Shown here: in pieces, positions 1-64,000 of the stretch | How positions within the stretch are numbered: position 1 is the stretch's first letter | How the letters are laid out: the number at the start of each line of letters is the position of its first letter | Assembly (NCBI RefSeq): GCF_029338395.1 | Contig: NZ_CP119810.1 | Location: 248,001 to 312,000 of the forward strand | Source of the DNA: Halorussus caseinilyticus | GTDB lineage: Archaea > Halobacteriota > Halobacteria > Halobacteriales > Haladaptataceae | Reading direction: 5' to 3' | Length of the DNA: 64,000 nt | Notes under the pieces: generated by a model | The model's database searches: none | Told to the model about the DNA's origin: nothing | What the model saw: only the letters and a program-made list of their open reading frames with translations | Program-made: the position numbers and the translations under genes

Positions 1-314
1 CGGTCGAGAACGCCCGCGAAATCGCCGCGGTCGAAGGTATCGACGCTCTGCTCGTCGGTCCCGCAGACCTCTCGGGGTCGCTGGGCGTCTTCGGCGAGTA
101 CGACGCCGACGAGTTCCGCGAGGCGGTCGAGTCGGTCCTCGACGCGGCCCGCGCGTCCAACACCCCGGTCGGGACGCTGGCGACCACCGACGACGAGATT
201 CGCCGGTGGGTCGACTACGGTTACGACTACCAACTCGTCGGCGTGGACGCTGGCTACCTAGCCTCGGGGGTCGAACGCGCCCGGAGCGCCTACGACGAAG
301 CGACGGATGATTGA
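1..314 (+). CDS. HpcH/HpaI-family aldolase, C-terminal fragment
   Basis: The frame enters at base 3 and gives 103 residues before the TGA; the 5' part is outside the window. The motif LLVGPADLSGSLG is the metal- and substrate-binding segment typical of HpcH/HpaI aldolases (class II pyruvate aldolases such as 2-dehydro-3-deoxyglucarate or 4-hydroxy-2-oxo-heptanedioate aldolase); the following helices and the late GVDAGYLASG segment fit the end of that TIM barrel. The family cleaves 2-keto-3-deoxy sugar acids or related hydroxy-oxo acids to pyruvate plus an aldehyde. The substrate cannot be told from this fragment. The stop overlaps the start of the threonine synthase gene by 8 bp, so the two are probably co-transcribed. 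Confidence 0.85.
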   Translation, partial: VENAREIAAVEGIDALLVGPADLSGSLGVFGEYDADEFREAVESVLDAARASNTPVGTLATTDDEIRRWVDYGYDYQLVGVDAGYLASGVERARSAYDEATDD

Positions 315-1638
315 CTCCGCTCCGCCGCTGACCTGCTACCGGTGCGGCGCGACGGCCGCGTTCCCCGACCGCAAGCGGTGCGCGTGCGGCGAACCCCTCT
401 GGTTCGATACGGAGGGCGCGGCGGCCGACTTCGCGTGGCCCGACTCGGGAACCGGCGTCTGGCGCTACGCCGACCTCCTTCCGGTCGGGTCGCGCGCTCG
501 TTCGGACTCGCGCGCGACCGAGAGCGCGAGCGCAAGCGAGCGCGAGAGCGCAGACCCGCGAGCGCCCGCGGGCGTCGGCGCGGCCGCGGGCGCGACCCCG
601 CTCGTCCGGGTCCCGACCCTCGACGCCGACGCGGGGTGCCGACTCTGGGTGAAAGACGAGAGCGAGAACCCGACGGGAAGTTTCAAGGACCGCGGGAGCG
701 CGGTCGGCGCGGCGTGGGCCGCCAGTGCGGGCCGCGAGTGGATTGGAACCGTCTCGCACGGGAACATGGCGATGAGCGTCGCCGCCAACGCCGCCGGGGT
801 CGCCGACGGCCCGAACGCCGTCGTGTTGGTGCCCGACGACATCTCCGGCGAGCGACTCGCGGCCATCGCCCGGTACGACCCCACCGTCCTCCGGGTCGCG
901 GGCGACTACGGCCGACTCTACCGCGAGACGCTCGCGTCCGACGCGCCGGTCGAGTTCGTCAACTCCGACACGCCGCTCCGAGTCGCGGGCCAGAAGACCA
1001 CGGCGCTGGAGGTCTGTGAGGCGTTCGCGTCGGGGGCCGCGACCGAGAAGGAAGCGGAGACCACGGCCGAGGCGCGCGACCCGTCGGGTCGCGCGCCGGA
1101 CGCAATCGTCCTCCCGGTCAGTAGCGGCGGCCACGCCAGCGCGACGTGGAAGGCCCTGCGCGAGTTGCAGGCCGCAAACCTGCTCGCCGACGACCTGCCG
1201 CGACTCTACTTCGTGCAGACGGCGGCCTGCGACCCCATCGCGGCGGCCTTCCGCGAGGGCGCTGACGAGGTGACACCCGACGGCGACCCCGGAGACACCG
1301 CGGCTTACTCCATCGCCAACGCCGACCCGCCGAGCGGAACCCGGACGCTCGCGGCGGCGCGCGCGACCGGCGGCGCGGTCCTGTCGGTCCCCGACGACGA
1401 GATTCTGGACGCGAAGGCCACCCTCGCACGCCAAGCGGGGTTCTGCGTCGAACCGGCCTCGGCGACCACGCTCGCGGGGATTCGGCGACTCTCGTCGTCG
1501 GGCGACCTCTCGGCGGACGACGAGGTAGTCGCGGTGCTGACCGGCACCGGATTCCGCGAACTCGACGCCGACGGACCGAACCCCGACACCGTGTCGCTCG
1601 GAGACCTGTCGGGACGACTCCGGGACCTCACCGGGTGA
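307..1638 (+). CDS. thrC: threonine synthase (PLP-dependent)
   Basis: 443 residues. An N-terminal zinc-ribbon-like segment (CYRCG, then CACG) precedes a fold-type II PLP domain. The segment DESENPTGSFKDRG carries the PLP lysine (K127), and PVSSGGHAS is the phosphate-binding glycine loop. Family role: conversion of O-phosphohomoserine to threonine and phosphate in the cytoplasm. Residues about 62-90 are a low-complexity Arg/Ser/Glu insert in a DNA stretch rich in gcgag repeats, which is unusual for the enzyme and is probably a surface loop. The ATG at 307 overlaps the upstream aldolase stop. A related PLP enzyme (threonine-synthase-like lyase) is possible because haloarchaea often carry paralogues. 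Confidence 0.85.
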   Translation: MIDSAPPLTCYRCGATAAFPDRKRCACGEPLWFDTEGAAADFAWPDSGTGVWRYADLLPVGSRARSDSRATESASASERESADPRAPAGVGAAAGATPLVRVPTLDADAGCRLWVKDESENPTGSFKDRGSAVGAAWAASAGREWIGTVSHGNMAMSVAANAAGVADGPNAVVLVPDDISGERLAAIARYDPTVLRVAGDYGRLYRETLASDAPVEFVNSDTPLRVAGQKTTALEVCEAFASGAATEKEAETTAEARDPSGRAPDAIVLPVSSGGHASATWKALRELQAANLLADDLPRLYFVQTAACDPIAAAFREGADEVTPDGDPGDTAAYSIANADPPSGTRTLAAARATGGAVLSVPDDEILDAKATLARQAGFCVEPASATTLAGIRRLSSSGDLSADDEVVAVLTGTGFRELDADGPNPDTVSLGDLSGRLRDLTG

Positions 1639-1653
1639 CGAGCGACCCCTCGA

Positions 1654-1893
1654 CTACTCGTCGGCGAAGTCGAACCCCTCGATTTCCCGGCGCTCGCCCT
1701 CGGGGTCGTCGCCCTCGTACTTGTAGCGCGCGCCGTCGTTCTCCTCCTCGGTGACGCGGTGGGACCCGTCACAGAAGGGGTAGTCCTCCGAGAGACCGCA
1801 GAGACACACCGCGATGTCGCCTTTCTCGTCGTCTAAATCGCTCTCGTCTAACTTGAGCGGGCCGGTCGCCTCGTGGGTGACTTCGCGGGACAT
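1654..1893 (-). CDS. CDGSH iron-sulfur domain protein
   Basis: 79 residues. [16 protein letters not shown] matches the CDGSH signature (C-x-C-x2-S-x3-P-x-C-D-G-S-H), which binds one 2Fe-2S cluster through three Cys and one His. The C-terminal half is acidic, as usual in halophiles. Such small cytosolic proteins are thought to take part in Fe-S or redox homeostasis; the exact role is unknown. It is convergent with threonine synthase (15 bp apart) and divergent from the Nudix gene. Confidence 0.9.
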
Positions 1894-1981
1894 GCCCGCA
1901 GGTAGGGAGTGGCGGCACGTAACGCTGGCGTCGGTCGCGGCGGTTGGCGAACTATTTACGCCGGGCGGTTCGACGGACGCT

Positions 1982-2566
1982 ATGGACAGTCACGACCGCG
2001 GTGCAGTTCGAGACGAGGTTCGACGCCGTGCCGACGCAGTTCTCGCTGGCGTCGAGGAACGATGGGGTCCGGTCGAACGTCTCGACGCGCTTACGGTCTC
2101 GCCGCTCTCGGAGCGCGACGGCGGGTTTCCCGCGTCCGCCAACGACTTCGAAGACGAGTTCTACCCGTACGCGGCGGGTGCCACAGTCACCGACGACAGG
2201 AACCGACTCCTCTGCGTCTACAGTTCCGCGCGTGACGAGTGGGAGACCCCCGGCGGCGGTGGCGAATCGGGCGAGACGCCCGCCGAGACCGCCCGGCGCG
2301 AGACGCTCGAAGAGACCGGCGTCGAGTGCGAACTCACCGACGTTCTCTTCGTCAGGACGATGGCGCTCGAACTGGGCGCGCCGGAGACCCTCCCGATTCC
2401 GACCGTGGTGTTCGCCGGGCGGCCGGTCGGCGGCGACGAACTCGGCGACGGCGAACTCGCAGACCACGGGGAAGTCGCGGACCTCGCGTGGTTCGGGGCC
2501 GACGAACTCCCCGATATTCGGGAGTACGACCGCAAGCACGCCTATCTCCGCTCTCTGAGCGACTGA
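1982..2566 (+). CDS. Nudix hydrolase
   Basis: 194 residues from the ATG at 1982, chosen because the A/T-rich box actatttac lies about 30 bp upstream, and the longer frame from 1814 runs back through the divergent CDSH-type gene. The Nudix box is complete: G-x5-E-x7-RE-x2-EE-x-G in the segment around residues 100-125 ([20 protein letters not shown] then ETGV). It hydrolyses a nucleoside diphosphate linked to another moiety; the N-terminal roughly 60 residues form a haloarchaeal helical extension. Substrate unknown. Confidence 0.85.
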
Positions 2567-2574
2567 CGGGTGGC

Positions 2575-3906
2575 CTACTCCCGGTCGTAGGCACCCTCCC
2601 GCACCAACTCGCCTCTCTCGGCCAGCACGTTGGGCGTCCGACAGACGCCGTTCGCGCCCGTCACCTGCGGGACGGTGCAGTTGTTGCAGTTCGCACAGAC
2701 CGCCGCCGCGTCCTCGGCGTCGAGAATCCGGGCGGGAAGTCGCGGTTCGGCGTAGAACGGTCGGCCCATCCCCACCGCGTCGCAGGCGGGCGCGTTCCCG
2801 TCGTCCTCCTCTTCGCCGTCCTCGCTGTCCCCCAGTAGGGCGTCCATCTGCTCGCGGGTCCGGACGCCGCCCTCCAGTAGCACCGGCGCGGAAACCGCCT
2901 CGCGCACGCGGCGCGCGAGGTCGGCGTTCCACGTGGGTTCGAAGTCGTACTCGAACGCCTCGACTCGGTTGGCGGCCGCGACCAGTGCGGCCTTCCACCG
3001 ACTGCCGAACGCCGCGACGTACCCCTCGCGGAAGTTCGGGTCGCGCCACGCCCGGTCGGGGAACCGCCCGCGGACGATACTCATGTCCCAGAACGTCGAG
3101 ACCCGGACCGGGACGAGGGCGTCGTATCCGATGCGGTCGAGGCGGGCGCAGATGTCCACGGCGTCGTCGGCGGTGAGGTGGCGGCGGACGAACGGCGGGG
3201 TCTCGGTCTCTGCGGGCACTTTGGCGACGACGGGCAGGTCGCCCGCCCGCGCCCGAATCTCGTCGTACACCGCCTCGAAGAAGCGCACGCCGTCGGCGAA
3301 CTCGTCGTCTCGGCGGTTGTAGAACGGCGAGAGGAACTGCTGGAGGATGCCCATGTTCGCGCCCGCGAGGTGGACGCCGTCGTAGCCAGCGTCGGCGGCG
3401 TTGGCCGCACACCGCCCGAAGTCCGCGGCGAGGTCGTACACCTCGTCGGTCGAGAGGACCCGCACGTCGAAGTCCAGAAACCCGAGGCGGTCGGCGAGAC
3501 GGAGGGGCCACGGGGGTTCGGACACCGCGAGTTGGGTCGTCTCGGGGTTGGCCCGGCGGTACTCGGCGTGCCACGTCTCCATGCTCCGCAGGCCGCCGTG
3601 GTCCAACTGGACGAAGACGCGCCCGCCGTGGTCGTGGATTGCGTCGGTCAACTCCGAGAGACCCGCGGCGAACTCGGGGTCCGCGAGGCTCGTCATCGAC
3701 GGTGCGACGCGGCCCCCGTCCATGCGGACGGGGGCCGCGCCCTGAAAGACGAGTCCGGCACCGGACGCCGCCGCGGGTTCGAGTTCGGCCGCCAGCGTCT
3801 CGGCGGCGTCGGGTCCCTCGCCCGCGCATTCGAGCAACGGCGCGCGATAGAGCCGATTCGGGAGTTCGACGCCGCCGATTTCGAGGGGGGCTTCGAGTTC
3901 GGGCAC
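2575..3906 (-). CDS. NADH:flavin oxidoreductase, old yellow enzyme family
   Basis: 443 residues. The protein follows the FMN TIM-barrel pattern of OYE / 2,4-dienoyl-CoA reductase-like enzymes: an N-terminal GGVELPNRLYRAPL strand, a VFVQLDHGG segment in the barrel, a DAGYDGVHLAGANMGILQQF active-site segment, and a late GMGRPFYAEPRLPARI FMN-phosphate region. After the barrel, CANCNNC followed 11 residues later by a fourth Cys looks like the 4Fe-4S site seen in dienoyl-CoA-reductase-type members. The C-terminal FAD/NADPH domain of the full dienoyl-CoA reductase is absent, so an external electron donor is likely. Residues about 370-385 are a Glu/Asp-rich insert. Substrate unknown. Confidence 0.8.
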   Translation of the reverse strand: MPELEAPLEIGGVELPNRLYRAPLLECAGEGPDAAETLAAELEPAAASGAGLVFQGAAPVRMDGGRVAPSMTSLADPEFAAGLSELTDAIHDHGGRVFVQLDHGGLRSMETWHAEYRRANPETTQLAVSEPPWPLRLADRLGFLDFDVRVLSTDEVYDLAADFGRCAANAADAGYDGVHLAGANMGILQQFLSPFYNRRDDEFADGVRFFEAVYDEIRARAGDLPVVAKVPAETETPPFVRRHLTADDAVDICARLDRIGYDALVPVRVSTFWDMSIVRGRFPDRAWRDPNFREGYVAAFGSRWKAALVAAANRVEAFEYDFEPTWNADLARRVREAVSAPVLLEGGVRTREQMDALLGDSEDGEEEDDGNAPACDAVGMGRPFYAEPRLPARILDAEDAAAVCANCNNCTVPQVTGANGVCRTPNVLAERGELVREGAYDRE

Positions 3907-4133
3907 GTTGCGTGGGCGTTCGACGCGTCTCGGGTAAAGTGTTGGGCCGACCGGAAGAGGCGTATTTTTCTATGCTTTAGCAATGTTTCTATTTCTTTAG
4001 GAAACCTATAGTTTTCTCGTTCGGGCGTCGGTCCCGTCCTCGGTCGGTCGCTTCGCTCCCTCCCTCGACGCGGTGGCGGTGCGGGAGCGGTTCGATAGCG
4101 GTGAGCGAGTCACGTCGCGGCGCGTGCGACGAC

Positions 4134-4163
4134 GTTTACGTTTTCGTTTTCGAAAACGCAAAC
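4134..4163. repeat. A/T-rich dyad, possible operator
   Basis: Arms 4134-4146 and 4151-4163 pair with one mismatch around tttt. The inner 14 bp (4145-4158, cgttttcgaaaacg) are a perfect palindrome. A further copy of cgcaaac follows. It stands out in a GC-rich context. Confidence 0.5.
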
Positions 4164-4379
4164 GTTTTCGCAAACAGCATTTCAGGCGGTCTCTCCGGTT
4201 CGCTCTCTCCGCTCACGACCCGACCGAGGCGTCCCGAGCGCACGAGTACCGGAGGAGTTCGACCCGGCGGCGGAGACGCGGGAGCGAAGCGTTCGCGTCG
4301 ATTGGTCGGCCGAGCGTTCGCGGGGTCGAGTCGGATTTCGGTATTAAGTATTGATTGTTTCCCGCGTCCCCTCGCGCTC

Positions 4380-4417
4380 TCGCGGGTGCGCGCTCGCAAG
4401 CGAGCGCGCACCCGCGA
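4380..4417. repeat. GC-rich hairpin, 18-bp perfect arms
   Basis: Arms 4380-4397 and 4400-4417 are exact reverse complements around a 2-nt centre. It lies about 90 bp before the antiporter regulatory gene and just after an A/T-rich box (gtattaagtattg), so it could be a transcript-end or regulatory hairpin. Confidence 0.7.
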
Positions 4418-4503
4418 ACCCCTCCGGAGCGTCGGACCCGGAGGGTCGGCCTGCACTGGACTCCCGACACACGTTTATGGTCGTCTCCGACGTATCGTGG
4501 GGC

Positions 4504-4983
4504 ATGACCGTCTACGAGACGGACGTTCCGGGTGTGGGTCGGAAGTTCGAGTACGAACTCGACGGCGACGACCGTCTCGTCCTCGTCGTCCACCACGACG
4601 GCAAGCGCGAGGTGTTCCGGCGTCGGTCCGCCGAGGCCGACAGCGAGAAACTCTTCGAACTCGACGACCAGCAGGCCCGCGAGTTCGGCACCCTGCTGGA
4701 GGGCGCGTACTTCCAACCCCTCGATTTAGAGCGCGTGCAGGTCCCCCTCGGCGAGGAAATCATCGAGTGGCACGACGTGACCGCGGACTCCTCGCTGGTC
4801 GGCCGGTCGCTGAGCGAGTCGAACGTCCGACGCGAGACCGGCACCTCGATACTCGCGGTCCAGCGCGACGGCGAGACGATTGCCAACCCCGAACCGGACT
4901 TCGAGTTCGGCGCGGGCGACGTGGTTGTCGCACTCGGCACTCGCGCGCAACACGGAACGCTCGCGGACCTCGCGTCGAACTGA
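4504..4983 (+). CDS. cation:proton antiporter regulatory subunit, KhtT-like (TrkA-C domain)
   Basis: 159 residues from the ATG at 4504; an ATG at 4477 is possible but MTVYETDVPGVGRKFE is the usual N-terminus of this family. An N-terminal domain of about 70 residues is followed by a TrkA-C domain (residues about 75-157: VTADSSLVGRSLSESNVRRE ... ILAVQRDG ... FGAGDVVVALG). KhtT-type subunits bind nucleotide or sense pH and gate a partner antiporter. Its TGA overlaps the ATG of the antiporter gene by one base, so the two are translationally coupled and probably form one complex at the membrane. Confidence 0.85.
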   Translation: MTVYETDVPGVGRKFEYELDGDDRLVLVVHHDGKREVFRRRSAEADSEKLFELDDQQAREFGTLLEGAYFQPLDLERVQVPLGEEIIEWHDVTADSSLVGRSLSESNVRRETGTSILAVQRDGETIANPEPDFEFGAGDVVVALGTRAQHGTLADLASN

Positions 4984-6173
4984 TGGCCGAAATCCTCGTG
5001 GAGTTGGGCATCACGTTCACCGCGCTGGCCGTCGCTGGCGCGCTCGCGACCCGCGCGAACCAGTCGGTCATCCCGGCGTACATCCTCGCTGGCGTGGTCG
5101 TCGGTCCGAACCCGCCGCTGTCGCTCGGCCCGATAGACCTGACGCTGGTCGCTCACCGGCCGATACTCGACGTGGGCGCGGAACTCGGCGTGGTCTTTCT
5201 CCTCTTCTTCCTCGGTCTGGAGTTCAGTCCCGACCGCCTGCTGGCCCGGCCGACCCGACTGTTCGGCGTCGGCGCGACCGACTTCCTCGTCAACTTCGGC
5301 GCGGGACTGGCGCTGGCCGCGGCGTTCGGCTTTCCGTTGCTGACAGCGATGTTTCTCGCCAGCATCGTCTACATCTCTTCGAGCGCCGTCGTCACGAAGT
5401 CGCTGGTCGAACGCGGGTGGATTGCCGACCCCGAGAGCGACGTGATTCTGGGTACGCTCGTCTTCGAGGACCTGCTCATCGCGGTGGTCCTCGCTATCCT
5501 GACCGCGGTGGCCCTCGGCGGTGGCGGCGTCGGTGCCGTCCTCGTCTCGGTCGGGAGGTCCGGGGCGTTCTTGGCGGCGCTGGCGGCCGTCGCGGTCTAC
5601 GGTACCCCCTACGTCGAGCGACTGCTCTCGGTGGAGGCAGACGAGTTGTTCCTGCTGTTCGCGGTCGGCATCACCACGCTGGTCGCTGGCGAGGCCCTCG
5701 TCCTCGGAGTCAGCGAGGCTGTCGCCGCCTTCTTCGTGGGAACCGCCTTCGGCCAGACCGACCACGACGAACGCCTCGAACTCGTGGTGGGTCCCACCCG
5801 CGACCTGTTCGCCGCGGTGTTCTTCTTCTCCATCGGCCTAACGACCGACGTGACCGCGTTCCTCGACGTGTGGGTCCTACTCGCCGTCGCCGTGGTCGTG
5901 ACTTCACTCTCGAAACTCGCCAGCGGCGTCCTCGGCGGTCGGGTCTACGGTCTCAGCAGGCGGCGGTCGCTCCGGGTCGGCGTCGGACTGGTCCCCCGCG
6001 GCGAGTTCTCGCTGGTCATCGCGGCGCTGGCGACTACCGCAGGCGCGTCCATCCCGCGGACCGACGAACTCGCGTCGTTCACCGTAGGCTACGTCCTCGT
6101 GATGAGCGTTCTCGGAACGGTAGCGATGCAGTACGCCGACGGGGTGACGGCGTTCCGGAGCAGAGAACACTGA
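4983..6173 (+). CDS. cation:proton antiporter, CPA2 family (KhtU/KefB-like)
   Basis: 396 residues with about 12 membrane segments. The segments TFTALAVAGALATR, LGVVFLLFFLGLEF, ILGTLVFEDLLIAVVLAIL (with the conserved acidic pair in TM5) and VGLVPRGEFSLVIAAL are characteristic of the CPA2 Na+/H+ and K+/H+ exchanger fold. The cytoplasmic TrkA-N domain of KefB/KefC is absent; regulation would come from the separate KhtT-like subunit directly upstream. Predicted to exchange K+ or Na+ for protons across the cytoplasmic membrane, relevant to a high-salt cytoplasm. Confidence 0.9.
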   Translation: MAEILVELGITFTALAVAGALATRANQSVIPAYILAGVVVGPNPPLSLGPIDLTLVAHRPILDVGAELGVVFLLFFLGLEFSPDRLLARPTRLFGVGATDFLVNFGAGLALAAAFGFPLLTAMFLASIVYISSSAVVTKSLVERGWIADPESDVILGTLVFEDLLIAVVLAILTAVALGGGGVGAVLVSVGRSGAFLAALAAVAVYGTPYVERLLSVEADELFLLFAVGITTLVAGEALVLGVSEAVAAFFVGTAFGQTDHDERLELVVGPTRDLFAAVFFFSIGLTTDVTAFLDVWVLLAVAVVVTSLSKLASGVLGGRVYGLSRRRSLRVGVGLVPRGEFSLVIAALATTAGASIPRTDELASFTVGYVLVMSVLGTVAMQYADGVTAFRSREH

Positions 6174-6184
6174 CGACGCGGCGC

Positions 6185-6742
6185 TCACTTCCACTTGATG
6201 GAGCAACCCCGCGAGGGCATGAAGTCCAAATCGACTTCCTCGCCCGCCAGCACCGCGTCGATGGCGTCTCGGACGTAGATTTCGGTGGGTTCGTCGTCGG
6301 GGTTCAACGCGTCGTCGAGTCGGCCGTGGTACGCCAGCGTGAACTCCTCGCCCTCGTTGCGCAGGAGGAACGGGTCGGGCGTACACTCCGCGCCGTAGTC
6401 CTCCGCGACTGCTTGGGTGTCGTCCCGGAGGTAGGCGTCGTAGCGAATCCGGCCGTCTTCGACGTACTCGACCATCGCTTCGTAGGAGTCGTCGGGATAC
6501 TCCTCGGCGTCGTTGGGGTTGATGCCGACGACTGCGGCGTCGTCGTACTCGTCGGCAACGTCGTTCAACAGGTCGAACTTCGCCTGCGCGTACGGGCAGT
6601 GGTTGCAGGTGAACACCAGCAGAACGGCGTCGTAGTCGGCGAAGTCCGCGAGGGTGTGGGTCTCGCCATCGGTACCTTTCAACTCGAAGTTCGGGACCGG
6701 TTCGTCGCGTTCGATTTTCTCTTGGGACTCTTTCATCACCAT
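6185..6742 (-). CDS. thioredoxin-like redoxin with CNHC motif
   Basis: 185 residues. FTCNHCPYAQAKFDLL carries the redox pair C46/C49, and TPDPFLL is the cis-proline loop of the thioredoxin fold (AhpC/TSA-redoxin type with a CNHCPY signature). Start 6742 (MVMKESQEK) is chosen because a TATA-like box (ggaaaaatag on the plus strand, 6763-6772) lies 26 bp upstream, giving a leaderless transcript; the ATG at 6736 is an alternative. Predicted cytosolic thiol peroxidase or disulfide reductase. It is convergent with the antiporter gene. Confidence 0.85.
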   Translation of the reverse strand: MVMKESQEKIERDEPVPNFELKGTDGETHTLADFADYDAVLLVFTCNHCPYAQAKFDLLNDVADEYDDAAVVGINPNDAEEYPDDSYEAMVEYVEDGRIRYDAYLRDDTQAVAEDYGAECTPDPFLLRNEGEEFTLAYHGRLDDALNPDDEPTEIYVRDAIDAVLAGEEVDLDFMPSRGCSIKWK

Positions 6743-6810
6743 GCGCGTGAGTTGGGTCCTGCCGGAAAAATAGGTTCGGGAGTGAAGACGCGGTGTTTCG
6801 GGGTCGGACC

Positions 6811-7401
6811 TCACGCCTGCACGACCACGAAGAACGTCTCGGGTCGCTCGTCGGCCCGCAAGACCTCGAAACCCGCATTTTCGAGGAGTTCGACCGCCTC
6901 GTCGCGGTCGTATCGCTCGCCGACCGGGGGACCGCTCTCGCCCTCGCCGGTCGCCGACCAGTCGGCGACGACGAAGCGCCCGCCGTCGGCGAGGACGCGC
7001 GCGACTTCGGTCTCAGCGCCGCTTTCGTCCCCCGCGCTCTCGCCGTGGCCGTCGCCCGCGAACTCGTGGAACGTCATGGTCGAGAAGGCGGCGTCGAGTT
7101 CGCCGTCGCCGAAGGGCAAGTCGCCGATGTCCGCGGTCACGAGTTCGACGTTCTCGGGCACGCCCTTCTCGCGGTACAGCTCGTGCATCTCGTCCTGTAC
7201 GTCCACGGCCCGGACCTCGGCGGCGAACGGGGCCACGTCGTCGGTGTAAAAGCCGGTTCCGCTCCCGAGGTCCGCGACGGCCCCGGTTCGGTCGGACCCG
7301 AGGGCTAGCGCGACGACCAGTTCCTCGCGCGAGAGGTAGCGATACCGCGAGTCGTCTTCGAGTTTGTCGGCCGACTCGGGGTCGAACGTGTGAAAACCCA
7401 T
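6811..7401 (-). CDS. class I SAM-dependent methyltransferase
   Basis: 196 residues from the ATG at 7401 (a GTG lies 6 bp earlier). AVADLGSGTGFYTDDVAPFA is motif I (SAM binding), VRAVDVQDEM motif II, and DAAFSTMTFHEF motif IV. The substrate is unknown; the sequence has the UbiE/arsenite-type small-molecule methyltransferase layout with an acidic insertion after motif IV. A TTAAGG box (7423-7432) sits about 27 bp before the start. Confidence 0.85.
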   Translation of the reverse strand: MGFHTFDPESADKLEDDSRYRYLSREELVVALALGSDRTGAVADLGSGTGFYTDDVAPFAAEVRAVDVQDEMHELYREKGVPENVELVTADIGDLPFGDGELDAAFSTMTFHEFAGDGHGESAGDESGAETEVARVLADGGRFVVADWSATGEGESGPPVGERYDRDEAVELLENAGFEVLRADERPETFFVVVQA

Positions 7402-7478
7402 CGTCACCGACTCGGTGGCCGACCGCCTTAACGTCTGCGGGATGTGTGCGGACGTTACAAGAGCGCCGGTATCCGTCG

Positions 7479-7907
7479 TTACTGGGCGTCTTCGCCGTAT
7501 CGCTCCACGAGGTTCGTCAGGGTTCCCTCGTCCTGCACGCCCACGAGTTGTTCGACCTGTTCGCCGTCGGCGAACAGCACCATCGTCGGGACGCCCCGGA
7601 CGCCGTACTGCGAAGCGAGTCCCTGATGCTGGTCAACGTCCACTTTCGCTACCGCGGCGTCTGTTTCGGCGGCGACGGACGCCACGATTGGTTCGAGCAT
7701 ATTGCACGGTCCACACCAGTCCGCGTAGAAGTCCACCAGCACGACGCCGTAGTCGGTGGTCACGTCAGAGAACTGTTCGACGCTCTCTACGTGGATGGGT
7801 TCGTCCGGCGCGTCCGCACTCTCGCCGTCCCCGGCGTCGGTCTCGTCGTCGCCGAGCATCTGTTCGCGCTTCCGTTCGCGGATGGATTCGAGTTCGTCTT
7901 CGCTCAT
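7479..7907 (-). CDS. trxA: thioredoxin
   Basis: 142 residues. The canonical active site WCGPC is at residues 64-68, followed by the GVPTMVLFADG cis-proline loop. A charged N-terminal extension of about 40 residues, rich in Glu and Asp, is common in haloarchaeal thioredoxins. Reduces protein disulfides in the cytosol. Start 7907 (ATG) sits 26 bp from a TTAAAG box at about 7931; a GTG is directly before it. Confidence 0.95.
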   Translation of the reverse strand: MSEDELESIRERKREQMLGDDETDAGDGESADAPDEPIHVESVEQFSDVTTDYGVVLVDFYADWCGPCNMLEPIVASVAAETDAAVAKVDVDQHQGLASQYGVRGVPTMVLFADGEQVEQLVGVQDEGTLTNLVERYGEDAQ

Positions 7908-8171
7908 CACCTACGTCTTCTCGTTCTACGGCTTTAACTGTTTTGCACGAGAGGTACAATACTACTGGCTCGTTCGCGTCCGGCGCACACGTGGTGTGCG
8001 ACCGAGGGCGCGGACGCGTCCGACGACGGAAATCCGGCTCTCCCCGGTCTTCGGCTACTTGATAGAAACGGGGTCAGTAACGCCGGGTTTCCGGCCGCGA
8101 ACGCCGGGGATAACCGGCGGTAGGGGACTTTCCCTGCCAATAACAATGAGTCGGTCGGTGGTCGTCGGGGT

Positions 8172-9902
8172 ATGGTAGGAATCGCCGCCAGCACCGCCGG
8201 GCAGGACTCGCTCGACGCGATGGTCCGGTCGCTCGACGCCGAGGAGTGGTACCGAGTCGAACTGCTCTCGGCGGGCGAGACCGGCCGAGCGAGCGACGTG
8301 GGTCTGGCGCTGGTCCACCACGGCGAGAAAGACCCCGGCGGACACGCGACGTGGGAGGGCGCAACCGTCGGCGTCCTCCACGGCGCGATTTCGAATCGCG
8401 CCGACCTCGGTCTCTCCCACGCCGAGGTGTTCCGGCGCGTGTTGGACCGGCCGACCGTGACGCTCCCGCGACTCAGCGGCCCGTTCCTGCTCGCGGCGGC
8501 CGACCGCGACGGGACGCTCGTGGTCGCCAGCGACAAACTCGGCACGCGGGAGTGTTACCTCGCCGAGACGCCCGACGGCGTGGTGGCGGCCTCGGACCTC
8601 TCGGCGGTCGCCGAGCGACTCGACGACCCCGAAATTGACGCCCGGACCGCCGCCGACCTGCTGTCGTTCGGGTTCGCGCTCGGCGACGAGACGCTCGTTT
8701 CGGGCGTCGAGGCGTTCTCTCCGGCGAGTTTCCTCCGCGTCAGCGAGGGCGATTCCGCTCCGTCGGTCCGGCGCTACCGGGAACCGTCGTTCTCGCGCCT
8801 CCCCGAGGAAGGCTACGTAGAGCGCACGCTGTCGGCCTACCGGCGGGCGTCCTCCGCGAGGAGTTCGGACCGTTCCGGACGTTCACCTACGACTCGAACC
8901 CGCCCGACGCCTCGAATCTGGCCCCGGCCCGGCGGGTCGCCGAGACGCTGGGGGTGGACAACGACGTGGTGGTCGAGACGCCCGACGACTTCGCCGAGTC
9001 GTACGCCGCGGCGGTCCGGGCCTGCGACGGGATGGTGCCCCACCAGAATCTGTTCGCGCCGTCGTTCGTCTTCGGGGACCTCCACGCGAAAGTTGACGTG
9101 ATGATGGAGGCCGCGCCGCAGGGCGAGTTCCTCGGCGAGGAGATTTGGACCGCCCACCTCGACGCGCCCTCGGCGGCCGACGCCTTCCGGTCGATGCTCG
9201 CCTTTCGCCGGGAGTCGCCGAGCGCGTCCGGTCGGTCCTCGACGCGCCGGTGGACCCCGACCGTTCCATCCGCGAGATGGTCGCCGAGAGTTCCAAATCG
9301 AGCGTCCGAAATCGCGTGCTGGACGCGTGGTTCCGCAACTTCCCGAGGAACTCTCACTTCCGGGGCAACGAGGCGGTCCGGAGTCAGGTCGGGATGCGCG
9401 TACCCTTCGCCGACGGCGCGTTTCTGGACGCCGTGGCGGGGATGGACCACCGGCGACTCCGCCGAGGGACCGTGCCGCTGACGGGCGGGCGAATCCCGCG
9501 TTCGATGTCGCCGCTGAAGCGCGAGGCGGTGTGTCGCCTCGGCGCGGGTCTCGACCGGATTCCCTACGAGCGGACCGGACTCGCGCCGAAACGCCCGCTG
9601 GCGCTCCACGACGCCGGGTACGTCGGCAAGCAACTCCGGTGGCAGGTCGCGGGCCGACCCTCCCGGTGGAACGACTGGTACCGCGAGGTGCCGAGGGTCC
9701 GGCGGACGGTCAACCGCTGGTTAGACTCGGCCCGAGACCGCCCGCTGTTCGACGGCGACTTCGTGGAACGCTCCGCCGACGGCACCTCGCGGGCGATGCG
9801 GACCACTGGGGCCTGCTCTCGGGCGTCCTGAATCTGGGGGTGTGGATGGAGCAGACGGTGGACCGGGGCACCGTTTCGCCGCGTCTGAGCGGTCGGGAGT
9901 AG
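8172..9902 (+). pseudogene. asparagine-synthase-like (AsnB family) gene, broken by three frame lesions
   Basis: Three consecutive frames encode one protein family. 8172 to about 8847 gives the class II glutamine-amidotransferase-like N-terminal domain (MVGIAAS...; the usual catalytic Cys2 is Val, so no glutaminase activity is expected). At about 8846-8850 the frame shifts into AGVLREEFGPFRTFTYDSN. The region between TLSAYRRA and AGVLREE should carry the ATP-pyrophosphatase PP-loop (SGGxDS), and it is absent, pointing to an internal deletion. A second shift at about 9200-9215 leads to GVAERVRSVLDAPVDPDRS, and a third, one-base shift at about 9781-9785 leads to LAGDADHWGLLSGVL and the true C-terminus at 9902. 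With the PP-loop lost, no ligase activity is possible. Confidence 0.85.
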
Positions 9903-10080
9903 AAATCTTTGGTGTTATTTTAGATATAGATATATTTTCTTTAACTATATTTTTCTTTCTGAAAGGCGGGTTTCGATTTGTTTGCTGTCCGGCGCGCGCT
10001 GGCGCGACCGCGTGAGCGTGTCGCGCCGACGGCGCGCGAGGGATGAGCATCGGAGCGACCGGAGGGAGCGAGACGCGCAA

Positions 10081-10296
10081 TCGGTTGGGGAGGGTGTGGC
10101 CCGCGGTGGCGGTGCGGTTGCGGTCTGATTGGCTCAAGCCTGTAGCTAGCTCTCCGTTGTTTCCTCGCTCTATCGTGTCTCCATTCTCTCTCGTCTCCCC
10201 TGCTCCGGAGTACGACGAGAAGTCACTAGTTTCAGGCTTGAGCCAATCAGACCGCAACCGCACCGCATAGCACCGCAACCTCGAACCTCCCCAACC
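10081..10296. repeat. head-to-head pair of an intergenic repeat with 34-bp perfect arms
   Basis: Left copy 10081-10155 (cggttggggagggtgtggcc...) and right copy 10216-10296 on the opposite strand. Their cores 10108-10141 and 10233-10266 are exact reverse complements (ending tgattggctcaagcctg). A third, single copy lies at 47686-47760. The arrangement suggests a dispersed haloarchaeal repeat rather than a terminator. Confidence 0.8.
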
Positions 10297-10420
10297 TCCT
10301 CCCTCACTCTCTCCGGTCGTTCAGTCGTCCACCGGCAGACGAACCGCGTCTACCGAGCCTTCCGTCGCTTCGCTCCGGAAAACCTCGCGCGCGTTGCTCG
10401 CGCGCGCCGGGATGGATTGC

Positions 10421-10468
10421 ATTTCCGCGTTGCCTCGGTCGTCTATTTCCGCGTTGCCTCGGTCGTCT
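10421..10468. repeat. two perfect 24-bp tandem copies
   Basis: 10421-10444 and 10445-10468 are identical (atttccgcgttgcctcggtc + gtct). They lie about 80 bp before the S9 peptidase start. Two units only, so not a CRISPR or a long minisatellite. Confidence 0.8.
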
Positions 10469-10545
10469 GCTCCACGCCGGACTGCTTCGTCCCGTCGTCC
10501 CACCAATCCCCCACGCTCAAGACGCCGGCGCGCCACGGTGTCACC

Positions 10546-12603
10546 GTGACCCAATCGCTCGAACTCGACGACTTCTACGACCTGACGCTCCCGACCGACC
10601 TCGCCGTCTCGCCGGGCGGCGAGCGCGTGGCTTTCGTCGCCGACCAGTTCGACCGGCGGGACGACGAGCGCCGGAGTTCGCTGTTCGTCGCGCCCACCGA
10701 CGGCTCTCGGGAGCCTCACCGCCTCTCGCGGGCGTCCGACGCCAGCTCCCCGGCGTGGAGTCCCGACGGGTCGAGACTCGCGTTCGCCGCCGCGCGTGGC
10801 ACCGACGCCGAAATCGCCGTCTCGCGCGCGGACGAGGACGAGGAGTCCGACGCGGACGAAGAGGGTACGGACGCCGACGACGAACCCAAACCGCAAATCT
10901 GGGCGTTCGACCTCGAACGTGGCGGGGACGCACGCCAACTCACCGACTTCGAGGAGGGCGCGAAGGGGTTCGACTGGGGACCCGACGGCGACCGACTCGT
11001 GGTCGCGGCCCGCGACCCGACCGACGACCAGCGCGCGTACCTGCGGGACCGCCGCGAGGACGACGGCCCGGTCGTCACCGAGCGACTCCAGCACAAGTAC
11101 GACGGCGAGGGGTGGTTAGACGACGTGCGGACCTACCTCTTCGTCGTGGACTACGACACCCGCGAGACTCGTCGCCTCGACGACGCCTACGGCGGCGGCG
11201 CGCGCGAACCCGCGACCGGTCTGAGTCCCGCGTGGTCGCCCTCGGACGGGACCGACGAGGGCCGCATCGCGTTCCTCTCGAACCGGACCGACCGCCCGGA
11301 CGACAACTACGTGATGGACCTCTACACCGTCGCGCCCGACGGCACCGACTGCCGAAAGCTGACCGACTCCGACCTGACCGCCACCAGACCCCGCTGGCAC
11401 CCCGACGGCGACCGCCTCGCGTTCGTCGGGAGCGACCCCGAAAACGCCTACCGGCCCTCGGAGGTGTTCGTCGCGGACGTGTCGGGCGACGCCGCTCACG
11501 AGTCGTGGTCGGGCGACTTCGACCGGACCGTCGCCAGACACGGCGAACTCGGGTGGGACGGCGACGACGTACTCGCGGCCGTCGGCGACGAGGGCCTGAC
11601 CCGCCTCGCGCGCTTCCGCGCGGACGCCGCCCCCGAGCGAACCTTCGACGCGCAGGGCCGAGACCGGACGATAGAGGCGTTCGACTTGCGGGGCGACACG
11701 GCAGTCGTCACCCTCTCGGACCCCCGCGAGGGCACGGACCTCTTCGCCGCCGACGCGGACCACCTCGCCGACGCCGACCCCACCCGGCTCACCGCGCTCA
11801 ACGACGACCTGCTGGCCGACCGCCACACGCCCGAGGTGCGCCGATTTACCGTCGAGTCCGGCGGCGAGGAAGTCGAGGCCGTCGCTTACTTCCCAGCGGA
11901 CTTCGACCCCGACGACCCGGACCCGCGACCGCTGGTCGCTTCCATCCACGGCGGCCCAATCGCCTACGACGCCCCGACGTTCTCGTTCGACTTCTCCTAC
12001 TGGACCGGGCGGGGCTACGTCGTCGTCCGGACCAACTACCGCGGGAGTTCCTCCTACGGCCGGGCGTTCAGCGAACAGATTCGCGGCGAGTGGGGACCCC
12101 GCGAGACCGAAGACGTGTTGGCCGCGGTCGAGGGGGCCGTCTCCCGCGGGTGGGCCGACGACGACCGATGCTTCGCCACCGGGTTCTCCTACGGCGGCAT
12201 CACCACGGGCTATCTAGTCGCCGAGTCCGACCGCTTCGCCGCGGGGGCGGCCGAACACGGCGTCTACGACTTCCGGTCGGCGTTCGGCACCGACGACAGT
12301 CACGTCTGGTGGGAGAACGACTTCGGCCTGCCGTGGGAGAACCCGGAGGGCTACGAGGCGTCGTCGAGCATCGCCGACGTGGGCGAGGTGGACACGCCGC
12401 TTCTCGTGACTGCGGGCGGTGAGGACTGGCGGTGTCCGCCCTCCCAGAGCGAACAACTTTACGTCAGCGTCAAGAAACAGGGCGTTCCCGCCAGACTAGT
12501 CGTCTACCCCGACGAGAATCACAGTATCGGCGACCCCGACCGGGCGGTTCACCGACTCGAAGAACTGGCCGACTGGTTCGACAGGTTCGACTCCGAGACG
12601 TGA
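10546..12603 (+). CDS. S9-family prolyl-oligopeptidase-like peptidase
   Basis: 685 residues from the GTG at 10546 (MTQSLELDDFYDLTLP); the longer frame from 10417 would run through the tandem repeat and is rejected. An N-terminal beta-propeller of TolB/WD40-like blades (repeated W-SPDG and WHPDGDRLAF motifs) covers roughly residues 20-410, followed by an alpha/beta-hydrolase domain. The catalytic triad is visible: S548 in GFSYGG, D627 in GGEDW, H659 in ENHSIGD. The family removes dipeptides or acyl-peptides from short peptides. No signal peptide, so probably cytosolic. Residues about 90-110 hold an Asp/Glu-rich loop. Confidence 0.9.
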   Translation: MTQSLELDDFYDLTLPTDLAVSPGGERVAFVADQFDRRDDERRSSLFVAPTDGSREPHRLSRASDASSPAWSPDGSRLAFAAARGTDAEIAVSRADEDEESDADEEGTDADDEPKPQIWAFDLERGGDARQLTDFEEGAKGFDWGPDGDRLVVAARDPTDDQRAYLRDRREDDGPVVTERLQHKYDGEGWLDDVRTYLFVVDYDTRETRRLDDAYGGGAREPATGLSPAWSPSDGTDEGRIAFLSNRTDRPDDNYVMDLYTVAPDGTDCRKLTDSDLTATRPRWHPDGDRLAFVGSDPENAYRPSEVFVADVSGDAAHESWSGDFDRTVARHGELGWDGDDVLAAVGDEGLTRLARFRADAAPERTFDAQGRDRTIEAFDLRGDTAVVTLSDPREGTDLFAADADHLADADPTRLTALNDDLLADRHTPEVRRFTVESGGEEVEAVAYFPADFDPDDPDPRPLVASIHGGPIAYDAPTFSFDFSYWTGRGYVVVRTNYRGSSSYGRAFSEQIRGEWGPRETEDVLAAVEGAVSRGWADDDRCFATGFSYGGITTGYLVAESDRFAAGAAEHGVYDFRSAFGTDDSHVWWENDFGLPWENPEGYEASSSIADVGEVDTPLLVTAGGEDWRCPPSQSEQLYVSVKKQGVPARLVVYPDENHSIGDPDRAVHRLEELADWFDRFDSET

Positions 12604-12624
12604 GGCTCCGAACGGACGTGCCGC

Positions 12625-12876
12625 TCACTCGTCGCCCAGAAACTCCCGCTGGAGGTTCCGACGGTGGTACTGCACGAGGTGGTGCTGTGTCACTAGCACG
12701 GCCGCGAGGACGATTCCGGCGGTGAACCCGACGACCCGAACTATCGGTACCCCGTGGACGTAGCCGTTGAGTAACTGCGCCAGACCGAGGAAGACCGGAA
12801 CGACGGTGGCAACCGTCGTGCGGACGGGCAACTCGCGGTACATCTCCCAAAACGAAACGTTGTTCGAGGCGGCCAT
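12625..12876 (-). CDS. small two-helix membrane protein, unknown
   Basis: 83 residues with two hydrophobic segments (VATVVPVFLGLAQLL and VRVVGFTAGIVLAAVLVT) and a basic, His/Arg-rich C-terminus (QHHLVQYHRRNLQREF). No family recognised. It is convergent with the S9 peptidase (21 bp apart). The start at 12876 gives MAASNNVSFWEMYRELPVRT; the frame is open further upstream, so the start is not certain. Confidence 0.55.
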   Translation of the reverse strand: MAASNNVSFWEMYRELPVRTTVATVVPVFLGLAQLLNGYVHGVPIVRVVGFTAGIVLAAVLVTQHHLVQYHRRNLQREFLGDE

Positions 12877-12995
12877 TCGGTAATCGTTCCTTGAGAGAGG
12901 CTTCGGGTACACCCTGATTACCTTTTCGTATGTCGATTTTGACCGTTTCGCTCCCGCCGCTCGGCGTTCCGCGGCGTCCGAACGGTAGTCGAATC

Positions 12996-13346
12996 TTACG
13001 CGGACTGTGCGGCCGACGCTGGCGACTCGTCGCGTTCCGTGGGTTCGTAGACGACGTGTTCGCCGTCGGCGCGGACTTCGACGCGACACCCTTGCAGGTC
13101 GAAGACGACCCGTCCGACCGTCTCGCCGACTCCGCCCCGGTCGGCGAACAGGCGGTCCAACGCGTCGGGGTCCACCACGTCGTACAGGACGCCCTCCTCG
13201 GGCAGGAGGTCACAACCCGAAATCTCGGTGACGGCTCTGACGACGGCCGTGCTGACGCTCCAGTCGGTCGATGCTATCCGATACGCCGCGCGTCCGTCTC
13301 GGTCGAGTGACGGCGCACGCTCCGTGAGGTCTGTATCCCGGCTCAT
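12996..13346 (-). CDS. HalOD1 (halobacterial output domain) protein
   Basis: 116 residues. SVSTAVVRAVTEISGCD, LYDVVDPDALDRLF and GRVVFDLQGCRVEVRADG follow the HalOD1 domain pattern, a haloarchaea-specific output domain often found alone or joined to receiver or PAS domains in signalling. Here it stands alone. Its molecular partner is unknown. Start at 13346 (MSRDTDLTERAP). Confidence 0.8.
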   Translation of the reverse strand: MSRDTDLTERAPSLDRDGRAAYRIASTDWSVSTAVVRAVTEISGCDLLPEEGVLYDVVDPDALDRLFADRGGVGETVGRVVFDLQGCRVEVRADGEHVVYEPTERDESPASAAQSA

Positions 13347-13505
13347 AGTTTCGAGGTGAGTGTCACCGACTGTCACTATCGGCGTACCGATTCAATCGGA
13401 CTCATCTATAAAAAGATGCACGATTTGCCCCCGGAAAACCATCGAGTGATAGCATCAAATAATCGTCTGGCTTGGATTCGCTCTTTTTCTCGGGTTCCGG
13501 AAATG

Positions 13506-14279
13506 TCACTCCGCGTCGTAGTTCGGCAACGTGTCGTCCTGCATGACCGCGGTCCGCCCGCCGTCCACGACCAGACTCGTTCCCGTCACGAAGTCGGCGT
13601 CGTCGCTGGCGAGGAAGGCCACCGCGCCCGCCACGTCCTCGGGGTCGCCGATGCGCCCGACGGGGTGGATGGACTCCAGATGTTCGCGTTCGTCCTCCGA
13701 GAGGTCCGACTCCGTGCGTTCGACGGCGACCCATCCGGGATTGACGGTGTTGACCCGAATCTCCGGTCCCAAGTCGAGCGCCATCGCGCGGGTCATCCCG
13801 TTTATCCCGGCCTTGACCGCGTTGTACGGGAACATCTCGGGCATCGTCACGAAGGCGTGGTTCGAAGAGACGTTGACGATGGCTCCCTCCTCGATGTACT
13901 CGACGGCGCGCTTGGCGGTCAGCCAGTAGGCCCGGAAGTCGGTTTCGAGGACCAACTCCCAGTCGTCCGTCGTCGCGTCGGTGACGGAGGTGTTCGTCTC
14001 GACGCCCGCGTTGTTCACCAGCACGTCGATACCGCCGTACTCCTCGGCCGTCGCCTCGACCAGCGCCGCGATTTCGTCCGGGTCGCGCATGTTCGCCTGC
14101 ACGAAGATGGCGTCACCGCCCGCGTCCCGGATTTCCTCGGCGGTGGTCTCACCGTCTTCGACGGTTCGGCCTGTCACGACGACGGACGCACCTTCGCGCG
14201 CGAATCGTTTCGAAGTATATTCTCCAATTCCTCTCGTAGAGCCAGTGACGAGAACTGTTTGGCCCTCGAAGCGGTTCAT
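13506..14279 (-). CDS. SDR-family oxidoreductase
   Basis: 257 residues. Classical SDR: TGSTRGIG cofactor loop (residues 12-19), NNAG (89-92), catalytic S139, Y152 and K156 (YNAVK), and PGWVAVERT after the active site. The FabG-like C-terminus DFVTGTSLVVDGG is complete. Predicted cytosolic NAD(P)-dependent alcohol or sugar dehydrogenase. The galactonate dehydratase gene is 1.8 kb away, across a low-GC insertion, so a role in sugar-acid oxidation is possible but not shown. Confidence 0.85.
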   Translation of the reverse strand: MNRFEGQTVLVTGSTRGIGEYTSKRFAREGASVVVTGRTVEDGETTAEEIRDAGGDAIFVQANMRDPDEIAALVEATAEEYGGIDVLVNNAGVETNTSVTDATTDDWELVLETDFRAYWLTAKRAVEYIEEGAIVNVSSNHAFVTMPEMFPYNAVKAGINGMTRAMALDLGPEIRVNTVNPGWVAVERTESDLSEDEREHLESIHPVGRIGDPEDVAGAVAFLASDDADFVTGTSLVVDGGRTAVMQDDTLPNYDAE

Positions 14280-14463
14280 GGAGGTACGTCGGTGGCGAAA
14301 CGCTTGATTGCTTCGTCGCTGAACTATGTGTAACAGAATGCGGATAGCATCTTCCGTTTCTCGTGGAGGATTTAAATGATATAGTGGAAAATGCATTCGT
14401 AGAAGCTCGCACCGGAAGAGTTACGCAGTTGGCGTTACAATCTACGCGACAACGACAGCACTC

Positions 14464-14916
14464 ATGCACCGTAGACAGATTCTTCCGCTCGCAATCTTGG
14501 ACGAGGCAGGTGGGGAGGTTGATGGCCGAACGCGGTTTATTAAATTAATATTTTTGGCGCAGGAGAAGGCTGGAGAATCGTTTCCGGTGGAATATGATTT
14601 CGAGGCTTACGATTATGGGCCATTCGACAAGAACATCCTGCACGACTTAGACGATTTAGAAGACGAAGGGATAATTTCGTCGCAAGAAACTGATATCGGC
14701 AACAATAAAAAGTACACCTATAGACTGAACAACCAATACCGCGGGAATTTAAGAGACGAACTCCCCGAAGACCTCGATATTACCGACGAAGAGTGGGACC
14801 AAATCGAGTCGCAAGCCGAGAGAGTCGCTCGACAGTTTAATTCAGTCCCTATTTCACGCCTTCTCGAACACGTGTACAACAAGTATCCCGGTTACACCTC
14901 CGAAAGCGTTATTTAA
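14464..14916 (+). CDS. YwgA/Panacea-like small protein in a low-GC insertion
   Basis: 150 residues. The layout FIKLIFLAQEKAGES ... YDFEAYDYGPFDKNILHDLD ... LEDEGII resembles YwgA and the SocA/Panacea (DUF4065) group: a helical domain with a conserved Y-GPF segment and a winged-helix-like end. Panacea domains act as antitoxins for varied toxins, but no toxin is evident beside it, so this is only a resemblance. Codons are A/T-rich (TTA, ATA, AAT), unlike the rest of the window, which points to recent transfer. A TTACAATC box sits about 26 bp before the ATG. Confidence 0.5.
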   Translation: MHRRQILPLAILDEAGGEVDGRTRFIKLIFLAQEKAGESFPVEYDFEAYDYGPFDKNILHDLDDLEDEGIISSQETDIGNNKKYTYRLNNQYRGNLRDELPEDLDITDEEWDQIESQAERVARQFNSVPISRLLEHVYNKYPGYTSESVI

Positions 14917-14922
14917 TCCGTT

Positions 14923-15648
14923 TCAATCTTCGGGACCGTCGTCGGGAAGTTCTACGTCGCCTTTCGGTAGCATATCTGCATACTCGTCGTCGGCCTCTCT
15001 GTTTATAAACGTGATATGGGAGATGTCCGCATCGTGGACGTAGATGGAGTTAGCTTCCGTGTTCTCTCGTCCGATTTTCTCTTGGTTTTCCGGTTCTATC
15101 GGGGATAAGACGAGGCTTCGCTTGTCGGGGGTAGAACTGAATCTGGCGACGTATCCAACTAACTTCTGTCCTTCGGCAGTCACTACCTCGATTTCTTGGT
15201 CACGGACGTTATCGACAACTAACTCCCACGGTTCTTCGCGGTCGTCGAATTTCCGGCCTACTTCACCGGACCAGTTTCTAATCGTCTCCTCCATTCTATC
15301 AGACAAATCGTCTCCGCGTTTGTATCTTAGTATCCCGACTCCTAAACCTACTCCGGCCGCTATGAGTGACTGAATGCTTACGCCGATAAGCATCGCCAAT
15401 ATGGTGACCTCTCCTACGTTGCTTCCTTTGAGTTTCGGACCGTCCGACAAGAGCCGAAAAACTCCGACGAGAACGAGAGCCGACAAAACGCCGCCGACGA
15501 GGACGTATCCGAGCTTATCCCAACGGTCTAGCGTGTCTAACCTCCGTTCGGCATAAATGAACGCCTTCGCAAAAGCTAGCCCCGGTAGCACGAGGAAAAG
15601 TAAGTAGAGCGGAACGGCACCTAAACCGCCAGCTGTACCGGGTGGCAT
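14923..15648 (-). CDS. membrane protein resembling DUF6338, low-GC insertion
   Basis: 241 residues. Three N-terminal membrane helices (LYLLFLVLPGLAFAKAF, LGYVLVGGVLSALVLVGVF, VTILAMLIGVSIQSLIAAGV) are followed by a cytosolic beta-rich domain (WELVVDNVRDQEIEVVTAEG, LVGYVARFSS). The plan matches the DUF6338 group, whose function is unknown. It is convergent with the YwgA-like gene (6 bp apart), and both share low-GC codon use, so they probably arrived together. Start at 15648 (MPPGTAGG). Confidence 0.6.
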   Translation of the reverse strand: MPPGTAGGLGAVPLYLLFLVLPGLAFAKAFIYAERRLDTLDRWDKLGYVLVGGVLSALVLVGVFRLLSDGPKLKGSNVGEVTILAMLIGVSIQSLIAAGVGLGVGILRYKRGDDLSDRMEETIRNWSGEVGRKFDDREEPWELVVDNVRDQEIEVVTAEGQKLVGYVARFSSTPDKRSLVLSPIEPENQEKIGRENTEANSIYVHDADISHITFINREADDEYADMLPKGDVELPDDGPED

Positions 15649-15726
15649 TTCGAGTGTCAGTGTCGAAGCCGTCCTATTTAGGTGCCACGATACCGAGTCA
15701 AAATTAACTATTCCCGTTTCGAATGC

Positions 15727-16062
15727 TCACTCCTTCGTCAGAACCATCGCCTCGTCACTAGCCTCTTCGCCGACGCTCGCGCGGAATTGCGCGGCGTGTG
15801 CCTCCCTCAAGCGCGCCAACTCGTCGGCGTCCAACCTCATGCGCTCGCCGAACTCGTTCCAGACGTGGTCCCGGACCGAGAGGTAGTACGCCGTCTCGGT
15901 CTGGGTCACGAGGGGGTCCCGGTGGAACTGGGTCCGGTACTCGTAGACGAGTCCGTCCACGCCGACGCCCTCCAACTCCCGGATTGCTTGCTGGTGGCGC
16001 GCGACGAGTTCGCGGTCGGTCTCGGTCTCCACGTCGGGAAACGCCGCGAGTGGGTCCGCCAT
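15727..16062 (-). CDS. hypothetical protein coupled to galactonate dehydratase
   Basis: 111 residues, soluble, mostly helical, with many Glu and Arg; includes YRTQFHRDPLVTQTETAYYL and HVWNEFGERM. I do not recognise a family. Its ATG at 16062 follows the galactonate dehydratase stop by one base, so it is in the same operon and may act in the same pathway or form a complex. Confidence 0.65.
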   Translation of the reverse strand: MADPLAAFPDVETETDRELVARHQQAIRELEGVGVDGLVYEYRTQFHRDPLVTQTETAYYLSVRDHVWNEFGERMRLDADELARLREAHAAQFRASVGEEASDEAMVLTKE

Positions 16063-16063
16063 C

Positions 16064-17212
16064 TCACCACTCCGCGACGCTCCCGTCGTCGTGTCGCCAG
16101 ACGGGGTTGTGCCAGTTCACGTCGCCCGCGCGCTCGCGGACGACCGACTCGTCTATCTCGACGCCGAGACCCGGCCCGTCGGGGAGTTCGACGTAACCCT
16201 CGTCGTACTCGAAGACGCTCGGGTCCGCGAGGTAGTCCAGCACGTCGCTGGTCTCGTTGTAGTGGATGTCGAGGCTCTGCTCTTGAATCAGGGCGTTGGG
16301 CGTGCAGGCGTCCACTTGGACGCAGGCGGCCAGCGCGAGGGGTCCGAGCGGACAGTGGGGCGCGAGCGCAACGTCGTAGGCCTCGGCCATCGACGCGATT
16401 TTCTTGACCTCGGTAATCCCCCCGGCGTGGCTCAGGTCGGGTTGAATCACGTCCACGGTCCCGTCTTCGAGAACCTGCTTGAAGTCCCACCGGGAGTACA
16501 TGCGTTCGCCCGTGGCGATTGGCGTGGTGGTGTGGGCCGCGATTTCCGGCAGTGCGTCGTTGTGTTCGGGCAGGACGGGTTCCTCGACGAACATCGGTTC
16601 GTAGGGTTCGAGCGCGGCGGCGAGTCGCTTGGCCATCGACTTGGCGACCCGGCCGTGGAAGTCCACGCCCACGTCAACCTCGTCGCCGACTTCCTCGCGG
16701 ACCTCGGCCAGTCGCTCTTCGGCCTCCCGGACCTTCGCGGGCGAATCGACGCGCTCCATCTCGGGCGTGGCGTTCATCTTCAGAGCGGTGAATCCCGCTT
16801 CGACCTTCTCGCGGGCCGCCTCGCCCACGTCCGCGGGTCGGTCGCCGCCGACCCACTGGTAGACCCGAACTCGGTCGCGCGCCCTGCCGCCCAGCAGTTC
16901 GTACACCGGCGCGTCGAAGTGCTTGCCTTTGATGTCCCAGAGGGCTTGGTCGATGCCCGCGATGGCCGACATCAGAACCGGGCCGCCGCGGTAGAACCCG
17001 CCGCGGTAGAGCGTCTGCCAGTGGTCCTCGATTCGGAGGGGGTCCTCGCCGAGCAGGTAACCTTCGAGCAGTTCCTCGACGGCTGCCCGGACGGTGTGAG
17101 CGCGGCCCTCTACGACGGGTTCACCCCACCCGACCGTGCCGTCGCTGGTTTCGAGGCGCAGGAACAACCATCTCGGGGGCACCTCGAACAACTCGTAGTC
17201 GGTGACTTCCAT
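16064..17212 (-). CDS. dgoD: D-galactonate dehydratase (enolase superfamily)
   Basis: 382 residues, close to the length of E. coli DgoD and alike along the whole chain. Diagnostic segments: PPRWLFLRLETSDGTVGWGE near the start, YRGGFYRGGPVLMSAIAGID, VGVDFHGRV (metal Asp and catalytic His), MFVEEPVLPEHN and IATGERM (metal Glu residues), LAPHCPLGP (second catalytic His), and the C-terminal DGSVAEW. It dehydrates D-galactonate to 2-keto-3-deoxy-galactonate, the second step of the De Ley-Doudoroff galactose route. Some haloarchaeal homologues act on related sugar acids, so the exact substrate is an inference. Confidence 0.9.
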   Translation of the reverse strand: MEVTDYELFEVPPRWLFLRLETSDGTVGWGEPVVEGRAHTVRAAVEELLEGYLLGEDPLRIEDHWQTLYRGGFYRGGPVLMSAIAGIDQALWDIKGKHFDAPVYELLGGRARDRVRVYQWVGGDRPADVGEAAREKVEAGFTALKMNATPEMERVDSPAKVREAEERLAEVREEVGDEVDVGVDFHGRVAKSMAKRLAAALEPYEPMFVEEPVLPEHNDALPEIAAHTTTPIATGERMYSRWDFKQVLEDGTVDVIQPDLSHAGGITEVKKIASMAEAYDVALAPHCPLGPLALAACVQVDACTPNALIQEQSLDIHYNETSDVLDYLADPSVFEYDEGYVELPDGPGLGVEIDESVVRERAGDVNWHNPVWRHDDGSVAEW

Positions 17213-17253
17213 GCCCCGAGGTACGCGAGCGACGGCCTAAATCCTCGGGAAGC

Positions 17254-17280
17254 GGTCGCCGCCGGAAACCGGCGGCGACC
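17254..17280. repeat. 12-bp hairpin in a divergent promoter region
   Basis: Arms 17254-17265 and 17269-17280 are exact reverse complements around aaa. It lies 42 bp before the dgoD start and upstream of the HTH gene on the other strand. Confidence 0.6.
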
Positions 17281-17405
17281 GGTAGGACCGAGAGTGCAGA
17301 TTCCGGGTCGTCGAGGATAGCGACCACGCTCCGACAATATCGTATTTTCGGGTATTGAATAAAAATAGATAGAATTAAAAACCAGAAATATGAAAATTCG
17401 TTTTG

Positions 17406-17831
17406 ATGGACAAACTCGACGGCGTACCGCTCTCGGCACTACAGGACCACCTCGACGCGGCCGAGAGCGCGAAGGCGACGAAGCGACTCATGGTCGCCAT
17501 CGCGTACAAGGACGGCGTGTCGGTCTCTGAACTCTCGGAGCGATACGGCGTCCCCGAGTCCACGCTCTACTACTGGCTAGACCGCATTGCCGACAAACCG
17601 CTCTCGGACGCGGTGCAAGACGACGAACGGCCCGGCCGACCCTCGGAACTCGACGACACCGACCGCGAGGCGCTGTTCGACGCACTCGCGGACTCCCCGG
17701 AGTCCTACGGCTTCGAGGCGGTGTCGTGGACGCCCCACCTCGTCCGGGAGTTCATCGAACGCGAGTTCGGCGTCTCCTACTCGCTCGGTCACGTCCGGCG
17801 ACTCGTCCGCGAGTCCGACGAGTCGGTGTGA
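17406..17831 (+). CDS. solitary HTH protein resembling the N-terminus of IS630-type transposases
   Basis: 141 residues. A first HTH (MVAIAYKDGVSVSELSERYG, then VPESTLYYWLDR) is followed by the PGRPSELDD linker and a second winged helix ending SYSLGHVRRLVR. This is the paired DNA-binding region of IS630/Tc1-like transposases. No DDE catalytic domain follows: the next gene's stop is only 12 bp away. It may be a domesticated DNA-binding protein or a remnant. An ATTAAAAACC box at 17374-17383 is placed for a leaderless ATG at 17406. Confidence 0.7.
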   Translation: MDKLDGVPLSALQDHLDAAESAKATKRLMVAIAYKDGVSVSELSERYGVPESTLYYWLDRIADKPLSDAVQDDERPGRPSELDDTDREALFDALADSPESYGFEAVSWTPHLVREFIEREFGVSYSLGHVRRLVRESDESV

Positions 17832-17843
17832 GTCGTCTCGTTT

Positions 17844-18776
17844 TCATGCCGACCGACTTGCGAGGTGGTCCACGATTCCGGACGCCACGCGAAAGGCGTT
17901 CTCCAGTCCGAGTTCGAGCGCCAGACCGCCGTCGTCCATGCTCTCGCGCGGCGTCTCGCCGGGCGCTGGCCGGTCGAAGTTGACCACGCCGCGGACGCTC
18001 AGATAGCGGTCCAGCGCGCCGAACCGCGCCAGCGCGCTCGCGGTTCCGAAGTCCTCCATCTCGGAGGTGACGTAGACGCCCGCGTCGTACCGCTCGACCA
18101 GCCATTCGACCTGTTCGGCCAGCGCCCGCCCGTGCCAGAACTCGTCGCCGCAGACCGTCGCGCCGACGCCGACGAACGGCGACGAGCGTGCGGTCGCCTC
18201 GTCGTACCGCTGGCAGTACGCCGAGGCTTCCTCGTCTGCGGCGAGTTCGACGCCCTCGGCGACGTTCAGGGCCGACTCCACGAGGTCGTCGTTCAAGCGG
18301 TAGACGTAATCTCGGGGCCGGTACTTGAGCAGGTCGATGGGCCGGGTCTCGTCTGCTCCCGGGCCTCCGCCGTCGCTCCAGCGGTGCTTGAGGTCCCAAT
18401 CGACCACCGCGTCGGCGAGGAAGACGGCCCCCAACGTGGCGACGTTCGGCGGTGCCCCGGCGACCCCGGCAGTCACGAAGTAGGCGTCCGAGAGGTCCAA
18501 CTCGGGCGCGGCGAGCAGAGCCGTGAGCGTGGTCGCGGCCTCGACTTTCCCCATCCCGGTCGGGGTGACGCCGACGCCGTGGTCGGTGACGTAGACCGGC
18601 GCGTTCGCGCCGGGGACCCGGACCTCGCGCTCGAAGTCGTAGGCGTCCACCCAGTAGTCGAGTTCGCTCGGCGCGTCCTCGTCGTCGGGCAACGCGAAGT
18701 CCTCGGCGGCGAACGCTGGCAGAATCAACACGTCGAGGGACCGCGGGGAGTCGCGCTCGGCGGACGACTGCTTCAT
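17844..18776 (-). CDS. purine nucleoside permease (NUP family)
   Basis: 310 residues. The segments VYVTDHGVGVTPTGMGKVEA, FVTAGVAGAPPNVATLGAVF, VGATVCGDEFWHG, YVTSEMEDFGTASAL and VRGVVNFDRP match the NUP (PF06516) family, which shares the nucleoside phosphorylase fold. Named for a Candida transporter, but the fold suggests a nucleoside-binding enzyme or periplasmic-type binder. No signal peptide is obvious in this copy. Function in haloarchaea is not established. Confidence 0.8.
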   Translation of the reverse strand: MKQSSAERDSPRSLDVLILPAFAAEDFALPDDEDAPSELDYWVDAYDFEREVRVPGANAPVYVTDHGVGVTPTGMGKVEAATTLTALLAAPELDLSDAYFVTAGVAGAPPNVATLGAVFLADAVVDWDLKHRWSDGGGPGADETRPIDLLKYRPRDYVYRLNDDLVESALNVAEGVELAADEEASAYCQRYDEATARSSPFVGVGATVCGDEFWHGRALAEQVEWLVERYDAGVYVTSEMEDFGTASALARFGALDRYLSVRGVVNFDRPAPGETPRESMDDGGLALELGLENAFRVASGIVDHLASRSA

Positions 18777-19025
18777 GGCCGTGGGGTCGCGGCGTCGGCA
18801 AATCAGGGTTCTGGTCGCGCTCGGTGGATTTCACGGGCAAAAGTACGTGGAGGGCGTCCGTCACCGCCGACCCCTGCTCGGCCGTGAACCCGAGGAGAAC
18901 TACGACGGTAATCCACGTGAGGTTCCCGTCGCCGGTTCGCTCGCCGGTCATTCCACGTCGGATACGCCGGTGCGACCGAAAACAGTGTGTGCCGAGAAAA
19001 GTCCTCGGGCGCGGAGAGACGCGAC

Positions 19026-22000
19026 TCAGACCCGCATCCGCGCCACCAGCACCGCCGCCAGAAGCGCGACTACCGTCGCGCCGACGCCGAATCCGGGGAC
19101 GTTCGGCGCGGGGTCGCCGAATCCGCCGCCGTCGCCTTCGCTCGTCACGCCGAGGGTCGCGGTGCGGTCCGCCACCTCGACCGTGTAGTTTCCGGCGGCG
19201 TTCACCCGCCTGACGAAGGTGACTTCGGTCGTCTCGCCTGCGGGAACCGTCACGTTCTTGGTCGCCAACTCGTCGCCGAACATGGTCAGCGCGACCGGTC
19301 GCTCGCCCGCCTCGCCGCCGGTGTTCTCGACCGTCGCGGTGATTTCGACCGCTTCGCCAGCCGAGATGGTCGAACTGTTCAGCGACACGTCCACGACCGA
19401 CGTGTTCGCCGGAATCGTCTCCTTCACCGCGAGCGTCCCGGCCGCGGTGCCCTCGACCGCGACTTCGTACTCGCCGGGCGAGGGGGCCGTCCCCGAGAGC
19501 GTCACGTCGGCCGACTCGCCAGCGGCCACCTCGACCGTCTTCGAGGCAATCGCGCTCCCGTCGAGCGTGAGGTTCACCGTGGCGCTCCGGGCCGCAGTCC
19601 CCGTGTTTTCGACCGTCACGTTCGCGGTCACGTCGTCACCGGTCGCCACGACTTCGCGCTCCAGTCGGGTGTCGGCGACCGAGAGGGGTCGGTTCGCGCC
19701 GACCGCGAGCGTCCCGAGTTCGTCGGTCGTCGCCGCAATCCGGTAAGTGTCGTCGGTCGCTTCCACGACCCTCGCGTCGAGTCGCTCCCACTCGGTGGCG
19801 TTTCGGTAGACCGCCACGTCGTCGCCGGAAGTCAGCGCGCCGAGCGCGGACCGCCGGACCGCGAACTCGACCGTCGCGTTCTCGACGCCGGTGTCGAGGG
19901 CGCTCGCGCCGAGGTCGAGGTAAGCCAGCGTCCGACCGGCCGAGTCGAGCGCCGGGGCACCCTCCGGCGGGTCGGCGCTCGCAGAACTCTCGAAGACGAC
20001 GTGGGTGTCGTCGCTCCGGAGGTCGACCGCTATCGCTCGGAACCGAACTCCGGTCTCGTCGGCGACGGCGCTGGCGGGGAGGTCGGCCTTCACCGCCTCG
20101 TCGCCGCGGGCGTTGCGCACGTCGATGGCGAACGCGTTCGGGCCGGTCCGTTCTGTCTCGGTGACGACCGGCGGCGGGCCGAGACTGGTCGAACCGCCTC
20201 CGCCACCGCCCCCGCCGCCGGTCGCGGCCTTGCGCTCGGACTCGACTTCGATTCGGGCCGACGCCTCGTCGGCGTTCCCGTCGTCGTCCACGACGGTCAC
20301 GACGGGTTCGTAGGTGCCGGAACTCCCGTACTCGTGGGTCACCGTCGCGTTCGCCGTCGTGGTGGCGTCAATCGTTCCGTTGCCGTCGAAGTCCCAGCGG
20401 TACTCGACGATTTCGCCGATTGAGTCGGTCGAGTTGCTCGCGTCGAGCGTCACCGTCTTCCCGGTTCGGGTCCGGTTGGGCACCGAGAGTCGCGCGCTCG
20501 GCGCGTCGGTGACTTCGACCGGAATCCGTTCGGTCGCCGCGGTTCGTCCCGCGGCGTCCTCGACCACGAGTTGGACCGTGGCGTCTCCGATTCCGTCGAA
20601 GGCGTAGGTCGCGTTCGCGCCCTCGCGCCGGTCGGCGTCCCCGCCCTGCCGGAACGTCCACGCGTAGGTCAGCGCTCTGTCGCTGTTGTCGGTCGCGTTC
20701 GCCGACACGTCGAAGGTCTCGCCCGCCGACACCTCGCTCGGGACGGTGTAGTTCTCGATGGCGGGGTCGCTCGCGTTCGTGACGGTGACGGCCACCCCGT
20801 CGGTGCCGGTGTTGCCGTTGTTGTCGGTGACGGTCAGGTTGACTCGATACTCGCCCGGCGAGGGGAAGGTGACGCTCGCGCCGGGGGTGTTCTGGTCGGC
20901 GTCGGTCACGTCGCCACCGGGGGCCGACCACTCGTAGGTCTCGACGCTCCCGCGTTCGTCACTGCTCGCGCTTCCGTTCAGGGTGATGGGTGCGCCCGCC
21001 TCGACTTCCGCGGGGGACGCCGCGGCCCTCGCTGTCGGGTCGTCGCCCGCGACGATTCGGACCGTCTTCGTGACGTTGGCGGTCTTGCCCGACCGGTCGG
21101 CAACCGTCAGCGTCACCTCGTAGGTGCCCGGCGAACCGAACGCGCGGGAGACGCGCTGGCCGGTCTCGGGGGTCCCGTCGATACGCCACTCGTAGCTATC
21201 GGCCAGCGCCACGTTGTCGGAACTCGCTGACCCGTCGAAGGTGATGGTCTCGCCGACGACGTGGTACTCGCTGTCGCCCGCGTCGTCCTCGACGGTGAAG
21301 TCGGCGGTCGGTGGCTCTCCGGCCCTCACTTCGACTGTTGTGGAAGCCGTCACCGTCTGGCCGTCCGCGACCATCGTCACGGCGGCCTGCTGGTTCCCGG
21401 CGCTCTCGTAGGTGTGGGAGACCTGCGCTCGCGGGGTCGTGTCGTCGGTCTCGCCGTCGCCGTCGAAGTCCCAGCGGTACTCCTCGGCGCTGTCGTCGGC
21501 GGTGAACGTCACGCTCTGTCCGGCCTCGACGGTTCCGGGGTCCGCCTCGACGCGAGCGTCGAGGCAGTTCGCGCCGCGTTCGATGACGACCGGTTCGCCC
21601 ATCCGGAGGTCGAGCATCTCGCCGTCCATGTCGTCGTGGCCGACGTTGTTGCGCACGGCCCAGCGTTCGATGTCGCCGGTGAACTCGGCGTCGATGGTGA
21701 CGCTCTCGCCCTCGGCGAGGTTGTGGAACCCGCGGTACGCGCCGCCGTCGGTGCCGCCCGGTCCCCACTGCCAGTGAATATCGAAGTATCCACCGTCGAA
21801 CGCCCGGAGAGGAGCGAACTCGTCGCTCTTCTCCGCGAGGTTCCGGTGGCCGTACCGGGTTCCGGACCCGTCGGTGTACACGTCGTCGATGTTCTCGCGG
21901 GGGTACATGTCGTCGATGTACGCCCACTCGCCCGACGGCAGGTTTTCGAAGGTCCAGTCGGCCGTGCCCCCGCCGGGCGACGGTTCGAAGAACCCGTCGC

Positions 22001-22601
22001 CCGGCCCGTGAATCCCGTTGTAGGGATTGTGCGACGAGATGGCGGTCTCCTCGTAGAGTCGGTCGTGGCGGACGACGAGGCTGACCTCGCCGTTCGGGTT
22101 CTCGTAGAAGAACAGGTGGCTCTCGCCGTCGGCCGACCAGTTGTACTTGCCGTAGGTGCCGTACTCCCACGGTTCCCAGCGAAACTGGTCGTTGAGGTAC
22201 GGCGCGTACTCGCGTATCTGGCCCCGCATCGAGACGTTCTCCTCGCCGGGCCGGGGGTCGGTGTCGTTGCGGTAGCGGTAGTCCATCTGGGACTCGATGG
22301 ACTCGAACCCGTTCCAGTCGGGATTCTCGAAGTCGCCGTACACGTCGGCGGGTTCGCCCGGCCCGTCGTATGGTTCGACTTCCCGGAGTTCGACCTCCGG
22401 CACCATCTTCGGGTGGGAGGCGGTGTAGGGGTTCACTTCGTAGCAGACCGACGTGCCGGGTTGGGTAATCGTGTACACCGGCGACCCGTCGTGGTCTGCG
22501 CGTGCGGTTCCGACTACTCCCGCGATACCGGACGGGAGCGCCGACGTGACTAACAGCACCGTCAGCGCGATGCTCGCAATCGTGGTTCTATCGACGTTCA
22601 T
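19026..22601 (-). CDS. large PKD-repeat surface glycoprotein with PGF-CTERM anchor
   Basis: 1191 residues. A Sec-type signal peptide (SIALTVLLVTSALPSGIAG) precedes a unique domain of about 320 residues rich in Trp and Tyr, then about five PKD-like domains (EYRWDFDGDGETDDTT; YEWRIDG; YEWSAPGGD; YAWTFRQGG; YRWDFDGNGTID), a nine-Gly linker (about residue 785), a domain of about 200 residues resembling the PGF-pre-PGF type, and CARDB-like repeats. The end, DPAPNVPGFGVGATVVALLA followed by an Arg-containing tail, is a PGF-CTERM signal, the substrate of archaeosortase ArtA. Many N-x-S/T sites suggest N-glycosylation. The protein should sit lipid-anchored on the cell surface. The ligand of the N-terminal domain is unknown. 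Confidence 0.85.
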   Translation of the reverse strand: MNVDRTTIASIALTVLLVTSALPSGIAGVVGTARADHDGSPVYTITQPGTSVCYEVNPYTASHPKMVPEVELREVEPYDGPGEPADVYGDFENPDWNGFESIESQMDYRYRNDTDPRPGEENVSMRGQIREYAPYLNDQFRWEPWEYGTYGKYNWSADGESHLFFYENPNGEVSLVVRHDRLYEETAISSHNPYNGIHGPGDGFFEPSPGGGTADWTFENLPSGEWAYIDDMYPRENIDDVYTDGSGTRYGHRNLAEKSDEFAPLRAFDGGYFDIHWQWGPGGTDGGAYRGFHNLAEGESVTIDAEFTGDIERWAVRNNVGHDDMDGEMLDLRMGEPVVIERGANCLDARVEADPGTVEAGQSVTFTADDSAEEYRWDFDGDGETDDTTPRAQVSHTYESAGNQQAAVTMVADGQTVTASTTVEVRAGEPPTADFTVEDDAGDSEYHVVGETITFDGSASSDNVALADSYEWRIDGTPETGQRVSRAFGSPGTYEVTLTVADRSGKTANVTKTVRIVAGDDPTARAAASPAEVEAGAPITLNGSASSDERGSVETYEWSAPGGDVTDADQNTPGASVTFPSPGEYRVNLTVTDNNGNTGTDGVAVTVTNASDPAIENYTVPSEVSAGETFDVSANATDNSDRALTYAWTFRQGGDADRREGANATYAFDGIGDATVQLVVEDAAGRTAATERIPVEVTDAPSARLSVPNRTRTGKTVTLDASNSTDSIGEIVEYRWDFDGNGTIDATTTANATVTHEYGSSGTYEPVVTVVDDDGNADEASARIEVESERKAATGGGGGGGGGSTSLGPPPVVTETERTGPNAFAIDVRNARGDEAVKADLPASAVADETGVRFRAIAVDLRSDDTHVVFESSASADPPEGAPALDSAGRTLAYLDLGASALDTGVENATVEFAVRRSALGALTSGDDVAVYRNATEWERLDARVVEATDDTYRIAATTDELGTLAVGANRPLSVADTRLEREVVATGDDVTANVTVENTGTAARSATVNLTLDGSAIASKTVEVAAGESADVTLSGTAPSPGEYEVAVEGTAAGTLAVKETIPANTSVVDVSLNSSTISAGEAVEITATVENTGGEAGERPVALTMFGDELATKNVTVPAGETTEVTFVRRVNAAGNYTVEVADRTATLGVTSEGDGGGFGDPAPNVPGFGVGATVVALLAAVLVARMRV

Positions 22602-22746
22602 CTCGCTACTTATCGTCCGTATTCCGGTATTTCCCTTTGTTATGGACTCTCTGCCGGGTATCTTGGCGGACGCTATCCGAGTGTAGCGGCGGCGTAACCG
22701 TCGGACGACTAACTTTTAATCTCTGATGAAGACTGCATAATTATTT

Positions 22747-23913
22747 CTAAAAGAAATAGAAACATTTCTTAAACAATCCTTTTCCTATCTTCCTCTCCGA
22801 CCTCGACACGCTGTTGTTCGCGCTCCCGCGAGCGACCACGAAGTCCCGCCGGTTGCCCCGTATCTCGTTGGCCCGCAAGCGGTTGTCGTCGGACGCCAGC
22901 AGGGAGACGCCGCGGCGGTTGTCCACGACCCGGTTGCCCGCGACCAGATTCCGGTCGCTCTCTACGAACAGGAGTCCGTCCCGGTTGCCCGACGCGACGT
23001 TGCGCCGGAGGCGGTTGCCGTCGGCGTTCCGGAGGCGGACGCCGACCGCGTTGTCGGTCGCGCGGTTGCCCGCGAGCGCGTTGTTCGACGCGCCGTCGGC
23101 GAGGAAGACGCCGTAGAACCGATTCGTGAGTCGGAGGTCCGCGATTCGGTTACCGTCGGCGGCCGAGAGCCAGACCCCCGCGACGCGGTTGCCGGTGGCC
23201 GACCCGCCGACGACGCTGTTTCCGTCCACACCAACCGCGACGACGCCGTACTCGTTTTCCCGCGCGGTCACGTTCCGGACCGCGTTGCCCGACGAGTCCG
23301 CGCCGAGGTGGACGCCGAACAGCGAGTTCCCGGCGGCGGTGACGTTCGCCGCGACGTTCCGGTCGCTGTCGTCGAGGAGCGAGAGACCGTGGACCGCGTT
23401 GCCGGTCGCGCGCACGCCCGCAAGTCGGTTTCGGCTCGCGCCGTAGAGTCGGACCCCGACCCTGCTCCGAGTCGCTGTCACGTCCGCGAGGACGCCGCGG
23501 TCCGCTTCGGTCAGGCGCACGGCGTCGTCCCAGTCGGCCACCGTGAGGTTCCGGACGGTGACGTTCGAGACGCCGCTTCCCCACGCGCCGACCGCCACCC
23601 CCGCGGTGCCGAAGGCACCGCGGCCGTCCACGAGGTGGTCTCGGCCCGACAGTACCACGTCGCTCGCCCGAACCCGGATGCACTGGTCCGCCGAGACGTT
23701 CCGGAGGTCGGTCGTCAGCGCGTAGCGCCCCGACTCGCGGATGGTCGTACAGGAGTCGATGGGCGCGGGCGCGCGAGAGTCGGCGCTCGTCCGCGAGTCG
23801 AATCCGGCCTCGCCCGCGTCGTCGCCGACCGCTTCGGTCGGCGACGACGCGACTGGTCCGACCGATGTGAGCAGAGTTCCCAGTACCGCGAGGGCGACGA
23901 GCGTTCGGCGCAC
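22747..23913 (-). CDS. secreted NosD-like right-handed beta-helix protein
   Basis: 388 residues from a GTG at 23913, with the box CCGAATAACGAG about 30 bp upstream. A signal peptide (LVALAVLGTLLTSVGPVASS) is followed by DSCTTIRESGRYALTTDLRN and then about 12 parallel beta-helix turns (repeats such as GNRVAGVWLSAADGNRIADL, NRVVDNRRGVSLLASDDNRL). NosD/carbohydrate-binding (CASH) repeats fit polysaccharide or glycan binding at the surface. The last residues are basic (RKIGKGLFKKCFYFF) and unlike the rest, which may mark a changed 3' end. A short paralogue lies at 28004-28588. Confidence 0.8.
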   Translation of the reverse strand: MRRTLVALAVLGTLLTSVGPVASSPTEAVGDDAGEAGFDSRTSADSRAPAPIDSCTTIRESGRYALTTDLRNVSADQCIRVRASDVVLSGRDHLVDGRGAFGTAGVAVGAWGSGVSNVTVRNLTVADWDDAVRLTEADRGVLADVTATRSRVGVRLYGASRNRLAGVRATGNAVHGLSLLDDSDRNVAANVTAAGNSLFGVHLGADSSGNAVRNVTARENEYGVVAVGVDGNSVVGGSATGNRVAGVWLSAADGNRIADLRLTNRFYGVFLADGASNNALAGNRATDNAVGVRLRNADGNRLRRNVASGNRDGLLFVESDRNLVAGNRVVDNRRGVSLLASDDNRLRANEIRGNRRDFVVARGSANNSVSRSERKIGKGLFKKCFYFF

Positions 23914-24024
23914 GCTCGCGCTTCGCGTGCCACCGCCCTCGTTATTCGGCCGGTTCCGCGGACGTAACGCGGATTTCGACCGGCGAGTCCGACGACGGTT
24001 CGGGAGTCGGACCCGCGACTCCCG

Positions 24025-27000
24025 CTACGGCCTGCGGTCCTCTACCGCCTCGGCGCTTTGCTCGGTCACGCGCACGCCCTTCGCCGAGAGGTGTTGCATC
24101 CGCCGCCGGGCGAAGTCCTCTTCGGTCGTCCCGCGCGTGGCGAGGACGTACATCCGGGCGTTCCCGGTCGGGCGCATCGTCCGGCCCGCGCGCTGTGCGC
24201 CCTGCCGCCGAGACCCGCCCAGTCCCGAGGCCACGATTGCGAGTTCGGCGTCGGGCAGGTCAATGCCCTCGTCGCCGACCCGCGAGACGACGAGGGTGTC
24301 GCGCTCGCCCGACGTGAACTCCTGTAGCAGGTGCTGGCGGCGGGCGTGGCGCATCTCGCCCGAGATGAACGGGACGTTGAGCGCCTCGGCCAACTCCTCG
24401 CCTTGGTCGAGATACTCAACGAAAATCAGGGCCTTCGCGTGGGGGTGTTCGGTCCGGAGATGGCGGATTTCCTCGACCTTCGCGGGGTTGCTCGCGGCGA
24501 TTTGGCGCTTCTCGTGGCCGTCGGCGCTCCCGTACTCGTGGCGGTAGGTCTCGTCGTCCCACGGGACGTACCGAATCTGGACCTCGGGTTCTTGGACGTA
24601 TCCGGCCTCGAAGAGGGCGTCCCAGTCGGTGCCGATGGGCGGGCCGATGAGGGTGAAGATTTCCTCTTCGTCGTCAGATTCCCGTACCGGGGTCGCGCTC
24701 AGGCCGAGGCGGTGCTTGCTCTGGAGTTCCGCCGACCTTCGGAAGACCCGGCTTGGTATGTGGTGGCAGTTGTGAGTCAAGAAGCCATCGGCGAGGAACG
24801 TGTGCGATTCCGTCTCGAAGTCGTAGACAGTTTTCGTACCGATGGATTCTACATCGGTGACTTCCACGAACGTAAGTCCTTGTAGCTTTTCGAGACGGTC
24901 GGCGTGCTTTCGAGCGACATTTCGTCGTCGTTTGGCGATGTCCACCGTCGTTTGAATCGTCGCCTCCTCCTCACGTTGAAATCGTTTGTACACCGTCGCT
25001 TGCGGTGAATCCGCTACTTCTGCTAGCTCCGAGTACGTGATATTATGACGCTCCCGGATTTCTTTCGGGGCGCCCATGTCTTCGTCTGCGTACCTTCGGA
25101 GTGACGTGGCTAAGGTATGTATGTGGCGCTGACCGAGCCGGTACTTCCCGTTTATCACGTCGGAAATAGTGACACTTGCCACGCCACACATCTCCGCAAT
25201 CTGGTCGTTGGTTAAATTTATTTCCTCTTTTAGTTGCTGAAGATACGGGCCGACTGGAAGTCCGGTGGCTGGTGATTCTCCGCCGCAGACTCGTTCGGCC
25301 TTATGACGTAATTGGAAGCCAATCTGCTCCTCAAAGCGGTCTCCGTAGTACGAGGGAATTGTCACTCGGTAGATGTCGTTATGTGCCTCGTTATCCCGTT
25401 CGATTTCGAACGTTCGAGAGAGGATTCCAAGTTTTTGAAGCAGGAGTGTTACGTCCATCGCTAGTCGCTCAGACACTGAATTGAACTGAATACGACCTTT
25501 CTTATCGACGGACCCCTCAGCGTCAAAGAGGCCTCGGAGAAGAGCACCGATTTTCTCTTGTGACCAACAGTAGCTCTCCTTCGGTACCGTAACTGAGCTT
25601 GCTTTATCACCGCTCGCTCCAGTCCAGTTCAGTTCGTCTTGTAGTTTCGGTGCCCAGAGGTTCAAATCGCCCCGAGAATTGTCGAAAACGGAATACCCTG
25701 TATCGAGACGCTCACAGAGGCTCTTAAGAATCTCCACCTGTCTCTCGGCGCGCCGGGCAAACGCGAATTTCACATCCCCGTACTCGTTTAGGTGTCCGTC
25801 ACCGATGAACCAACCCATTAACTCGGCACGGGCTTCCTGTTTCGTGAAATCAGCCGCATCAGAAGTCGAACCCGATGTTTCGGTCTGTTTGTGAGGCTGA
25901 ACGAGGAAATCTCCCTGCTCGATGTGTTTTCGTTCCTTGACTTCTCCCGTTTTAGGGTCGAAGACGAGATGCGTATGGTTCGGAGTTGCTTCGAGTGTAC
26001 GACCTGTGTTCGTCTCTATACGTCGAACTGATGATTCGGTCTTGTATACGCCCTGTACGTCGGTCCAACCGTAGTTTCCATCTTCCGGTAGGTACGTCCG
26101 AACTGAGAGGTCTATGTCTCGGTTCCAACCTTGGTCGAACCCAAAGTTCTCATCTAATTCGGAGAACGTCGTCCGTCCGGACCGAGTTTCGATTATAGTA
26201 TCGCCACTCAAGCATTCGTCGTAGATAATCAACCCCCACTCGCGCTGGTCGAACAACTGCCGGTGTCGGTCCATCCCGGCGGTCTGGTAGGTCGCTATCG
26301 TCACCGGCCGCACGTCCTTCGTCCCGCCGTGGTACTCGCCGATTTGGTCGGGCGCGAGCGTGGTGTGGGCGAGCAGTTCCTCGCGCCACTGGACGGCGAG
26401 TTCCCGGCCCGGGACCAGAATCAGGGTCTCGCCGCCGACCGCCTCTATCGCGCCCATCCCCGCGACGGTTTTCCCGCTCCCCGGCGGGCCGACGAGGACG
26501 CCCGATTTGGTCTCGGCGAACTCGGCGACCCACTCCCGCTGGTAGTCCCGCAGGTCGAGGTGGAGGCTCACGTCCAACTCCTCGCCGGTCTCCAAGTCTC
26601 GCTCGTCGCGGACGGGATAGCCCGCCTCGTAGAGGATGCGCTTGACCTCGGCGACCGATTCCTCAGCGACCCAACTCTCGGTGTCCGAGAGCGGCGCGCG
26701 CAACTGGCCGTCGTCCAACCGCTGGCGGGCGACGTTGCCCATCAGGTCCTCGCTCGCGGCTTCGAGGACGACGTAACCGTCCTCGTGAGTCGTCAGGACG
26801 AACTGGCGGGCGCGCTTCCACTGGCTCTCTATCCACTCTTCGAGGTGGGGCGACCGTTCGGGAAGCACGTCGCGGACCGTCCCGAGCAAGTCCTCTAACT
26901 CGTCGAACGGCGCGGCCCACACGTCCTCTTGGCGAATCTCGTACATGTAGCCGCCGTCGCGGGTGGTGTCTACGAGGTGGGCGAACTGCGAGAGTTGCGC

Positions 27001-27441
27001 GCGGGTGAACTGGGTGGGTTGGTCCACGACCAACTCGCGGCGCTTGGGAAACACGACCACGCGCTCGCGGTCGGCCAACTTCCCCCAGTCGGTCGGGTAC
27101 CACACCACGGGGTCGTTGGACACGTCGAGTCGTTCGACGCCCTCGCCCTCCGCGAGACCCGACAGGGCGTCGTCGGTCCCGGACTGCGAGCGGTCGAGCG
27201 CGCGCGCCACCTCCTCGGCGGTGACGACGGGCCGTCCGAACTGCTCGATGGCGTCGTGGAACGCCTCCACGTCCAGACGCTTGGTCCCGTCGTCAGCGGA
27301 CTCGCCCGGCGAGTCGTCGCCGGACGAGTCCGCGACTGTCGGGCCGCCGCTTTCCCGGCAGTCGTTGGCCGGGCCGTCCGCCGAGTCGGTTTCCGGGCCG
27401 TCGCTCTCGGTGCCACCCACGCGGTCCTCGGAGTCGGTCAT
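24025..27441 (-). CDS. rad25: XPB/Rad25-like DEAD/H helicase precursor containing an intein
   Basis: 1138 residues before splicing, 656 after. A long acidic N-terminus (1-50) and an XPB-type N-terminal domain lead to Walker A GPPGSGKT (318-325), motif Ia LVPGRELAVQWREEL, and the Walker B/DECH box. The box is split: IIYDE ends the N-extein at residue 409 and CHHIPSR begins the C-extein at 892. Motif III LGLSATPVRESD and the C-terminal helicase lobe (LVVSRVGDEGIDLP, QRAGRTMRP) follow. XPB-like helicases unwind DNA in repair. Without intein splicing the ATPase cannot form. ATG at 27441 with an A/T box (gtagtaaataaac) upstream. Confidence 0.92.
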   Translation of the reverse strand: MTDSEDRVGGTESDGPETDSADGPANDCRESGGPTVADSSGDDSPGESADDGTKRLDVEAFHDAIEQFGRPVVTAEEVARALDRSQSGTDDALSGLAEGEGVERLDVSNDPVVWYPTDWGKLADRERVVVFPKRRELVVDQPTQFTRAQLSQFAHLVDTTRDGGYMYEIRQEDVWAAPFDELEDLLGTVRDVLPERSPHLEEWIESQWKRARQFVLTTHEDGYVVLEAASEDLMGNVARQRLDDGQLRAPLSDTESWVAEESVAEVKRILYEAGYPVRDERDLETGEELDVSLHLDLRDYQREWVAEFAETKSGVLVGPPGSGKTVAGMGAIEAVGGETLILVPGRELAVQWREELLAHTTLAPDQIGEYHGGTKDVRPVTIATYQTAGMDRHRQLFDQREWGLIIYDECLSGDTIIETRSGRTTFSELDENFGFDQGWNRDIDLSVRTYLPEDGNYGWTDVQGVYKTESSVRRIETNTGRTLEATPNHTHLVFDPKTGEVKERKHIEQGDFLVQPHKQTETSGSTSDAADFTKQEARAELMGWFIGDGHLNEYGDVKFAFARRAERQVEILKSLCERLDTGYSVFDNSRGDLNLWAPKLQDELNWTGASGDKASSVTVPKESYCWSQEKIGALLRGLFDAEGSVDKKGRIQFNSVSERLAMDVTLLLQKLGILSRTFEIERDNEAHNDIYRVTIPSYYGDRFEEQIGFQLRHKAERVCGGESPATGLPVGPYLQQLKEEINLTNDQIAEMCGVASVTISDVINGKYRLGQRHIHTLATSLRRYADEDMGAPKEIRERHNITYSELAEVADSPQATVYKRFQREEEATIQTTVDIAKRRRNVARKHADRLEKLQGLTFVEVTDVESIGTKTVYDFETESHTFLADGFLTHNCHHIPSRVFRRSAELQSKHRLGLSATPVRESDDEEEIFTLIGPPIGTDWDALFEAGYVQEPEVQIRYVPWDDETYRHEYGSADGHEKRQIAASNPAKVEEIRHLRTEHPHAKALIFVEYLDQGEELAEALNVPFISGEMRHARRQHLLQEFTSGERDTLVVSRVGDEGIDLPDAELAIVASGLGGSRRQGAQRAGRTMRPTGNARMYVLATRGTTEEDFARRRMQHLSAKGVRVTEQSAEAVEDRRP
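24769..26214 (-). mobile_element. intein of 482 residues with LAGLIDADG homing endonuclease
   Basis: Runs from Cys codon 26212-26214 (CLSGDT, block A) to Asn codon 24769-24771 (FLTHN, block G), with Cys as +1 extein residue. Block B is LEATPNHTHLVF. Two LAGLIDADG-type motifs, LMGWFIGDGHL and LLRGLFDAEGSV, mark an intact-looking DOD homing endonuclease. Two HTH segments (LTNDQIAEMCGVASVTISDV and ITYSELAEVADSPQATVYKR) lie between the endonuclease and block F. Base and codon use are clearly lower in GC than the exteins, consistent with later arrival by homing. The insertion point lies inside the most conserved helicase motif. Confidence 0.93.
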
Positions 27442-27603
27442 CGGACCGTCTTAGGCGGGTAGTAAATAAACGGCTTTTGTTACAAACGCTGTTTAACTCC
27501 TGCCTAATACGACCTTGTTTTTCCGACAGATGGCCACAAGATTTATTTCTATACATTGACAATCAGAGTAAACTTTGAGTAGTGGGGGTTTGAGGTGGCA
27601 GGT

Positions 27604-27747
27604 ATGGACACGGGAATCGCGGCCATCGAACGCTGTGCGTACTGCCGGGAGTACGTTCCGATTACGGTCTTACCAGTCGCCCCTGACGACGGGCCGATTT
27701 CGGCTGAGGTGGCTGTCTGCGAGGAGTGCAGAACCGACGGACGCTGA
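27604..27747 (+). CDS. 47-residue zinc-knuckle micro-protein
   Basis: MDTGIAAIERCAYCREYVPI begins the protein, which ends CEECRTDGR. Two CxxC pairs (CAYC and CEEC), 25 residues apart, form a likely single zinc site, as in the small zinc-finger proteins common in haloarchaea. Strong A/T-rich sequence 27535-27580 upstream could hold the promoter. A 12-bp hairpin (27777-27803) follows the stop by 29 bp and could end the transcript. The long overlapping frame 27575-28588 is rejected because it lacks family features in this part. Confidence 0.7.
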   Translation: MDTGIAAIERCAYCREYVPITVLPVAPDDGPISAEVAVCEECRTDGR

Positions 27748-27776
27748 CGACGCGGGCGGCGCGGCCGACGCGCACG

Positions 27777-27803
27777 CGCCTCGGCCGGAGACCGGCCGAG
27801 GCG
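27777..27803. terminator. GC-rich hairpin after the micro-protein gene
   Basis: Arms 27777-27788 and 27792-27803 (cgcctcggccgg / ccggccgaggcg) pair exactly around aga. No T-run follows, so calling it a terminator is an inference from its place after a stop codon. Confidence 0.4.
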
Positions 27804-28003
27804 GGTCTCGTTCGCGGACGAGTAGCCCCTGCCAGAGTCGCTCTGGACCGGTGGCGTCGGTCACCGCCGACGCGGACACGCTTCGGGCGGGGTCGTCCCA
27901 CCGCCGCTACCGGCCGGTTAACTCTCGCTTACCGTTTCGTTTTCGGCCCTTGGCGGTCGAACCGCACCGTGGGTATAACTACCCGTCCGTCGTGGCCGGA
28001 ACC

Positions 28004-28588
28004 GTGACTCCTCGAGACGTTCGCACGCTCGGCGTTCTCGTCGTCGCGTTCGGACTCGCGGGCGGCGGGGTACTCGCAACCGCGGCCCCGTTCGGCGCGG
28101 TGACGGACGCGGCGGCGACGGACGCCGCCCCGACCGAAATCGACTCGTGTACGACTATCGACGACTCCGGTACCTACGTCCTGACCAGCGACATCGAGAA
28201 CGGCGGCAAGACCGCCATCTCGAAGGCCTGCATCGAAATCACCGCCGACGGCGTGACCTTCGACGGCGGCGGCCACCTTGTGGACGGTCGGGGCGTAAGC
28301 CACACCAAAGGCGTCGCCGTCGCGGGCGCTGAGGGCGTCACGATTCGGAACGTCTCGGTGGCCGACTGGCACTCGGGCGTCCTCGTCACCGAGGGGTCGT
28401 CGGCGACGGTCCGGAACGTAGAGACGTTCTCGAACGCTTACGGCGTCCGACTGGAGAACGCGACCGGCGCGACGGTCGAGAACAGCACCATCTCGGACAA
28501 CCTCGTCGGCGTCTCGGCCGCGGGCGAGAACGTGACGCTCACGGAAAACGACTTCTCGGGTAACGCAATCGAGGTCCAGCGCGACTGA
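28004..28588 (+). CDS. short secreted NosD-like beta-helix protein
   Basis: 194 residues from a GTG at 28004; a clear TATA box (gggtataact, 27971-27980) lies 28 bp upstream, so the transcript is leaderless. Signal peptide LGVLVVAFGLAGGGVLATAA, then DSCTTIDDSGTYVLTSDIEN, the same opening as the longer protein at 22747-23913, and about five beta-helix turns (VTIRNVSVADWHSGVLVTEG; GVRLENATGATVENSTISDN). Probably a surface glycan-binding or structural protein; half the length of its paralogue. Confidence 0.8.
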   Translation: MTPRDVRTLGVLVVAFGLAGGGVLATAAPFGAVTDAAATDAAPTEIDSCTTIDDSGTYVLTSDIENGGKTAISKACIEITADGVTFDGGGHLVDGRGVSHTKGVAVAGAEGVTIRNVSVADWHSGVLVTEGSSATVRNVETFSNAYGVRLENATGATVENSTISDNLVGVSAAGENVTLTENDFSGNAIEVQRD

Positions 28589-28696
28589 TTCGGCTTCCCT
28601 GACGGTTTTCGCGGATATTTTTATTTAGAAACGAGCCACGACCCACCGGAACGTAGCACTCGGCGTTTAAGTCCGCCGACCGCGTAGGTCCGCGAC

Positions 28697-29020
28697 ATGT
28701 CCGACAGTCCCTTCGAGACGACCTTTTGCGTCGGCGAAGTCGTGGACGCCGAGTCGTTCCCCGAGACGAACAAGCCCGAGATGGCGATTCTGCGAATCGA
28801 CCTCGGCGACGAGGAAGTCCAGTCGGTCGCTCAGACCGGGTACAACTACGACCCCGGCGAGTTGGTGGGTCGGCAGGTTCTCTGCGCGACGAATCTCGGG
28901 TCGGTCCGAATCGCGGGCGAGAAGAGCGAAGTGCTGACCGTCGGCGTCCCCGACGAGGAGGGCCACCCGGTGTTGGTGGGTCCCGACGAGGACGTTCCCC
29001 TCGGCGGGGCGCTCTACTGA
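28697..29020 (+). CDS. tRNA-binding-domain (CsaA-like) protein
   Basis: 107 residues covering one OB-fold tRNA-binding domain (PF01588-type): CVGEVVDAESFPETNKPEMA, ILRIDLGDEE, VGRQVLCATNLGSVRIAGEK. Similar free-standing domains (CsaA, Trbp111) bind tRNA structure or act as chaperones; the CsaA group is most alike in length. Cytosolic. It is convergent with the GH5-like gene. Confidence 0.8.
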   Translation: MSDSPFETTFCVGEVVDAESFPETNKPEMAILRIDLGDEEVQSVAQTGYNYDPGELVGRQVLCATNLGSVRIAGEKSEVLTVGVPDEEGHPVLVGPDEDVPLGGALY

Positions 29021-29039
29021 CCCTCGCCGGGCGTCCCCG

Positions 29040-30245
29040 CTACTGACTTCCGAAGGCGTGGCGCTTGACCTTCGTCGCCCACTCGGGCCACTCGCGGCGT
29101 TGTTCGAGGTCCACCACGGGGTCGCCCGACATCGCCTTGATTGCCTTCGCGTCGGCCTCGTTCCACACCGCGCCGTCCTCGTGGAACAGGCCGTTGATGA
29201 TGCCGCGCTTGCGCATGTACCGGACGTAGGCCGGTTTGACCATCAGCGACCAGAAGAAGTTGCCGACGCCGTGCTGGTGGATGACCGGCGCGATGGAGGC
29301 GTAGTCGGGTTGCCACTCTTCTACCGTTTCGTTGCTACCCCACCCGTAGTTGGCGATGCGTTGCCACTCGGTCAGGTAGACCGGCATGTCCAAGTCCTCG
29401 CCGAGTCGCTTGGCGTCCGGGAGCAGGTCGTGGTAGATGTCGCGGTTGCTCGGGAAGTTGTAGTGAAACTGGAGTACGTCGGCCCCCCAATCGACGTAAT
29501 CGGCGTTGTTGGCGAGACTGGTCGAACCGACGGTCAGCGGGACCGACCCCCGGTTCTCGGCCAGCGTCTCGAACATCCCCTTCGAGAACTGCTTTATCTT
29601 CGGGAGCCATCCGGGTTCGTTCATCGCTTCGATGGCGAGCAGTCGGTCGTCGTCCTTCCAGCGGTCCATGAACCACCTGACGAACTCCCGCGGTTCGTCC
29701 CACTTGTCGGGGTTCTGAATCACGGGACTCGACGGCGACTGGACCGGCGGCGCGGTCAGCGGGTCGGTGTCGTGGAGGTTCTTCTCGGTGGGTTCCTTGC
29801 CGACGCTCTCGAACAGGCCGAACAGCACTTCGATTCCCCTGTCGTCGGCCGCGGTCAGGAAGTGGTCGATGGACCGCTCCAGTTTCTCCGGGTTCTCTAA
29901 CCACTGCTCGTAACTGACCCACGTCCGGATGGCGTTGATGTTTATCTGCTCGGCGTACCCGAGGTCACGCTCTATGACCTTCTCGTCGTAGCCGTGCCAC
30001 ATCTGGAACGTGTTCCACGCCCGCGCGGGGACGTAGAGCGCGCCGCGAACGTCCACCGGTTCGACGTTGGCCTGCGCCATCCTCTCGGTCGTGTCCGGGG
30101 TGGTCGAGGCCGGGTTTCCGTTCCCCTCGGCGGAGCCACTTCGCTGGCGGCGGTCCCCAGTCGGTGCGGCGCACCCCGCAATCCCCACGAGTCCGGCCGA
30201 TACGCTCGCTCCCAGAAACTGCCGACGAGTCTGCCGACGGTTCAT
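29040..30245 (-). CDS. Tat-exported GH5-like glycoside hydrolase (lipoprotein)
   Basis: 401 residues from the ATG at 30245. The N-terminus NRRQTRRQFLGASVSAGLVG then IAGC is a twin-arginine signal with a lipobox Cys. A linker rich in Ser/Gly/Asn leads to a TIM-barrel domain: NINAIRTWVSYEQW, AIEAMNEPGWLP with the putative acid/base Glu in NEP, and MPVYLTEWQRIA with the putative nucleophile Glu. This fits mannanase/cellulase-like GH5 (clan GH-A) enzymes. It would be lipid-anchored outside the cell and cleave beta-glycans; the substrate is unknown. Confidence 0.75.
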   Translation of the reverse strand: MNRRQTRRQFLGASVSAGLVGIAGCAAPTGDRRQRSGSAEGNGNPASTTPDTTERMAQANVEPVDVRGALYVPARAWNTFQMWHGYDEKVIERDLGYAEQININAIRTWVSYEQWLENPEKLERSIDHFLTAADDRGIEVLFGLFESVGKEPTEKNLHDTDPLTAPPVQSPSSPVIQNPDKWDEPREFVRWFMDRWKDDDRLLAIEAMNEPGWLPKIKQFSKGMFETLAENRGSVPLTVGSTSLANNADYVDWGADVLQFHYNFPSNRDIYHDLLPDAKRLGEDLDMPVYLTEWQRIANYGWGSNETVEEWQPDYASIAPVIHQHGVGNFFWSLMVKPAYVRYMRKRGIINGLFHEDGAVWNEADAKAIKAMSGDPVVDLEQRREWPEWATKVKRHAFGSQ

Positions 30246-30353
30246 TGACACCTGCCACGACACCATCCGGTGTAAAAGTGTGCTTACGTTGCGCGATAGG
30301 TCCCGCCTTACGAACCGTATAACGCCGTATTTCCCCGGAGACGGGGGTTGGGA

Positions 30354-30635
30354 CTATCGCGTCCCCCGGAAGACGATTTCGGCGTCGCACTCCGGACAGA
30401 CGCCGCGGTCGGCGTCGAACTCGGCCTGACAGAACGAGCAGACGTGTTCGTCGTCCCGGTCCGGGTCGGTGGCGTCGTCGCTCGCGGAGTCGGTTCGATT
30501 CGTCGTCGCCTCGGCGGGGTCGCTCGTGGACGATTGGGCCGCGCCGGGTCGAGCGTCCGCCGTCGTCCGCGATTGGTCGCCTTTGCGCGTTTCGTCGCCG
30601 CCTCGCAGTCCGCGCGTGATGTCTTTCAGGTCCAT
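30354..30635 (-). CDS. zinc-ribbon protein with disordered N-terminus
   Basis: 93 residues. About 60 polar residues rich in Asp, Ser and Thr precede HVCSFCQAEFDADRGVCPEC, a CxxC/CxxC zinc ribbon at the C-terminus. Function unknown. Start 30635 (MDLKDITRGLRGG) is chosen over upstream in-frame codons. Confidence 0.6.
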   Translation of the reverse strand: MDLKDITRGLRGGDETRKGDQSRTTADARPGAAQSSTSDPAEATTNRTDSASDDATDPDRDDEHVCSFCQAEFDADRGVCPECDAEIVFRGTR

Positions 30636-30740
30636 GCCACGTATCTCTCTGCACCACGATTCCATTGTTATGGCGCGCCTTACCCGGCGTAACAAGAGCC
30701 TATCGGCCCGCAAGTCGAACTTAGCGGCCGGACGAGGCAA

Positions 30741-30770
30741 GCCGGGCCGACCGAAATCGGTCGGCCCGGC
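30741..30770. repeat. GC-rich hairpin sharing arms with the one at 63631-63660
   Basis: Arms 30741-30754 and 30757-30770 pair exactly around aa. The outer 12 bases, gccgggccgacc and ggtcggcccggc, are identical to the centre of the palindrome at 63631-63660. It lies 3' of the minus-strand gene that ends at 30819. Confidence 0.75.
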
Positions 30771-30818
30771 GAGACCGGGCTAACGGCGTCCGGTAGTCGG
30801 CGGGGTCGATTCGCCCCG

Positions 30819-31118
30819 TCAGTCGAACCGCCGGAGGACCGCGCGGGCCGAGTAGAGCGCCAGCAGGGGGAGCGCGGCGGGCGCGACGACGGCCGTCGCA
30901 CCGACCGCGAGCAGAGCGGCGGGGTGAGCGTGCAGGGTCGTCAAGACCAGAGCGAGCGAGAGGGTGATGGCCGTCGCCGCCGCCGCGAACGTCGCGGCGG
31001 CGGCGAGGGCGACTGCCGCCGTCGGGACGTAGCCCTCGGCGGCGTCGAGCGGTCGGGTGGCGGCGTCTCGCAGGGTCGTTCTGGTGAGTCGTTCGGGCGT
31101 GTACTGCGTGTATCGCAT
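30819..31118 (-). CDS. small membrane protein, unknown
   Basis: 99 residues. A polar N-terminus (MRYTQYTPERLTRTTLRDAA) is followed by two or three Ala-rich membrane segments (VALAAAATFAAAATAITLSL; LLAVGATAVVAPAALPLLAL). No family recognised. It lies 129 bp after the 101-residue unknown gene in the same direction and may share its transcript. Confidence 0.55.
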   Translation of the reverse strand: MRYTQYTPERLTRTTLRDAATRPLDAAEGYVPTAAVALAAAATFAAAATAITLSLALVLTTLHAHPAALLAVGATAVVAPAALPLLALYSARAVLRRFD

Positions 31119-31247
31119 GGGTGTGAGTTCGGCAGGGTTGGTCGGTGTTCGATGCGTCGTGCGCGCCGGGTCCGTCGGCAGTCGTGCCGACCGGTCTGGG
31201 CGTCCTCTGCCGCCGCGAGGCCCGAGTCCGGCCGATTCCGGCCGGAC

Positions 31248-31553
31248 TCAGGCCGACTGGTCGGTCTCGACGGCGGTGACGGCCCGGACGCCGAACTGGT
31301 CGGCGACGGTCTCCCGGACCGCCGCCCGTTCGTCCTCGACCGAATCGTCGAGGTGGACGTGCAGGCGGACCGAGGCGTCCACTCGGAGGTCGTTGAGCGT
31401 CGGTGTGACGCCCGAGATGTCCACGACCTCCGTGCGGTCTACCGCGGCGCTCCGGCCGAGGACGGTGACGATGCCGTCCTGTAGCGTGCCGTCGTCGCCG
31501 CGGGGAACTTGGATTTCGAGGTCTGCTGTCGCGTCGATGGTGGGTGCGGTCAT
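31248..31553 (-). CDS. hypothetical acidic protein
   Basis: 101 residues. Contains LEIQVPRGDDGTLQDGIVTV, VVDISGVTPTLNDLRVDASV and RLHVHLDDSVEDERAAVRET, an alternating beta-alpha-beta pattern suggesting a small ferredoxin-like fold. No family recognised. No TATA box at the usual distance, so it may be read from the promoter near 32090, leaving a leader of about 500 nt. Confidence 0.55.
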   Translation of the reverse strand: MTAPTIDATADLEIQVPRGDDGTLQDGIVTVLGRSAAVDRTEVVDISGVTPTLNDLRVDASVRLHVHLDDSVEDERAAVRETVADQFGVRAVTAVETDQSA

Positions 31554-32221
31554 GGTGATTCGTGTCGGTGTGGTTGGGTGTGTTCGGTCGCGGCCGGTGC
31601 GGTCGGTGTCTCCCGTCGAGTGTTCGCTCGCGGCCGCGAGACGCGGCGCTATCGGGAGCGCAGATGTGTCTGGTTGGTGGGAACCGACTCGCGGAGGCGA
31701 CTCGCGGCTACCGGGTCGGTGCGCCGGAGAAAGACGTGGCCGAACGGACCACGCTCCCGACGCACGCCGCTCGCTTCCGAGTCGTGAGTTCGAGAGGAAG
31801 CGAGTCGACCCGGCGTCACGCGGCCGACGGGAGTGAACTCCCGTCGGCGTCCGCGAACGCCTTACGCGGTCGGGGTGGTCCGTTCGAGGCGATACCCACT
31901 CTCGCCCGTATTACCCACCCGACCGGCGTGCTTGCCCCAAGCCGGAATCGCTCCGGCAGAGGGACCCGACGCCGCGGAGACGGACCTAACGCTGTCGGCC
32001 GAAGTGCCGAAAGCGTCGGTCGGGGTGGGTAGGCAGTTCATGGGTGTCACCTCGCGCGCCCGGTCGTTCCGGGCGGCTGATGTATCTCTTGCTATAACCG
32101 GTTATCTATTAAAACTGATTGAGCTACGTTGGCACGCGTCACGCGATTGGCGGGTGCGCTCTCTCGCAGGGTGAACGCTTATGCGTGATACTCTCTAACA
32201 ATACCGTACGGACCGATTCAC
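31554..32221. other. gene-free, hairpin-rich stretch; candidate long leader or structured RNA
   Basis: No supported gene. Hairpins: 31627-31640 (14-bp palindrome), 31652-31660 with 31752-31760, 31823-31833 with 31838-31848 (11 bp, tgaa loop). A minus-strand TATA-like box (aaccggttatagcaag, about 32088-32103) could start a transcript at about 32066 running toward the 101-residue gene. A plus-strand box near 32190 probably serves the gene at 32222. I tested RNase P, SRP and cobalamin-riboswitch signatures by eye and found none. Confidence 0.4.
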
Positions 32222-32656
32222 ATGGCTCGCACGGCCTATCTGACGAGCGCTCTCGTGACCGGGGTGGTACTGCTCGCGGTCTGGGTGGCCGTCGCTCGGA
32301 TGGAGGAGTGGCGACACTACGACCGGTCGGCGTCCGAGACGCCCGCCCGACCCGGCGAAACCGGCGCGTCCGAGTCGGTCGGCGCGTGGGTCGCTGGCTT
32401 CCTCCTGTTGGTCCTCGTCGCGGGCGGCGGCGCGGTGTTACTGGTCAGCGACCCCGCCGTGGCGTCCGCCGTCGGGAGTTGGGTCGCACTGGCGGTGGTT
32501 TTCGCCGTCGTCCTCGTCGGGTTCCTGCTGTGGGGAACCTACAGTTCCGCGCGCTTTCGGGGCCTCCGGAGCGCGCAGGCCGCACTCCTGAGCGCGTGGC
32601 TGTTCGGGTCGCTGTTCGTCGCGGCCGTCGCAGTCAAACTCGTTCTCGCGGGGTGA
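32222..32656 (+). CDS. four-helix membrane protein beside the oxidase locus
   Basis: 144 residues. Four hydrophobic segments: LTSALVTGVVLLAVWVAVA, GAWVAGFLLLVLVAGGGAVL, WVALAVVFAVVLVGFLLWG and AWLFGSLFVAAVAVKLVLA. No family recognised. Its place directly before a zinc-finger membrane protein and near the cytochrome oxidase genes suggests a role in the respiratory chain or oxidase assembly. Confidence 0.6.
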   Translation: MARTAYLTSALVTGVVLLAVWVAVARMEEWRHYDRSASETPARPGETGASESVGAWVAGFLLLVLVAGGGAVLLVSDPAVASAVGSWVALAVVFAVVLVGFLLWGTYSSARFRGLRSAQAALLSAWLFGSLFVAAVAVKLVLAG

Positions 32657-32663
32657 CGACGTG

Positions 32664-32951
32664 ATGGTCGTCTCTGACTCCGAGGTTCGCGTCCCCGACG
32701 CCGAGACGCCCGCCCGGTGCCCCCACTGTCGCCGCCCGTTCCGGACCGAGCGACTGCGCGCGCTCCACGTCGGCGACTCCCACGCCGAGGACTGCTCGGC
32801 CGACCAGCGCGAGGCCTACGACGCGGCGCTGGAAGCCGAACGCGAAGACCTGTTCGTCTACCATCTGAAGGTGGTCGCGGGACTGGTCGCGGTGTACGCC
32901 TTCTTCTTCTTCACGTATCTGGCGGTGTCGATGGTACAGGCTTCGGGGTGA
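32664..32951 (+). CDS. zinc-finger single-pass membrane protein (DUF7410-like)
   Basis: 95 residues. CPHCRRPFRTERLRALHVGD then SH is a C2H2-type finger (C-x2-C-x12-H-x4-H), followed by a helix and a C-terminal membrane segment KVVAGLVAVYAFFFFTYLAV. This finger-plus-helix plan is seen next to haem-copper oxidase genes in haloarchaea. ATG at 32664 (a GTG directly before) is 7 bp after the preceding stop, so the two genes are one unit. Confidence 0.65.
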   Translation: MVVSDSEVRVPDAETPARCPHCRRPFRTERLRALHVGDSHAEDCSADQREAYDAALEAEREDLFVYHLKVVAGLVAVYAFFFFTYLAVSMVQASG

Positions 32952-33032
32952 ACCGGCCGTCGCTCGCCTCGGGGGTTCCGACCGGTACTGTTATACGTTA
33001 ACCTATCTCACTACGGGTACGGCAGATTCCAG

Positions 33033-33311
33033 ATGTCGCACAAACGAGGTCGAATTCGGAGCGCGGACGAAGAGATTCTCGAAGGCTTCCACCGCACGCA
33101 ACCGGACTACGTTCCGTTCGTGGCGAATCGGCTCGGCCTCCACCTCGACTACGCCGACGAGCGGTGCGCCCGACTCACGGAGTTCGGACTGTTAGAGCGC
33201 GTGACGGGCGAGGCCGTCTACCGCGTGACGGAACTCGGGGAGCGGTATCTCGCTGGCGAGGTGGACGCCGCCGACTTCGCGGCCGACGGCGGGCGAGCGA
33301 CGGGCGACTGA
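33033..33311 (+). CDS. winged-helix DNA-binding protein (PhiH1-repressor-like)
   Basis: 92 residues. ADEEILEGFHRTQPDYVPFV, NRLGLHLDYADERCARLTEF and GLLERVTGEAVYRVTELGER form a winged helix: two helices, recognition helix and wing. This matches the small haloarchaeal repressor-like group. Its position, convergent with the oxidase operon, makes it a possible local regulator, but that is inference. Confidence 0.7.
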   Translation: MSHKRGRIRSADEEILEGFHRTQPDYVPFVANRLGLHLDYADERCARLTEFGLLERVTGEAVYRVTELGERYLAGEVDAADFAADGGRATGD

Positions 33312-33340
33312 CCGAGGGGCGACTCCGGTGACGACGCCGA

Positions 33341-33604
33341 CTACAGTATCGAGTACGCCGCCGCAGTCGTGAGCGCCAGCGCCGCCAGCAGACCGACGAA
33401 CATCGTGAACGACACCGACCGGGGTTCCCACTTGAGGTGCTGGTAGTACCACGCCACCAAAAGCGCCTTCACGAACGACAGGGCGATGATGACCCAGAAC
33501 GCTCTCCAGTAGGGCAGGCCGCCCGACTGCTCGACGAGAACCTGCGCGGTTGCGAACGCGAACAACACGACGTAAATCGCGGTGTAGAGTTTGATTCTGG
33601 TCAT
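33341..33604 (-). CDS. cytochrome c oxidase subunit IV-like protein
   Basis: 87 residues with three membrane helices (LYTAIYVVLFAFATAQVLVE, FWVIIALSFVKALLVAWYYQ, SFTMFVGLLAALALTTAAAY). The segment KALLVAWYYQHLKWEPRS is typical of prokaryotic subunit IV (CyoD/CtaF type), which helps assemble or stabilise the oxidase. Its ATG (33604) is 2 bp after the stop of the fused subunit I+III gene; one operon. Confidence 0.85.
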   Translation of the reverse strand: MTRIKLYTAIYVVLFAFATAQVLVEQSGGLPYWRAFWVIIALSFVKALLVAWYYQHLKWEPRSVSFTMFVGLLAALALTTAAAYSIL

Positions 33605-33606
33605 GA

Positions 33607-36126
33607 TTACAGGATGTAGAACAGGGGGAACAGGAACAGCCACACGATGTCCACGAAGTGCCAGTACAACCCGAAGTACTCGACGGGCCTGTCGTCGTCG
33701 AGGTACGCGCCGTTCCACGCGCGCACAATCAAATACAAAGTAACGACGAGACCGGCGACGACGTGCAGACCGTGCAGTCCGGTCGTCAGGTAGAACGTCG
33801 AGGACGCGACGTTCGTGCCGATGTCCCACCCCTGCGGGAACGCCTCGGTGTGGACGTGAAACAGGTGGAGCCATTCGAGCGCCTTGTTGACGAGGAACGC
33901 GACACCGAGGACGAACGTCGTCGTCAGCGACCCGACAAGTCCCCACCGACTCCCCTTCTCGGCGGCGACCAGTGCGAGGACGACGGTGAAACTGCTCGTC
34001 AGCAGGAGGTAGGTGTTTATCAGTCCCGGAAGCGGGACGTGGGCCTCCGGAATCAGGTGGTGCCAGTCGGTCCATCCCTCCGCGACTCGGATGAAGGCGT
34101 AGGAGCCGATAAACGCGCCGAACAGCACCACGTCGCTGGCGAGGAATATCCAGACGCCGAGCTTGGTGTTCTCGACGCCCTCGAACGGCCAACTCTCGCC
34201 GAACGGCCCGGTCAGCGCGTGGAACTCCTCGCTGGCCATCCGGACCAGCGTCCAGAGTCCGCCGCCGAGTCCCCCGAGCGTCGCCGCAACGTAGAACCCG
34301 CCTTCGAGACCGGCGGGATAGCTCGCGTCCTGCATCCCCGACAGGCCGAGTAGGAGGACGAACGACGCGACGCCGGTGGCGAACGGCCAGATGCTGGCGT
34401 GACTCTCGGATTCCTCGGGGGCGTCGGCGTCCAGCGCCGCGCCGCCGTCTGCTTCGAGTTCGCCGCCGTCCGCGGCCCGGCCCGGTCCCCGCCGGAACTC
34501 CAGCGTCCCGCTGGTGAACGAGGGCCGACCGGGGAAGTTTTCGAGGGGCGGCGGCGAGGGAATCGCCCACTCGGTGGTGGTCGAGTACTCCCACGGGTTG
34601 TCGTCGGCGTCGTCGCCGGTCCAGAGGCTGACCGCGAGGTTGTAGAACATCACGAGGAACGACGCGCCCAGCACGAACCCGCCGACGGTGGCGAGTTGGT
34701 GCCACCCGACGAACGCCTCGGGGTACACGAAGTCCCGTCTGGGGGTCTCCCACGCGACGAACATCGGGAAGTACAGCAGGTTGAACCCGACGAAGTAGAG
34801 CGCGAAGTGGACTTTCCCCAAGAACTCGTCGTACATCTTGCCGGTCATCTTGGGGTACCAGTAGTAGAGACCCCCGACCAGCGCGGTGACGCCGCCGACC
34901 ATCACGTAGTGGAAGTGCGCGACCACCCAGTAGGTGCCCCGGAACTCGTAGTCTAGCACCACTGCGCCGAGGAAGACGCCGGTGATGCCTCCGAGGATGA
35001 ACAGTATCAGCGCGCCAAAGGAGAACAGGAACGGCGTGGTGAATCGCACCCGGCCTTTGACGGTGGTGTAGATGAGCGCGAACACCATCAGGTCGAAGGG
35101 AAGCGAGATGCCGATGGTGGTCGCCATGAACAGCGTCTTTATCTGGAGGTTGATGCTCGTCAGGAACATGTGGTGCATCCAGACGAGGAAGCTCTGGAGG
35201 GCCACCAGCACCATCGCCGCGATGAACCACTTGCGGCCGACGAGTCGCCGACCAGTGAACGTCTGGAAGCACTCGGCCATCACGCCCAGCGCCGGGAAGA
35301 AGACGATGTACACCTCCGGATGGCCGAAGAACCAGAACAGATGCGCCCACAGGAGCGACCCGGCGTGACCCGTCGCCGCGAAGTACTGGGTGCCGAGCAG
35401 TCGGTCCGCGGAGAGAATCATCAGCGCCGCGAGCAGGGCGGCGAACGCGAACAGCATCATCCACGTCGTGAGCAGGATGGTCCACGTAAACAGCGGCATC
35501 CGGCGCAGGGTCAGACCCTCCGCGCGCATCCGGTGCATCGTTGTCAGGAAGTTGACCGACCCGATGGTGACGGAGGCGGTGAACATAACCAGCGCCAGCA
35601 CCGCGGTACTCGCACCGATGTTCGGGGTGTACACCGGGAGGTTCAGCGGCGCGTACATCGTCCACCCGCCCGCGAAGGTGCCGCCTTGGAAGAAGGAGAC
35701 GCCGAGCAGGATTCCGGAGAACAGATACAGCCAGTACGAAAGCGCGTTGAGTCGGGGAAACGCCAAATCCTTCGCGCCGATTTGAAGCGGGACGACGTAG
35801 TTGGCGAACCCGAACGCGAACGGCGAGAGGAACCAGAAAATCATGATGAGACCGTGGGCGGAGACGGCCTGATTGTACTGGAGCGGTTCGAGCAGGTTCG
35901 CGCCGGGCGTCCAGAGTTGCAGGCGCATCAACAGCGCCAGCACGCCGCCGAACACGAGGAAGAACAGCGCCGTGACGGTGTAGAGAACGCCAACGTCCTT
36001 GTGGTTGGTCGTGACCAGCCATCGCTTGACGCTCCCGGGGTCGGGCAGGTCGTGGTGGTGGTCGGCCCCGTGGGTGGTCTCGGCGTACCCGCCGTCCGCT
36101 TGCGCGTCGGTTTCTCCGTCGGTCAT
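33607..36126 (-). CDS. haem-copper oxidase, fused subunits I and III
   Basis: 839 residues. Residues about 30-520 are subunit I: TTNHKDVGVLY at the start of helix I, SAHGLIMIFW with a haem His, FFGHPEVYIVFFPALG with the CuB His and the cross-linked Tyr, WMHHMF with two CuB His, and VAHFHYVMVGG with the haem a3 and haem a His. A charged linker (about 520-570, rich in Gly and Asp) joins subunit III (about 570-839: FESVENTKLGVWIFLASDVV-type helix with GVENTKLGVWIFLASDVVLF, and the ending YWHFVDIVWLFLFPLFYI). The complex reduces O2 to water and pumps protons. I+III fusions occur in several archaea and bacteria. Confidence 0.95.
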   Translation of the reverse strand: MTDGETDAQADGGYAETTHGADHHHDLPDPGSVKRWLVTTNHKDVGVLYTVTALFFLVFGGVLALLMRLQLWTPGANLLEPLQYNQAVSAHGLIMIFWFLSPFAFGFANYVVPLQIGAKDLAFPRLNALSYWLYLFSGILLGVSFFQGGTFAGGWTMYAPLNLPVYTPNIGASTAVLALVMFTASVTIGSVNFLTTMHRMRAEGLTLRRMPLFTWTILLTTWMMLFAFAALLAALMILSADRLLGTQYFAATGHAGSLLWAHLFWFFGHPEVYIVFFPALGVMAECFQTFTGRRLVGRKWFIAAMVLVALQSFLVWMHHMFLTSINLQIKTLFMATTIGISLPFDLMVFALIYTTVKGRVRFTTPFLFSFGALILFILGGITGVFLGAVVLDYEFRGTYWVVAHFHYVMVGGVTALVGGLYYWYPKMTGKMYDEFLGKVHFALYFVGFNLLYFPMFVAWETPRRDFVYPEAFVGWHQLATVGGFVLGASFLVMFYNLAVSLWTGDDADDNPWEYSTTTEWAIPSPPPLENFPGRPSFTSGTLEFRRGPGRAADGGELEADGGAALDADAPEESESHASIWPFATGVASFVLLLGLSGMQDASYPAGLEGGFYVAATLGGLGGGLWTLVRMASEEFHALTGPFGESWPFEGVENTKLGVWIFLASDVVLFGAFIGSYAFIRVAEGWTDWHHLIPEAHVPLPGLINTYLLLTSSFTVVLALVAAEKGSRWGLVGSLTTTFVLGVAFLVNKALEWLHLFHVHTEAFPQGWDIGTNVASSTFYLTTGLHGLHVVAGLVVTLYLIVRAWNGAYLDDDRPVEYFGLYWHFVDIVWLFLFPLFYIL

Positions 36127-36130
36127 GCGC

Positions 36131-37003
36131 TCACCCCCGCGCGAGCGCACCCGCTGGTGCGCTCGCGCGGACTCCGGCGCTTGCACCAACGCCTGCGTTA
36201 CGTGCGCCGACGCCTGCTTCGACGCCTGCGCTCGCCGCGCCCGCGGGCGCGGCGAGCGCGGAGTTATTTGTGGCGCTCGACGCCGTTTCGTTCGACCCCG
36301 TGGTGTTGGCGTACCACGACTCGTACTCGTCGGGTTCCACGACCACCACGTCCGCGGTCATGTATGAGTGGCCCGCCCCGCAGAGTTCGAAGCATCTGGC
36401 CTCGTAGGTGGCCGTCTCGTTGGCGACGAACCACGTGTCGGTCCGCTGGCCCGGAATCGCGTCGGTCTTCACCCGCAACTCCGGGACTCCGAAGGTGTGA
36501 AACACGTCGTCGGAGGTGACGCTGAGGTGGACTGTCTCGCCCTCGGGGACGCGCAGGGTACTCGACGTGTGGCCGTTGGGATAGACGAACTCCCACCCGA
36601 ACCGGAAGCCGACGACTTCGATTCGCACGTCCTCCTCGGCGTCGCCGGGCGGGTTCTCCTCGACGTACAACAGGGTTCCGTAGGTCCAGACGATGAGCGA
36701 GACGACGATGATGGTACTCAGTCCGAACGAGAGGAACAGTTTCCGGCCGCCGCCGCCGCCCGTGGGGAGTTCGCCGAGTCTGGGCGCTTCGTCGTCGCCC
36801 GACCGGTCGTCCCGGTCGCGGTACTTGTAGGCGTTGTACACCATGTAACCCACGACCACGACCCCCACCAGCGTCCCCAGCGCCAGAAACACCGTGAATA
36901 TCTGTCGAAACACCTCCACTCGGGTTCCCTTCGGTACTATCCCGGACTGCGCCGGGAGCAACTCACCGACGGGGAGGAGTATCGCTCCGACCGACGGAAT
37001 CAT
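36131..37003 (-). CDS. cytochrome c oxidase subunit II
   Basis: 290 residues from the ATG at 37003. Two membrane helices (FRQIFTVFLALGTLVGVVVV and FGLSTIIVVSLIVWTYGTLL) hold a cupredoxin domain outside the membrane. The CuA site is complete: VFHTFGVPE supplies one His and CFELCGAGHSYM supplies C-x3-C-x3-H-x2-M. The electron donor is likely halocyanin, not cytochrome c (general knowledge of haloarchaea). After about residue 245 the chain ends in a low-complexity Ala/Gly/Val tail encoded by a hairpin-rich stretch. It lies 4 bp before the fused subunit I+III gene. Confidence 0.93.
   Translation of the reverse strand: MIPSVGAILLPVGELLPAQSGIVPKGTRVEVFRQIFTVFLALGTLVGVVVVGYMVYNAYKYRDRDDRSGDDEAPRLGELPTGGGGGRKLFLSFGLSTIIVVSLIVWTYGTLLYVEENPPGDAEEDVRIEVVGFRFGWEFVYPNGHTSSTLRVPEGETVHLSVTSDDVFHTFGVPELRVKTDAIPGQRTDTWFVANETATYEARCFELCGAGHSYMTADVVVVEPDEYESWYANTTGSNETASSATNNSALAAPAGAASAGVEAGVGARNAGVGASAGVRASAPAGALARG
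36137..36256. repeat. two strong palindromes in the 3' end of the subunit II gene
   Basis: 36137-36151 pairs with 36156-36170 (15 bp, cgct loop), and 36231-36256 is a perfect 26-bp palindrome. Both lie in codons for the Ala/Gly-rich tail. Confidence 0.7.
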
Positions 37004-37092
37004 GATAGTTGATAACACTCTACGCGTACTTATCGGTTTCCCACGAACTTTCGTGAGAAACGCTTTTCCCTCGCTGAGTGTTACCAGTCGTC

Positions 37093-37623
37093 ATGGATGG
37101 GGAAGAAACAGAAGTCTCGCCCGAGTTTCGTGACGACGTAAACGAGGGGACCGAACCGGACTTCGACCACCTGTGGGGTATCGTCACCGACGGACTCATC
37201 GGGGCCGTCGGGGGTCTCGTCGGCACCGGGTCGCTGACCGTGGGACTGCTCATCGCGGCGTCTCTCGGCGTCTTCGACATCAACGAGTTCGCTACGCTGG
37301 CCGAACTCACCGGACTCAACGTCCTGTTCGAGTCGAACCCCGCGGCGGTCGGATACGTCCTGTTCCTGCTGACTGGGATGGTGATGTGGCCGCTCCTGTT
37401 CGCGTCCATCGGGTCGTACCTGCCGGGCGAGAAGTACGCGGTCAAGGGCATCCCGTTCGGGTTCGTCCTCTGGACCGGGTTCGCGCCCGCCTTCTACGCG
37501 GACTACACCGGACTGGCGCTGGTGCTGTACCTCGTGTTGACGCTCGGCGCGCACTTCTCGTACGGGTTCACGCTCGGCGCGGTGTTCGACTACCTCGGCG
37601 ACCGTCCGGAGACGTTAGTGTAG
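37093..37623 (+). CDS. DUF6789-like membrane protein divergent from the oxidase
   Basis: 176 residues. About four membrane helices after an acidic N-terminus: GLIGAVGGLVGTGSLTVGLL, GYVLFLLTGMVMWPLLFASI, GIPFGFVLWTGFAPAFYADY and LALVLYLVLTLGAHFSYGFT. The length and layout match the haloarchaeal DUF6789 group, which is often beside oxidase genes; function unknown. The start at 37093 is 89 bp from the divergent subunit II start, so they share a promoter region. Confidence 0.7.
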   Translation: MDGEETEVSPEFRDDVNEGTEPDFDHLWGIVTDGLIGAVGGLVGTGSLTVGLLIAASLGVFDINEFATLAELTGLNVLFESNPAAVGYVLFLLTGMVMWPLLFASIGSYLPGEKYAVKGIPFGFVLWTGFAPAFYADYTGLALVLYLVLTLGAHFSYGFTLGAVFDYLGDRPETLV

Positions 37624-37937
37624 GGTCGAAAGAACGATTTTCGTTTCTTAGAAGATTTCACATATTGCTTTTAGGTGGGTAGAGATTGCCGAACGCCTCG
37701 GAGCGACGCCGACCACGACGGAAAATTTGATATAGCAGGATATAATTTACGAGCTTGACGCCGTTTCGCGTCCGATAGTTCGTGGGCTTAACAGACTCCA
37801 CCAGTCTGTTATTTCCACAAAAATATATGCAAAGAGTGAGAAAAGCTCTACGACCCGAATATGCCGGTCTTCAAGTCGAGGAGTCCGAAGCGTTCGACGT
37901 TCACCGCCCAAGCGTCACTGCCGGGAGGGACAGACCT
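37624..37937. other. stretch before the recombinase gene with possible recombination site
   Basis: A/T rich at 37630-37670, 37725-37755 and 37805-37830 (aaaatatatg, a TATA box). 37790-37797 and 37803-37810 form an 8-bp inverted repeat around ccacc. GGAGG at 37924-37928 is a Shine-Dalgarno sequence for the GTG at 37938, fixing that start; leadered genes are the minority in haloarchaea. Confidence 0.55.
37790..37810. repeat. 8-bp inverted repeat near the recombinase gene
   Basis: aacagact-ccacc-agtctgtt, with a spacer of 5 bp. Short for a tyrosine-recombinase core, so only a candidate. Confidence 0.4.
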
Positions 37938-39206
37938 GTGACCAAATCGCCGAGTCCCGCGGAGGAAGACCCGTTCGCGGACGTTCGCTGGACGACCTGC
38001 TCGCTCGACGACTTCCGGGACCTCTACTGGGAAGTCGTCGCCCCGCGCCTCGACGCGGAGGGCCGCGACCCCGAGACCCACCGGCCGACCCATCAGTGGT
38101 TCCGCGACGAGGGTCTGCGGGGGTTCCTCGCGGCGCTTCGCCGTCACCACGACCGTTCGTTCGGCGAGTTCTGGCGCGAGGACCTCGCGCTCGGCGACGA
38201 CGAGGGATACGACTGGGCCACCGACGACCCCGACACCCGCGAGGCGCTGGAGACGTTCCTCGACCGGCGGCGAACCCGGCACTCACTCCAGCAGTCGTCA
38301 ATCGACGCTAAACGCCGCCGACTGAACTGCTACGTCGAGGCCTACCGTGAAGCTAACGACGCTGACGACCTGCTCTCGCCTGTCGCCAGCGACTCCGCGA
38401 CGCCGACCCACGAGGCGGTGAATCGCTGTTACGCCGCGTTCGACTGGCTGAACGAACAGTCCTACAGCGCCCGGACGAAGATTCGCGTCCGCGGCGTCGT
38501 GGACGACTGGTACCAGCACCTCGTCGGCCGCCGCCTCGCCGCGGTCAACCCCGCGACGGGCCTCTACGACGAGTTCAAGTGGCAGACCGAGGACTCGAAC
38601 CCGTCGAGTCTCGCCGCGCGCCACGTCCGCGCCCTCGCTCGCGCGGCCGAGTCCCCGCGCGAGCGCCTGCTGGTGGTCGCGCTGGCGGCGTGGGGCCTCC
38701 GAGCGAACGAAGTCGCCAGCCTCCACGTCTCCCAAATCGTCCGCGACGTGGGCGACGACGAGGTACCCTACGTCACTTTCGCGGAGCGAAAGAACGGACC
38801 GGGCGAGGTTAACCTCGTCTACGGACTCGACGCCTTAGACGCCCGAACCGACCGACTCGCGGGTGGCGACTGGTCCGGCTACCTCTTCCCCTCCGGGCGA
38901 GGCGAAACTCCCCACGCGACCCGTGAAACCGTCTGGTCGTGGTTCCGCGAGTTGGCCGAGCGCGCGGGTCTCCCCGAGAAAATCGACGGCGAGCGCCCGA
39001 GTCCGCAACTCTGCCGTCGGTACTGGTACGACACCTACACTTCCGTTCTCGAAGGCGTCTTGGAGGGCGTCGAGGACATCGCGGCCGAACAGGGAAGCGA
39101 CGACCCGCGCGTCGTCCTCTCGAACTACCTCTCCGAGGAGCGCGCTCGCCGAGTTCGCCGGGAGTTCATGCGGTCGGAACTGGCCGAGGCGTTCGAGATG
39201 CGGTAA
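37938..39206 (+). CDS. tyrosine recombinase / site-specific integrase
   Basis: 422 residues from a GTG at 37938, chosen for its GGAGG at 9-nt spacing; in-frame codons exist back to 37782. An N-terminal SAM-like core-binding domain (residues about 80-190) is followed by a catalytic domain: first Arg in AAWGLRANEVASLHV, a Lys in FAERKNGPGEVN, and a box II QLCRRYWYDTY where the usual His of HxxR is Gln. The nucleophile Tyr is probably in VLSNYLSEERARR. It resembles chromosomal haloarchaeal XerC/D-like recombinases. No other phage or plasmid genes surround it apart from a small zinc protein, so it may be a remnant or a stable chromosomal enzyme. Confidence 0.8.
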   Translation: MTKSPSPAEEDPFADVRWTTCSLDDFRDLYWEVVAPRLDAEGRDPETHRPTHQWFRDEGLRGFLAALRRHHDRSFGEFWREDLALGDDEGYDWATDDPDTREALETFLDRRRTRHSLQQSSIDAKRRRLNCYVEAYREANDADDLLSPVASDSATPTHEAVNRCYAAFDWLNEQSYSARTKIRVRGVVDDWYQHLVGRRLAAVNPATGLYDEFKWQTEDSNPSSLAARHVRALARAAESPRERLLVVALAAWGLRANEVASLHVSQIVRDVGDDEVPYVTFAERKNGPGEVNLVYGLDALDARTDRLAGGDWSGYLFPSGRGETPHATRETVWSWFRELAERAGLPEKIDGERPSPQLCRRYWYDTYTSVLEGVLEGVEDIAAEQGSDDPRVVLSNYLSEERARRVRREFMRSELAEAFEMR

Positions 39207-39291
39207 ACTCTATTTTGCTATACGAAAATCCGACAGTGGATGCTACTCGGTGTTCGGAAACGGGTGCGTCGTGACGACGCAAAAAACTAGC

Positions 39292-39492
39292 TTACGCGTT
39301 GTTCATCCGCTTGCTCGTCGTCTCCCCGCACTCCAGACATTCGGTGACTCGGTACGGTTCGCGCGAGAACTCGGTGTTCTCGGACTTCTTGCTCTCGGTC
39401 TGAATCTCGATACTTACGTCGTGTGGCGTCGATTCGCCACAGTCGTCACAGATTTCTGTCGTCTCGGAAAACGCCGAGTTTTGTGTTGCCAT
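39292..39492 (-). CDS. small zinc beta-ribbon protein (DUF7835-like)
   Basis: 66 residues. ICDDCGESTPHDVSIEIQTE and RVTECLECGETTSKRMNNA give two CxxC pairs, a zinc ribbon. The central SREPYRVTEC and the RMNNA end are typical of this haloarchaeal group, common near integrated elements. It is divergent from the frameshifted membrane gene and convergent with the recombinase. Confidence 0.75.
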   Translation of the reverse strand: MATQNSAFSETTEICDDCGESTPHDVSIEIQTESKKSENTEFSREPYRVTECLECGETTSKRMNNA

Positions 39493-39557
39493 CGAGTTTC
39501 CCCCGATTGACTTCTCGGGTTACAGCCCCATGAAGTGGTAACTCGGTTGAACGACGT

Positions 39558-39676
39558 TTCACCGGTTCGACCGGTTTCACGCCGGGACAACGTGTGTTTG
39601 AAGCGGTAGTTCTCCGTTTCACGGATAGTTCACGAATCGTTCAAACACTTCACGCGCCCGAAATCGCCCGGTTCAC
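39558..39676. promoter_or_regulatory. six TTCAC repeats in a divergent promoter region
   Basis: TTCAC occurs at 39558, 39576, 39618, 39629, 39649 and 39672 on the plus strand; five of the six are followed by G. gtgtttgaa and ttcaaacac form an inverted pair within it. The stretch lies between two divergent genes and could be an operator array. Confidence 0.4.
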
Positions 39677-39754
39677 GCGTCGACCGGGAGTAACCACCTA
39701 CTAACACTCCCGGAAGGCTCTACGTTTTTACGCTCGCCACCCGTACTCCGGAGG

Positions 39755-41061
39755 GTGTCCGGGGGGACGGAAATCGCGGACGGCATCGTCGCTCGGCGGC
39801 GGAACGCGCTCGTCGCGTGGGCGCTGGTCGCGGTTCTCGGGGTCGCCGTGGCCGCGAGCGCGAGCGACGGTGACTTGCTCTGGGTCGGTCTCGGACTCTC
39901 GGCGGTCGGTGTCGCGCTGGTCCCGGTCGCGGCCTACCGGCGCTGGACCGCGATGCTCCCGTGGGAGGTGGCGCTGTTCGTCGCGGTCCCGTACGCGCTC
40001 CAGTCGTTCGACCTCCTCCTGCCGCGGTCGGTCGCGGCGTTCCTCGTCGTCCCGTCGCTGGCGCTGGCCGCCGCCGTCGAGTTCGACGCCTTCACTCCGG
40101 TCGAGATGTCGCCCGAGTTCGCCGTCGCGTTCGTCGTCACGATGACGATGGCCGCCGCGGGCGCGTGGGCAGTCGTCCAGTGGGTCTCGGACCTCGCGCT
40201 CGGCACGCGGACGCTACGCGGTCTCCAGCGGACGATGTGGTCGCTGACCGCCGCGACCGGCGTCGGCGTCGTCGCGGGCGTGGCCTTCGCCGCGTACTTC
40301 CGGCGGGTGGACCGCGAGCGCCTCGGGTTCTGGTCGGCCGACGCCAGCGCGCGGAGCGGGTCGAGCGCTCGCGGGGCGAGTCGGACCAGTCCGACTCGCC
40401 CCGCGAGGTGGCCCGAAGCGAATCGGGCGATGGGTTTCGCCTCTCGGACCGCCGCCAGCGACAGGTCGTCCGCGGGTTCCAACTCGCGCTGGTGGTCGTC
40501 TTCCTCGCGGGCCTCTACCAGCGGCGCGTCGGCGTCCTCGTCAACGTCGGGGTCGCGCTCGCGGTGATGGAACTGCCGGGTCTGCTCGAACGCGACTACG
40601 GCCTGCCCATCGACACCCGACTCACGCTCTGGATAGTGATTCCCGTGTTCCTCCACGCCCTCGGGTCGTTCGGACTCTACGGCGCTATCGGTCTCTGGGA
40701 CAATCTCACTCACGCCCTGTCGTCGTCGCTGGTCGCGGCCGCGGGGTACGCGACGGTCCGGGCGTTCGACGTTCACGACCCCGACGTGTACCTTCCCCGG
40801 AAGTTCGTGGCCGCGTTCATCCTCGTGTTCACGCTCGCGTTCGGCGTCCTCTGGGAACTGCTGGAGTTCGGTCTCGACGGACTCGCCTCGTGGACCGGCA
40901 CCGCGAGCGTCCTCGCCCAGCACAGTCTCGCCAACACGATGACCGACCTCGTGTTCGACCTGTTCGGGGCACTCCTCGTCGCGGTCTGGGGCGGCGCGTA
41001 CCTCGCGGGGGTGTCCCGGTCGCTGGCCGACAAGTTGGCCGCCGGACGCGAGTCGGACTGA
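39755..41061 (+). pseudogene. multi-helix membrane protein gene interrupted by a frameshift
   Basis: The first frame, from a GTG at 39755, encodes about 195 residues with six membrane helices (ALVAWALVAVLGVAVAA to GVVAGVAFAAYFRRVDRERL). Beyond about 40340 it becomes a meaningless shadow, while the frame one base away carries on with a polar linker (ERSRGESDQSDSPREVARSE) and five more helices (FQLALVVVFLAGLYQRRVGV to VWGGAYLAGVSRSLADK), ending at 41061. Haloarchaeal homologues I recall read as one protein, so this is a frameshifted gene or a sequence error. A 16-bp hairpin at 40370-40405 lies just after the shift. Function unknown. Confidence 0.65.
40370..40405. repeat. 16-bp perfect hairpin at the frameshift
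   Basis: Arms 40370-40385 and 40390-40405 pair exactly around ccag. Such a structure favours polymerase slippage or read errors. Confidence 0.7.
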
Positions 41062-41166
41062 CTCTCCAGCTCGGACTCTCCAGCGGCGATGCTCGCCGCG
41101 AGCGACGACTTCCCGCCGGTCGGACTGGCGGGTCTCGCGGTGAACGGAGCCAATCCGCGCTCCCGT

Positions 41167-41757
41167 CTACTCGTCTTCTTCGTCTGGCAGGTCGCTCAGA
41201 CTCGGCACGTCCGCCGGCGTGTCGAAGTCGTGGAAGTGTTCGCCCTTCTCTTCGCTCAGGATGTCGAGCGCCGCCGCGCCGCCGTCGCCCGCCGAGATGA
41301 CGGCCTGCCACTCCTGATTGCGAATCATCGCGCCGGTGGCGTAGGCGTTCCCGACGCTGGTCTCCATCGAGAGGTCCACGTCCACGAGACCCTCGTCGTC
41401 CATCTCGCACCCCAGCGACTCGGGCAGGTCGGTATCGGTTCCGGTGGCGAAGACGACGTACCGGGCGTCGTACTCGCCCTCTTCGGTCGTGACGGTGAAG
41501 CCTCCGCCGTCCTCTTCGACTCCGGTGACCGCCTCGCCCATCCGGAGGTCAACGCCGCGGTCCTCGGCCTGCCCGCGGGCGACGGCTTGGAACTCGTCGC
41601 CCGCGATGGACCGGATGCCGAGGTAGTTGAAGAGGTGGGCCTTGTGCATCCACGTCTCGTCGGTGTCGAACACGACGGTTTCGAGGCCGTTCTTCGCGGT
41701 GAACAGTCCGGCGCTGAGTCCGGCGGGGCCGCCGCCGACGATTGCGACTGTTGGCAT
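41167..41757 (-). CDS. FAD/NAD(P)-binding protein, thioredoxin-reductase-like
   Basis: 196 residues. AIVGGGPAGLSAGLFTAKNG is the FAD-binding Rossmann motif, YVVFATGTDTDLPES and NAYATGAMIRNQEWQAVISA are the later nucleotide and FAD contacts. It is shorter than thioredoxin reductase (about 320 residues) and lacks the CxxC pair and the inserted NADPH domain. Predicted single-domain flavoprotein; partner and substrate unknown. Confidence 0.8.
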   Translation of the reverse strand: MPTVAIVGGGPAGLSAGLFTAKNGLETVVFDTDETWMHKAHLFNYLGIRSIAGDEFQAVARGQAEDRGVDLRMGEAVTGVEEDGGGFTVTTEEGEYDARYVVFATGTDTDLPESLGCEMDDEGLVDVDLSMETSVGNAYATGAMIRNQEWQAVISAGDGGAAALDILSEEKGEHFHDFDTPADVPSLSDLPDEEDE

Positions 41758-41829
41758 ACACCTCGTGGACGACGTTCATCGACGTAAACGTTGTCGCGGT
41801 CGGGGTCGGGCGAGTTCGGAACGCCGCGC

Positions 41830-42852
41830 TCAGAACTGGTCCAGTCGCGTCTGGTCGCCGAGCAAAGGTCGGGCGTCGTAGTCGTGGTGGACGGCGAGGT
41901 GGTCGGCGAACGCCGCCGCGGACCCGTGGTGGGTGTAGACGACTTCGGGGTCCACGGCTCGGACGACTTCGACCAACTCGTCGAAGTCGCAGTGGTCGGT
42001 CAGCGGGAAGGTGGCGTCGTAGCCCCCGCGGTAGCGGAACGACTCTTCGACCGCCCACCCGGAGAATCCGGCCTTCAGCGCGTCGTGGCGCTCGGCGAGA
42101 TTCGTTACCCAGTCGCTCCGGGCGAGGTTGGTCGGGAGGACCACGATTTCGTCGCCTGCGATTTCGTCACCGCTGTCGGCTTCTACCGACAGCGGTGACG
42201 GAATCGACTCGGCCGGAAATTCGAGGTTCGTCGCGTCCTCGATGGCGTCGTTGACGGTCCGAATCGCGTCGTGGACGACGATTCGGCGGTTCGTCGCCTG
42301 TCGCGCGAGTCGCTGGAGTTTCTGGGCGCGGCCCAGCGAGTAGCCGAACAGCACGAGCGGTCGGTCGTCGTTGTCGGCCATCCAGTCCCGAATCCGGCCC
42401 TGAAGCTCTTCCTCGGGTGGGAACCGATATGCCGGGTCGCCGTAGGTCGTCTCCGTCACCAGCACGTCGGCGTCAACCGGGTCGAACCCCTCCAAGTAGA
42501 GGCGGTCCCGGACCGAGAAGTCGCCGGTGTAGAGGTACCGGCGCGCGGCCCCGTCCGGCCGGTCCGCGCCGTCTGCCTCCACCAGCGCGGCCCGCGACCC
42601 GACGACGTGGCCCGAGGGGTGGAGCGTCACCCTTTCGGTGCCCTCGCGGAACTCGGGCACCGACGCGCCGGTTCGGGCCTCGACCAGCGCCGCGGTCGGG
42701 GCCGAACAGACCACCGTTTCCGGAGTCTTCCGGAAGGTGTGGTCGGCGTGAGCGTGGCTCACGATGTTCACGTCGCCGACGGCGCTCGCGGCGTCGGCGA
42801 CGTAGGTCCGCCCGGCGTCGATTCGGATGCCGTCGTCGCGTCGGACCGTCAT
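41830..42852 (-). CDS. beta-lactamase-fold exonuclease, mRNA 3'-end-processing-factor-like
   Basis: 340 residues from the ATG at 42852. Metal motif SHAHADHTF (HxHxDH), second motif LHPSGHVVGS, YLYTGDFSVRDR with a metal Asp, and LTDHCDFDELVEVV form the MBL/beta-CASP-like nuclease core; VLFGYSLGRAQKLQ is the start of the C-terminal part. Homologues are annotated as exonuclease or mRNA 3'-end processing factor. It would process RNA or DNA ends in the cytosol. Confidence 0.8.
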   Translation of the reverse strand: MTVRRDDGIRIDAGRTYVADAASAVGDVNIVSHAHADHTFRKTPETVVCSAPTAALVEARTGASVPEFREGTERVTLHPSGHVVGSRAALVEADGADRPDGAARRYLYTGDFSVRDRLYLEGFDPVDADVLVTETTYGDPAYRFPPEEELQGRIRDWMADNDDRPLVLFGYSLGRAQKLQRLARQATNRRIVVHDAIRTVNDAIEDATNLEFPAESIPSPLSVEADSGDEIAGDEIVVLPTNLARSDWVTNLAERHDALKAGFSGWAVEESFRYRGGYDATFPLTDHCDFDELVEVVRAVDPEVVYTHHGSAAAFADHLAVHHDYDARPLLGDQTRLDQF

Positions 42853-42990
42853 CGCCGGAGGTGGGTGCCGGAGGGTAATCAGTCTCGCGCTCCGACTCGC
42901 CGATAGGACTGAAAAAGTGAGTGAAAAGACGTGTATTTCGTTGCTATCCAACTATTTTCGATGCTCCGAGTCGTGCGCTCGCCCCGCGAC

Positions 42991-43290
42991 TCCGGCGTTT
43001 CCGCTGTCTTTCCGTCGGCGACACCTCGGCTAGTCACACCGGTCTTTCCGCTGTTTTTCCCGTCGCCGAGCGACGGTGTGCCGTCGCTCGGCGACTCACT
43101 TTTGGGCGGTCGGCCCGTCCGTTCGGACGTGCTTCGACTCCCGATTCGGCGGTGTCCGAACTGCCGGTACGTCGGTCCGACCCGGAAGTTCGTCGCGGAC
43201 GACGGCGCGCGCTACCGGTGTCCGCGGTGCGACCACGAAGTCGAGGCTCTCGACCCCCGACTCGCCTGACACCGGCGTTTCCGTTGTTTC
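42991..43290. repeat. three copies of a tccggcgtttccgctgt-like repeat and a 15-bp hairpin
   Basis: Copies at 42991-43013, 43038-43060 and, more diverged, 43271-43290 share (t/a)ccgg(c/t)(g/c)tttccg(c/t)tgt. Between copies two and three, 43062-43076 and 43081-43095 form a perfect 15-bp hairpin with a tgtg loop. The 46-residue zinc protein gene lies between copy two and copy three. Confidence 0.55.
43129..43269 (+). CDS. 46-residue zinc-ribbon micro-protein
   Basis: Starts at a GTG (43129); an acttttggg box lies 26 bp upstream, directly after a hairpin. LPIRRCPNCRYVGPTRKFVA and RYRCPRCDHEVEAL give CPNC and CPRC pairs, 20 residues apart, a zinc ribbon. Longer in-frame starts back to 42931 read through repeats and are unlikely. 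Function unknown. Confidence 0.6.
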   Translation: MLRLPIRRCPNCRYVGPTRKFVADDGARYRCPRCDHEVEALDPRLA

Positions 43291-43404
43291 GAATCGTCCG
43301 CCGCGCGTCTGACTCCCCACTGGAGCGTTCGAGACGCCCGTCTCCGAACGTGACCCGCGCTTTCGACCCTAATTCGTAAGTCCCTTCGATGAGTACGGGG
43401 GAGC

Positions 43405-43920
43405 ATGAACTTCACACCTACGACGTGGACGCTTCTCGACGCGGGGCACGTCGAGAGCGTGGACCTCGCGTTCGTCGGTCTGCTCGCGTTGGCGGGGGTC
43501 GGGTCGGTCGTCCTCCTCGGTCTCGCGCTGGCGGCGTTGGTCCGGCGACCCTCCCGGTCGTACCTGTTGGTGACGCTGGCGCTGGCGACCCTGCTCGCTC
43601 GAACCGCCGTCGCAGTGCTGACGCTCACCAGTTCGGTCGCCGCGGGACCGCACCACTTGCTCGAACACGCACTCGACGCGGTGATGGCCTCGCTGGTCGT
43701 CGCGGCCGTCTACGACGCCCGCTCTGCCCGCCAGTCCGCGGCCGATGATAGTCCGCCGATTCGGAGCGACGGCGGGTCCGAACCGGTCGAATCCGAGCGC
43801 GTGCCGTCGCGCGAGAGCGCGACGGCGCGCGAACGCGGGAGCGCAGACGAACGCGGCCGTGAGTCCGCGCACGGCGCGCACGAACGCGGACGCGACGACT
43901 TGCGGGAGGGCGAGCGATGA
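43405..43920 (+). CDS. membrane protein paired with a winged-helix regulator (DUF7471-like)
   Basis: 171 residues. Three membrane helices in the first 110 residues (DLAFVGLLALAGVGSVVLLG, LLVTLALATLLARTAVAVLT, HALDAVMASLVVAAVYDARS), then a long, highly charged Glu/Arg/Ser tail that looks disordered. The stop overlaps the start of the regulator by 4 bp (ATGA). This pair of genes recurs in haloarchaea; function unknown, perhaps membrane sensing. Confidence 0.7.
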   Translation: MNFTPTTWTLLDAGHVESVDLAFVGLLALAGVGSVVLLGLALAALVRRPSRSYLLVTLALATLLARTAVAVLTLTSSVAAGPHHLLEHALDAVMASLVVAAVYDARSARQSAADDSPPIRSDGGSEPVESERVPSRESATARERGSADERGRESAHGAHERGRDDLREGER

Positions 43921-44426
43921 ACGAGACCCGCCGGTCCATCGCCGACCACGTTCGGTCGAACCCCGGCGTTCACTTCAACGGCGTCGTCCGGGCGCTGGAC
44001 CTCGCGCCGGGGCAGGTCCAGTACCACCTCCGGCGACTCTCGGCCGACGAGCGAGTCGTGACCGACGAGGTGCAGGGCCGGACCCACCTCTACCCGCCGG
44101 AGTACGACGACTGGGAGCGGTCGGCGCTCGCCATGTTCCGGCGCGAAACCGCCCGCGACGTGCTGGCCTTCCTGCTCGACGCCGGGGAGACGACGCCCGC
44201 CGAACTCACCGACGAGTTGGGTCTCGCCCGGAGTACCGTCGAGTGGCACCTCGACAACCTGACCGATTACGACCTCGTGGACAAGCGCCGCGAGGGGAAC
44301 CGCGTCTACCTCGAACCCGCCCGCCCGAAGGCCACCGCCGACCTGCTCGGCGAGATTACGCCGTCGCTCCCCGAGCGCATGGTGGACCGATTCACGACGC
44401 TCGTGGACAGTCTGGTCGAAGAGTAG
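43917..44426 (+). CDS. transcriptional regulator with two winged-helix domains
   Basis: 169 residues. First winged helix: RRSIADHVRSNPGVHFNGVV, then RALDLAPGQVQYHLRRLSAD; second: LAFLLDAGETTPAELTDELG, ARSTVEWHLDNLTDYDLVDK. Both follow the ArsR/MarR-like pattern with a wing. Predicted cytosolic DNA-binding regulator, coupled by a 4-bp overlap to the membrane protein before it. Confidence 0.85.
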   Translation: MNETRRSIADHVRSNPGVHFNGVVRALDLAPGQVQYHLRRLSADERVVTDEVQGRTHLYPPEYDDWERSALAMFRRETARDVLAFLLDAGETTPAELTDELGLARSTVEWHLDNLTDYDLVDKRREGNRVYLEPARPKATADLLGEITPSLPERMVDRFTTLVDSLVEE

Positions 44427-44525
44427 GGTCGGCGGAGCGGCAGTCGCCGTTTCACCGCGTGACCCTCCGCCGCGTCGGTCCCTCGGTCGCTACTCGTTTT
44501 ACCCTGCCCGTGGTAGTTCGATGAC

Positions 44526-45329
44526 ATGACCGGAGACTCGAAACGCCGCGTGGCCGTCCTCCTCGACAGTTCGGGCGAGAGTTCGGCCAGCAGAGCGACG
44601 AACGCTTTCGTCGGGGCGCTGATTCTGCTGAACGTCGTCGCCGTCGTCTTGGAGACCATAGACCCGGTGTACGCTCGCTATCGGACGGTGTTTCGGTTGT
44701 TCGAGCTACTTTCGATTGTGGTGTTCGTCGTCGAGTTCGCGCTTCGGTTCTGGGCATCGACTGCCAGACCGGGCTACGAGGGTCCCGTTCTCGGGCGTCT
44801 CAGGTTCCTCGTCAATCCCTACGCCGTCGCCGACCTGCTGGCGATTCTCCCGTTCGTCCTCGGAGTCGCGGCGCTCGACCTTCGGTTTATCCGCGTCGTC
44901 AGGGCGTTCTGGTTCCTGCGCCTGTTCCGCGAGTCGGCCGTCTGGCAGTCGCGCCAGCGGTTCGTCCGGGTCGTCCGCGCGCGGCGCGCCGACCTCTCGA
45001 TAGCCGTGATGCTCGCCGTCCTCGTGTTCTTCGTCTCGTCGGGCCTGCTGTACTACGCCGAACGACCCGCCGGTACCTTCGCCAGCATCCCGGACGCGAT
45101 GTGGTGGGCGGTCATCACGCTGACGACGGTGGGCTACGGCGACGTGGTTCCCGTCACGCTTCTCGGCCGCCTCTTCGCCGGACTGACCGCGCTCGGGGGT
45201 ATCGGATTGTTCGCGCTTCCCGCGAGCATCCTCGCGGCCGGGTACGAGGACGTATCGGAACCGACGCGCTCCGCCGACGCGGACGCCGAGTGCCCGAACT
45301 GCGGGTATCGCCTCGACGATTCGGAGTGA
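44526..45329 (+). CDS. voltage-gated potassium channel-like protein
   Basis: 267 residues with six helices. S4 is LRFIRVVRAFWFLRLFRE with Arg at every third position, and the pore loop has TLTTVGYGDVVPVT with the K+ selectivity filter TVGYGD. After S6 a short cytosolic tail ends in CPNCGYRLDDSE, half a zinc ribbon, so a metal site might form between subunits of the tetramer. KvAP-like. Likely opens with membrane depolarisation. Confidence 0.88.
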   Translation: MTGDSKRRVAVLLDSSGESSASRATNAFVGALILLNVVAVVLETIDPVYARYRTVFRLFELLSIVVFVVEFALRFWASTARPGYEGPVLGRLRFLVNPYAVADLLAILPFVLGVAALDLRFIRVVRAFWFLRLFRESAVWQSRQRFVRVVRARRADLSIAVMLAVLVFFVSSGLLYYAERPAGTFASIPDAMWWAVITLTTVGYGDVVPVTLLGRLFAGLTALGGIGLFALPASILAAGYEDVSEPTRSADADAECPNCGYRLDDSE

Positions 45330-45400
45330 CGCCGCCGGTTTCCGGTCCCGGCACGCGCTCGCGTCGGAACCGTTTTGTCTCGCTCCGTCGTCGTCCCGCC

Positions 45401-46096
45401 ATGCGACACGAAGTCGAATCCGGCCCGGCGTACTCGCTTCTGAACGTCACGCTCGAAGACGGCGAGCAGATTCAGGCCGAGGGCGGCGCGATGGTGAGTC
45501 ACGGCGAGAACGTCTCGATGGACACCAACGCGACCGGCGGGTTCCTCCGGTCGCTTCGCCGGAGCGTCTTCGGCGGCGAGAGTTTCTTCCAGAACACCTT
45601 CACCGCGACGGGTGGCGAGGGCACGGTGACGCTCGCGCCGCCGTTGCCGGGCGACGTGACTCACGAGGAACTGTCGGACGAGACAGTCTACGTCCAGTCG
45701 GGGTCGTACGTCGCGGGCGACACCGACCTCGACGTGGACACGGAGTTCGGCGGAGCGAAGACGTTCTTCGGGAGCGAGGGCCTGTTCCTGCTGAAAGTCT
45801 CGGGGTCGGGTCCGCTGTTCGCGTCGAGTTACGGGGCCATCAAGTCCGTCGATTTGGACGACGGCGAGACGTACACCGTGGACACCGGCCACATCGTCGC
45901 GTTCGAGGCGTCGGCCGACTTCGCGGTCCGGCGCGTGGCGGGCCTGAAGTCCACGATACTCTCGGGCGAGGGACTGGTGTGTCGGTTCGAGGGACCGGGC
46001 CGGGTGTGGTTGCAGACCCGGAGTCCCGACGCCTTCCTGTCGTGGCTACTGCCCAAGATTTCCCGGACGACGTACGCGAACGACGGTTCGCCGTAA
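45401..46096 (+). CDS. AIM24/TIGR00266-family protein
   Basis: 231 residues. EVESGPAYSLLNVTLEDGEQ, IQAEGGAMVSHGENVSMDTN, FQNTFTATGGEGTVTLAPP and YTVDTGHIVAFEASADFAVR follow the TIGR00266/AIM24 pattern, a tryptophan-RNA-binding-attenuator-like beta fold. Function in archaea is unknown; mitochondrial AIM24 affects membrane organisation. Cytosolic, no signal. Confidence 0.85.
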   Translation: MRHEVESGPAYSLLNVTLEDGEQIQAEGGAMVSHGENVSMDTNATGGFLRSLRRSVFGGESFFQNTFTATGGEGTVTLAPPLPGDVTHEELSDETVYVQSGSYVAGDTDLDVDTEFGGAKTFFGSEGLFLLKVSGSGPLFASSYGAIKSVDLDDGETYTVDTGHIVAFEASADFAVRRVAGLKSTILSGEGLVCRFEGPGRVWLQTRSPDAFLSWLLPKISRTTYANDGSP

Positions 46097-46155
46097 CTCC
46101 GATTTCGACGCCCGAACCAAAACTTCCTTTCATACTGTCTTCTTAGTGAACACTA

Positions 46156-47451
46156 ATGGACGATAGCGAACCAACCGAACCCGGACGACTCTCTCGACGA
46201 CAGTTCGCCAAGGCCGCCGTCGCCATCGGCGGTGCCTCGGCGCTGTCGGCGTGCATGGGTCGCAACGGCGAACCGGACGTGTCGAACGGACCAGACGACC
46301 TCTCGACGCTCCCCGCGCGCCAGCACGCGTGGAACGAATTCCTGCCGACCGACGACCACGGCAACGATGTCGCGCCGCGCCACCGCGTCCTGCTCTTGCT
46401 GAACTACGCCAGCGACGGGACGCCGAGCGACGGCGACCGGAAAACCGTCGAGTCGGCGTTCGAGAGCCTCGAACGCGCCTACGAGCGAGGCAACGACGGC
46501 CTGCTCTTTACCGTGGGCTACTCGCCGTCGTACTTCGAGCGATTCGACGCCGACCTCCCCGAGTCGGTCGATTTACAGCAACCGAAGGCGCTCGCGCCGT
46601 TCGAGGACCCGGAACTCGACCAGCAGGACGCCGTGGTCCACCTCGCCAGCGACCACGCGTCGGTCGTGTTGGCCGCCGAGGAAGCTCTCCTCGGCGAGAA
46701 GTCGGAGGTCAACGGCGTCGAGATGGACGCCGACCTCACCGGCGTCTTCGAGAAGGCCGACCGCCGGACGGGATTCGTCGGTAGCGGTCTGCCCGCCGAG
46801 AATCAGGACGCGGAGGGCATCCCGGACGACGAACCGGTCTCGGAGGACTCGCCGCTGTTCATGGGTTTCAAGTCGGGATTCAAGAAGAATCAGGCCAGCG
46901 AGGACCGCGTGACGATTCAGGACGGGCCGTTCGCGGACGGGACGACCCACCAACTCTCGAAGATTCAGTTGAAACTCGAACAGTGGTACGAGCAGGACAG
47001 TCGGTCACAGCGCGTCTCGAAGATGTTCTGCCCGGTCCACGCCGAGGAGGACCTCGTGGAGGGCGTCGGCGAGAACCTCGGCGACTCCGCGAAGATGTCC
47101 GAGAAGGGGTGTCCGGCCCACACCGAGGACCACGCCCGAACGAAGGGGATGGTCGGCCACTCCCAGAAGTCGGCCCGCGCGCGGGACGACGACGACTCGC
47201 CGCTGATGATTCGCCGCGACTTCGACTCGACGGACGGCGGGCAAGCGGGTCTGCACTTCGTCTCGGTCCAGCGCACCATCTCTGACTTCGTGGACACCCG
47301 CGAAGCGATGAACGGCGAGGACGTGGCCGAGAAGTCGGCGGTCGGTCAGAAGAACAACAACGGCATCCTCCAGTACATGGAGGTCCTCCGGCGCGGGAAC
47401 TTCCTGCTCCCGCCGCGGAAACACCGGTCGCTCCCGAAGCCGAATCCGTAA
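46156..47451 (+). CDS. Tat-exported DUF7405-like protein, distantly peroxidase-like
   Basis: 431 residues. The N-terminus RLSRRQFAKAAVAIGGASAL with a Cys shortly after is a twin-arginine, probably lipoprotein, signal. The body (HRVLLLLNYASDG, LLFTVGYSPSYFERF, LFMGFKSGFKKNQASEDRVT, LHFVSVQRTISDFVDTREAM) resembles haloarchaeal DUF7405 proteins, distantly like Dyp-type peroxidases; the catalytic motif GxxDG is not present, so haem peroxidase activity is uncertain. Two His-containing Cys segments (CPVHAEEDL, CPAHTEDHA) might bind metal. Outside the cell. Confidence 0.6.
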   Translation: MDDSEPTEPGRLSRRQFAKAAVAIGGASALSACMGRNGEPDVSNGPDDLSTLPARQHAWNEFLPTDDHGNDVAPRHRVLLLLNYASDGTPSDGDRKTVESAFESLERAYERGNDGLLFTVGYSPSYFERFDADLPESVDLQQPKALAPFEDPELDQQDAVVHLASDHASVVLAAEEALLGEKSEVNGVEMDADLTGVFEKADRRTGFVGSGLPAENQDAEGIPDDEPVSEDSPLFMGFKSGFKKNQASEDRVTIQDGPFADGTTHQLSKIQLKLEQWYEQDSRSQRVSKMFCPVHAEEDLVEGVGENLGDSAKMSEKGCPAHTEDHARTKGMVGHSQKSARARDDDDSPLMIRRDFDSTDGGQAGLHFVSVQRTISDFVDTREAMNGEDVAEKSAVGQKNNNGILQYMEVLRRGNFLLPPRKHRSLPKPNP

Positions 47452-47685
47452 TTGGCTTTGGGACTAATTTCGCTATTTCAGACGTGCTTTTCACTTTGCT
47501 TGACAATTGTTTATACGTCTTAGAACTGTCTATATATTGCTCGGGTTTCACGAGACTAACCTAATACGACTCAGCGCGCGCGGGCGCGACCCGCAAGTGG
47601 TCGCGCCCATCCGTGCGAGGTCGTCGGGACTCGCTTCCGACGGTGGACGACTGAACGAGTCCCCGAAGGGGACGAGTGAGGGAGT

Positions 47686-47760
47686 CGGTTGGGGAAGACG
47701 TGGCCCGCGGCGGCGGTGCTGTGCGGTATGATTGGTTCAAGCCTGTCGCTAGCTTCTCCG
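47686..47760. repeat. single copy of the intergenic repeat of 10081-10296
   Basis: cggttggggaagacgtggcc ... tgattggttcaagcctgtcg ... ctagcttctccg, matching the left copy at 10081-10155 with scattered changes. The inverted partner seen at 10216-10296 is missing here. Confidence 0.75.
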
Positions 47761-47828
47761 TCTCTGCTGTTCGTCTCGGCCGTCTTGCTCCGTACCGCTA
47801 CCGCCGAAACTGCCGGAGAGAAGTCCTC

Positions 47829-47997
47829 GAAAGCCCCCGCCCGCTCGCTTCGTACAGTCATCGCAACCGCAGGAACCGTCGTAATAAACGCTCAGAAAGC
47901 CCCCGCCCGCTCGCGGTCGCTCAGCGACATATCCTCGCTCACTGTGTTCGCTCGGATAAGGGTCGCTGAGGCGACTGAACTGGACGCGAGCGGGCGG
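47829..47997. repeat. 20-bp direct repeat and nested hairpin
   Basis: gaaagcccccgcccgctcgc occurs at 47829-47848 and 47895-47914. The second copy starts a hairpin: 47903-47915 pairs with 47985-47997, and inside it gtcgctcagcgac faces gtcgctgaggcgac. This nested form could be an RNA structure or a mobile repeat. Confidence 0.65.
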
Positions 47998-48028
47998 CCC
48001 CTTTATCCCCCCGGTGGATTGGTCAGCG

Positions 48029-48085
48029 GAGCGTTCGCTGTCGGTTGGTCGGCCGAGCGTTCGCTGTCGGTTGGTCGGCCGAGCG
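48029..48085. repeat. 26-bp tandem repeat, just over two copies
   Basis: Unit gagcgttcgctgtcggttgg + tcggcc starts at 48029 and 48055; a partial third begins at 48081. Bases 48045-48064 match 4302-4321 exactly. Confidence 0.8.
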
Positions 48086-48207
48086 CGTCCCCTGCGGCCG
48101 GTCGCTTCCATTACTCTCGTCACCCCTCGCCGCGTCCCCGCCGCGAAGAACGCGAAGATTTCGCCGGACCGCGAACCTCTTTACCGCCCCGACGCGCACC
48201 TCGGACC

Positions 48208-48933
48208 ATGCGAAAAGTCAGATTCCGCGACCCGGCGGGAAGCACCCGCGTCGGCGAGTGGACCGACGACGGCATCGAGTTCGCCGACCGGACCTACGAC
48301 GAGTCCGAAGTCGAGGTCCTCCCGCCGAGCGACCCCACCAAAATCGTCTGCGTGGGCCTGAACTACGCCGACCACGCCGCCGAGCGAGACAAGGAACCCC
48401 CCGAGCGACCCCTGCTGTTTCTCAAACCCCCCAACGCGGTGTCGGGCCACGGCGACACCGTGTCGCTCCCCGCCGGAAAGGAGCGGGTGGACCACGAGGC
48501 CGAGTTAGCCGTCGTGATGGGCGAACAGGCCCGGCACGTCGCCGCGGACGAGGCGATGGAGTACGTCGCCGGATTCACCTGCATGGACGACGTGTCGAAC
48601 CGCGACGACCAAGACCGCGAGCAGAACTGGGTCCGCGGGAAGGCCTTCGACAACTCCGCACCGCTCGGCCCGGTGCTGGCAACCCCCGACGAGGTACCGG
48701 ACGACGCCAGCGTCGAGTTGCGCGTGAACGGCGAGACCCGCCAATCGTCTTCGCGCGAGGAGTTCATCTGGTCTGTCCCGGAACTCGTCGAGGAGATTAC
48801 GACCTACCTCACGCTCGAACCCGGCGACGTGATTTCGACCGGCACGCCCGCGGGCGTGGCCCCACTCGAACCCGGCGACGAGGTGGCAGTCGAAGTCGAG
48901 GGCGTCGGCGTGCTTCGCCACGACGTGGCGTAG
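48208..48933 (+). CDS. fumarylacetoacetate hydrolase family protein
   Basis: 241 residues, the usual length of single-domain FAH proteins. IVCVGLNYADHAAERDKEPP is the family's start of the catalytic domain; VDHEAELAVVMG holds metal ligands; NRDDQDREQNWVRGKAFDNS, the active-site Lys/Asp area; GDVISTGTPAGV closes the fold. Members hydrolyse, decarboxylate or isomerise diketo acids such as acylpyruvates or 2-hydroxyhepta-2,4-diene-dioate in aromatic or sugar degradation. It stands just before the aromatic-metabolism genes, so an aromatic ring-cleavage substrate is possible. Confidence 0.9.
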   Translation: MRKVRFRDPAGSTRVGEWTDDGIEFADRTYDESEVEVLPPSDPTKIVCVGLNYADHAAERDKEPPERPLLFLKPPNAVSGHGDTVSLPAGKERVDHEAELAVVMGEQARHVAADEAMEYVAGFTCMDDVSNRDDQDREQNWVRGKAFDNSAPLGPVLATPDEVPDDASVELRVNGETRQSSSREEFIWSVPELVEEITTYLTLEPGDVISTGTPAGVAPLEPGDEVAVEVEGVGVLRHDVA

Positions 48934-49097
48934 CTCGAAACATCTGATTTTTTATCAGAAAAGCGGCGCTCGGACGAGACGGCGCTGTCCGTCCGGATAG
49001 CGTCGCCGTTCGAACTACCGAACTCGTTACATCTGGCCGGAGTACCAACGTTGAAGTAACATAATTATATTACGTTACCTTACAGTAGTTGATAAAA

Positions 49098-50429
49098 ATG
49101 AGCGAGATGTGGAATCCAATCCTCGAAACCATGGCGCTCGACGACCTTCGGGCGTATCAACTCGACCAGTTTCGAGAGCAGGTAGAACACGCGAAAGACG
49201 ACTCCCCGTTCTACGCCGAGAAGCTATCGGGCATCTCTCCCGACGACATCACGTCGCTGGCGGACGTGCGCGAACTCCCGACGACGACGAAAGACGAACT
49301 CCGGGAGGCCCAACGCGAGGGCGACGGACTCTACGGGGACCTCCTCGCCGAGGACGCGGAGTCGGTCGTCTCGTACCACCAGACCTCCGGAACCACCGGC
49401 CGACCCGTCAGACAGGCCGACTCGCTCCCCGACTGGGAGTGGTGGACCGACTCGTGGGCGACGGTCCTCTGGGCGCAGGGCGTCCGACCCGACGACCGGG
49501 TGTTTCTCCCGTTCTCCTACAGCGTCTTCGTGGCGTTCTGGGCCGCCCACGCCGCCGCCGAGCGAATCGGCGCGGAGGTCATCCCCGGCGGCGGGATGTC
49601 CTCGGCACAGCGAGTCGAGAAAATCGAGACGCTGGACCCCACCGTCGTCGCGGTGACGCCGACCTACGCCTTCCGCCTCGCGGAAGTCGCCGAACAGGAG
49701 GGAATCGACCTCGCGGAGACGGCGATAGAGACCGTCGTCTGCGCGGGTGAACCGGGTGCCAGCGTCCCGAGTACGAAGGACGAACTCGAAGCGCTCTGGG
49801 GCGCAGACGTGTACGACCACGCCGGGGCGACGGAGGCGGGAGCGTGGGGATTCGCCTGCGACGGCGACACTCTCGGACTCCACTTCAACGAGGCCCGCTT
49901 CCTCGTGGAAGTCCTCGACGGGGACGACGAACCCGTCGGTCCCGGCGAGACGGGCCGTCTCGTCGTGACGCCGCTGAATCGCTCCGCCCAACCCTACGTC
50001 CGCTTCGAACTCAAAGACCGGATTCGACTCGCCGAGGAGTCCTGTGACTGCGGCCGGACGTTCCGGGTGACCGACGGCGGCGTTCTGGGCCGCGAAGACG
50101 AGTTCCGGACGATAAACGGCACGCTGTTGTCGCCCCGTGCCGTCGAGGACGTGGTTCACGGCTACGACCCCGTGACCAACGAGTTCCGCGTGCGCATCGA
50201 GGACCACCCCGAGAAGGACCTCGACACTCTCGAACTCCGGGTCGAGGCCGACGGGGAGTACGACTACGACGCCGACCGAATCGCGACCGAACTCGACAAG
50301 GAACTGAAAAAGCGGACCCACCTGAGCTTCGACGTGGACGTGTCGAGTCCCGGAACCTTGGACCGCAACGAACTGAAGAGCGACCGATTCACCGACGCCC
50401 GCACCCGCCGAACCCAGTACGAACAATGA
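49098..50429 (+). CDS. phenylacetate-CoA-ligase-like AMP-forming ligase
   Basis: 443 residues, PaaK-type length. VSYHQTSGTTGRPVRQADSL is the P-loop-like AMP-binding motif; YDHAGATEAGAWGFACDG and RLVVTPLNRSAQPYVRFELK, DRIRL the adenylate motifs; the C-terminal lid starts near LGREDEFRTINGTLLSPRAV. It would adenylate an aromatic acid and transfer it to CoA or another thiol. The substrate is unknown; nearby genes suggest a hydroxybenzoate. The upstream region (49045-49095) is very A/T rich with acataattatattacg. It overlaps the next small gene by 4 bp. Confidence 0.88.
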   Translation: MSEMWNPILETMALDDLRAYQLDQFREQVEHAKDDSPFYAEKLSGISPDDITSLADVRELPTTTKDELREAQREGDGLYGDLLAEDAESVVSYHQTSGTTGRPVRQADSLPDWEWWTDSWATVLWAQGVRPDDRVFLPFSYSVFVAFWAAHAAAERIGAEVIPGGGMSSAQRVEKIETLDPTVVAVTPTYAFRLAEVAEQEGIDLAETAIETVVCAGEPGASVPSTKDELEALWGADVYDHAGATEAGAWGFACDGDTLGLHFNEARFLVEVLDGDDEPVGPGETGRLVVTPLNRSAQPYVRFELKDRIRLAEESCDCGRTFRVTDGGVLGREDEFRTINGTLLSPRAVEDVVHGYDPVTNEFRVRIEDHPEKDLDTLELRVEADGEYDYDADRIATELDKELKKRTHLSFDVDVSSPGTLDRNELKSDRFTDARTRRTQYEQ

Positions 50430-50641
50430 CCGACCGACAGCAATCGCTCGAACCCGAGGCAGAGAAACACGAACAGATGCGCGAACACGTAGAGACCATC
50501 GGCGAGGAACTCGCCTCGCTCGAACGACTCGCCGAGGACTGCGAGATTCCGGCCCTCGAACGGAACGCCGCGCAACTGCGCGGCGTTCTCCGCACCGTCG
50601 AGATGAACCTCCCGCCGCGCACGGACCGCGACGAAAACTGA
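50426..50641 (+). CDS. small helical protein coupled to the CoA ligase
   Basis: 71 residues, all polar and helical, with heptad-like spacing (HEQMREHVETIGEELASLER, LAEDCEIPALERNAAQLRGV), probably a coiled coil. The 4-bp ATGA overlap with the ligase gene indicates coupling, so a partner or regulator of that enzyme is likely. No family recognised. Confidence 0.65.
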   Translation: MTDRQQSLEPEAEKHEQMREHVETIGEELASLERLAEDCEIPALERNAAQLRGVLRTVEMNLPPRTDRDEN

Positions 50642-50744
50642 CGTGGCGGGCGACCCACATTAAATTTCTACTTCGAAAGAATATATTTTAAGAAAAATAC
50701 AATCACTCAATAATAATTTATACGATACTACCATCGTGTTTACC

Positions 50745-51644
50745 ATGTCGAACGATGACGACTCGCGGATTGGCGGACGGACTCGAAGAAGCGTTCTGAA
50801 AGGACTCGGCACTGCCGTCGCGTTCGGTGCGGCGACGGGAGTCGCCAGCGCGAGCGACGGCAGGGCGTCGCTGTTGGACGACCCCCAGACCGTGCTGGAC
50901 GACTACGCCGACGAGTACTCCGTGGAACTCGGTAACGGCCGACTCACCACGTTCTCGTCGGTGGACTTCACCGGTCTGCCGAAGTTCGTCGGCGTCCACC
51001 TCAGCGACGGGGCGCTCTCGGGTCTCCCGTCGGCCGAAGAACTCCAAGAGAGCGGCGAGGGAACCGTGATTCACGGCGCGATGAGCAAGGAGTTCGCCGT
51101 GCCGTTCCCCGACACCGCGCCCGCGCCGTTCGAGTTCCTCGGATTCAACTGGAACCCCAACGGCCACCCGCCCAGCGGCGTTCACGACGTTCCCCACTTC
51201 GACGTTCACTTCCACTTCGAGGACGTTGAGACCGTCTACGGAATCGAGCAGTCGGTCGCTGACTACGAGATTCCCGCCGAACGGATGCCGCAGGGATTCG
51301 CCCGCGTTCCGAGTCCGAAGACCGGCGAGTACGTGACGGTCAAGCACATGGGCGAACACCTCATCGACCCGACGACGCCGGAACTCAACGGCGGCGAGTT
51401 CACCAACACCCTGCTCTGGGGTGCCTACGACCTGAACGGCGACGGCGCGGGCGAACTCAACTTCGTCGAGCCGATGCTCACCCGCGAGTACCTCTCGAAC
51501 CTGAGCGGCGAGGACGCGCGACCGGTCGCCCAACCCACCGTCTACCCCTACGACGGGTGGTACCCGAACACGTATACGGTGTACGACCTTGGCACCGAAG
51601 GGTTGGCCGTCGTGCTGGAAGACCTCGAAGAACAGCAAGTTTAA
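50745..51644 (+). CDS. Tat-exported DUF5602/TTHB210-like protein
   Basis: 299 residues from the ATG at 50745. The signal RTRRSVLKGLGTAVAFGAAT is twin-arginine. The mature part has FLGFNWNPNGHPPSGVHDVP and PHFDVHFHFEDVETVYGIEQ, His-rich segments of the DUF5602 (TTHB210-like) group, with a late TVYPYDGWYPNTYTVYD. The His/Asp cluster suggests a metal or small-ligand site; function unknown. Outside the cell. An A/T-rich promoter region (50665-50735) precedes it. Confidence 0.7.
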   Translation: MSNDDDSRIGGRTRRSVLKGLGTAVAFGAATGVASASDGRASLLDDPQTVLDDYADEYSVELGNGRLTTFSSVDFTGLPKFVGVHLSDGALSGLPSAEELQESGEGTVIHGAMSKEFAVPFPDTAPAPFEFLGFNWNPNGHPPSGVHDVPHFDVHFHFEDVETVYGIEQSVADYEIPAERMPQGFARVPSPKTGEYVTVKHMGEHLIDPTTPELNGGEFTNTLLWGAYDLNGDGAGELNFVEPMLTREYLSNLSGEDARPVAQPTVYPYDGWYPNTYTVYDLGTEGLAVVLEDLEEQQV

Positions 51645-51687
51645 TCGACTCGCTCGCTTCTTTTTCGACCCGACGAACGCGGTTTCC

Positions 51688-52056
51688 TTATCCGAGGAAA
51701 CCTGCGCTGTAGGAACTGACGACCAGTGCCAGCACGAACAGCGCCGCGGGCGGAACCATCTCCGAAGTGGCGTCTCCCGCTCGGGCGTGCGTGACGACGG
51801 CCCCGGCCATCACCGCGGCGACGACGAGACCCGCCGCGAGCGCCGCCGTCGATGTCGTGACGAAACTGGCGAACAGGGCGAGACCCGCCACCACTTCGAT
51901 GCCGCCGGTCACGCTTCGGAACCACTGGGGATAGCCGAACCGGTCGAAGTCCTCGACGAGTTGTTCGGCCCCCGCGACTTTCATGCCTCCCGCGCCCAGC
52001 ATCGCAATCCCGAGCAGTCCCTTGATACCGAGAACCGCGGTGCCGACGACACTCAT
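51688..52056 (-). CDS. DoxX-like membrane protein
   Basis: 122 residues with four helices: VLGIKGLLGIAMLGAGGMKV, GGIEVVAGLALFASFVTTST, AALAAGLVVAAVMAGAVVTH and ALFVLALVVSSYSAGFL. The GAGGMKVAGAEQLVEDFDRF, GYPQWFR segment is typical of DoxX/DoxD-like proteins. DoxX relatives act in quinone-linked redox steps or as unknown membrane proteins; being next to a prenyltransferase, a quinone link is worth considering. Confidence 0.75.
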   Translation of the reverse strand: MSVVGTAVLGIKGLLGIAMLGAGGMKVAGAEQLVEDFDRFGYPQWFRSVTGGIEVVAGLALFASFVTTSTAALAAGLVVAAVMAGAVVTHARAGDATSEMVPPAALFVLALVVSSYSAGFLG

Positions 52057-52339
52057 CGGCGGACCCCCTCTTCGCGGTCCGCGTCGGTTCGGCGTTCGAC
52101 GTTCGAGCGTGGATTCTGCGTGAGTTTCGTCATTTCGATTCCCCTGTTTTATTCCGGAACTTAAATATTGTATGTTTTACACGGGTGGTCCTCTCGTCCA
52201 CCGAGTGGCACTCGCTCCGTCCTCTCTCGACACTCGTTCGACGCGATTCGTCTCGAAGATTTGTTTGCTCCTACCATTTATTATTATCTTATTATTTCTA
52301 TAGATAAATTTAAGTGTAAATATCATACATTAGATTAGT

Positions 52340-53296
52340 ATGGAAACTACCGACGTAGACAAAGTATCGCGGACGAAAGCGTGGTTGCTGGCTACTCGGC
52401 CGATGACGGTACCGGTCGGCGTGTCGCCGATTCTCGTCGGCGCGGGGTTGGCCGTCCACGAAGGTATCTTCGTCCTCGAACTCGCGGTGGCCTCGCTCGT
52501 TGCGATGCTACTCAACCAGCAGGGTACCCACTTCGTCAACGACTACTACGACGCCATCCGAGGCATCGACACCGACGACAGGGAGGGATTCACCCGCGTC
52601 ACCCAAGCGGGACTGCTCCCGGCCGAACACGTCAAACAGGGCATCTGGGTCGTCTACGCGCTGACGTTTATCGCGGGCATCTACCCCGTCTACGTCGGCG
52701 GGGTCCCGATGCTCGTCACCGGCGTCTTCCTCGCGGTGACTGGGTTCCTCTACGCCGGACCGCCTGTCTACTACGCCGACAACGGACTCGGCGACTTGGC
52801 TATCTTCTGGGTCTTCGGCGTGTTCCCCGCGGGTGCGACCTACTACCTGATGGCGGTCAAGTCGGCGGGCGTCGGCGCGTTCCCCGTCGAAATCCCGGCG
52901 GGCACCGTCCCGATGGAGGCGTTCGTCGCTAGTCTGGCACCCGCGGGTCTCGCCACCGCGATGATGATTATCAACAACATGCGCGACCGGGAGACCGACA
53001 TGGAGGCGGGCAAGCGGACGATGCCGGTCCGATTCGGTTACGGCTTCAGTCGCGCGGAGTTCGTGGCGATGCTCGGACTCGTCTACCTCGCGCCCGTCGT
53101 ACTGTGGGCGAACTACGGCTTCGAAATCTGGGTCCTCCTCCCCCTCGCGTCGATTCCCTACGCGGTCAGCGTTACCCGACAGGTGCTGAACAACACCGAC
53201 GAGGTGCTGAACCGGGCGCTGGTCCGCGAGGGACACCTGACCACGCTCTACTCGGTGCTGTTCGCAGTCGGCGCGAGCGTTCCGGCGGTCCTCTAA
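52340..53296 (+). CDS. UbiA-superfamily aromatic prenyltransferase, MenA-like
   Basis: 318 residues with about nine helices. First Asp-rich motif NDYYDAIRGIDTDDREG and second NNMRDRETDMEAGKRT bind the Mg-prenyl diphosphate. KAWLLATRPMTVPVGVSPIL resembles the MenA N-terminus. MenA joins a polyprenyl chain to 1,4-dihydroxy-2-naphthoate for menaquinone; other family members prenylate 4-hydroxybenzoate or make archaeal lipids. No other men gene is in the window, whereas chorismate-lyase-like and aromatic hydroxylase genes are, so the acceptor may differ. Upstream 52265-52335 is strongly A/T rich. Confidence 0.85.
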   Translation: METTDVDKVSRTKAWLLATRPMTVPVGVSPILVGAGLAVHEGIFVLELAVASLVAMLLNQQGTHFVNDYYDAIRGIDTDDREGFTRVTQAGLLPAEHVKQGIWVVYALTFIAGIYPVYVGGVPMLVTGVFLAVTGFLYAGPPVYYADNGLGDLAIFWVFGVFPAGATYYLMAVKSAGVGAFPVEIPAGTVPMEAFVASLAPAGLATAMMIINNMRDRETDMEAGKRTMPVRFGYGFSRAEFVAMLGLVYLAPVVLWANYGFEIWVLLPLASIPYAVSVTRQVLNNTDEVLNRALVREGHLTTLYSVLFAVGASVPAVL

Positions 53297-53377
53297 CCGG
53301 TCTCGTCACGTCGGCGTCCGTCGTCGGCGACGACGGACGCCGACCGCTCGATGTTCCGAGTCTTCGCGCGAGGCGGG

Positions 53378-54607
53378 TCAGTACTGGCCGATGCTCGTAA
53401 TCGGGGGGCTACCGTGGGGTCCGTAAGGGGCGTCGTCTAGCCACTCGCCCGCGTCCTCCCAGTAGTCGGCTAGTTTCGCGGCGGCGGCTTTCTTGGTCCT
53501 CGTCACGATACTGTCGTCCCGGAGGTGTTTCAGGGCCTGTCCCGCGGCGTCCTTGTTGAACTCGGCGGCCTTCTGCCGTCGCGCGGCGTACAGTTCGACT
53601 TCGGCGCGCGCGACCGGTTCGGTCTCCGCGCGGTTCGCCACCGCGATGGCCGACGCCGCTTCGTCGGCGTCGGCGACCCCCGAGTTCATCCCTCGCGCGC
53701 CGTAGGGCGCGAACAGGTGGGCGGCCTCTCCCGCCAACAGGACGCGCCGGTGGTCGTCCACGAACGAGTTCGCCGTCACCTGCTTGAACTTGTACTCCGA
53801 GACCCACGACACCCGCGACCGGTATCGCTCGCCGAGGATTCTGGCTATCATCTCGCCGAGGACCTCCTCGCTACAGAGTCGGTCCGGGTCGTCGGACTCC
53901 TTGCACTGGATGTCCACGCGCCACCCGCCCGTGAACGGGACGACCAGCACGTTTCGCCCGCCAACGCCGGGATGCTCGTAGTGGAACACCCGTTCGTTCG
54001 GCAGGGGGTTCTCGGGCGTCTCTTCGACATCCACGATGACGAAGGAGTTCTCGGATTGGCTTCCCCGGAAGTCCACGCCGATTTCGTTTCGGACCGTCGA
54101 ACCGGCACCGTCGGCACCGACGAGGTACTCCGTCTCCCACACGTCGCCGCCCGCGGTTTCGAGGCGAACGCCGTCGGGACCGGATTCGACGCGTTCGACC
54201 GCCGAGTCCCATTGGATTTCGACGCCGTTCTCTTCGAGTGCGTCCCGGAGGAACGTCTCCGTGTCGGTCTGGGGCAGACTGGTGAAGTGGGGGATGTCGC
54301 CCGACCCGCCGGGGTCGTCGTACGTCCGCGAGAACACTTCCTCGCCGCGCCAGAGCGTCCGTCGCGTCGGCCAGACGAGACCCCTCTCGACCAGCCGCTT
54401 GCCGAGTCCGGGGTCGATGCGTTCGAGGGTCCGGAGCGTCGAACCGTGGACGTATATCGCGCGAGTGCCGTCCCGGTTCCGGTCCTCGGAGTCGGCCTCT
54501 ACAATCGTCGTCGGGACGCCGCGGGCCCGGAGCGCGAGCGCCGCGGTCATCCCGGTCGGACCAGCGCCAGCCACGACGACCGGTGATTTTTCCGCCTTCT
54601 CTGACAT
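53378..54607 (-). CDS. FAD-dependent aromatic monooxygenase, PHBH/MhpA-like
   Basis: 409 residues from the ATG at 54607. FAD motif VVAGAGPTGMTAALALRARG, the DG motif YLVGADGAGSTVRNEIGVDF, and the GD-like motif LLAGEAAHLFAPYGARGMNS (Glu replaces the usual Asp). This is the group A flavoprotein fold, adding one hydroxyl to an aromatic ring using NAD(P)H and O2. Substrate candidates are 4-hydroxybenzoate or a prenylated derivative, given the neighbours; this is inference. Its promoter overlaps an AGAACG-N8-CGTTCT palindrome. Confidence 0.85.
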   Translation of the reverse strand: MSEKAEKSPVVVAGAGPTGMTAALALRARGVPTTIVEADSEDRNRDGTRAIYVHGSTLRTLERIDPGLGKRLVERGLVWPTRRTLWRGEEVFSRTYDDPGGSGDIPHFTSLPQTDTETFLRDALEENGVEIQWDSAVERVESGPDGVRLETAGGDVWETEYLVGADGAGSTVRNEIGVDFRGSQSENSFVIVDVEETPENPLPNERVFHYEHPGVGGRNVLVVPFTGGWRVDIQCKESDDPDRLCSEEVLGEMIARILGERYRSRVSWVSEYKFKQVTANSFVDDHRRVLLAGEAAHLFAPYGARGMNSGVADADEAASAIAVANRAETEPVARAEVELYAARRQKAAEFNKDAAGQALKHLRDDSIVTRTKKAAAAKLADYWEDAGEWLDDAPYGPHGSPPITSIGQY

Positions 54608-54623
54608 AGCAACTAATTCGAAA

Positions 54624-54643
54624 AGAACGTTTTTAGGCGTTCT
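54624..54643. promoter_or_regulatory. inverted repeat over the monooxygenase promoter
   Basis: agaacg at 54624-54629 and cgttct at 54638-54643, 8 bp apart, overlap the minus-strand box cctaaaaacg. It is well placed for a repressor. Confidence 0.45.
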
Positions 54644-54702
54644 GGTCGTTCGGTCGTTCCGCGCCGAGACGGAGGCCGCGGGGCGACTCTCCGACGGCAC
54701 CG

Positions 54703-55224
54703 CTACGGGAGGAACTGCTCGAACTCGCCCTTCGGGAAGTACTCGGTAATCGTCATGATGTCGGTGTCGTCGTGGTAGATGTCGTAGGTTCGCTCGAACA
54801 GCACTTCCGCGTCGGGTTCGACGAACGAGGGGCGTCGGTCGTCGGCGGTCACGAGACCCACGTCCACGAGTTCCCGGAACGTCTCGGAACGCTGTTCCCG
54901 GAACAACTTCCCGATACCGACGTTCCCCTCGCGGAGTTCGTCGGCGTACTCGGCGTCGAGACTCGCCAAATCGACTTCGGATTCGGCCCACGCCAGCGGT
55001 TCGGAGTCGCCGGGCGGTTTTAGCTTCACGTGTCGATAGAGCATGTCCTCGCGGACGGTTCGCGTAACGATGTCCACATCGACCGACTGCCCGGTGAGCG
55101 TTTCGAGCAGTCGCATCACGGTCCCGTCGTGCGTGAGAATCAGGCGTTCGACCGTCGAGAACGTCTCGTCGTCTATGGTCGTACACTGCTCTTTGGAACG
55201 GATTGTGTGAATATCCGAGGTCAT
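54703..55224 (-). CDS. chorismate-lyase-like protein (UbiC/DUF98 family)
   Basis: 173 residues. LILTHDGTVMRLLETLTGQS, DVDIVTRTVREDMLYRHVKL, PLAWAESEVDLASL, GNVGIGKLFREQRSETFREL and FERTYDIYHDDTDIMTITEY follow the chorismate pyruvate-lyase fold: the Arg in LLETLTG-VDVDIVTR..RED and a late Glu (TITEYFP) are placed as in UbiC/DUF98. Such enzymes convert chorismate to 4-hydroxybenzoate and pyruvate. The 5' region is extremely A/T rich (55225-55290). It is followed by the monooxygenase in the same direction, 95 bp on. Confidence 0.75.
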   Translation of the reverse strand: MTSDIHTIRSKEQCTTIDDETFSTVERLILTHDGTVMRLLETLTGQSVDVDIVTRTVREDMLYRHVKLKPPGDSEPLAWAESEVDLASLDAEYADELREGNVGIGKLFREQRSETFRELVDVGLVTADDRRPSFVEPDAEVLFERTYDIYHDDTDIMTITEYFPKGEFEQFLP

Positions 55225-55446
55225 AGTTCTTTTTGAATAAATTTTAATATAAATCTTTCTCTTAAATAATTTTTATTTTATAGATTTAGTTTGTACCAAT
55301 AACGTCCCGTGGGCGACGATTTATGGCTCGTCGGTCTTTGTTATCGGTGATAACGGCGAAACGTGCCGAAAGCTCTGTCGTCCGTGGTCGCCTTTTCGAC
55401 GCCCGAACCAGAACCCGTATTTTTCCCCTCCCGCATGTGTCTACTA

Positions 55447-56502
55447 ATGCAACGACGCGACTTCCTTCGTGCCAGCGCACCGCTCGGTCTCGCTGGTTTC
55501 GCAGGATGCACCGGAATGCTGGAAACCGAATCGTCGTCCGGGCAGTTCACTACTGTCGCCGACCGAGGGAAGAAAGTCTACTACCCCTCTCACATCGACG
55601 GGATGAAGATGGTCGGCATGGGCGGGTCGGGCCGCTACAAGGCGGGCCTGATGTACAGCGCACCCCACGCCTTCTGGACGATTACGGGCACCGACACCAA
55701 CCTCGCACAGGTCGGCGAGGACGTGACCGCCCACCTGATGGCGACGATTTGGGACAAGCAGACCAAGACCGTTCTCCCGACCGCGAACGTCTCGGCGAAA
55801 ATTCTGAAGGACGGCAACGAGGTCGATTCCCGGAGCCTCTGGCCGATGCTCTCCCAGAACATGGGGTATCACTTCGGCGACAACGTGGAACTCGACGGTG
55901 ACGGCACCTACACCGCGGAACTCTCGATAGGCGCGATGCAGGCCCGTCGGATGGGCGACCTGCAGGGCGCGTTCGGCGAACAGACCACCTTCGAGGTGGA
56001 GTTCGAACACACCCGCGACAAACTGGGTAACATCTCGTACGAGAACCTCCCCGACAAGAAGGGCACGGCGGGCGCAATCGAACCGATGGACATGAAGATG
56101 CCCATCGCGCAGGTCCCCGAGTCCGGAGACCTGCCGGGCGTCCTCGGCGAGGGGTCCACGGGCGACGCCAACTTCGTGGCGTTCTCGCCCGACGAGACGC
56201 CCCACTTCGTCGCCGACGGCAAGTCCTACCTCGCGGTGTCGGCCCGGACGCCGTACAACCGCTACCCCCTGCCGTTCATGTCGCTGTCGGCGACCCTGAA
56301 CCGCGACGGGTCGGCGGTCTACGACGACATCCTCCGACCCGCGGTAGACCCCGAACTCGGCTACCACTACGGCGCGGCGGTTGACGGCGTGGAGTCGGGC
56401 GACCAGCTCACGGTGACGGTGGACGCGCCGCCGCAGGTCTCGCGCCACGAGGGGTACGAGACGGCGTTCGTCCAGATGTCGGAGATGCAGATGACCCTGT
56501 AA
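55447..56502 (+). CDS. Tat lipoprotein with P19/Tp34-like domain
   Basis: 351 residues from the ATG at 55447, 29 bp from a gtatttttc box. QRRDFLRASAPLGLAGFAGC is a twin-arginine lipoprotein signal with the lipobox Cys. FWTITGTDTNLAQVGEDVTA, LWPMLSQNMGYHFGDNVELD and GTYTAELSIGAMQARRMG resemble P19/Tp34, periplasmic-type proteins that bind Cu or Fe with Met and His. A second domain (VAFSPDETPHFVADGKSYLA to the end) matches haloarchaeal DUF7350. Likely binds iron or copper outside the membrane. Confidence 0.7.
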   Translation: MQRRDFLRASAPLGLAGFAGCTGMLETESSSGQFTTVADRGKKVYYPSHIDGMKMVGMGGSGRYKAGLMYSAPHAFWTITGTDTNLAQVGEDVTAHLMATIWDKQTKTVLPTANVSAKILKDGNEVDSRSLWPMLSQNMGYHFGDNVELDGDGTYTAELSIGAMQARRMGDLQGAFGEQTTFEVEFEHTRDKLGNISYENLPDKKGTAGAIEPMDMKMPIAQVPESGDLPGVLGEGSTGDANFVAFSPDETPHFVADGKSYLAVSARTPYNRYPLPFMSLSATLNRDGSAVYDDILRPAVDPELGYHYGAAVDGVESGDQLTVTVDAPPQVSRHEGYETAFVQMSEMQMTL

Positions 56503-56591
56503 GCGCGGTCAGTCCGATTTCCCGACGGTGACTCTACTGCCGCGGTTCGACGTGATTTAACCGTCTGGCTCTCGAACCGACTGGTCGTCTG

Positions 56592-57932
56592 ATGAGTACC
56601 CCCAGAGCCGGGACCGCCGACGTTGCGAACCTCGCACATCCGCGGCGCGCGCTGGCGACGGTCGTCGCCGTGGTGTTTCTCGACCTACTCGGGTTCGGCA
56701 TCATTATTCCGATTCTCCCGTTCTACGTCCGCAGTTTCGGCGTCAGCGACGTGTATATCGGCCTGCTCGCGGCGTCCTACTCGGCGATGCAGTTCGCGTT
56801 CGCCCCGGCGCTCGGTTCGCTCTCGGACCGCCGCGGGCGGCGACCAGTCCTCCTCGTCTCGATTCTGGGGAGCGTCGTCGCGTGGACCGTCTTCGGACTC
56901 GCCGGGACCGTCTGGGTGCTGTTCGCCTCCCGGATGCTCGCGGGTGCGATGGGCGGCAACCTCGCGGCCGCGCAAGCCTACGTCGCGGACGTGACGCCGC
57001 CGGAGCGACGGGCGGGCGCGTTCGGTCTCGTCGGCGCGGCGTTCGGTCTCGGGTTCGTCTTCGGCCCGGCGCTCGGCGGCTTTTTCGCCAGCGACCCCGT
57101 GGTGGCGCTCGCCCGCGACGTACTCCCGGCCGCGATTCCGGCGACTCGGTTCTCCCTCCCGAGTTTCGCCGCCGCGGGGCTGAGTCTCCTGAACTTCGGC
57201 TTCACGGTCCTGTTCCTCGAAGAGTCGAGCGTCCGACGGGAGACCACCGAGGCGACCCGAGCGGTGGTCGGATGGGTCGAGACCTTCCGGAACGCGCTCG
57301 CCGACGACGCGCTCCGGGGACTGGTGGTGGCGTTCTTCCTGCTCTCGGTCGCGTTCTCGGGCGTACAGGTGATGTTCATCCCGTTCGCGGCCGACCAGTT
57401 CGGCTTCGGTGCCAGCGAGACGGCCCTCCTCCTGACGTACATCGGCGTCCTCGGCGTCGCGTTTCAGGGCGTCCTCGTCGGGCGACTCTCGCGGCGCTAC
57501 CCGGACTCGTCGCTCGCGGTGGCAGGTGCGGCCCTCCTGCTCGTGTCACTCGCGGCGCTTCCGTTCTCACCGGTACTCGGCCGGACGCTCTTTCCGGCAC
57601 TCGGCGGAGCGGTCGGCCCGCCGTTCCTGACCCGCGAACTCCTCGCGCTCGTCCTCGTTCTGCCGGGACTCTCGCTCGGGAACGCGCTCCTCTCGGTGTC
57701 GCTGACTACGCTCGTCTCGAAGGCCGCGGGCGCGGCGGTGCAGGGGAGCGCCTTCGGTCTCACGCAGGGAGCGGGGAGTCTCGGACGGACGGTCGGTCCG
57801 CCGGTCATGGCGGCGCTCTACGTGGTCGCGTTCTGGACGCCGTTCGTGGTCGGGGCGGGGTTGCTGGTCGTCACACTGGCGGTCCTCGTCCGGCGGTCAC
57901 GCGGTGTCGTCGGCCCCGTCGGGGCCGACTGA
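56592..57932 (+). CDS. MFS transporter, drug:H+ antiporter type
   Basis: 446 residues, 12 helices. Motif A after TM2 is GSLSDRRGRRPVLLVSILGS, and TM5 has FGLVGAAFGLGFVFGPALGG, the antiporter motif C, as in TetA-like DHA1 exporters. The central loop (ESSVRRETTEATRAVVGWVE) splits the two halves. Substrate unknown. Exports small molecules in exchange for protons. Confidence 0.88.
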   Translation: MSTPRAGTADVANLAHPRRALATVVAVVFLDLLGFGIIIPILPFYVRSFGVSDVYIGLLAASYSAMQFAFAPALGSLSDRRGRRPVLLVSILGSVVAWTVFGLAGTVWVLFASRMLAGAMGGNLAAAQAYVADVTPPERRAGAFGLVGAAFGLGFVFGPALGGFFASDPVVALARDVLPAAIPATRFSLPSFAAAGLSLLNFGFTVLFLEESSVRRETTEATRAVVGWVETFRNALADDALRGLVVAFFLLSVAFSGVQVMFIPFAADQFGFGASETALLLTYIGVLGVAFQGVLVGRLSRRYPDSSLAVAGAALLLVSLAALPFSPVLGRTLFPALGGAVGPPFLTRELLALVLVLPGLSLGNALLSVSLTTLVSKAAGAAVQGSAFGLTQGAGSLGRTVGPPVMAALYVVAFWTPFVVGAGLLVVTLAVLVRRSRGVVGPVGAD

Positions 57933-57966
57933 CCGCGGGACACGCCTCGGGTTCGTCGCCGGTCTC

Positions 57967-58362
57967 TCACTCCTCTACTTCCTCGGCGTCCATCAGGTCG
58001 AACAGGTCGTCGTAGTCCTCGGGGAGTTGCGCGCGGACCTGCTCGATTTCTCCGGCGGGAACCAACTCGCTGACGAGTCCGACCACGACCTTCCCGTAGT
58101 AGGCGGCGTCGGCGCGTTCGACGTTAGCGCGGTCGGCCACGCGCCCGACGAACTCGTCGTAGTCGAATCGCTGTCCGGAGTCGGCCGATTCGAGGTAGTA
58201 GTCCACCTCCATCGGGAGCGGTCCCGCGAGGTCCGCGGCCTCGCCTTCCTGCAATCGCTCGCCGAGCGACTGGAGGACCGCGCGGGTCGCGCGGACCGTC
58301 CGCCCGGTGTCGGGCAGTTCGAGTCGGTGCTGGACTGCTCCCATGAAGTCGTCGTACTTCAT
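57967..58362 (-). CDS. DUF2267 family protein
   Basis: 131 residues. KYDDFMGAVQHRLELPDTGR, VRATRAVLQSLGERLQEGEA, ADLAGPLPMEVDYYLE and FVGRVADRANVERADAAYYG give the DUF2267 pattern of two helical repeats. Its function is not known; it often lies near stress genes, here next to UspA on the opposite strand. Start chosen at 58362 (MKYDDF). Confidence 0.85.
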   Translation of the reverse strand: MKYDDFMGAVQHRLELPDTGRTVRATRAVLQSLGERLQEGEAADLAGPLPMEVDYYLESADSGQRFDYDEFVGRVADRANVERADAAYYGKVVVGLVSELVPAGEIEQVRAQLPEDYDDLFDLMDAEEVEE

Positions 58363-58461
58363 GTGCGGTCCTACCACGGACGGTCGAAAATACGTAACGG
58401 CGGGTTCACCCCTCCCGGAAGCGCCGGAGCGCTCTTGTCAGACGACGGCGAACGGAGCGAT

Positions 58462-58896
58462 ATGTACGACCGCATCCTCGTCCCGACCGACGGGAGCGAC
58501 CCGGCAGAACGCGCGTTCGAACAGGCGCTGGACCTCGCGGCGACCTACGACGCCGAACTCCACGTCCTCTACGTCGTTGACGTGTCGGCCTTGGCGGGCG
58601 AGTTCGACGCCGTGACCGTGGTGGACAAACTCGAAGAGAGCGGCCGGAAGATTACGAGGCGACTCCGCGAGCGAGCGGAGTCGGCGGGCGTCTCGCGCGT
58701 CGAGACCCGAGTCGCCGAGGGCGTCCCCTACCGGGCCATCCTCGACTACGCCGCCGACCACGACGCGGACCTCGTGGTGATGGGCACCCACGGGCGGACC
58801 GGCATCGACCGCTACCTCCTCGGCAGTGTCACCGAGCGCGTGGTCCGGAAGTCGGACGTGCCGGTGCTGACGGTGCGCGGAGACGAGGAGTCGTAG
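58462..58896 (+). CDS. universal stress protein, UspA family
   Basis: 144 residues. YDRILVPTDGSDPAERAFEQ starts the Rossmann-like fold and VMGTHGRTGIDRYLLGSVTE is the ATP-binding motif G-x2-G-x9-G-S. It binds ATP or another nucleotide and probably acts as a dimer in stress signalling. A close paralogue lies at 60117-60551. Confidence 0.92.
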   Translation: MYDRILVPTDGSDPAERAFEQALDLAATYDAELHVLYVVDVSALAGEFDAVTVVDKLEESGRKITRRLRERAESAGVSRVETRVAEGVPYRAILDYAADHDADLVVMGTHGRTGIDRYLLGSVTERVVRKSDVPVLTVRGDEES

Positions 58897-59143
58897 ACGA
58901 CGGGCGTCGCGGCAGTCCGTCGCGTCGGGGCTATCGGCTTCGCCACCCTCGGTTGTCGGTCGAGCGCATCCCGTGGTCCCTTCCACCGAGCGCGTTCTGG
59001 AGTTGGTCGGCCCGCCGTCGCGCGTCTCGAATTGCGGAACGCGATTCGAGACGCACACGACTACCTGAAAGAAATGTATTTGCGCGTCAGAAACAGGATA
59101 ATATTGCTCTCGGACGTATTTAGAATCGTATCGTCGATTCTCC

Positions 59144-59722
59144 TCACCCCGGCAGGAAGATGTTGATGGCCGCCACGACGAGACCCGCGAGTCCCATCCG
59201 GAACGCGGCGACGTACCACCGCTGGCCCGACATCCGGCCCATGTACGCGCCGAACGAGGCCAGCAGACCCACTCCGAGTGCGACTGCGACGGCGGCGGCC
59301 TGCCAGAGGGTCAACAGGACGCCCTCGAAGAAGAACGGGAGTAGCGGGAGCAAAATCCCGATGAGGGGACCGAGACCGCTGGCTATCGCGTGAACCGTCC
59401 GGGCACCCTGCTGTTTGCGCTCGAACTGGGTGTCGTCCAAGTCTGTCAGCATCGCGCGCTCGGTCCGGCGAATCTCGGCTCTGGTCTCGGCGCGCTCGAT
59501 TTCCCAGACGCTCCAGACGCCCGAGGTGCCCAGACCAACCGCCGCGCCGACGCCGATTTTGACCACCGTGAGACCGTCGGGGACCCCCGAGAGGACCGCA
59601 CCGATGACGACGCCGATGCTGGTCAGGGTCCCGTCGAACCCGTTCGAGATGAAGTACCGACGGGAAATCGAACGCACGTCCTCGCGCCCAAGCAGGTCGA
59701 GGAAGCGACGAATCGACGCCAC
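59144..59722 (-). CDS. VIT1/CCC1-family transporter
   Basis: 192 residues. SRRYFISNGFDGTLTSIGVV and IGAVLSGVPDGLTVVKIGVG form the first two helices with the family FDG-L motif; a cytosolic segment of charged helices (EIERAETRAEIRRTERAMLT) and three more helices follow (GPLIGILLPLLPFFFEGVLL to AFRMGLAGLVVAAINIFL). VIT1/CCC1 proteins move Fe2+ or Mn2+; the short archaeal form probably does likewise. It follows DUF211 by 1 bp in the same operon. Confidence 0.8.
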   Translation of the reverse strand: MASIRRFLDLLGREDVRSISRRYFISNGFDGTLTSIGVVIGAVLSGVPDGLTVVKIGVGAAVGLGTSGVWSVWEIERAETRAEIRRTERAMLTDLDDTQFERKQQGARTVHAIASGLGPLIGILLPLLPFFFEGVLLTLWQAAAVAVALGVGLLASFGAYMGRMSGQRWYVAAFRMGLAGLVVAAINIFLPG

Positions 59723-59723
59723 G

Positions 59724-60011
59724 CTAATCCTGCGGCGTCCGTCGCTCTTCGACGACGTATTCGCCGCACGCCACCTCGTCTATCGAGTGGAGGCTTCCCC
59801 CGACGTTCTCGATGGCCGCTTCGAGTCGGTCCTCCGAGATGTCGTCGCCTTCGACGGTGAGTTTCACGTTCTGGACCTCCTTGTCGAGTTCGATGAGCGT
59901 CGCGTTCGCGCCCGCCACGCCCTCTACGTCCGACATCCGTCGGGCGAACTCCGCGAGCGAGGGGTCGTGAGGTTTCAACACGTCGGCGACGATTCGGCGA
60001 ACTGATGCCAT
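59724..60011 (-). CDS. DUF211 domain protein
   Basis: 95 residues. RRIVADVLKPHDPSLAEFAR, NATLIELDKEVQNVKLTVEG, AIENVGGSLHSIDEVACG form a ferredoxin-like fold, DUF211. The structure of an archaeal homologue is known but not its role; pairing with a VIT1/CCC1 transporter suggests a metal-linked regulator. Start at 60011. Confidence 0.85.
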   Translation of the reverse strand: MASVRRIVADVLKPHDPSLAEFARRMSDVEGVAGANATLIELDKEVQNVKLTVEGDDISEDRLEAAIENVGGSLHSIDEVACGEYVVEERRTPQD

Positions 60012-60116
60012 CGTCGTGACTCACGACGCCGACTCGCAAAGGTTTGGCGCATGCCGGTTCCCGAACGTCGGGAATCGCCCCACCCTTTTGCGTTCGGTCC
60101 CCGCGAAGCGTGAGAT

Positions 60117-60551
60117 ATGTACGACAGCATTCTGGTCCCAATCGACGGAAGCGAGCAGTCGAGTCGCGCCCTCGAACACGCCGTCGGCCACGCAGACACC
60201 TACGACGCCGCGGTCCACCTCGTGTTCGTGGTGGACGTGGCGTCGGTCCCGGCCGAAGTCGATGCCGCGCCGGTCGAGGAGAAACTCGACCGCTACGGCG
60301 AGAGCGTCACCGACGGTGCGGCGGAACGGGTCGAGGACGCGGGCGTCTCGCGCGTCGAGACGAGCGTGGTGCCGGGTGTACCCCACCGGGCCATCCTCGA
60401 CTACGCCGCCGCCCACGACGTGGACCTCGTGGTGATGGGGACTCACGGCCGGACCGGCATCGACCGCTACCTCCTCGGGAGCGTCACCGAAAAGGTCGTC
60501 CGCCTCTCCGAGGCCCCCGTCCTCACGGTGCAGGCCGACGACGCCGAGTAG
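60117..60551 (+). CDS. universal stress protein, UspA family
   Basis: 144 residues. YDSILVPIDGSEQSSRALEH at the start and VMGTHGRTGIDRYLLGSVTE as the nucleotide-binding motif, identical there to the paralogue at 58462-58896. The two arose by local duplication; the VIT1/CCC1-DUF211 pair lies between them on the other strand. Confidence 0.92.
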   Translation: MYDSILVPIDGSEQSSRALEHAVGHADTYDAAVHLVFVVDVASVPAEVDAAPVEEKLDRYGESVTDGAAERVEDAGVSRVETSVVPGVPHRAILDYAAAHDVDLVVMGTHGRTGIDRYLLGSVTEKVVRLSEAPVLTVQADDAE

Positions 60552-60590
60552 AAGCGCCCTCGGACGAGCGCGGTCCGGTCTCGAACTCGC

Positions 60591-61193
60591 TCAGTCCTCG
60601 GCGGGTTCGGCCTGCGCCGACTCGCCGTGGTGAATCTCGGTCCCCAACACGTCGAGGAACTGGGAAATCCACTCTACGTGGTCGCCCCAGTCGCGGCCCG
60701 TCACGAGGTTCCCGTCGGTCGTCACGCCGTCGTAGTAGGTGCCGCCCGCGCCCTCCACGTCGGACTCCAGCGCGGAGTACGCCGAACAGGTCCGGCCCTC
60801 GATAACGTCCGCGGCGGCAAGAATCTGGGCCGCGTGACAGATTGCGGCGACCGGTTTGTCCTCCTCGAAGAAGTGCCGGACCACCGAAAGCACCTCGTCG
60901 TGGGTCCGGAGGTACTCCGGCGCGCGCCCGCCGGGAAGGACCAGTCCGTCGTAGTCGGCCGGGTCTACCTCGTCCATCGAGGCGGTCAACTGGAAGTCGT
61001 GACCCCGCGACTCGACGTACGTCTGGTCGCCCCGGAAGTCGTGGACCGCGGTTTTGACGGTCTCGCCCTCGGATTTCTCGGGGCACACCGCGTCTACCTC
61101 GTGACCCACGGCTTGCAGGGCCTGAAACGGTACCATGATTTCGTAGTCCTCGCCGAAGTCGCCGACTATCATCAGGAGTTTCTTTCCGGGCAT
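60591..61193 (-). CDS. DJ-1/PfpI family protein
   Basis: 200 residues. KKLLMIVGDFGEDYEIMVPF, LVLPGGRAPEYLRTHDEVLS, and AICHAAQILAAADVIEGRTC with the nucleophile C119 and following H120, plus the Glu of the first loop (E18), form the class I glutamine-amidotransferase-like site of PfpI-type proteins: peptidase, deglycase or glyoxalase activity has been reported in the family. Start MPGKK at 61193. Cytosolic. Confidence 0.88.
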   Translation of the reverse strand: MPGKKLLMIVGDFGEDYEIMVPFQALQAVGHEVDAVCPEKSEGETVKTAVHDFRGDQTYVESRGHDFQLTASMDEVDPADYDGLVLPGGRAPEYLRTHDEVLSVVRHFFEEDKPVAAICHAAQILAAADVIEGRTCSAYSALESDVEGAGGTYYDGVTTDGNLVTGRDWGDHVEWISQFLDVLGTEIHHGESAQAEPAED

Positions 61194-61286
61194 GGGTATT
61201 CCCCGAAAGGGGTACGGCGGGGAGGTGAAAATAGGTGTCGCCGGTAGTCTCACTCGGAGTCACCACGCCGGACGCGAAAAACCGAA

Positions 61287-62276
61287 TTAGGCCGCTGCTG
61301 CGCCGCTTTCTGAGGCCTCCAGCAACTCGTGGTAGCGGTTCCGAATCGTGACTTCGCTGACCTGCGCGACTTCGCTGACCTCGGCTTGGGTCACCTTCTC
61401 GTTGGTCAGGAGCGGTCCGGCGTACACCGCGGCGGCCGCGAGACCCACCGGGGACTTCCCGCTGTGGAGACCCTGCCGCTTGGCGTTGCGGAGGAGTTCG
61501 CGGGCGCGGCGCTCGGACTCGTCGGAGATGCCGAGTTCGCTGGCGAACCGCGCCACGTAGTCTTCGGGGTCTGCGGGCTGAATCTGGAGGTTCAACTCCC
61601 GGACGATGTAGCGATAGGTCCGCTTGAACTCCATCTCGTCGATTCGGCTGACGTTGGCTACCTCGTCGATAGACCGGGGCGTCCCGGTCTGGCGCGCCGC
61701 GGCGTAGAGCGCGGCGGTGGCGACGCCTTCGATGGACCGGCCCGGCAGGAGGTCCTCGTCGAGCGCCCGCCGGTAGATGACCGATGCGGTCTCGCGCACG
61801 TCCTCGGGGAGACCGAGCGCGGAGGCCATGCGGTCGATTTCGCCGAGCGCCTGCTTGAGGTTGCGCTCCTTGGAGTCGCGGGTGCGGAATCGCTCGTTCC
61901 ACTTGCGCAGGCGTTGCATCTTCTGGCGCTGGCGGCTACCGAGCGACTTGCCGTAGGCGTCTTTGTTCTGCCAGCCGATGTTGGTCGAGAGACCCTTGTC
62001 GTGCATCATCTTGGTCGTGGGTGCGCCGACCCGACTCTTCTCGTCTTTCTCCTTCGAGTCGAACGCCCGCCACTCCGGTCCGCGGTCCACGTTGTCCTCC
62101 TCTACTACGAGACCGCACTCCTCGCAGACGGTTTCGCTGTCGCTGGTGGCGAGGTTGCCGCCGCACTCGGGGCACACCTGTTCGTCTTCGCGTTCGGTCT
62201 CGGCTCGTTCGGTCTCCTCGGTTCGTTCGGTTACGTCGGTCTGTTCGTCGTAGCTCTGGATGCGTGTACTCGTCAT
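61287..62276 (-). CDS. tfb: transcription initiation factor TFB
   Basis: 329 residues from the ATG at 62276. An acidic N-terminus leads to a zinc ribbon with C35, C38, C51 and C54 (CPECGG; CEECGL), then the B-finger/linker (WRAFDSKEKDEKSRVGAPTT), and two cyclin-like repeats (about residues 130-220 and 225-320). VTQAEVSEVAQVSEVTIRNR is the recognition helix that contacts the BRE. TFB bridges TBP-bound promoter and RNA polymerase. Haloarchaea have several tfb genes; this one has a leader of about 65-70 nt. Confidence 0.97.
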   Translation of the reverse strand: MTSTRIQSYDEQTDVTERTEETERAETEREDEQVCPECGGNLATSDSETVCEECGLVVEEDNVDRGPEWRAFDSKEKDEKSRVGAPTTKMMHDKGLSTNIGWQNKDAYGKSLGSRQRQKMQRLRKWNERFRTRDSKERNLKQALGEIDRMASALGLPEDVRETASVIYRRALDEDLLPGRSIEGVATAALYAAARQTGTPRSIDEVANVSRIDEMEFKRTYRYIVRELNLQIQPADPEDYVARFASELGISDESERRARELLRNAKRQGLHSGKSPVGLAAAAVYAGPLLTNEKVTQAEVSEVAQVSEVTIRNRYHELLEASESGAAAA

Positions 62277-62659
62277 GATTGGATGGATGGGTGAGGCACA
62301 GGGAGGGGAGAGAACCAAAAGAATCTCCGGAGCCTCGCTTCCTAACCAACAGTTAGGCCGACAAGTACTTAAATATTTCGCTATCGTGTGGGATGTTTGC
62401 ACGCAGACGCGGCAATTCCGGCCGAAAGATGAGACGAAACGGAACGGTCTACCATCCGATAAAGTCGGCTTTCGAGCGCCGATAGCCGATTTCGAGGGGC
62501 TACGGCGATTTCCGAACAGTATTGCGATAAGAGAACAATTTCATTTCTGGAAATCGCCGGGTTCTCGGCGTCGGGAGGCGAAACCGATTAAAAATAGCGC
62601 CTTCGTGTGAACGCGAGCGCTCCGAGTCGGTCCCCGGCCGCGAGGAGAGTTCCGACCGG
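62277..62659. other. tfb leader, promoter and gene-free stretch
   Basis: 62341-62357 (cctaaccaacagttagg) forms a 6-bp hairpin near the likely 5' end of the tfb mRNA. cttaaatattt (62368-62378) is the minus-strand TATA box (TTTAAG). 62520-62600 is A/T rich with no frame; it lies after the phosphoribosyltransferase stop. Nothing else seen. Confidence 0.6.
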
Positions 62660-63283
62660 TCAGTCTTCGAGGTACGCCATCGCTTGCTCGTCGGTCACTT
62701 GGTCGAACGACCGGTAGAACTGGCCGACGGCGCTGAAGTGGGGCGGCGTCTCGATGGCTATCACGTCGTCGACCTCGGTTCGGAGTCGCTCCACCGAGTC
62801 GGGCGACCCGACGGGCACTGCGAGGACGACGTGGCTCGCGCCCGCCGCGCGGACTTGCCGGAGCGCCGCGATTGTGGTCGCGCCCGTGGCGAGTCCGTCG
62901 TCCACGACGACCACGCGCTTTTCGGCCACGTCGGGCAGGTCGGCCGTGCCCCGATAGCGTTCGAGTTTCTCGCGCGCGGCCGCGGCCTCCGAATCGCGCT
63001 CTCGTTCGACGTACGCGTCTTCGACGCCGAGTCGGTCGATGAGGTTCTCGTTGCGCCAGAGCGACCCGTCGCTGGCCACCGCGCCGATGGCGAGTTCGGG
63101 GTTGTTCGGCGCGCCGATTTTCGAGGCGACCACCACGTCCAGCGGTGCGCCGAGGGCGTCCGCGACCGGGCGCGCGACCGGTAGGCCGCCGCGCGGTATC
63201 GCCAGCACCACGTCGGCCTCCACGTCCCGGTCGTCGAGCAGGTCGGACAGCTGTCGTCCGGCGTCGGTTCGGTCCTGAAACAT
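62660..63283 (-). CDS. phosphoribosyltransferase
   Basis: 207 residues. VVVVDDGLATGATTIAALRQ is the PRPP-binding loop, ADVVLAIPRGGLPVARPVAD the first loop, and ASHVVLAVPVGSP a later strand, the type I PRTase fold. The family includes proteins sometimes joined to dienelactone-hydrolase or erythromycin-esterase domains; the base used is unknown. The window ends with a nucleotide-phosphorylase start, so a nucleotide-salvage link is possible. Confidence 0.88.
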   Translation of the reverse strand: MFQDRTDAGRQLSDLLDDRDVEADVVLAIPRGGLPVARPVADALGAPLDVVVASKIGAPNNPELAIGAVASDGSLWRNENLIDRLGVEDAYVERERDSEAAAAREKLERYRGTADLPDVAEKRVVVVDDGLATGATTIAALRQVRAAGASHVVLAVPVGSPDSVERLRTEVDDVIAIETPPHFSAVGQFYRSFDQVTDEQAMAYLED

Positions 63284-63339
63284 CGTTCCCCCCGTAGAGC
63301 GGCGGTGGCAGTGAGCTTAAACCTAGTCGCGGTCCCGCG

Positions 63340-63528
63340 TCAGAACCGACGCCGGAGGCGGTGGTACACCGCGGCGACCAGCGACCCGTCGGACTCGCCG
63401 TCCGGCGACCGAACGTCGTCGGCGCACTGCGGGTCGGGTCGCAGGTCCTCGGGCGAGCGGTCGTAGGGCGGCGTCTCGCAGAACGCCTCGATGCGCTCTC
63501 GGTCGTCCTCGGTCAGTCCGGAACTCAT
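63340..63528 (-). CDS. small hypothetical protein
   Basis: 62 residues, acidic N-terminal half (LTEDDRERIEAFCETPPYDR) and a basic C-terminus (YHRLRRRF). No family recognised. It lies 56 bp from the phosphoribosyltransferase start and in the same direction. Confidence 0.5.
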   Translation of the reverse strand: MSSGLTEDDRERIEAFCETPPYDRSPEDLRPDPQCADDVRSPDGESDGSLVAAVYHRLRRRF

Positions 63529-63630
63529 CGGTGGGTACTCCGGTCGCCGCGGCCTTAGACGCGCTCGATTCTTGGGACCAGTCGAACCGAATTAACCGGG
63601 ATTAACCCGAGTAACGGAACGTGGGAAACG

Positions 63631-63660
63631 GTCGCCGGGCCGACCGGTCGGCCCGGCGAC
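63631..63660. repeat. 30-bp perfect palindrome
   Basis: gtcgccgggccgacc and its reverse complement meet without a loop. Its inner 24 bases are the same arms as the hairpin at 30741-30770. Confidence 0.85.
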
Positions 63661-63750
63661 CGACCGGATGCGCCCGCACGCGGCGGGACGGGGCGAACGC
63701 GCCCGGCGGGACGGACCGCGGAACCGCGCCCGAAAGAATCGGCCGACGAG

Positions 63751-63790
63751 CGGCCCGCACGCGCTGGCGAGTGCCAGCGCGTGCGGGCCG
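63751..63790. repeat. hairpin with 18-bp perfect arms
   Basis: Arms 63751-63768 and 63773-63790 pair exactly around gagt, between the small gene at 63340 and the probable AMP phosphorylase. Confidence 0.8.
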
Positions 63791-63933
63791 AAGCGCGGAC
63801 GGCAAAATAGAATTATTGTTCTCAAAAATAAAAACACGTGTTTAACAAATCTAAACCTTTCCGAGGCGCCACTTCTTACTCCGCCTCGGCGTCGCTTCCC
63901 CACGATTATACGCGCTGGCGTCGAACGACCGGC

Positions 63934-64000
63934 ATGGAACTGGTCGCCAGCGAAATCGACATCGGGACTCATCTGCCGACGGTCCTGCTCAACGGCGCGG
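63934..64000 (+). CDS. probable AMP phosphorylase, N-terminal fragment
   Basis: Only 22 residues fall in the window: MELVASEIDIGTHLPTVLLN and two more. The IDIGT..PTVLLN opening is that of archaeal AMP phosphorylase (thymidine phosphorylase family), which splits AMP to adenine and ribose-1,5-bisphosphate. A TATA box 27 bp upstream supports a leaderless ATG. Confidence is limited by the short piece. Confidence 0.6.
   Translation, partial: MELVASEIDIGTHLPTVLLNGA

Follow-up and report, generated by a model that had tools for sequence, protein, structure and literature searches.

Do the genes for a chorismate lyase-like protein, a flavin monooxygenase, a UbiA-type prenyltransferase, and a CoA ligase-like protein that lie close together on a 427-kb replicon of Halorussus caseinilyticus (genome size, 4.39 Mb) belong to one pathway, and if so, what would it make? 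A sequence-only reading of the window, that is, of the whole 64,000-nucleotide stretch of this replicon analyzed here, had proposed a route to a prenylated hydroxybenzoate or quinone, encoded by a neighborhood rather than by one operon. Its five ORFs were recovered with the same boundaries, and family scans (AMP-binding/PaaK-like, DoxX_2, UbiA, FAD_binding_3, and PF01947) agree with its assignments apart from the subtype of the monooxygenase, but its list lacked a 71-aa gene and a gene for a TTHB210-like protein (Table 1). In outline, a previously undescribed gene set that would prenylate something derived from 4-hydroxybenzoate is indeed what we find, while the details differ and the product named below is a proposed one.

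Table 1. Features of the locus, with positions counted from the first letter of the window
Feature	Position	Strand	Basis
Window-specific insert (acquired cassette, probable)	48928..55388	.	Lies between the FAH and DUF7350 genes
LIG, PaaK-like aryl-CoA ligase, proposed 4-hydroxybenzoyl-CoA ligase	49098..50429	+	AMP-binding and AMP-binding_C_2
ORF71, small LIG partner, 71 aa	50426..50641	+	Overlaps LIG stop; homologue directly 3′ of LIG
TTHB210-like secreted protein	50745..51644	+	Family scan; inside insert, outside conserved block
DoxX_2 membrane protein	51688..52056	-	Family scan; inside insert, outside conserved block
MenA2, divergent MenA-family UbiA prenyltransferase	52340..53296	+	menA model, separate clade, altered residues, UBIAD1-like predicted fold
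FMO, group A flavin monooxygenase, proposed 4-hydroxybenzoyl-CoA 1-hydroxylase (NIH shift)	53378..54607	-	FAD_binding_3; gentisate-linked orthologues
CL, predicted Rv2949c-type chorismate lyase	54703..55224	-	PF01947 match, invariant residues, predicted fold

Five of these genes, LIG, ORF71, MenA2, FMO, and CL, are found again, with gene order and directions preserved, in Actinarchaeum halophilum YIM 93972, where they sit on chromosome 2, and in YIM A00013, both of them haloarchaea that form hyphae and spores (PMC10067837). LIG, MenA2, FMO, and CL share 49-72% identity with the copies of both relatives; for YIM 93972 alone, with ORF71 counted in, the range is 53-72%. The comparison of gene neighborhoods across haloarchaea, which the sequence-only reading had suggested, thus reveals neighbors that are conserved together in two other genomes; carriers of the block amount to three genomes only, from two families. 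The genes are more than a chance neighborhood. Calling the set a neighborhood is incomplete, as it is a conserved block within a probably acquired cassette. No counterparts of the DoxX and TTHB210-like genes were matched in the block loci of YIM 93972 and YIM A00013, for which reason we rejected both as core parts of the pathway; DoxX had previously been counted as a member of the set.

In the window, a 6.46-kb insert contains the block together with the genes for DoxX and the TTHB210-like protein. In alignments with seven congeners, DNA similarity ends at positions 48921-48927 and restarts at 55389-55392, and congener G006 has ∼32 bp where the window has the insert. The same region in the seven congeners displays the order DUF7405-FAH-DUF7350, with an MFS gene recognized as well in some of them. 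Since just one species of the genus, out of 18, possesses CL and the block has its nearest kin in a different family, gain by transfer appears likelier than multiple losses, and we regard the insert as more likely a horizontally acquired cassette than the outcome of many losses. The FAH gene next to it (∼48208-48933) was initially a candidate for a role in gentisate metabolism, as catabolic FMOs have FAH genes in their vicinity. We rejected this candidate, given that the gene is native to the locus in the seven congeners, all of which lack the block, and that no FAH counterpart was matched in the blocks of the two relatives.

CL matches the Rv2949c-like chorismate pyruvate-lyase profile PF01947 with 61.2 bits (cut-off, 22) and, weakly, the cyanobacterial chorismate-lyase model NF037993 (39 bits; cut-off, 175). 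A check of catalytic residues, likewise suggested from the sequence alone, is consistent with a functional lyase: R64, R145, and E161, which are invariant across 20 archaeal and bacterial sequences, are all retained. The predicted structure (mean pLDDT, 85) resembles AF1396 (2nwi; Z 17.4, rmsd 2.4, 145 aligned) and Escherichia coli UbiC (Z 11.5, rmsd 3.0, 135 aligned). As scores in UbiC's range are also reached by UTRA effector domains from GntR regulators, the fold alone is no proof of a chorismate lyase; residues and profile do more than the fold for the predicted function. CL is rare, being found in 5 of 391 haloarchaeal genomes, that of YIM 93972 among them. The other CL genomes (Natronorubrum texcoconense, Halopiger djelfimassiliensis, a second species of the Natronorubrum genus group, and a Salinarchaeum MAG) combine CL and LIG with an ORF71-like gene and a GNAT-type acyltransferase gene which replaces FMO and MenA2. 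When contigs were scanned with the CL sequence by itself, no relative came up, while a scan with the CL alignment recovered relatives; the CL query gave no match in the plasmid collection.

LIG stays far under the cut-offs of the PaaK models, reaching 251 bits against the haloarchaeal PaaK equivalog model, whose cut-off is 700, and by this cut-off it is not a PaaK. A homologue of ORF71, which itself has no match in Pfam, lies immediately 3′ of LIG in all eight loci examined. Orthologues of LIG were detected in 6 of 292 genomes, five of which also possess CL; in the sixth, G255, LIG and an ORF71-like gene are located 3.3 kb from an FMO. That LIG occurs only together with CL or FMO supports 4-hydroxybenzoate as its predicted substrate.

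The monooxygenase had been taken for a PHBH-like hydroxylase (PHBH, 4-hydroxybenzoate 3-monooxygenase), an assignment which we reject. Among NCBIfam models, one for general FAD-dependent oxidoreductases fits it best, its score of 71 bits against the PHBH model NF006091/PRK08243 is far under the cut-off of 351, and its orthologues belong with gentisate genes. Orthologues with 63-74% identity were detected in 64 of 391 genomes, and gentisate 1,2-dioxygenase is present in 61 of these 64 versus 1 of the 327 others (Fisher p ∼1e-66, with species not being independent). Recurrent partners in 20 FMO neighborhoods were this dioxygenase, both chains (alpha and beta) of an ADP-forming acyl-CoA ligase, a 4HBT_2 thioesterase, FAH, a PcaR/PobR-related IclR regulator, and a Liv-type transporter. 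Haloarchaea degrade 4-hydroxybenzoate via gentisate with an NIH shift, according to the accounts of Fairley 2002 given in PMC10815724 and PMC4005966, and a gentisate cluster of Bacillus is known to encode a gentisyl-CoA thioesterase (PMC516016). Gene context and the physiology reported for Haloarcula D1 suggest a catabolic role for the FMO orthologues. Because they track gentisate 1,2-dioxygenase across haloarchaea, FMO would most likely convert 4-hydroxybenzoyl-CoA to gentisyl-CoA.

The enzyme for gentisate ring cleavage is missing from the block carriers that were surveyed. Three FMO genomes are without gentisate dioxygenase, namely G123 and both surveyed block genomes, those of H. caseinilyticus and YIM 93972. 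In the phylogeny, the three block-encoded FMOs group together in a single clade (support, 100/96) next to the catabolic FMOs.

Nearly all haloarchaea have one MenA per genome; in H. caseinilyticus and YIM 93972, MenA2 comes in addition to a normal MenA, which is encoded in the men region of the chromosome. A search of the window genome for a second menA and for men genes located the housekeeping copy on the chromosome with menC/menE/menD, so that the prenyltransferase of the window, which falls into a separate clade, is not the ordinary MenA that the sequence-only reading had allowed for. All three MenA2 copies group by themselves (support, 100/100), and the stem of their clade measures 1.02 changes per site; the housekeeping haloarchaeal MenA, which follows the species, lies outside it. 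MenA2 exceeds the cut-off of menA model TIGR00751 (111 bits versus 102) and falls just below that of NF004751 (252.9 versus 264). It retains both Asp motifs, NDYYD and NNxRDxETD, and its predicted model (mean pLDDT, 87.6) shows the UbiA fold, with Z 25.4 to UBIAD1 and Z 21.7 to ApUbiA. All three copies carry N64H, T139A, G141P, P144Y, Y147D, and Q171M; the replaced residues vary little or not at all among 34 haloarchaeal MenA, the members of an orphan paralogue clade, and most of the four bacterial MenA compared. A139 and D147 align to T175 and Y182 of human UBIAD1, in which T175I and Y182A markedly lower menaquinone formation (PMC4398444). N102 of UBIAD1 was considered as the counterpart of H64 and rejected, since it corresponds to the conserved N67. 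The separate, long-stemmed clade and the lost MenA signature residues indicate that MenA2 is probably a MenA-derived enzyme with a changed acceptor which no longer uses 1,4-dihydroxy-2-naphthoate (DHNA). The partner FMO has stayed close to the catabolic enzyme while MenA2 diverged.

We propose, with confidence about evenly divided for and against, that the acquired cassette leads from chorismate through 4-hydroxybenzoate, its CoA ester, gentisyl-CoA, and gentisate to a polyprenyl-1,4-benzoquinol. CL would convert chorismate to 4-hydroxybenzoate, from which LIG, together with ORF71, would form 4-hydroxybenzoyl-CoA. FMO would then introduce a hydroxyl group at C1 while the acyl group migrates (NIH shift), a housekeeping thioesterase would release gentisate from the resulting gentisyl-CoA, and MenA2 would prenylate gentisate with loss of CO2 to yield 2-polyprenyl-1,4-benzoquinol. 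DHNA, the MenA substrate, has its one-ring analogue in gentisate (1,4-dihydroxybenzene-2-carboxylate). We infer all substrates, foremost the MenA2 acceptor and the final product, from the genes; gentisate or gentisyl-CoA is put forward as the acceptor since it is the sole aromatic product expected from the conserved upstream enzymes.

This benzoquinol route is supported by the conserved block, by its insertion into an otherwise syntenic locus, and by the residues and fold of CL; moreover, catabolic FMOs neighbor CoA ligases and 4HBT thioesterases, and MenD and a chromosomal MenA are present. It draws further on the results for LIG, FMO, and MenA2 given above, including the lack of gentisate dioxygenase in both surveyed block genomes. 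Against it stand the restriction of the block to three genomes, the case of G123, whose FMO likewise comes without the dioxygenase, the dependence of the catabolic FMO role on gene context and on the Haloarcula D1 physiology, and the fact that the acceptor is not readable from sequence. The block contains no dedicated thioesterase; the window genome has one 4HBT_2 protein, which is chromosomal. A literature search for a known gentisate prenyltransferase gave nothing useful. The quinones reported for the block carrier YIM 93972 are MK-8 and MK-8(H2) only (PMC10067837), a finding that speaks against a new quinone being abundant in the conditions used there; the product of the block may thus be formed in small amounts or only in certain conditions, may not resemble a quinone, or may not be produced in the conditions tested.

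This lack of any extra quinone reported for YIM 93972 would also suit a cassette that, instead of a respiratory-type quinone, makes an aromatic natural product (a meroterpenoid, pigment, or antioxidant), prenylated or not, from 4-hydroxybenzoyl-CoA or gentisyl-CoA. A patchy distribution, plasmid-borne or on a second chromosome, and the GNAT acyltransferase that replaces FMO and MenA2 in the sister CL-LIG loci point the same way. We nevertheless consider such a product unlikely, as MenA2 still has the Asp motifs and the membrane fold that characterize quinone prenyltransferases and the conserved block is devoid of any further tailoring gene. The MK-8 types of YIM 93972, along with the menA model matches, would also be explained if MenA2 were an isozyme still prenylating DHNA for menaquinone, with CL, LIG, and FMO serving a separate purpose. 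What makes this decidedly unlikely is that the MenA signature residues are missing from all three copies, that their stem is long, that linkage to 4-hydroxybenzoate genes is fixed in three genomes, and that the chromosomes already carry a normal menA.

In the route first envisaged for this locus, 4-hydroxybenzoate would be prenylated directly by a UbiA-like enzyme and hydroxylated in PHBH style to a ubiquinone- or plastoquinone-like product. A chorismate lyase does accompany a UbiA-superfamily enzyme here, and the weak NF037993 match would be in keeping with that idea; yet the prenyltransferase sits in the MenA branch rather than the UbiA branch, the CoA ligase is left without explanation, and FMO groups with gentisate genes and scores far too low as a PHBH. 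We thus deem it very unlikely. Finally, the block might be a catabolic fragment in which FMO and LIG degrade 4-hydroxybenzoate and the remaining genes hitch-hike. The FMO orthologues are catabolic by gene context, but the chorismate lyase would produce the very substrate being degraded, both surveyed block genomes are without gentisate dioxygenase, and the block is conserved together with MenA2, leaving this explanation scarcely credible.

The literature searched, which treats Halobacteria as menaquinone organisms, yielded no benzoquinone-type isoprenoid quinone for this group. Returning to the benzoquinol route, we tentatively suggest, and with somewhat more doubt than belief, that it represents a mobile haloarchaeal pathway for a prenylated 1,4-benzoquinone, with gentisate from the NIH shift on 4-hydroxybenzoyl-CoA taking the place of dihydroxynaphthoate as the acceptor for a re-tooled MenA, independently of the ubiquinone and plastoquinone routes. 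If true, a degradation enzyme turned biosynthetic and an altered MenA would make up a new quinone pathway that was built from parts and moved between species. The proposed route is testable with few genes and one lipid extraction, partly in organisms already cultured.

Several known systems share parts of this scheme. A 4-hydroxybenzoate-to-gentisate NIH-shift pathway is reported from Haloarcula sp. D1 (Fairley 2002), and PhgABC of Brevibacillus reportedly constitute another example (Zhao 2018). The block likewise has a CoA ligase and a gentisyl-CoA-type FMO, the latter 63-74% identical to FMOs of gentisate loci, but it would make 4-hydroxybenzoate internally through CL and adds a prenyltransferase, and it includes neither gentisate dioxygenase nor a dedicated thioesterase. 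With the MenA of the menaquinone pathway, MenA2 has the family, fold, and Asp motifs in common, and its proposed acceptor is a one-ring analogue; it differs in its separate clade, in altered residues of the substrate region, and in not being linked to men genes. The supply of head groups for plastoquinone and ubiquinone by lyases of the cyanobacterial and UbiC types resembles the proposed conversion of chorismate to 4-hydroxybenzoate for a quinone, whereas the CoA esters and gentisate proposed here, the MenA-type transferase, and the archaeal host set the block apart. In mycobacteria, the lyase Rv2949c and FadD22 act in the phenolic glycolipid route. The block, too, has an Rv2949c-type lyase adjoining an AMP-forming ligase, but here the ligase is of the PaaK type and no polyketide synthase is part of the set.

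Four haloarchaeal loci that encode an Rv2949c-type chorismate lyase (CL) and a PaaK-like aryl-CoA ligase (LIG) also encode an Acetyltransf_9 GNAT acyltransferase with two domains and a length of about 390-407 aa, which suggests that the 4-hydroxybenzoyl group is transferred to an amine and that these loci represent a second undescribed use of 4-hydroxybenzoate made internally. Their ORF71-like genes, like the small ORF of the window, code for members of one protein family, helical and only about 70-95 aa long, and always lie immediately 3′ of LIG; the product, probably a partner of the ligase, had no match in Pfam for the two members tested.

Coordinates of the genes and junction sites discussed
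Feature	Location	Also in
CL, LIG, ORF71-like gene, GNAT	L016 9685-13284	
CL, LIG, ORF71-like gene, GNAT	L017 7099-10263	
CL, LIG, ORF71-like gene, GNAT	L018 9706-12834	
CL, LIG, ORF71-like gene, GNAT	L019 9851-12928	
Small ORF 3′ of LIG	window 50426-50641	L015, L113, L016, L017, L018, L019, L158
FAH-DUF7350 junction	window 48927/55390	L176 5903-8119; L179 1618-4947
Plasmid MenA paralogue	L142 6028-6939	L138 (G399:C3)
Putative UbiA-family prenyltransferase	L003 1327-2259 (G000:C3)	
Cluster 1 hypothetical protein (example)	L086 7252-7755	
FAD-linked oxidase/Fe4S4/CCG fusion	L095 11619-14780	L086, L088, L096

The FAH-DUF7350 junction may be an insertion hot spot, because two other Halorussus genomes carry 2-3 kb of other DNA there. 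Among prenyltransferases, an additional clade of MenA paralogues, with the normal MenA signature retained, is located on haloarchaeal plasmids, adjoined in Natrinema zhouii by a formate/nitrite transporter, and the 185-kb replicon of H. caseinilyticus encodes another putative UbiA-family enzyme.

The 4-hydroxybenzoate/gentisate loci L095, L086, L088 and L096 include an FAD-linked oxidase fused to Fe4S4 and CCG domains (1030-1053 aa). Near the catabolic flavin monooxygenase, 14 of the haloarchaeal loci examined encode a hypothetical protein of up to 167 aa (cluster 1) which matches nothing in Pfam or NCBIfam and is possibly an unrecognised component of 4-hydroxybenzoate degradation.
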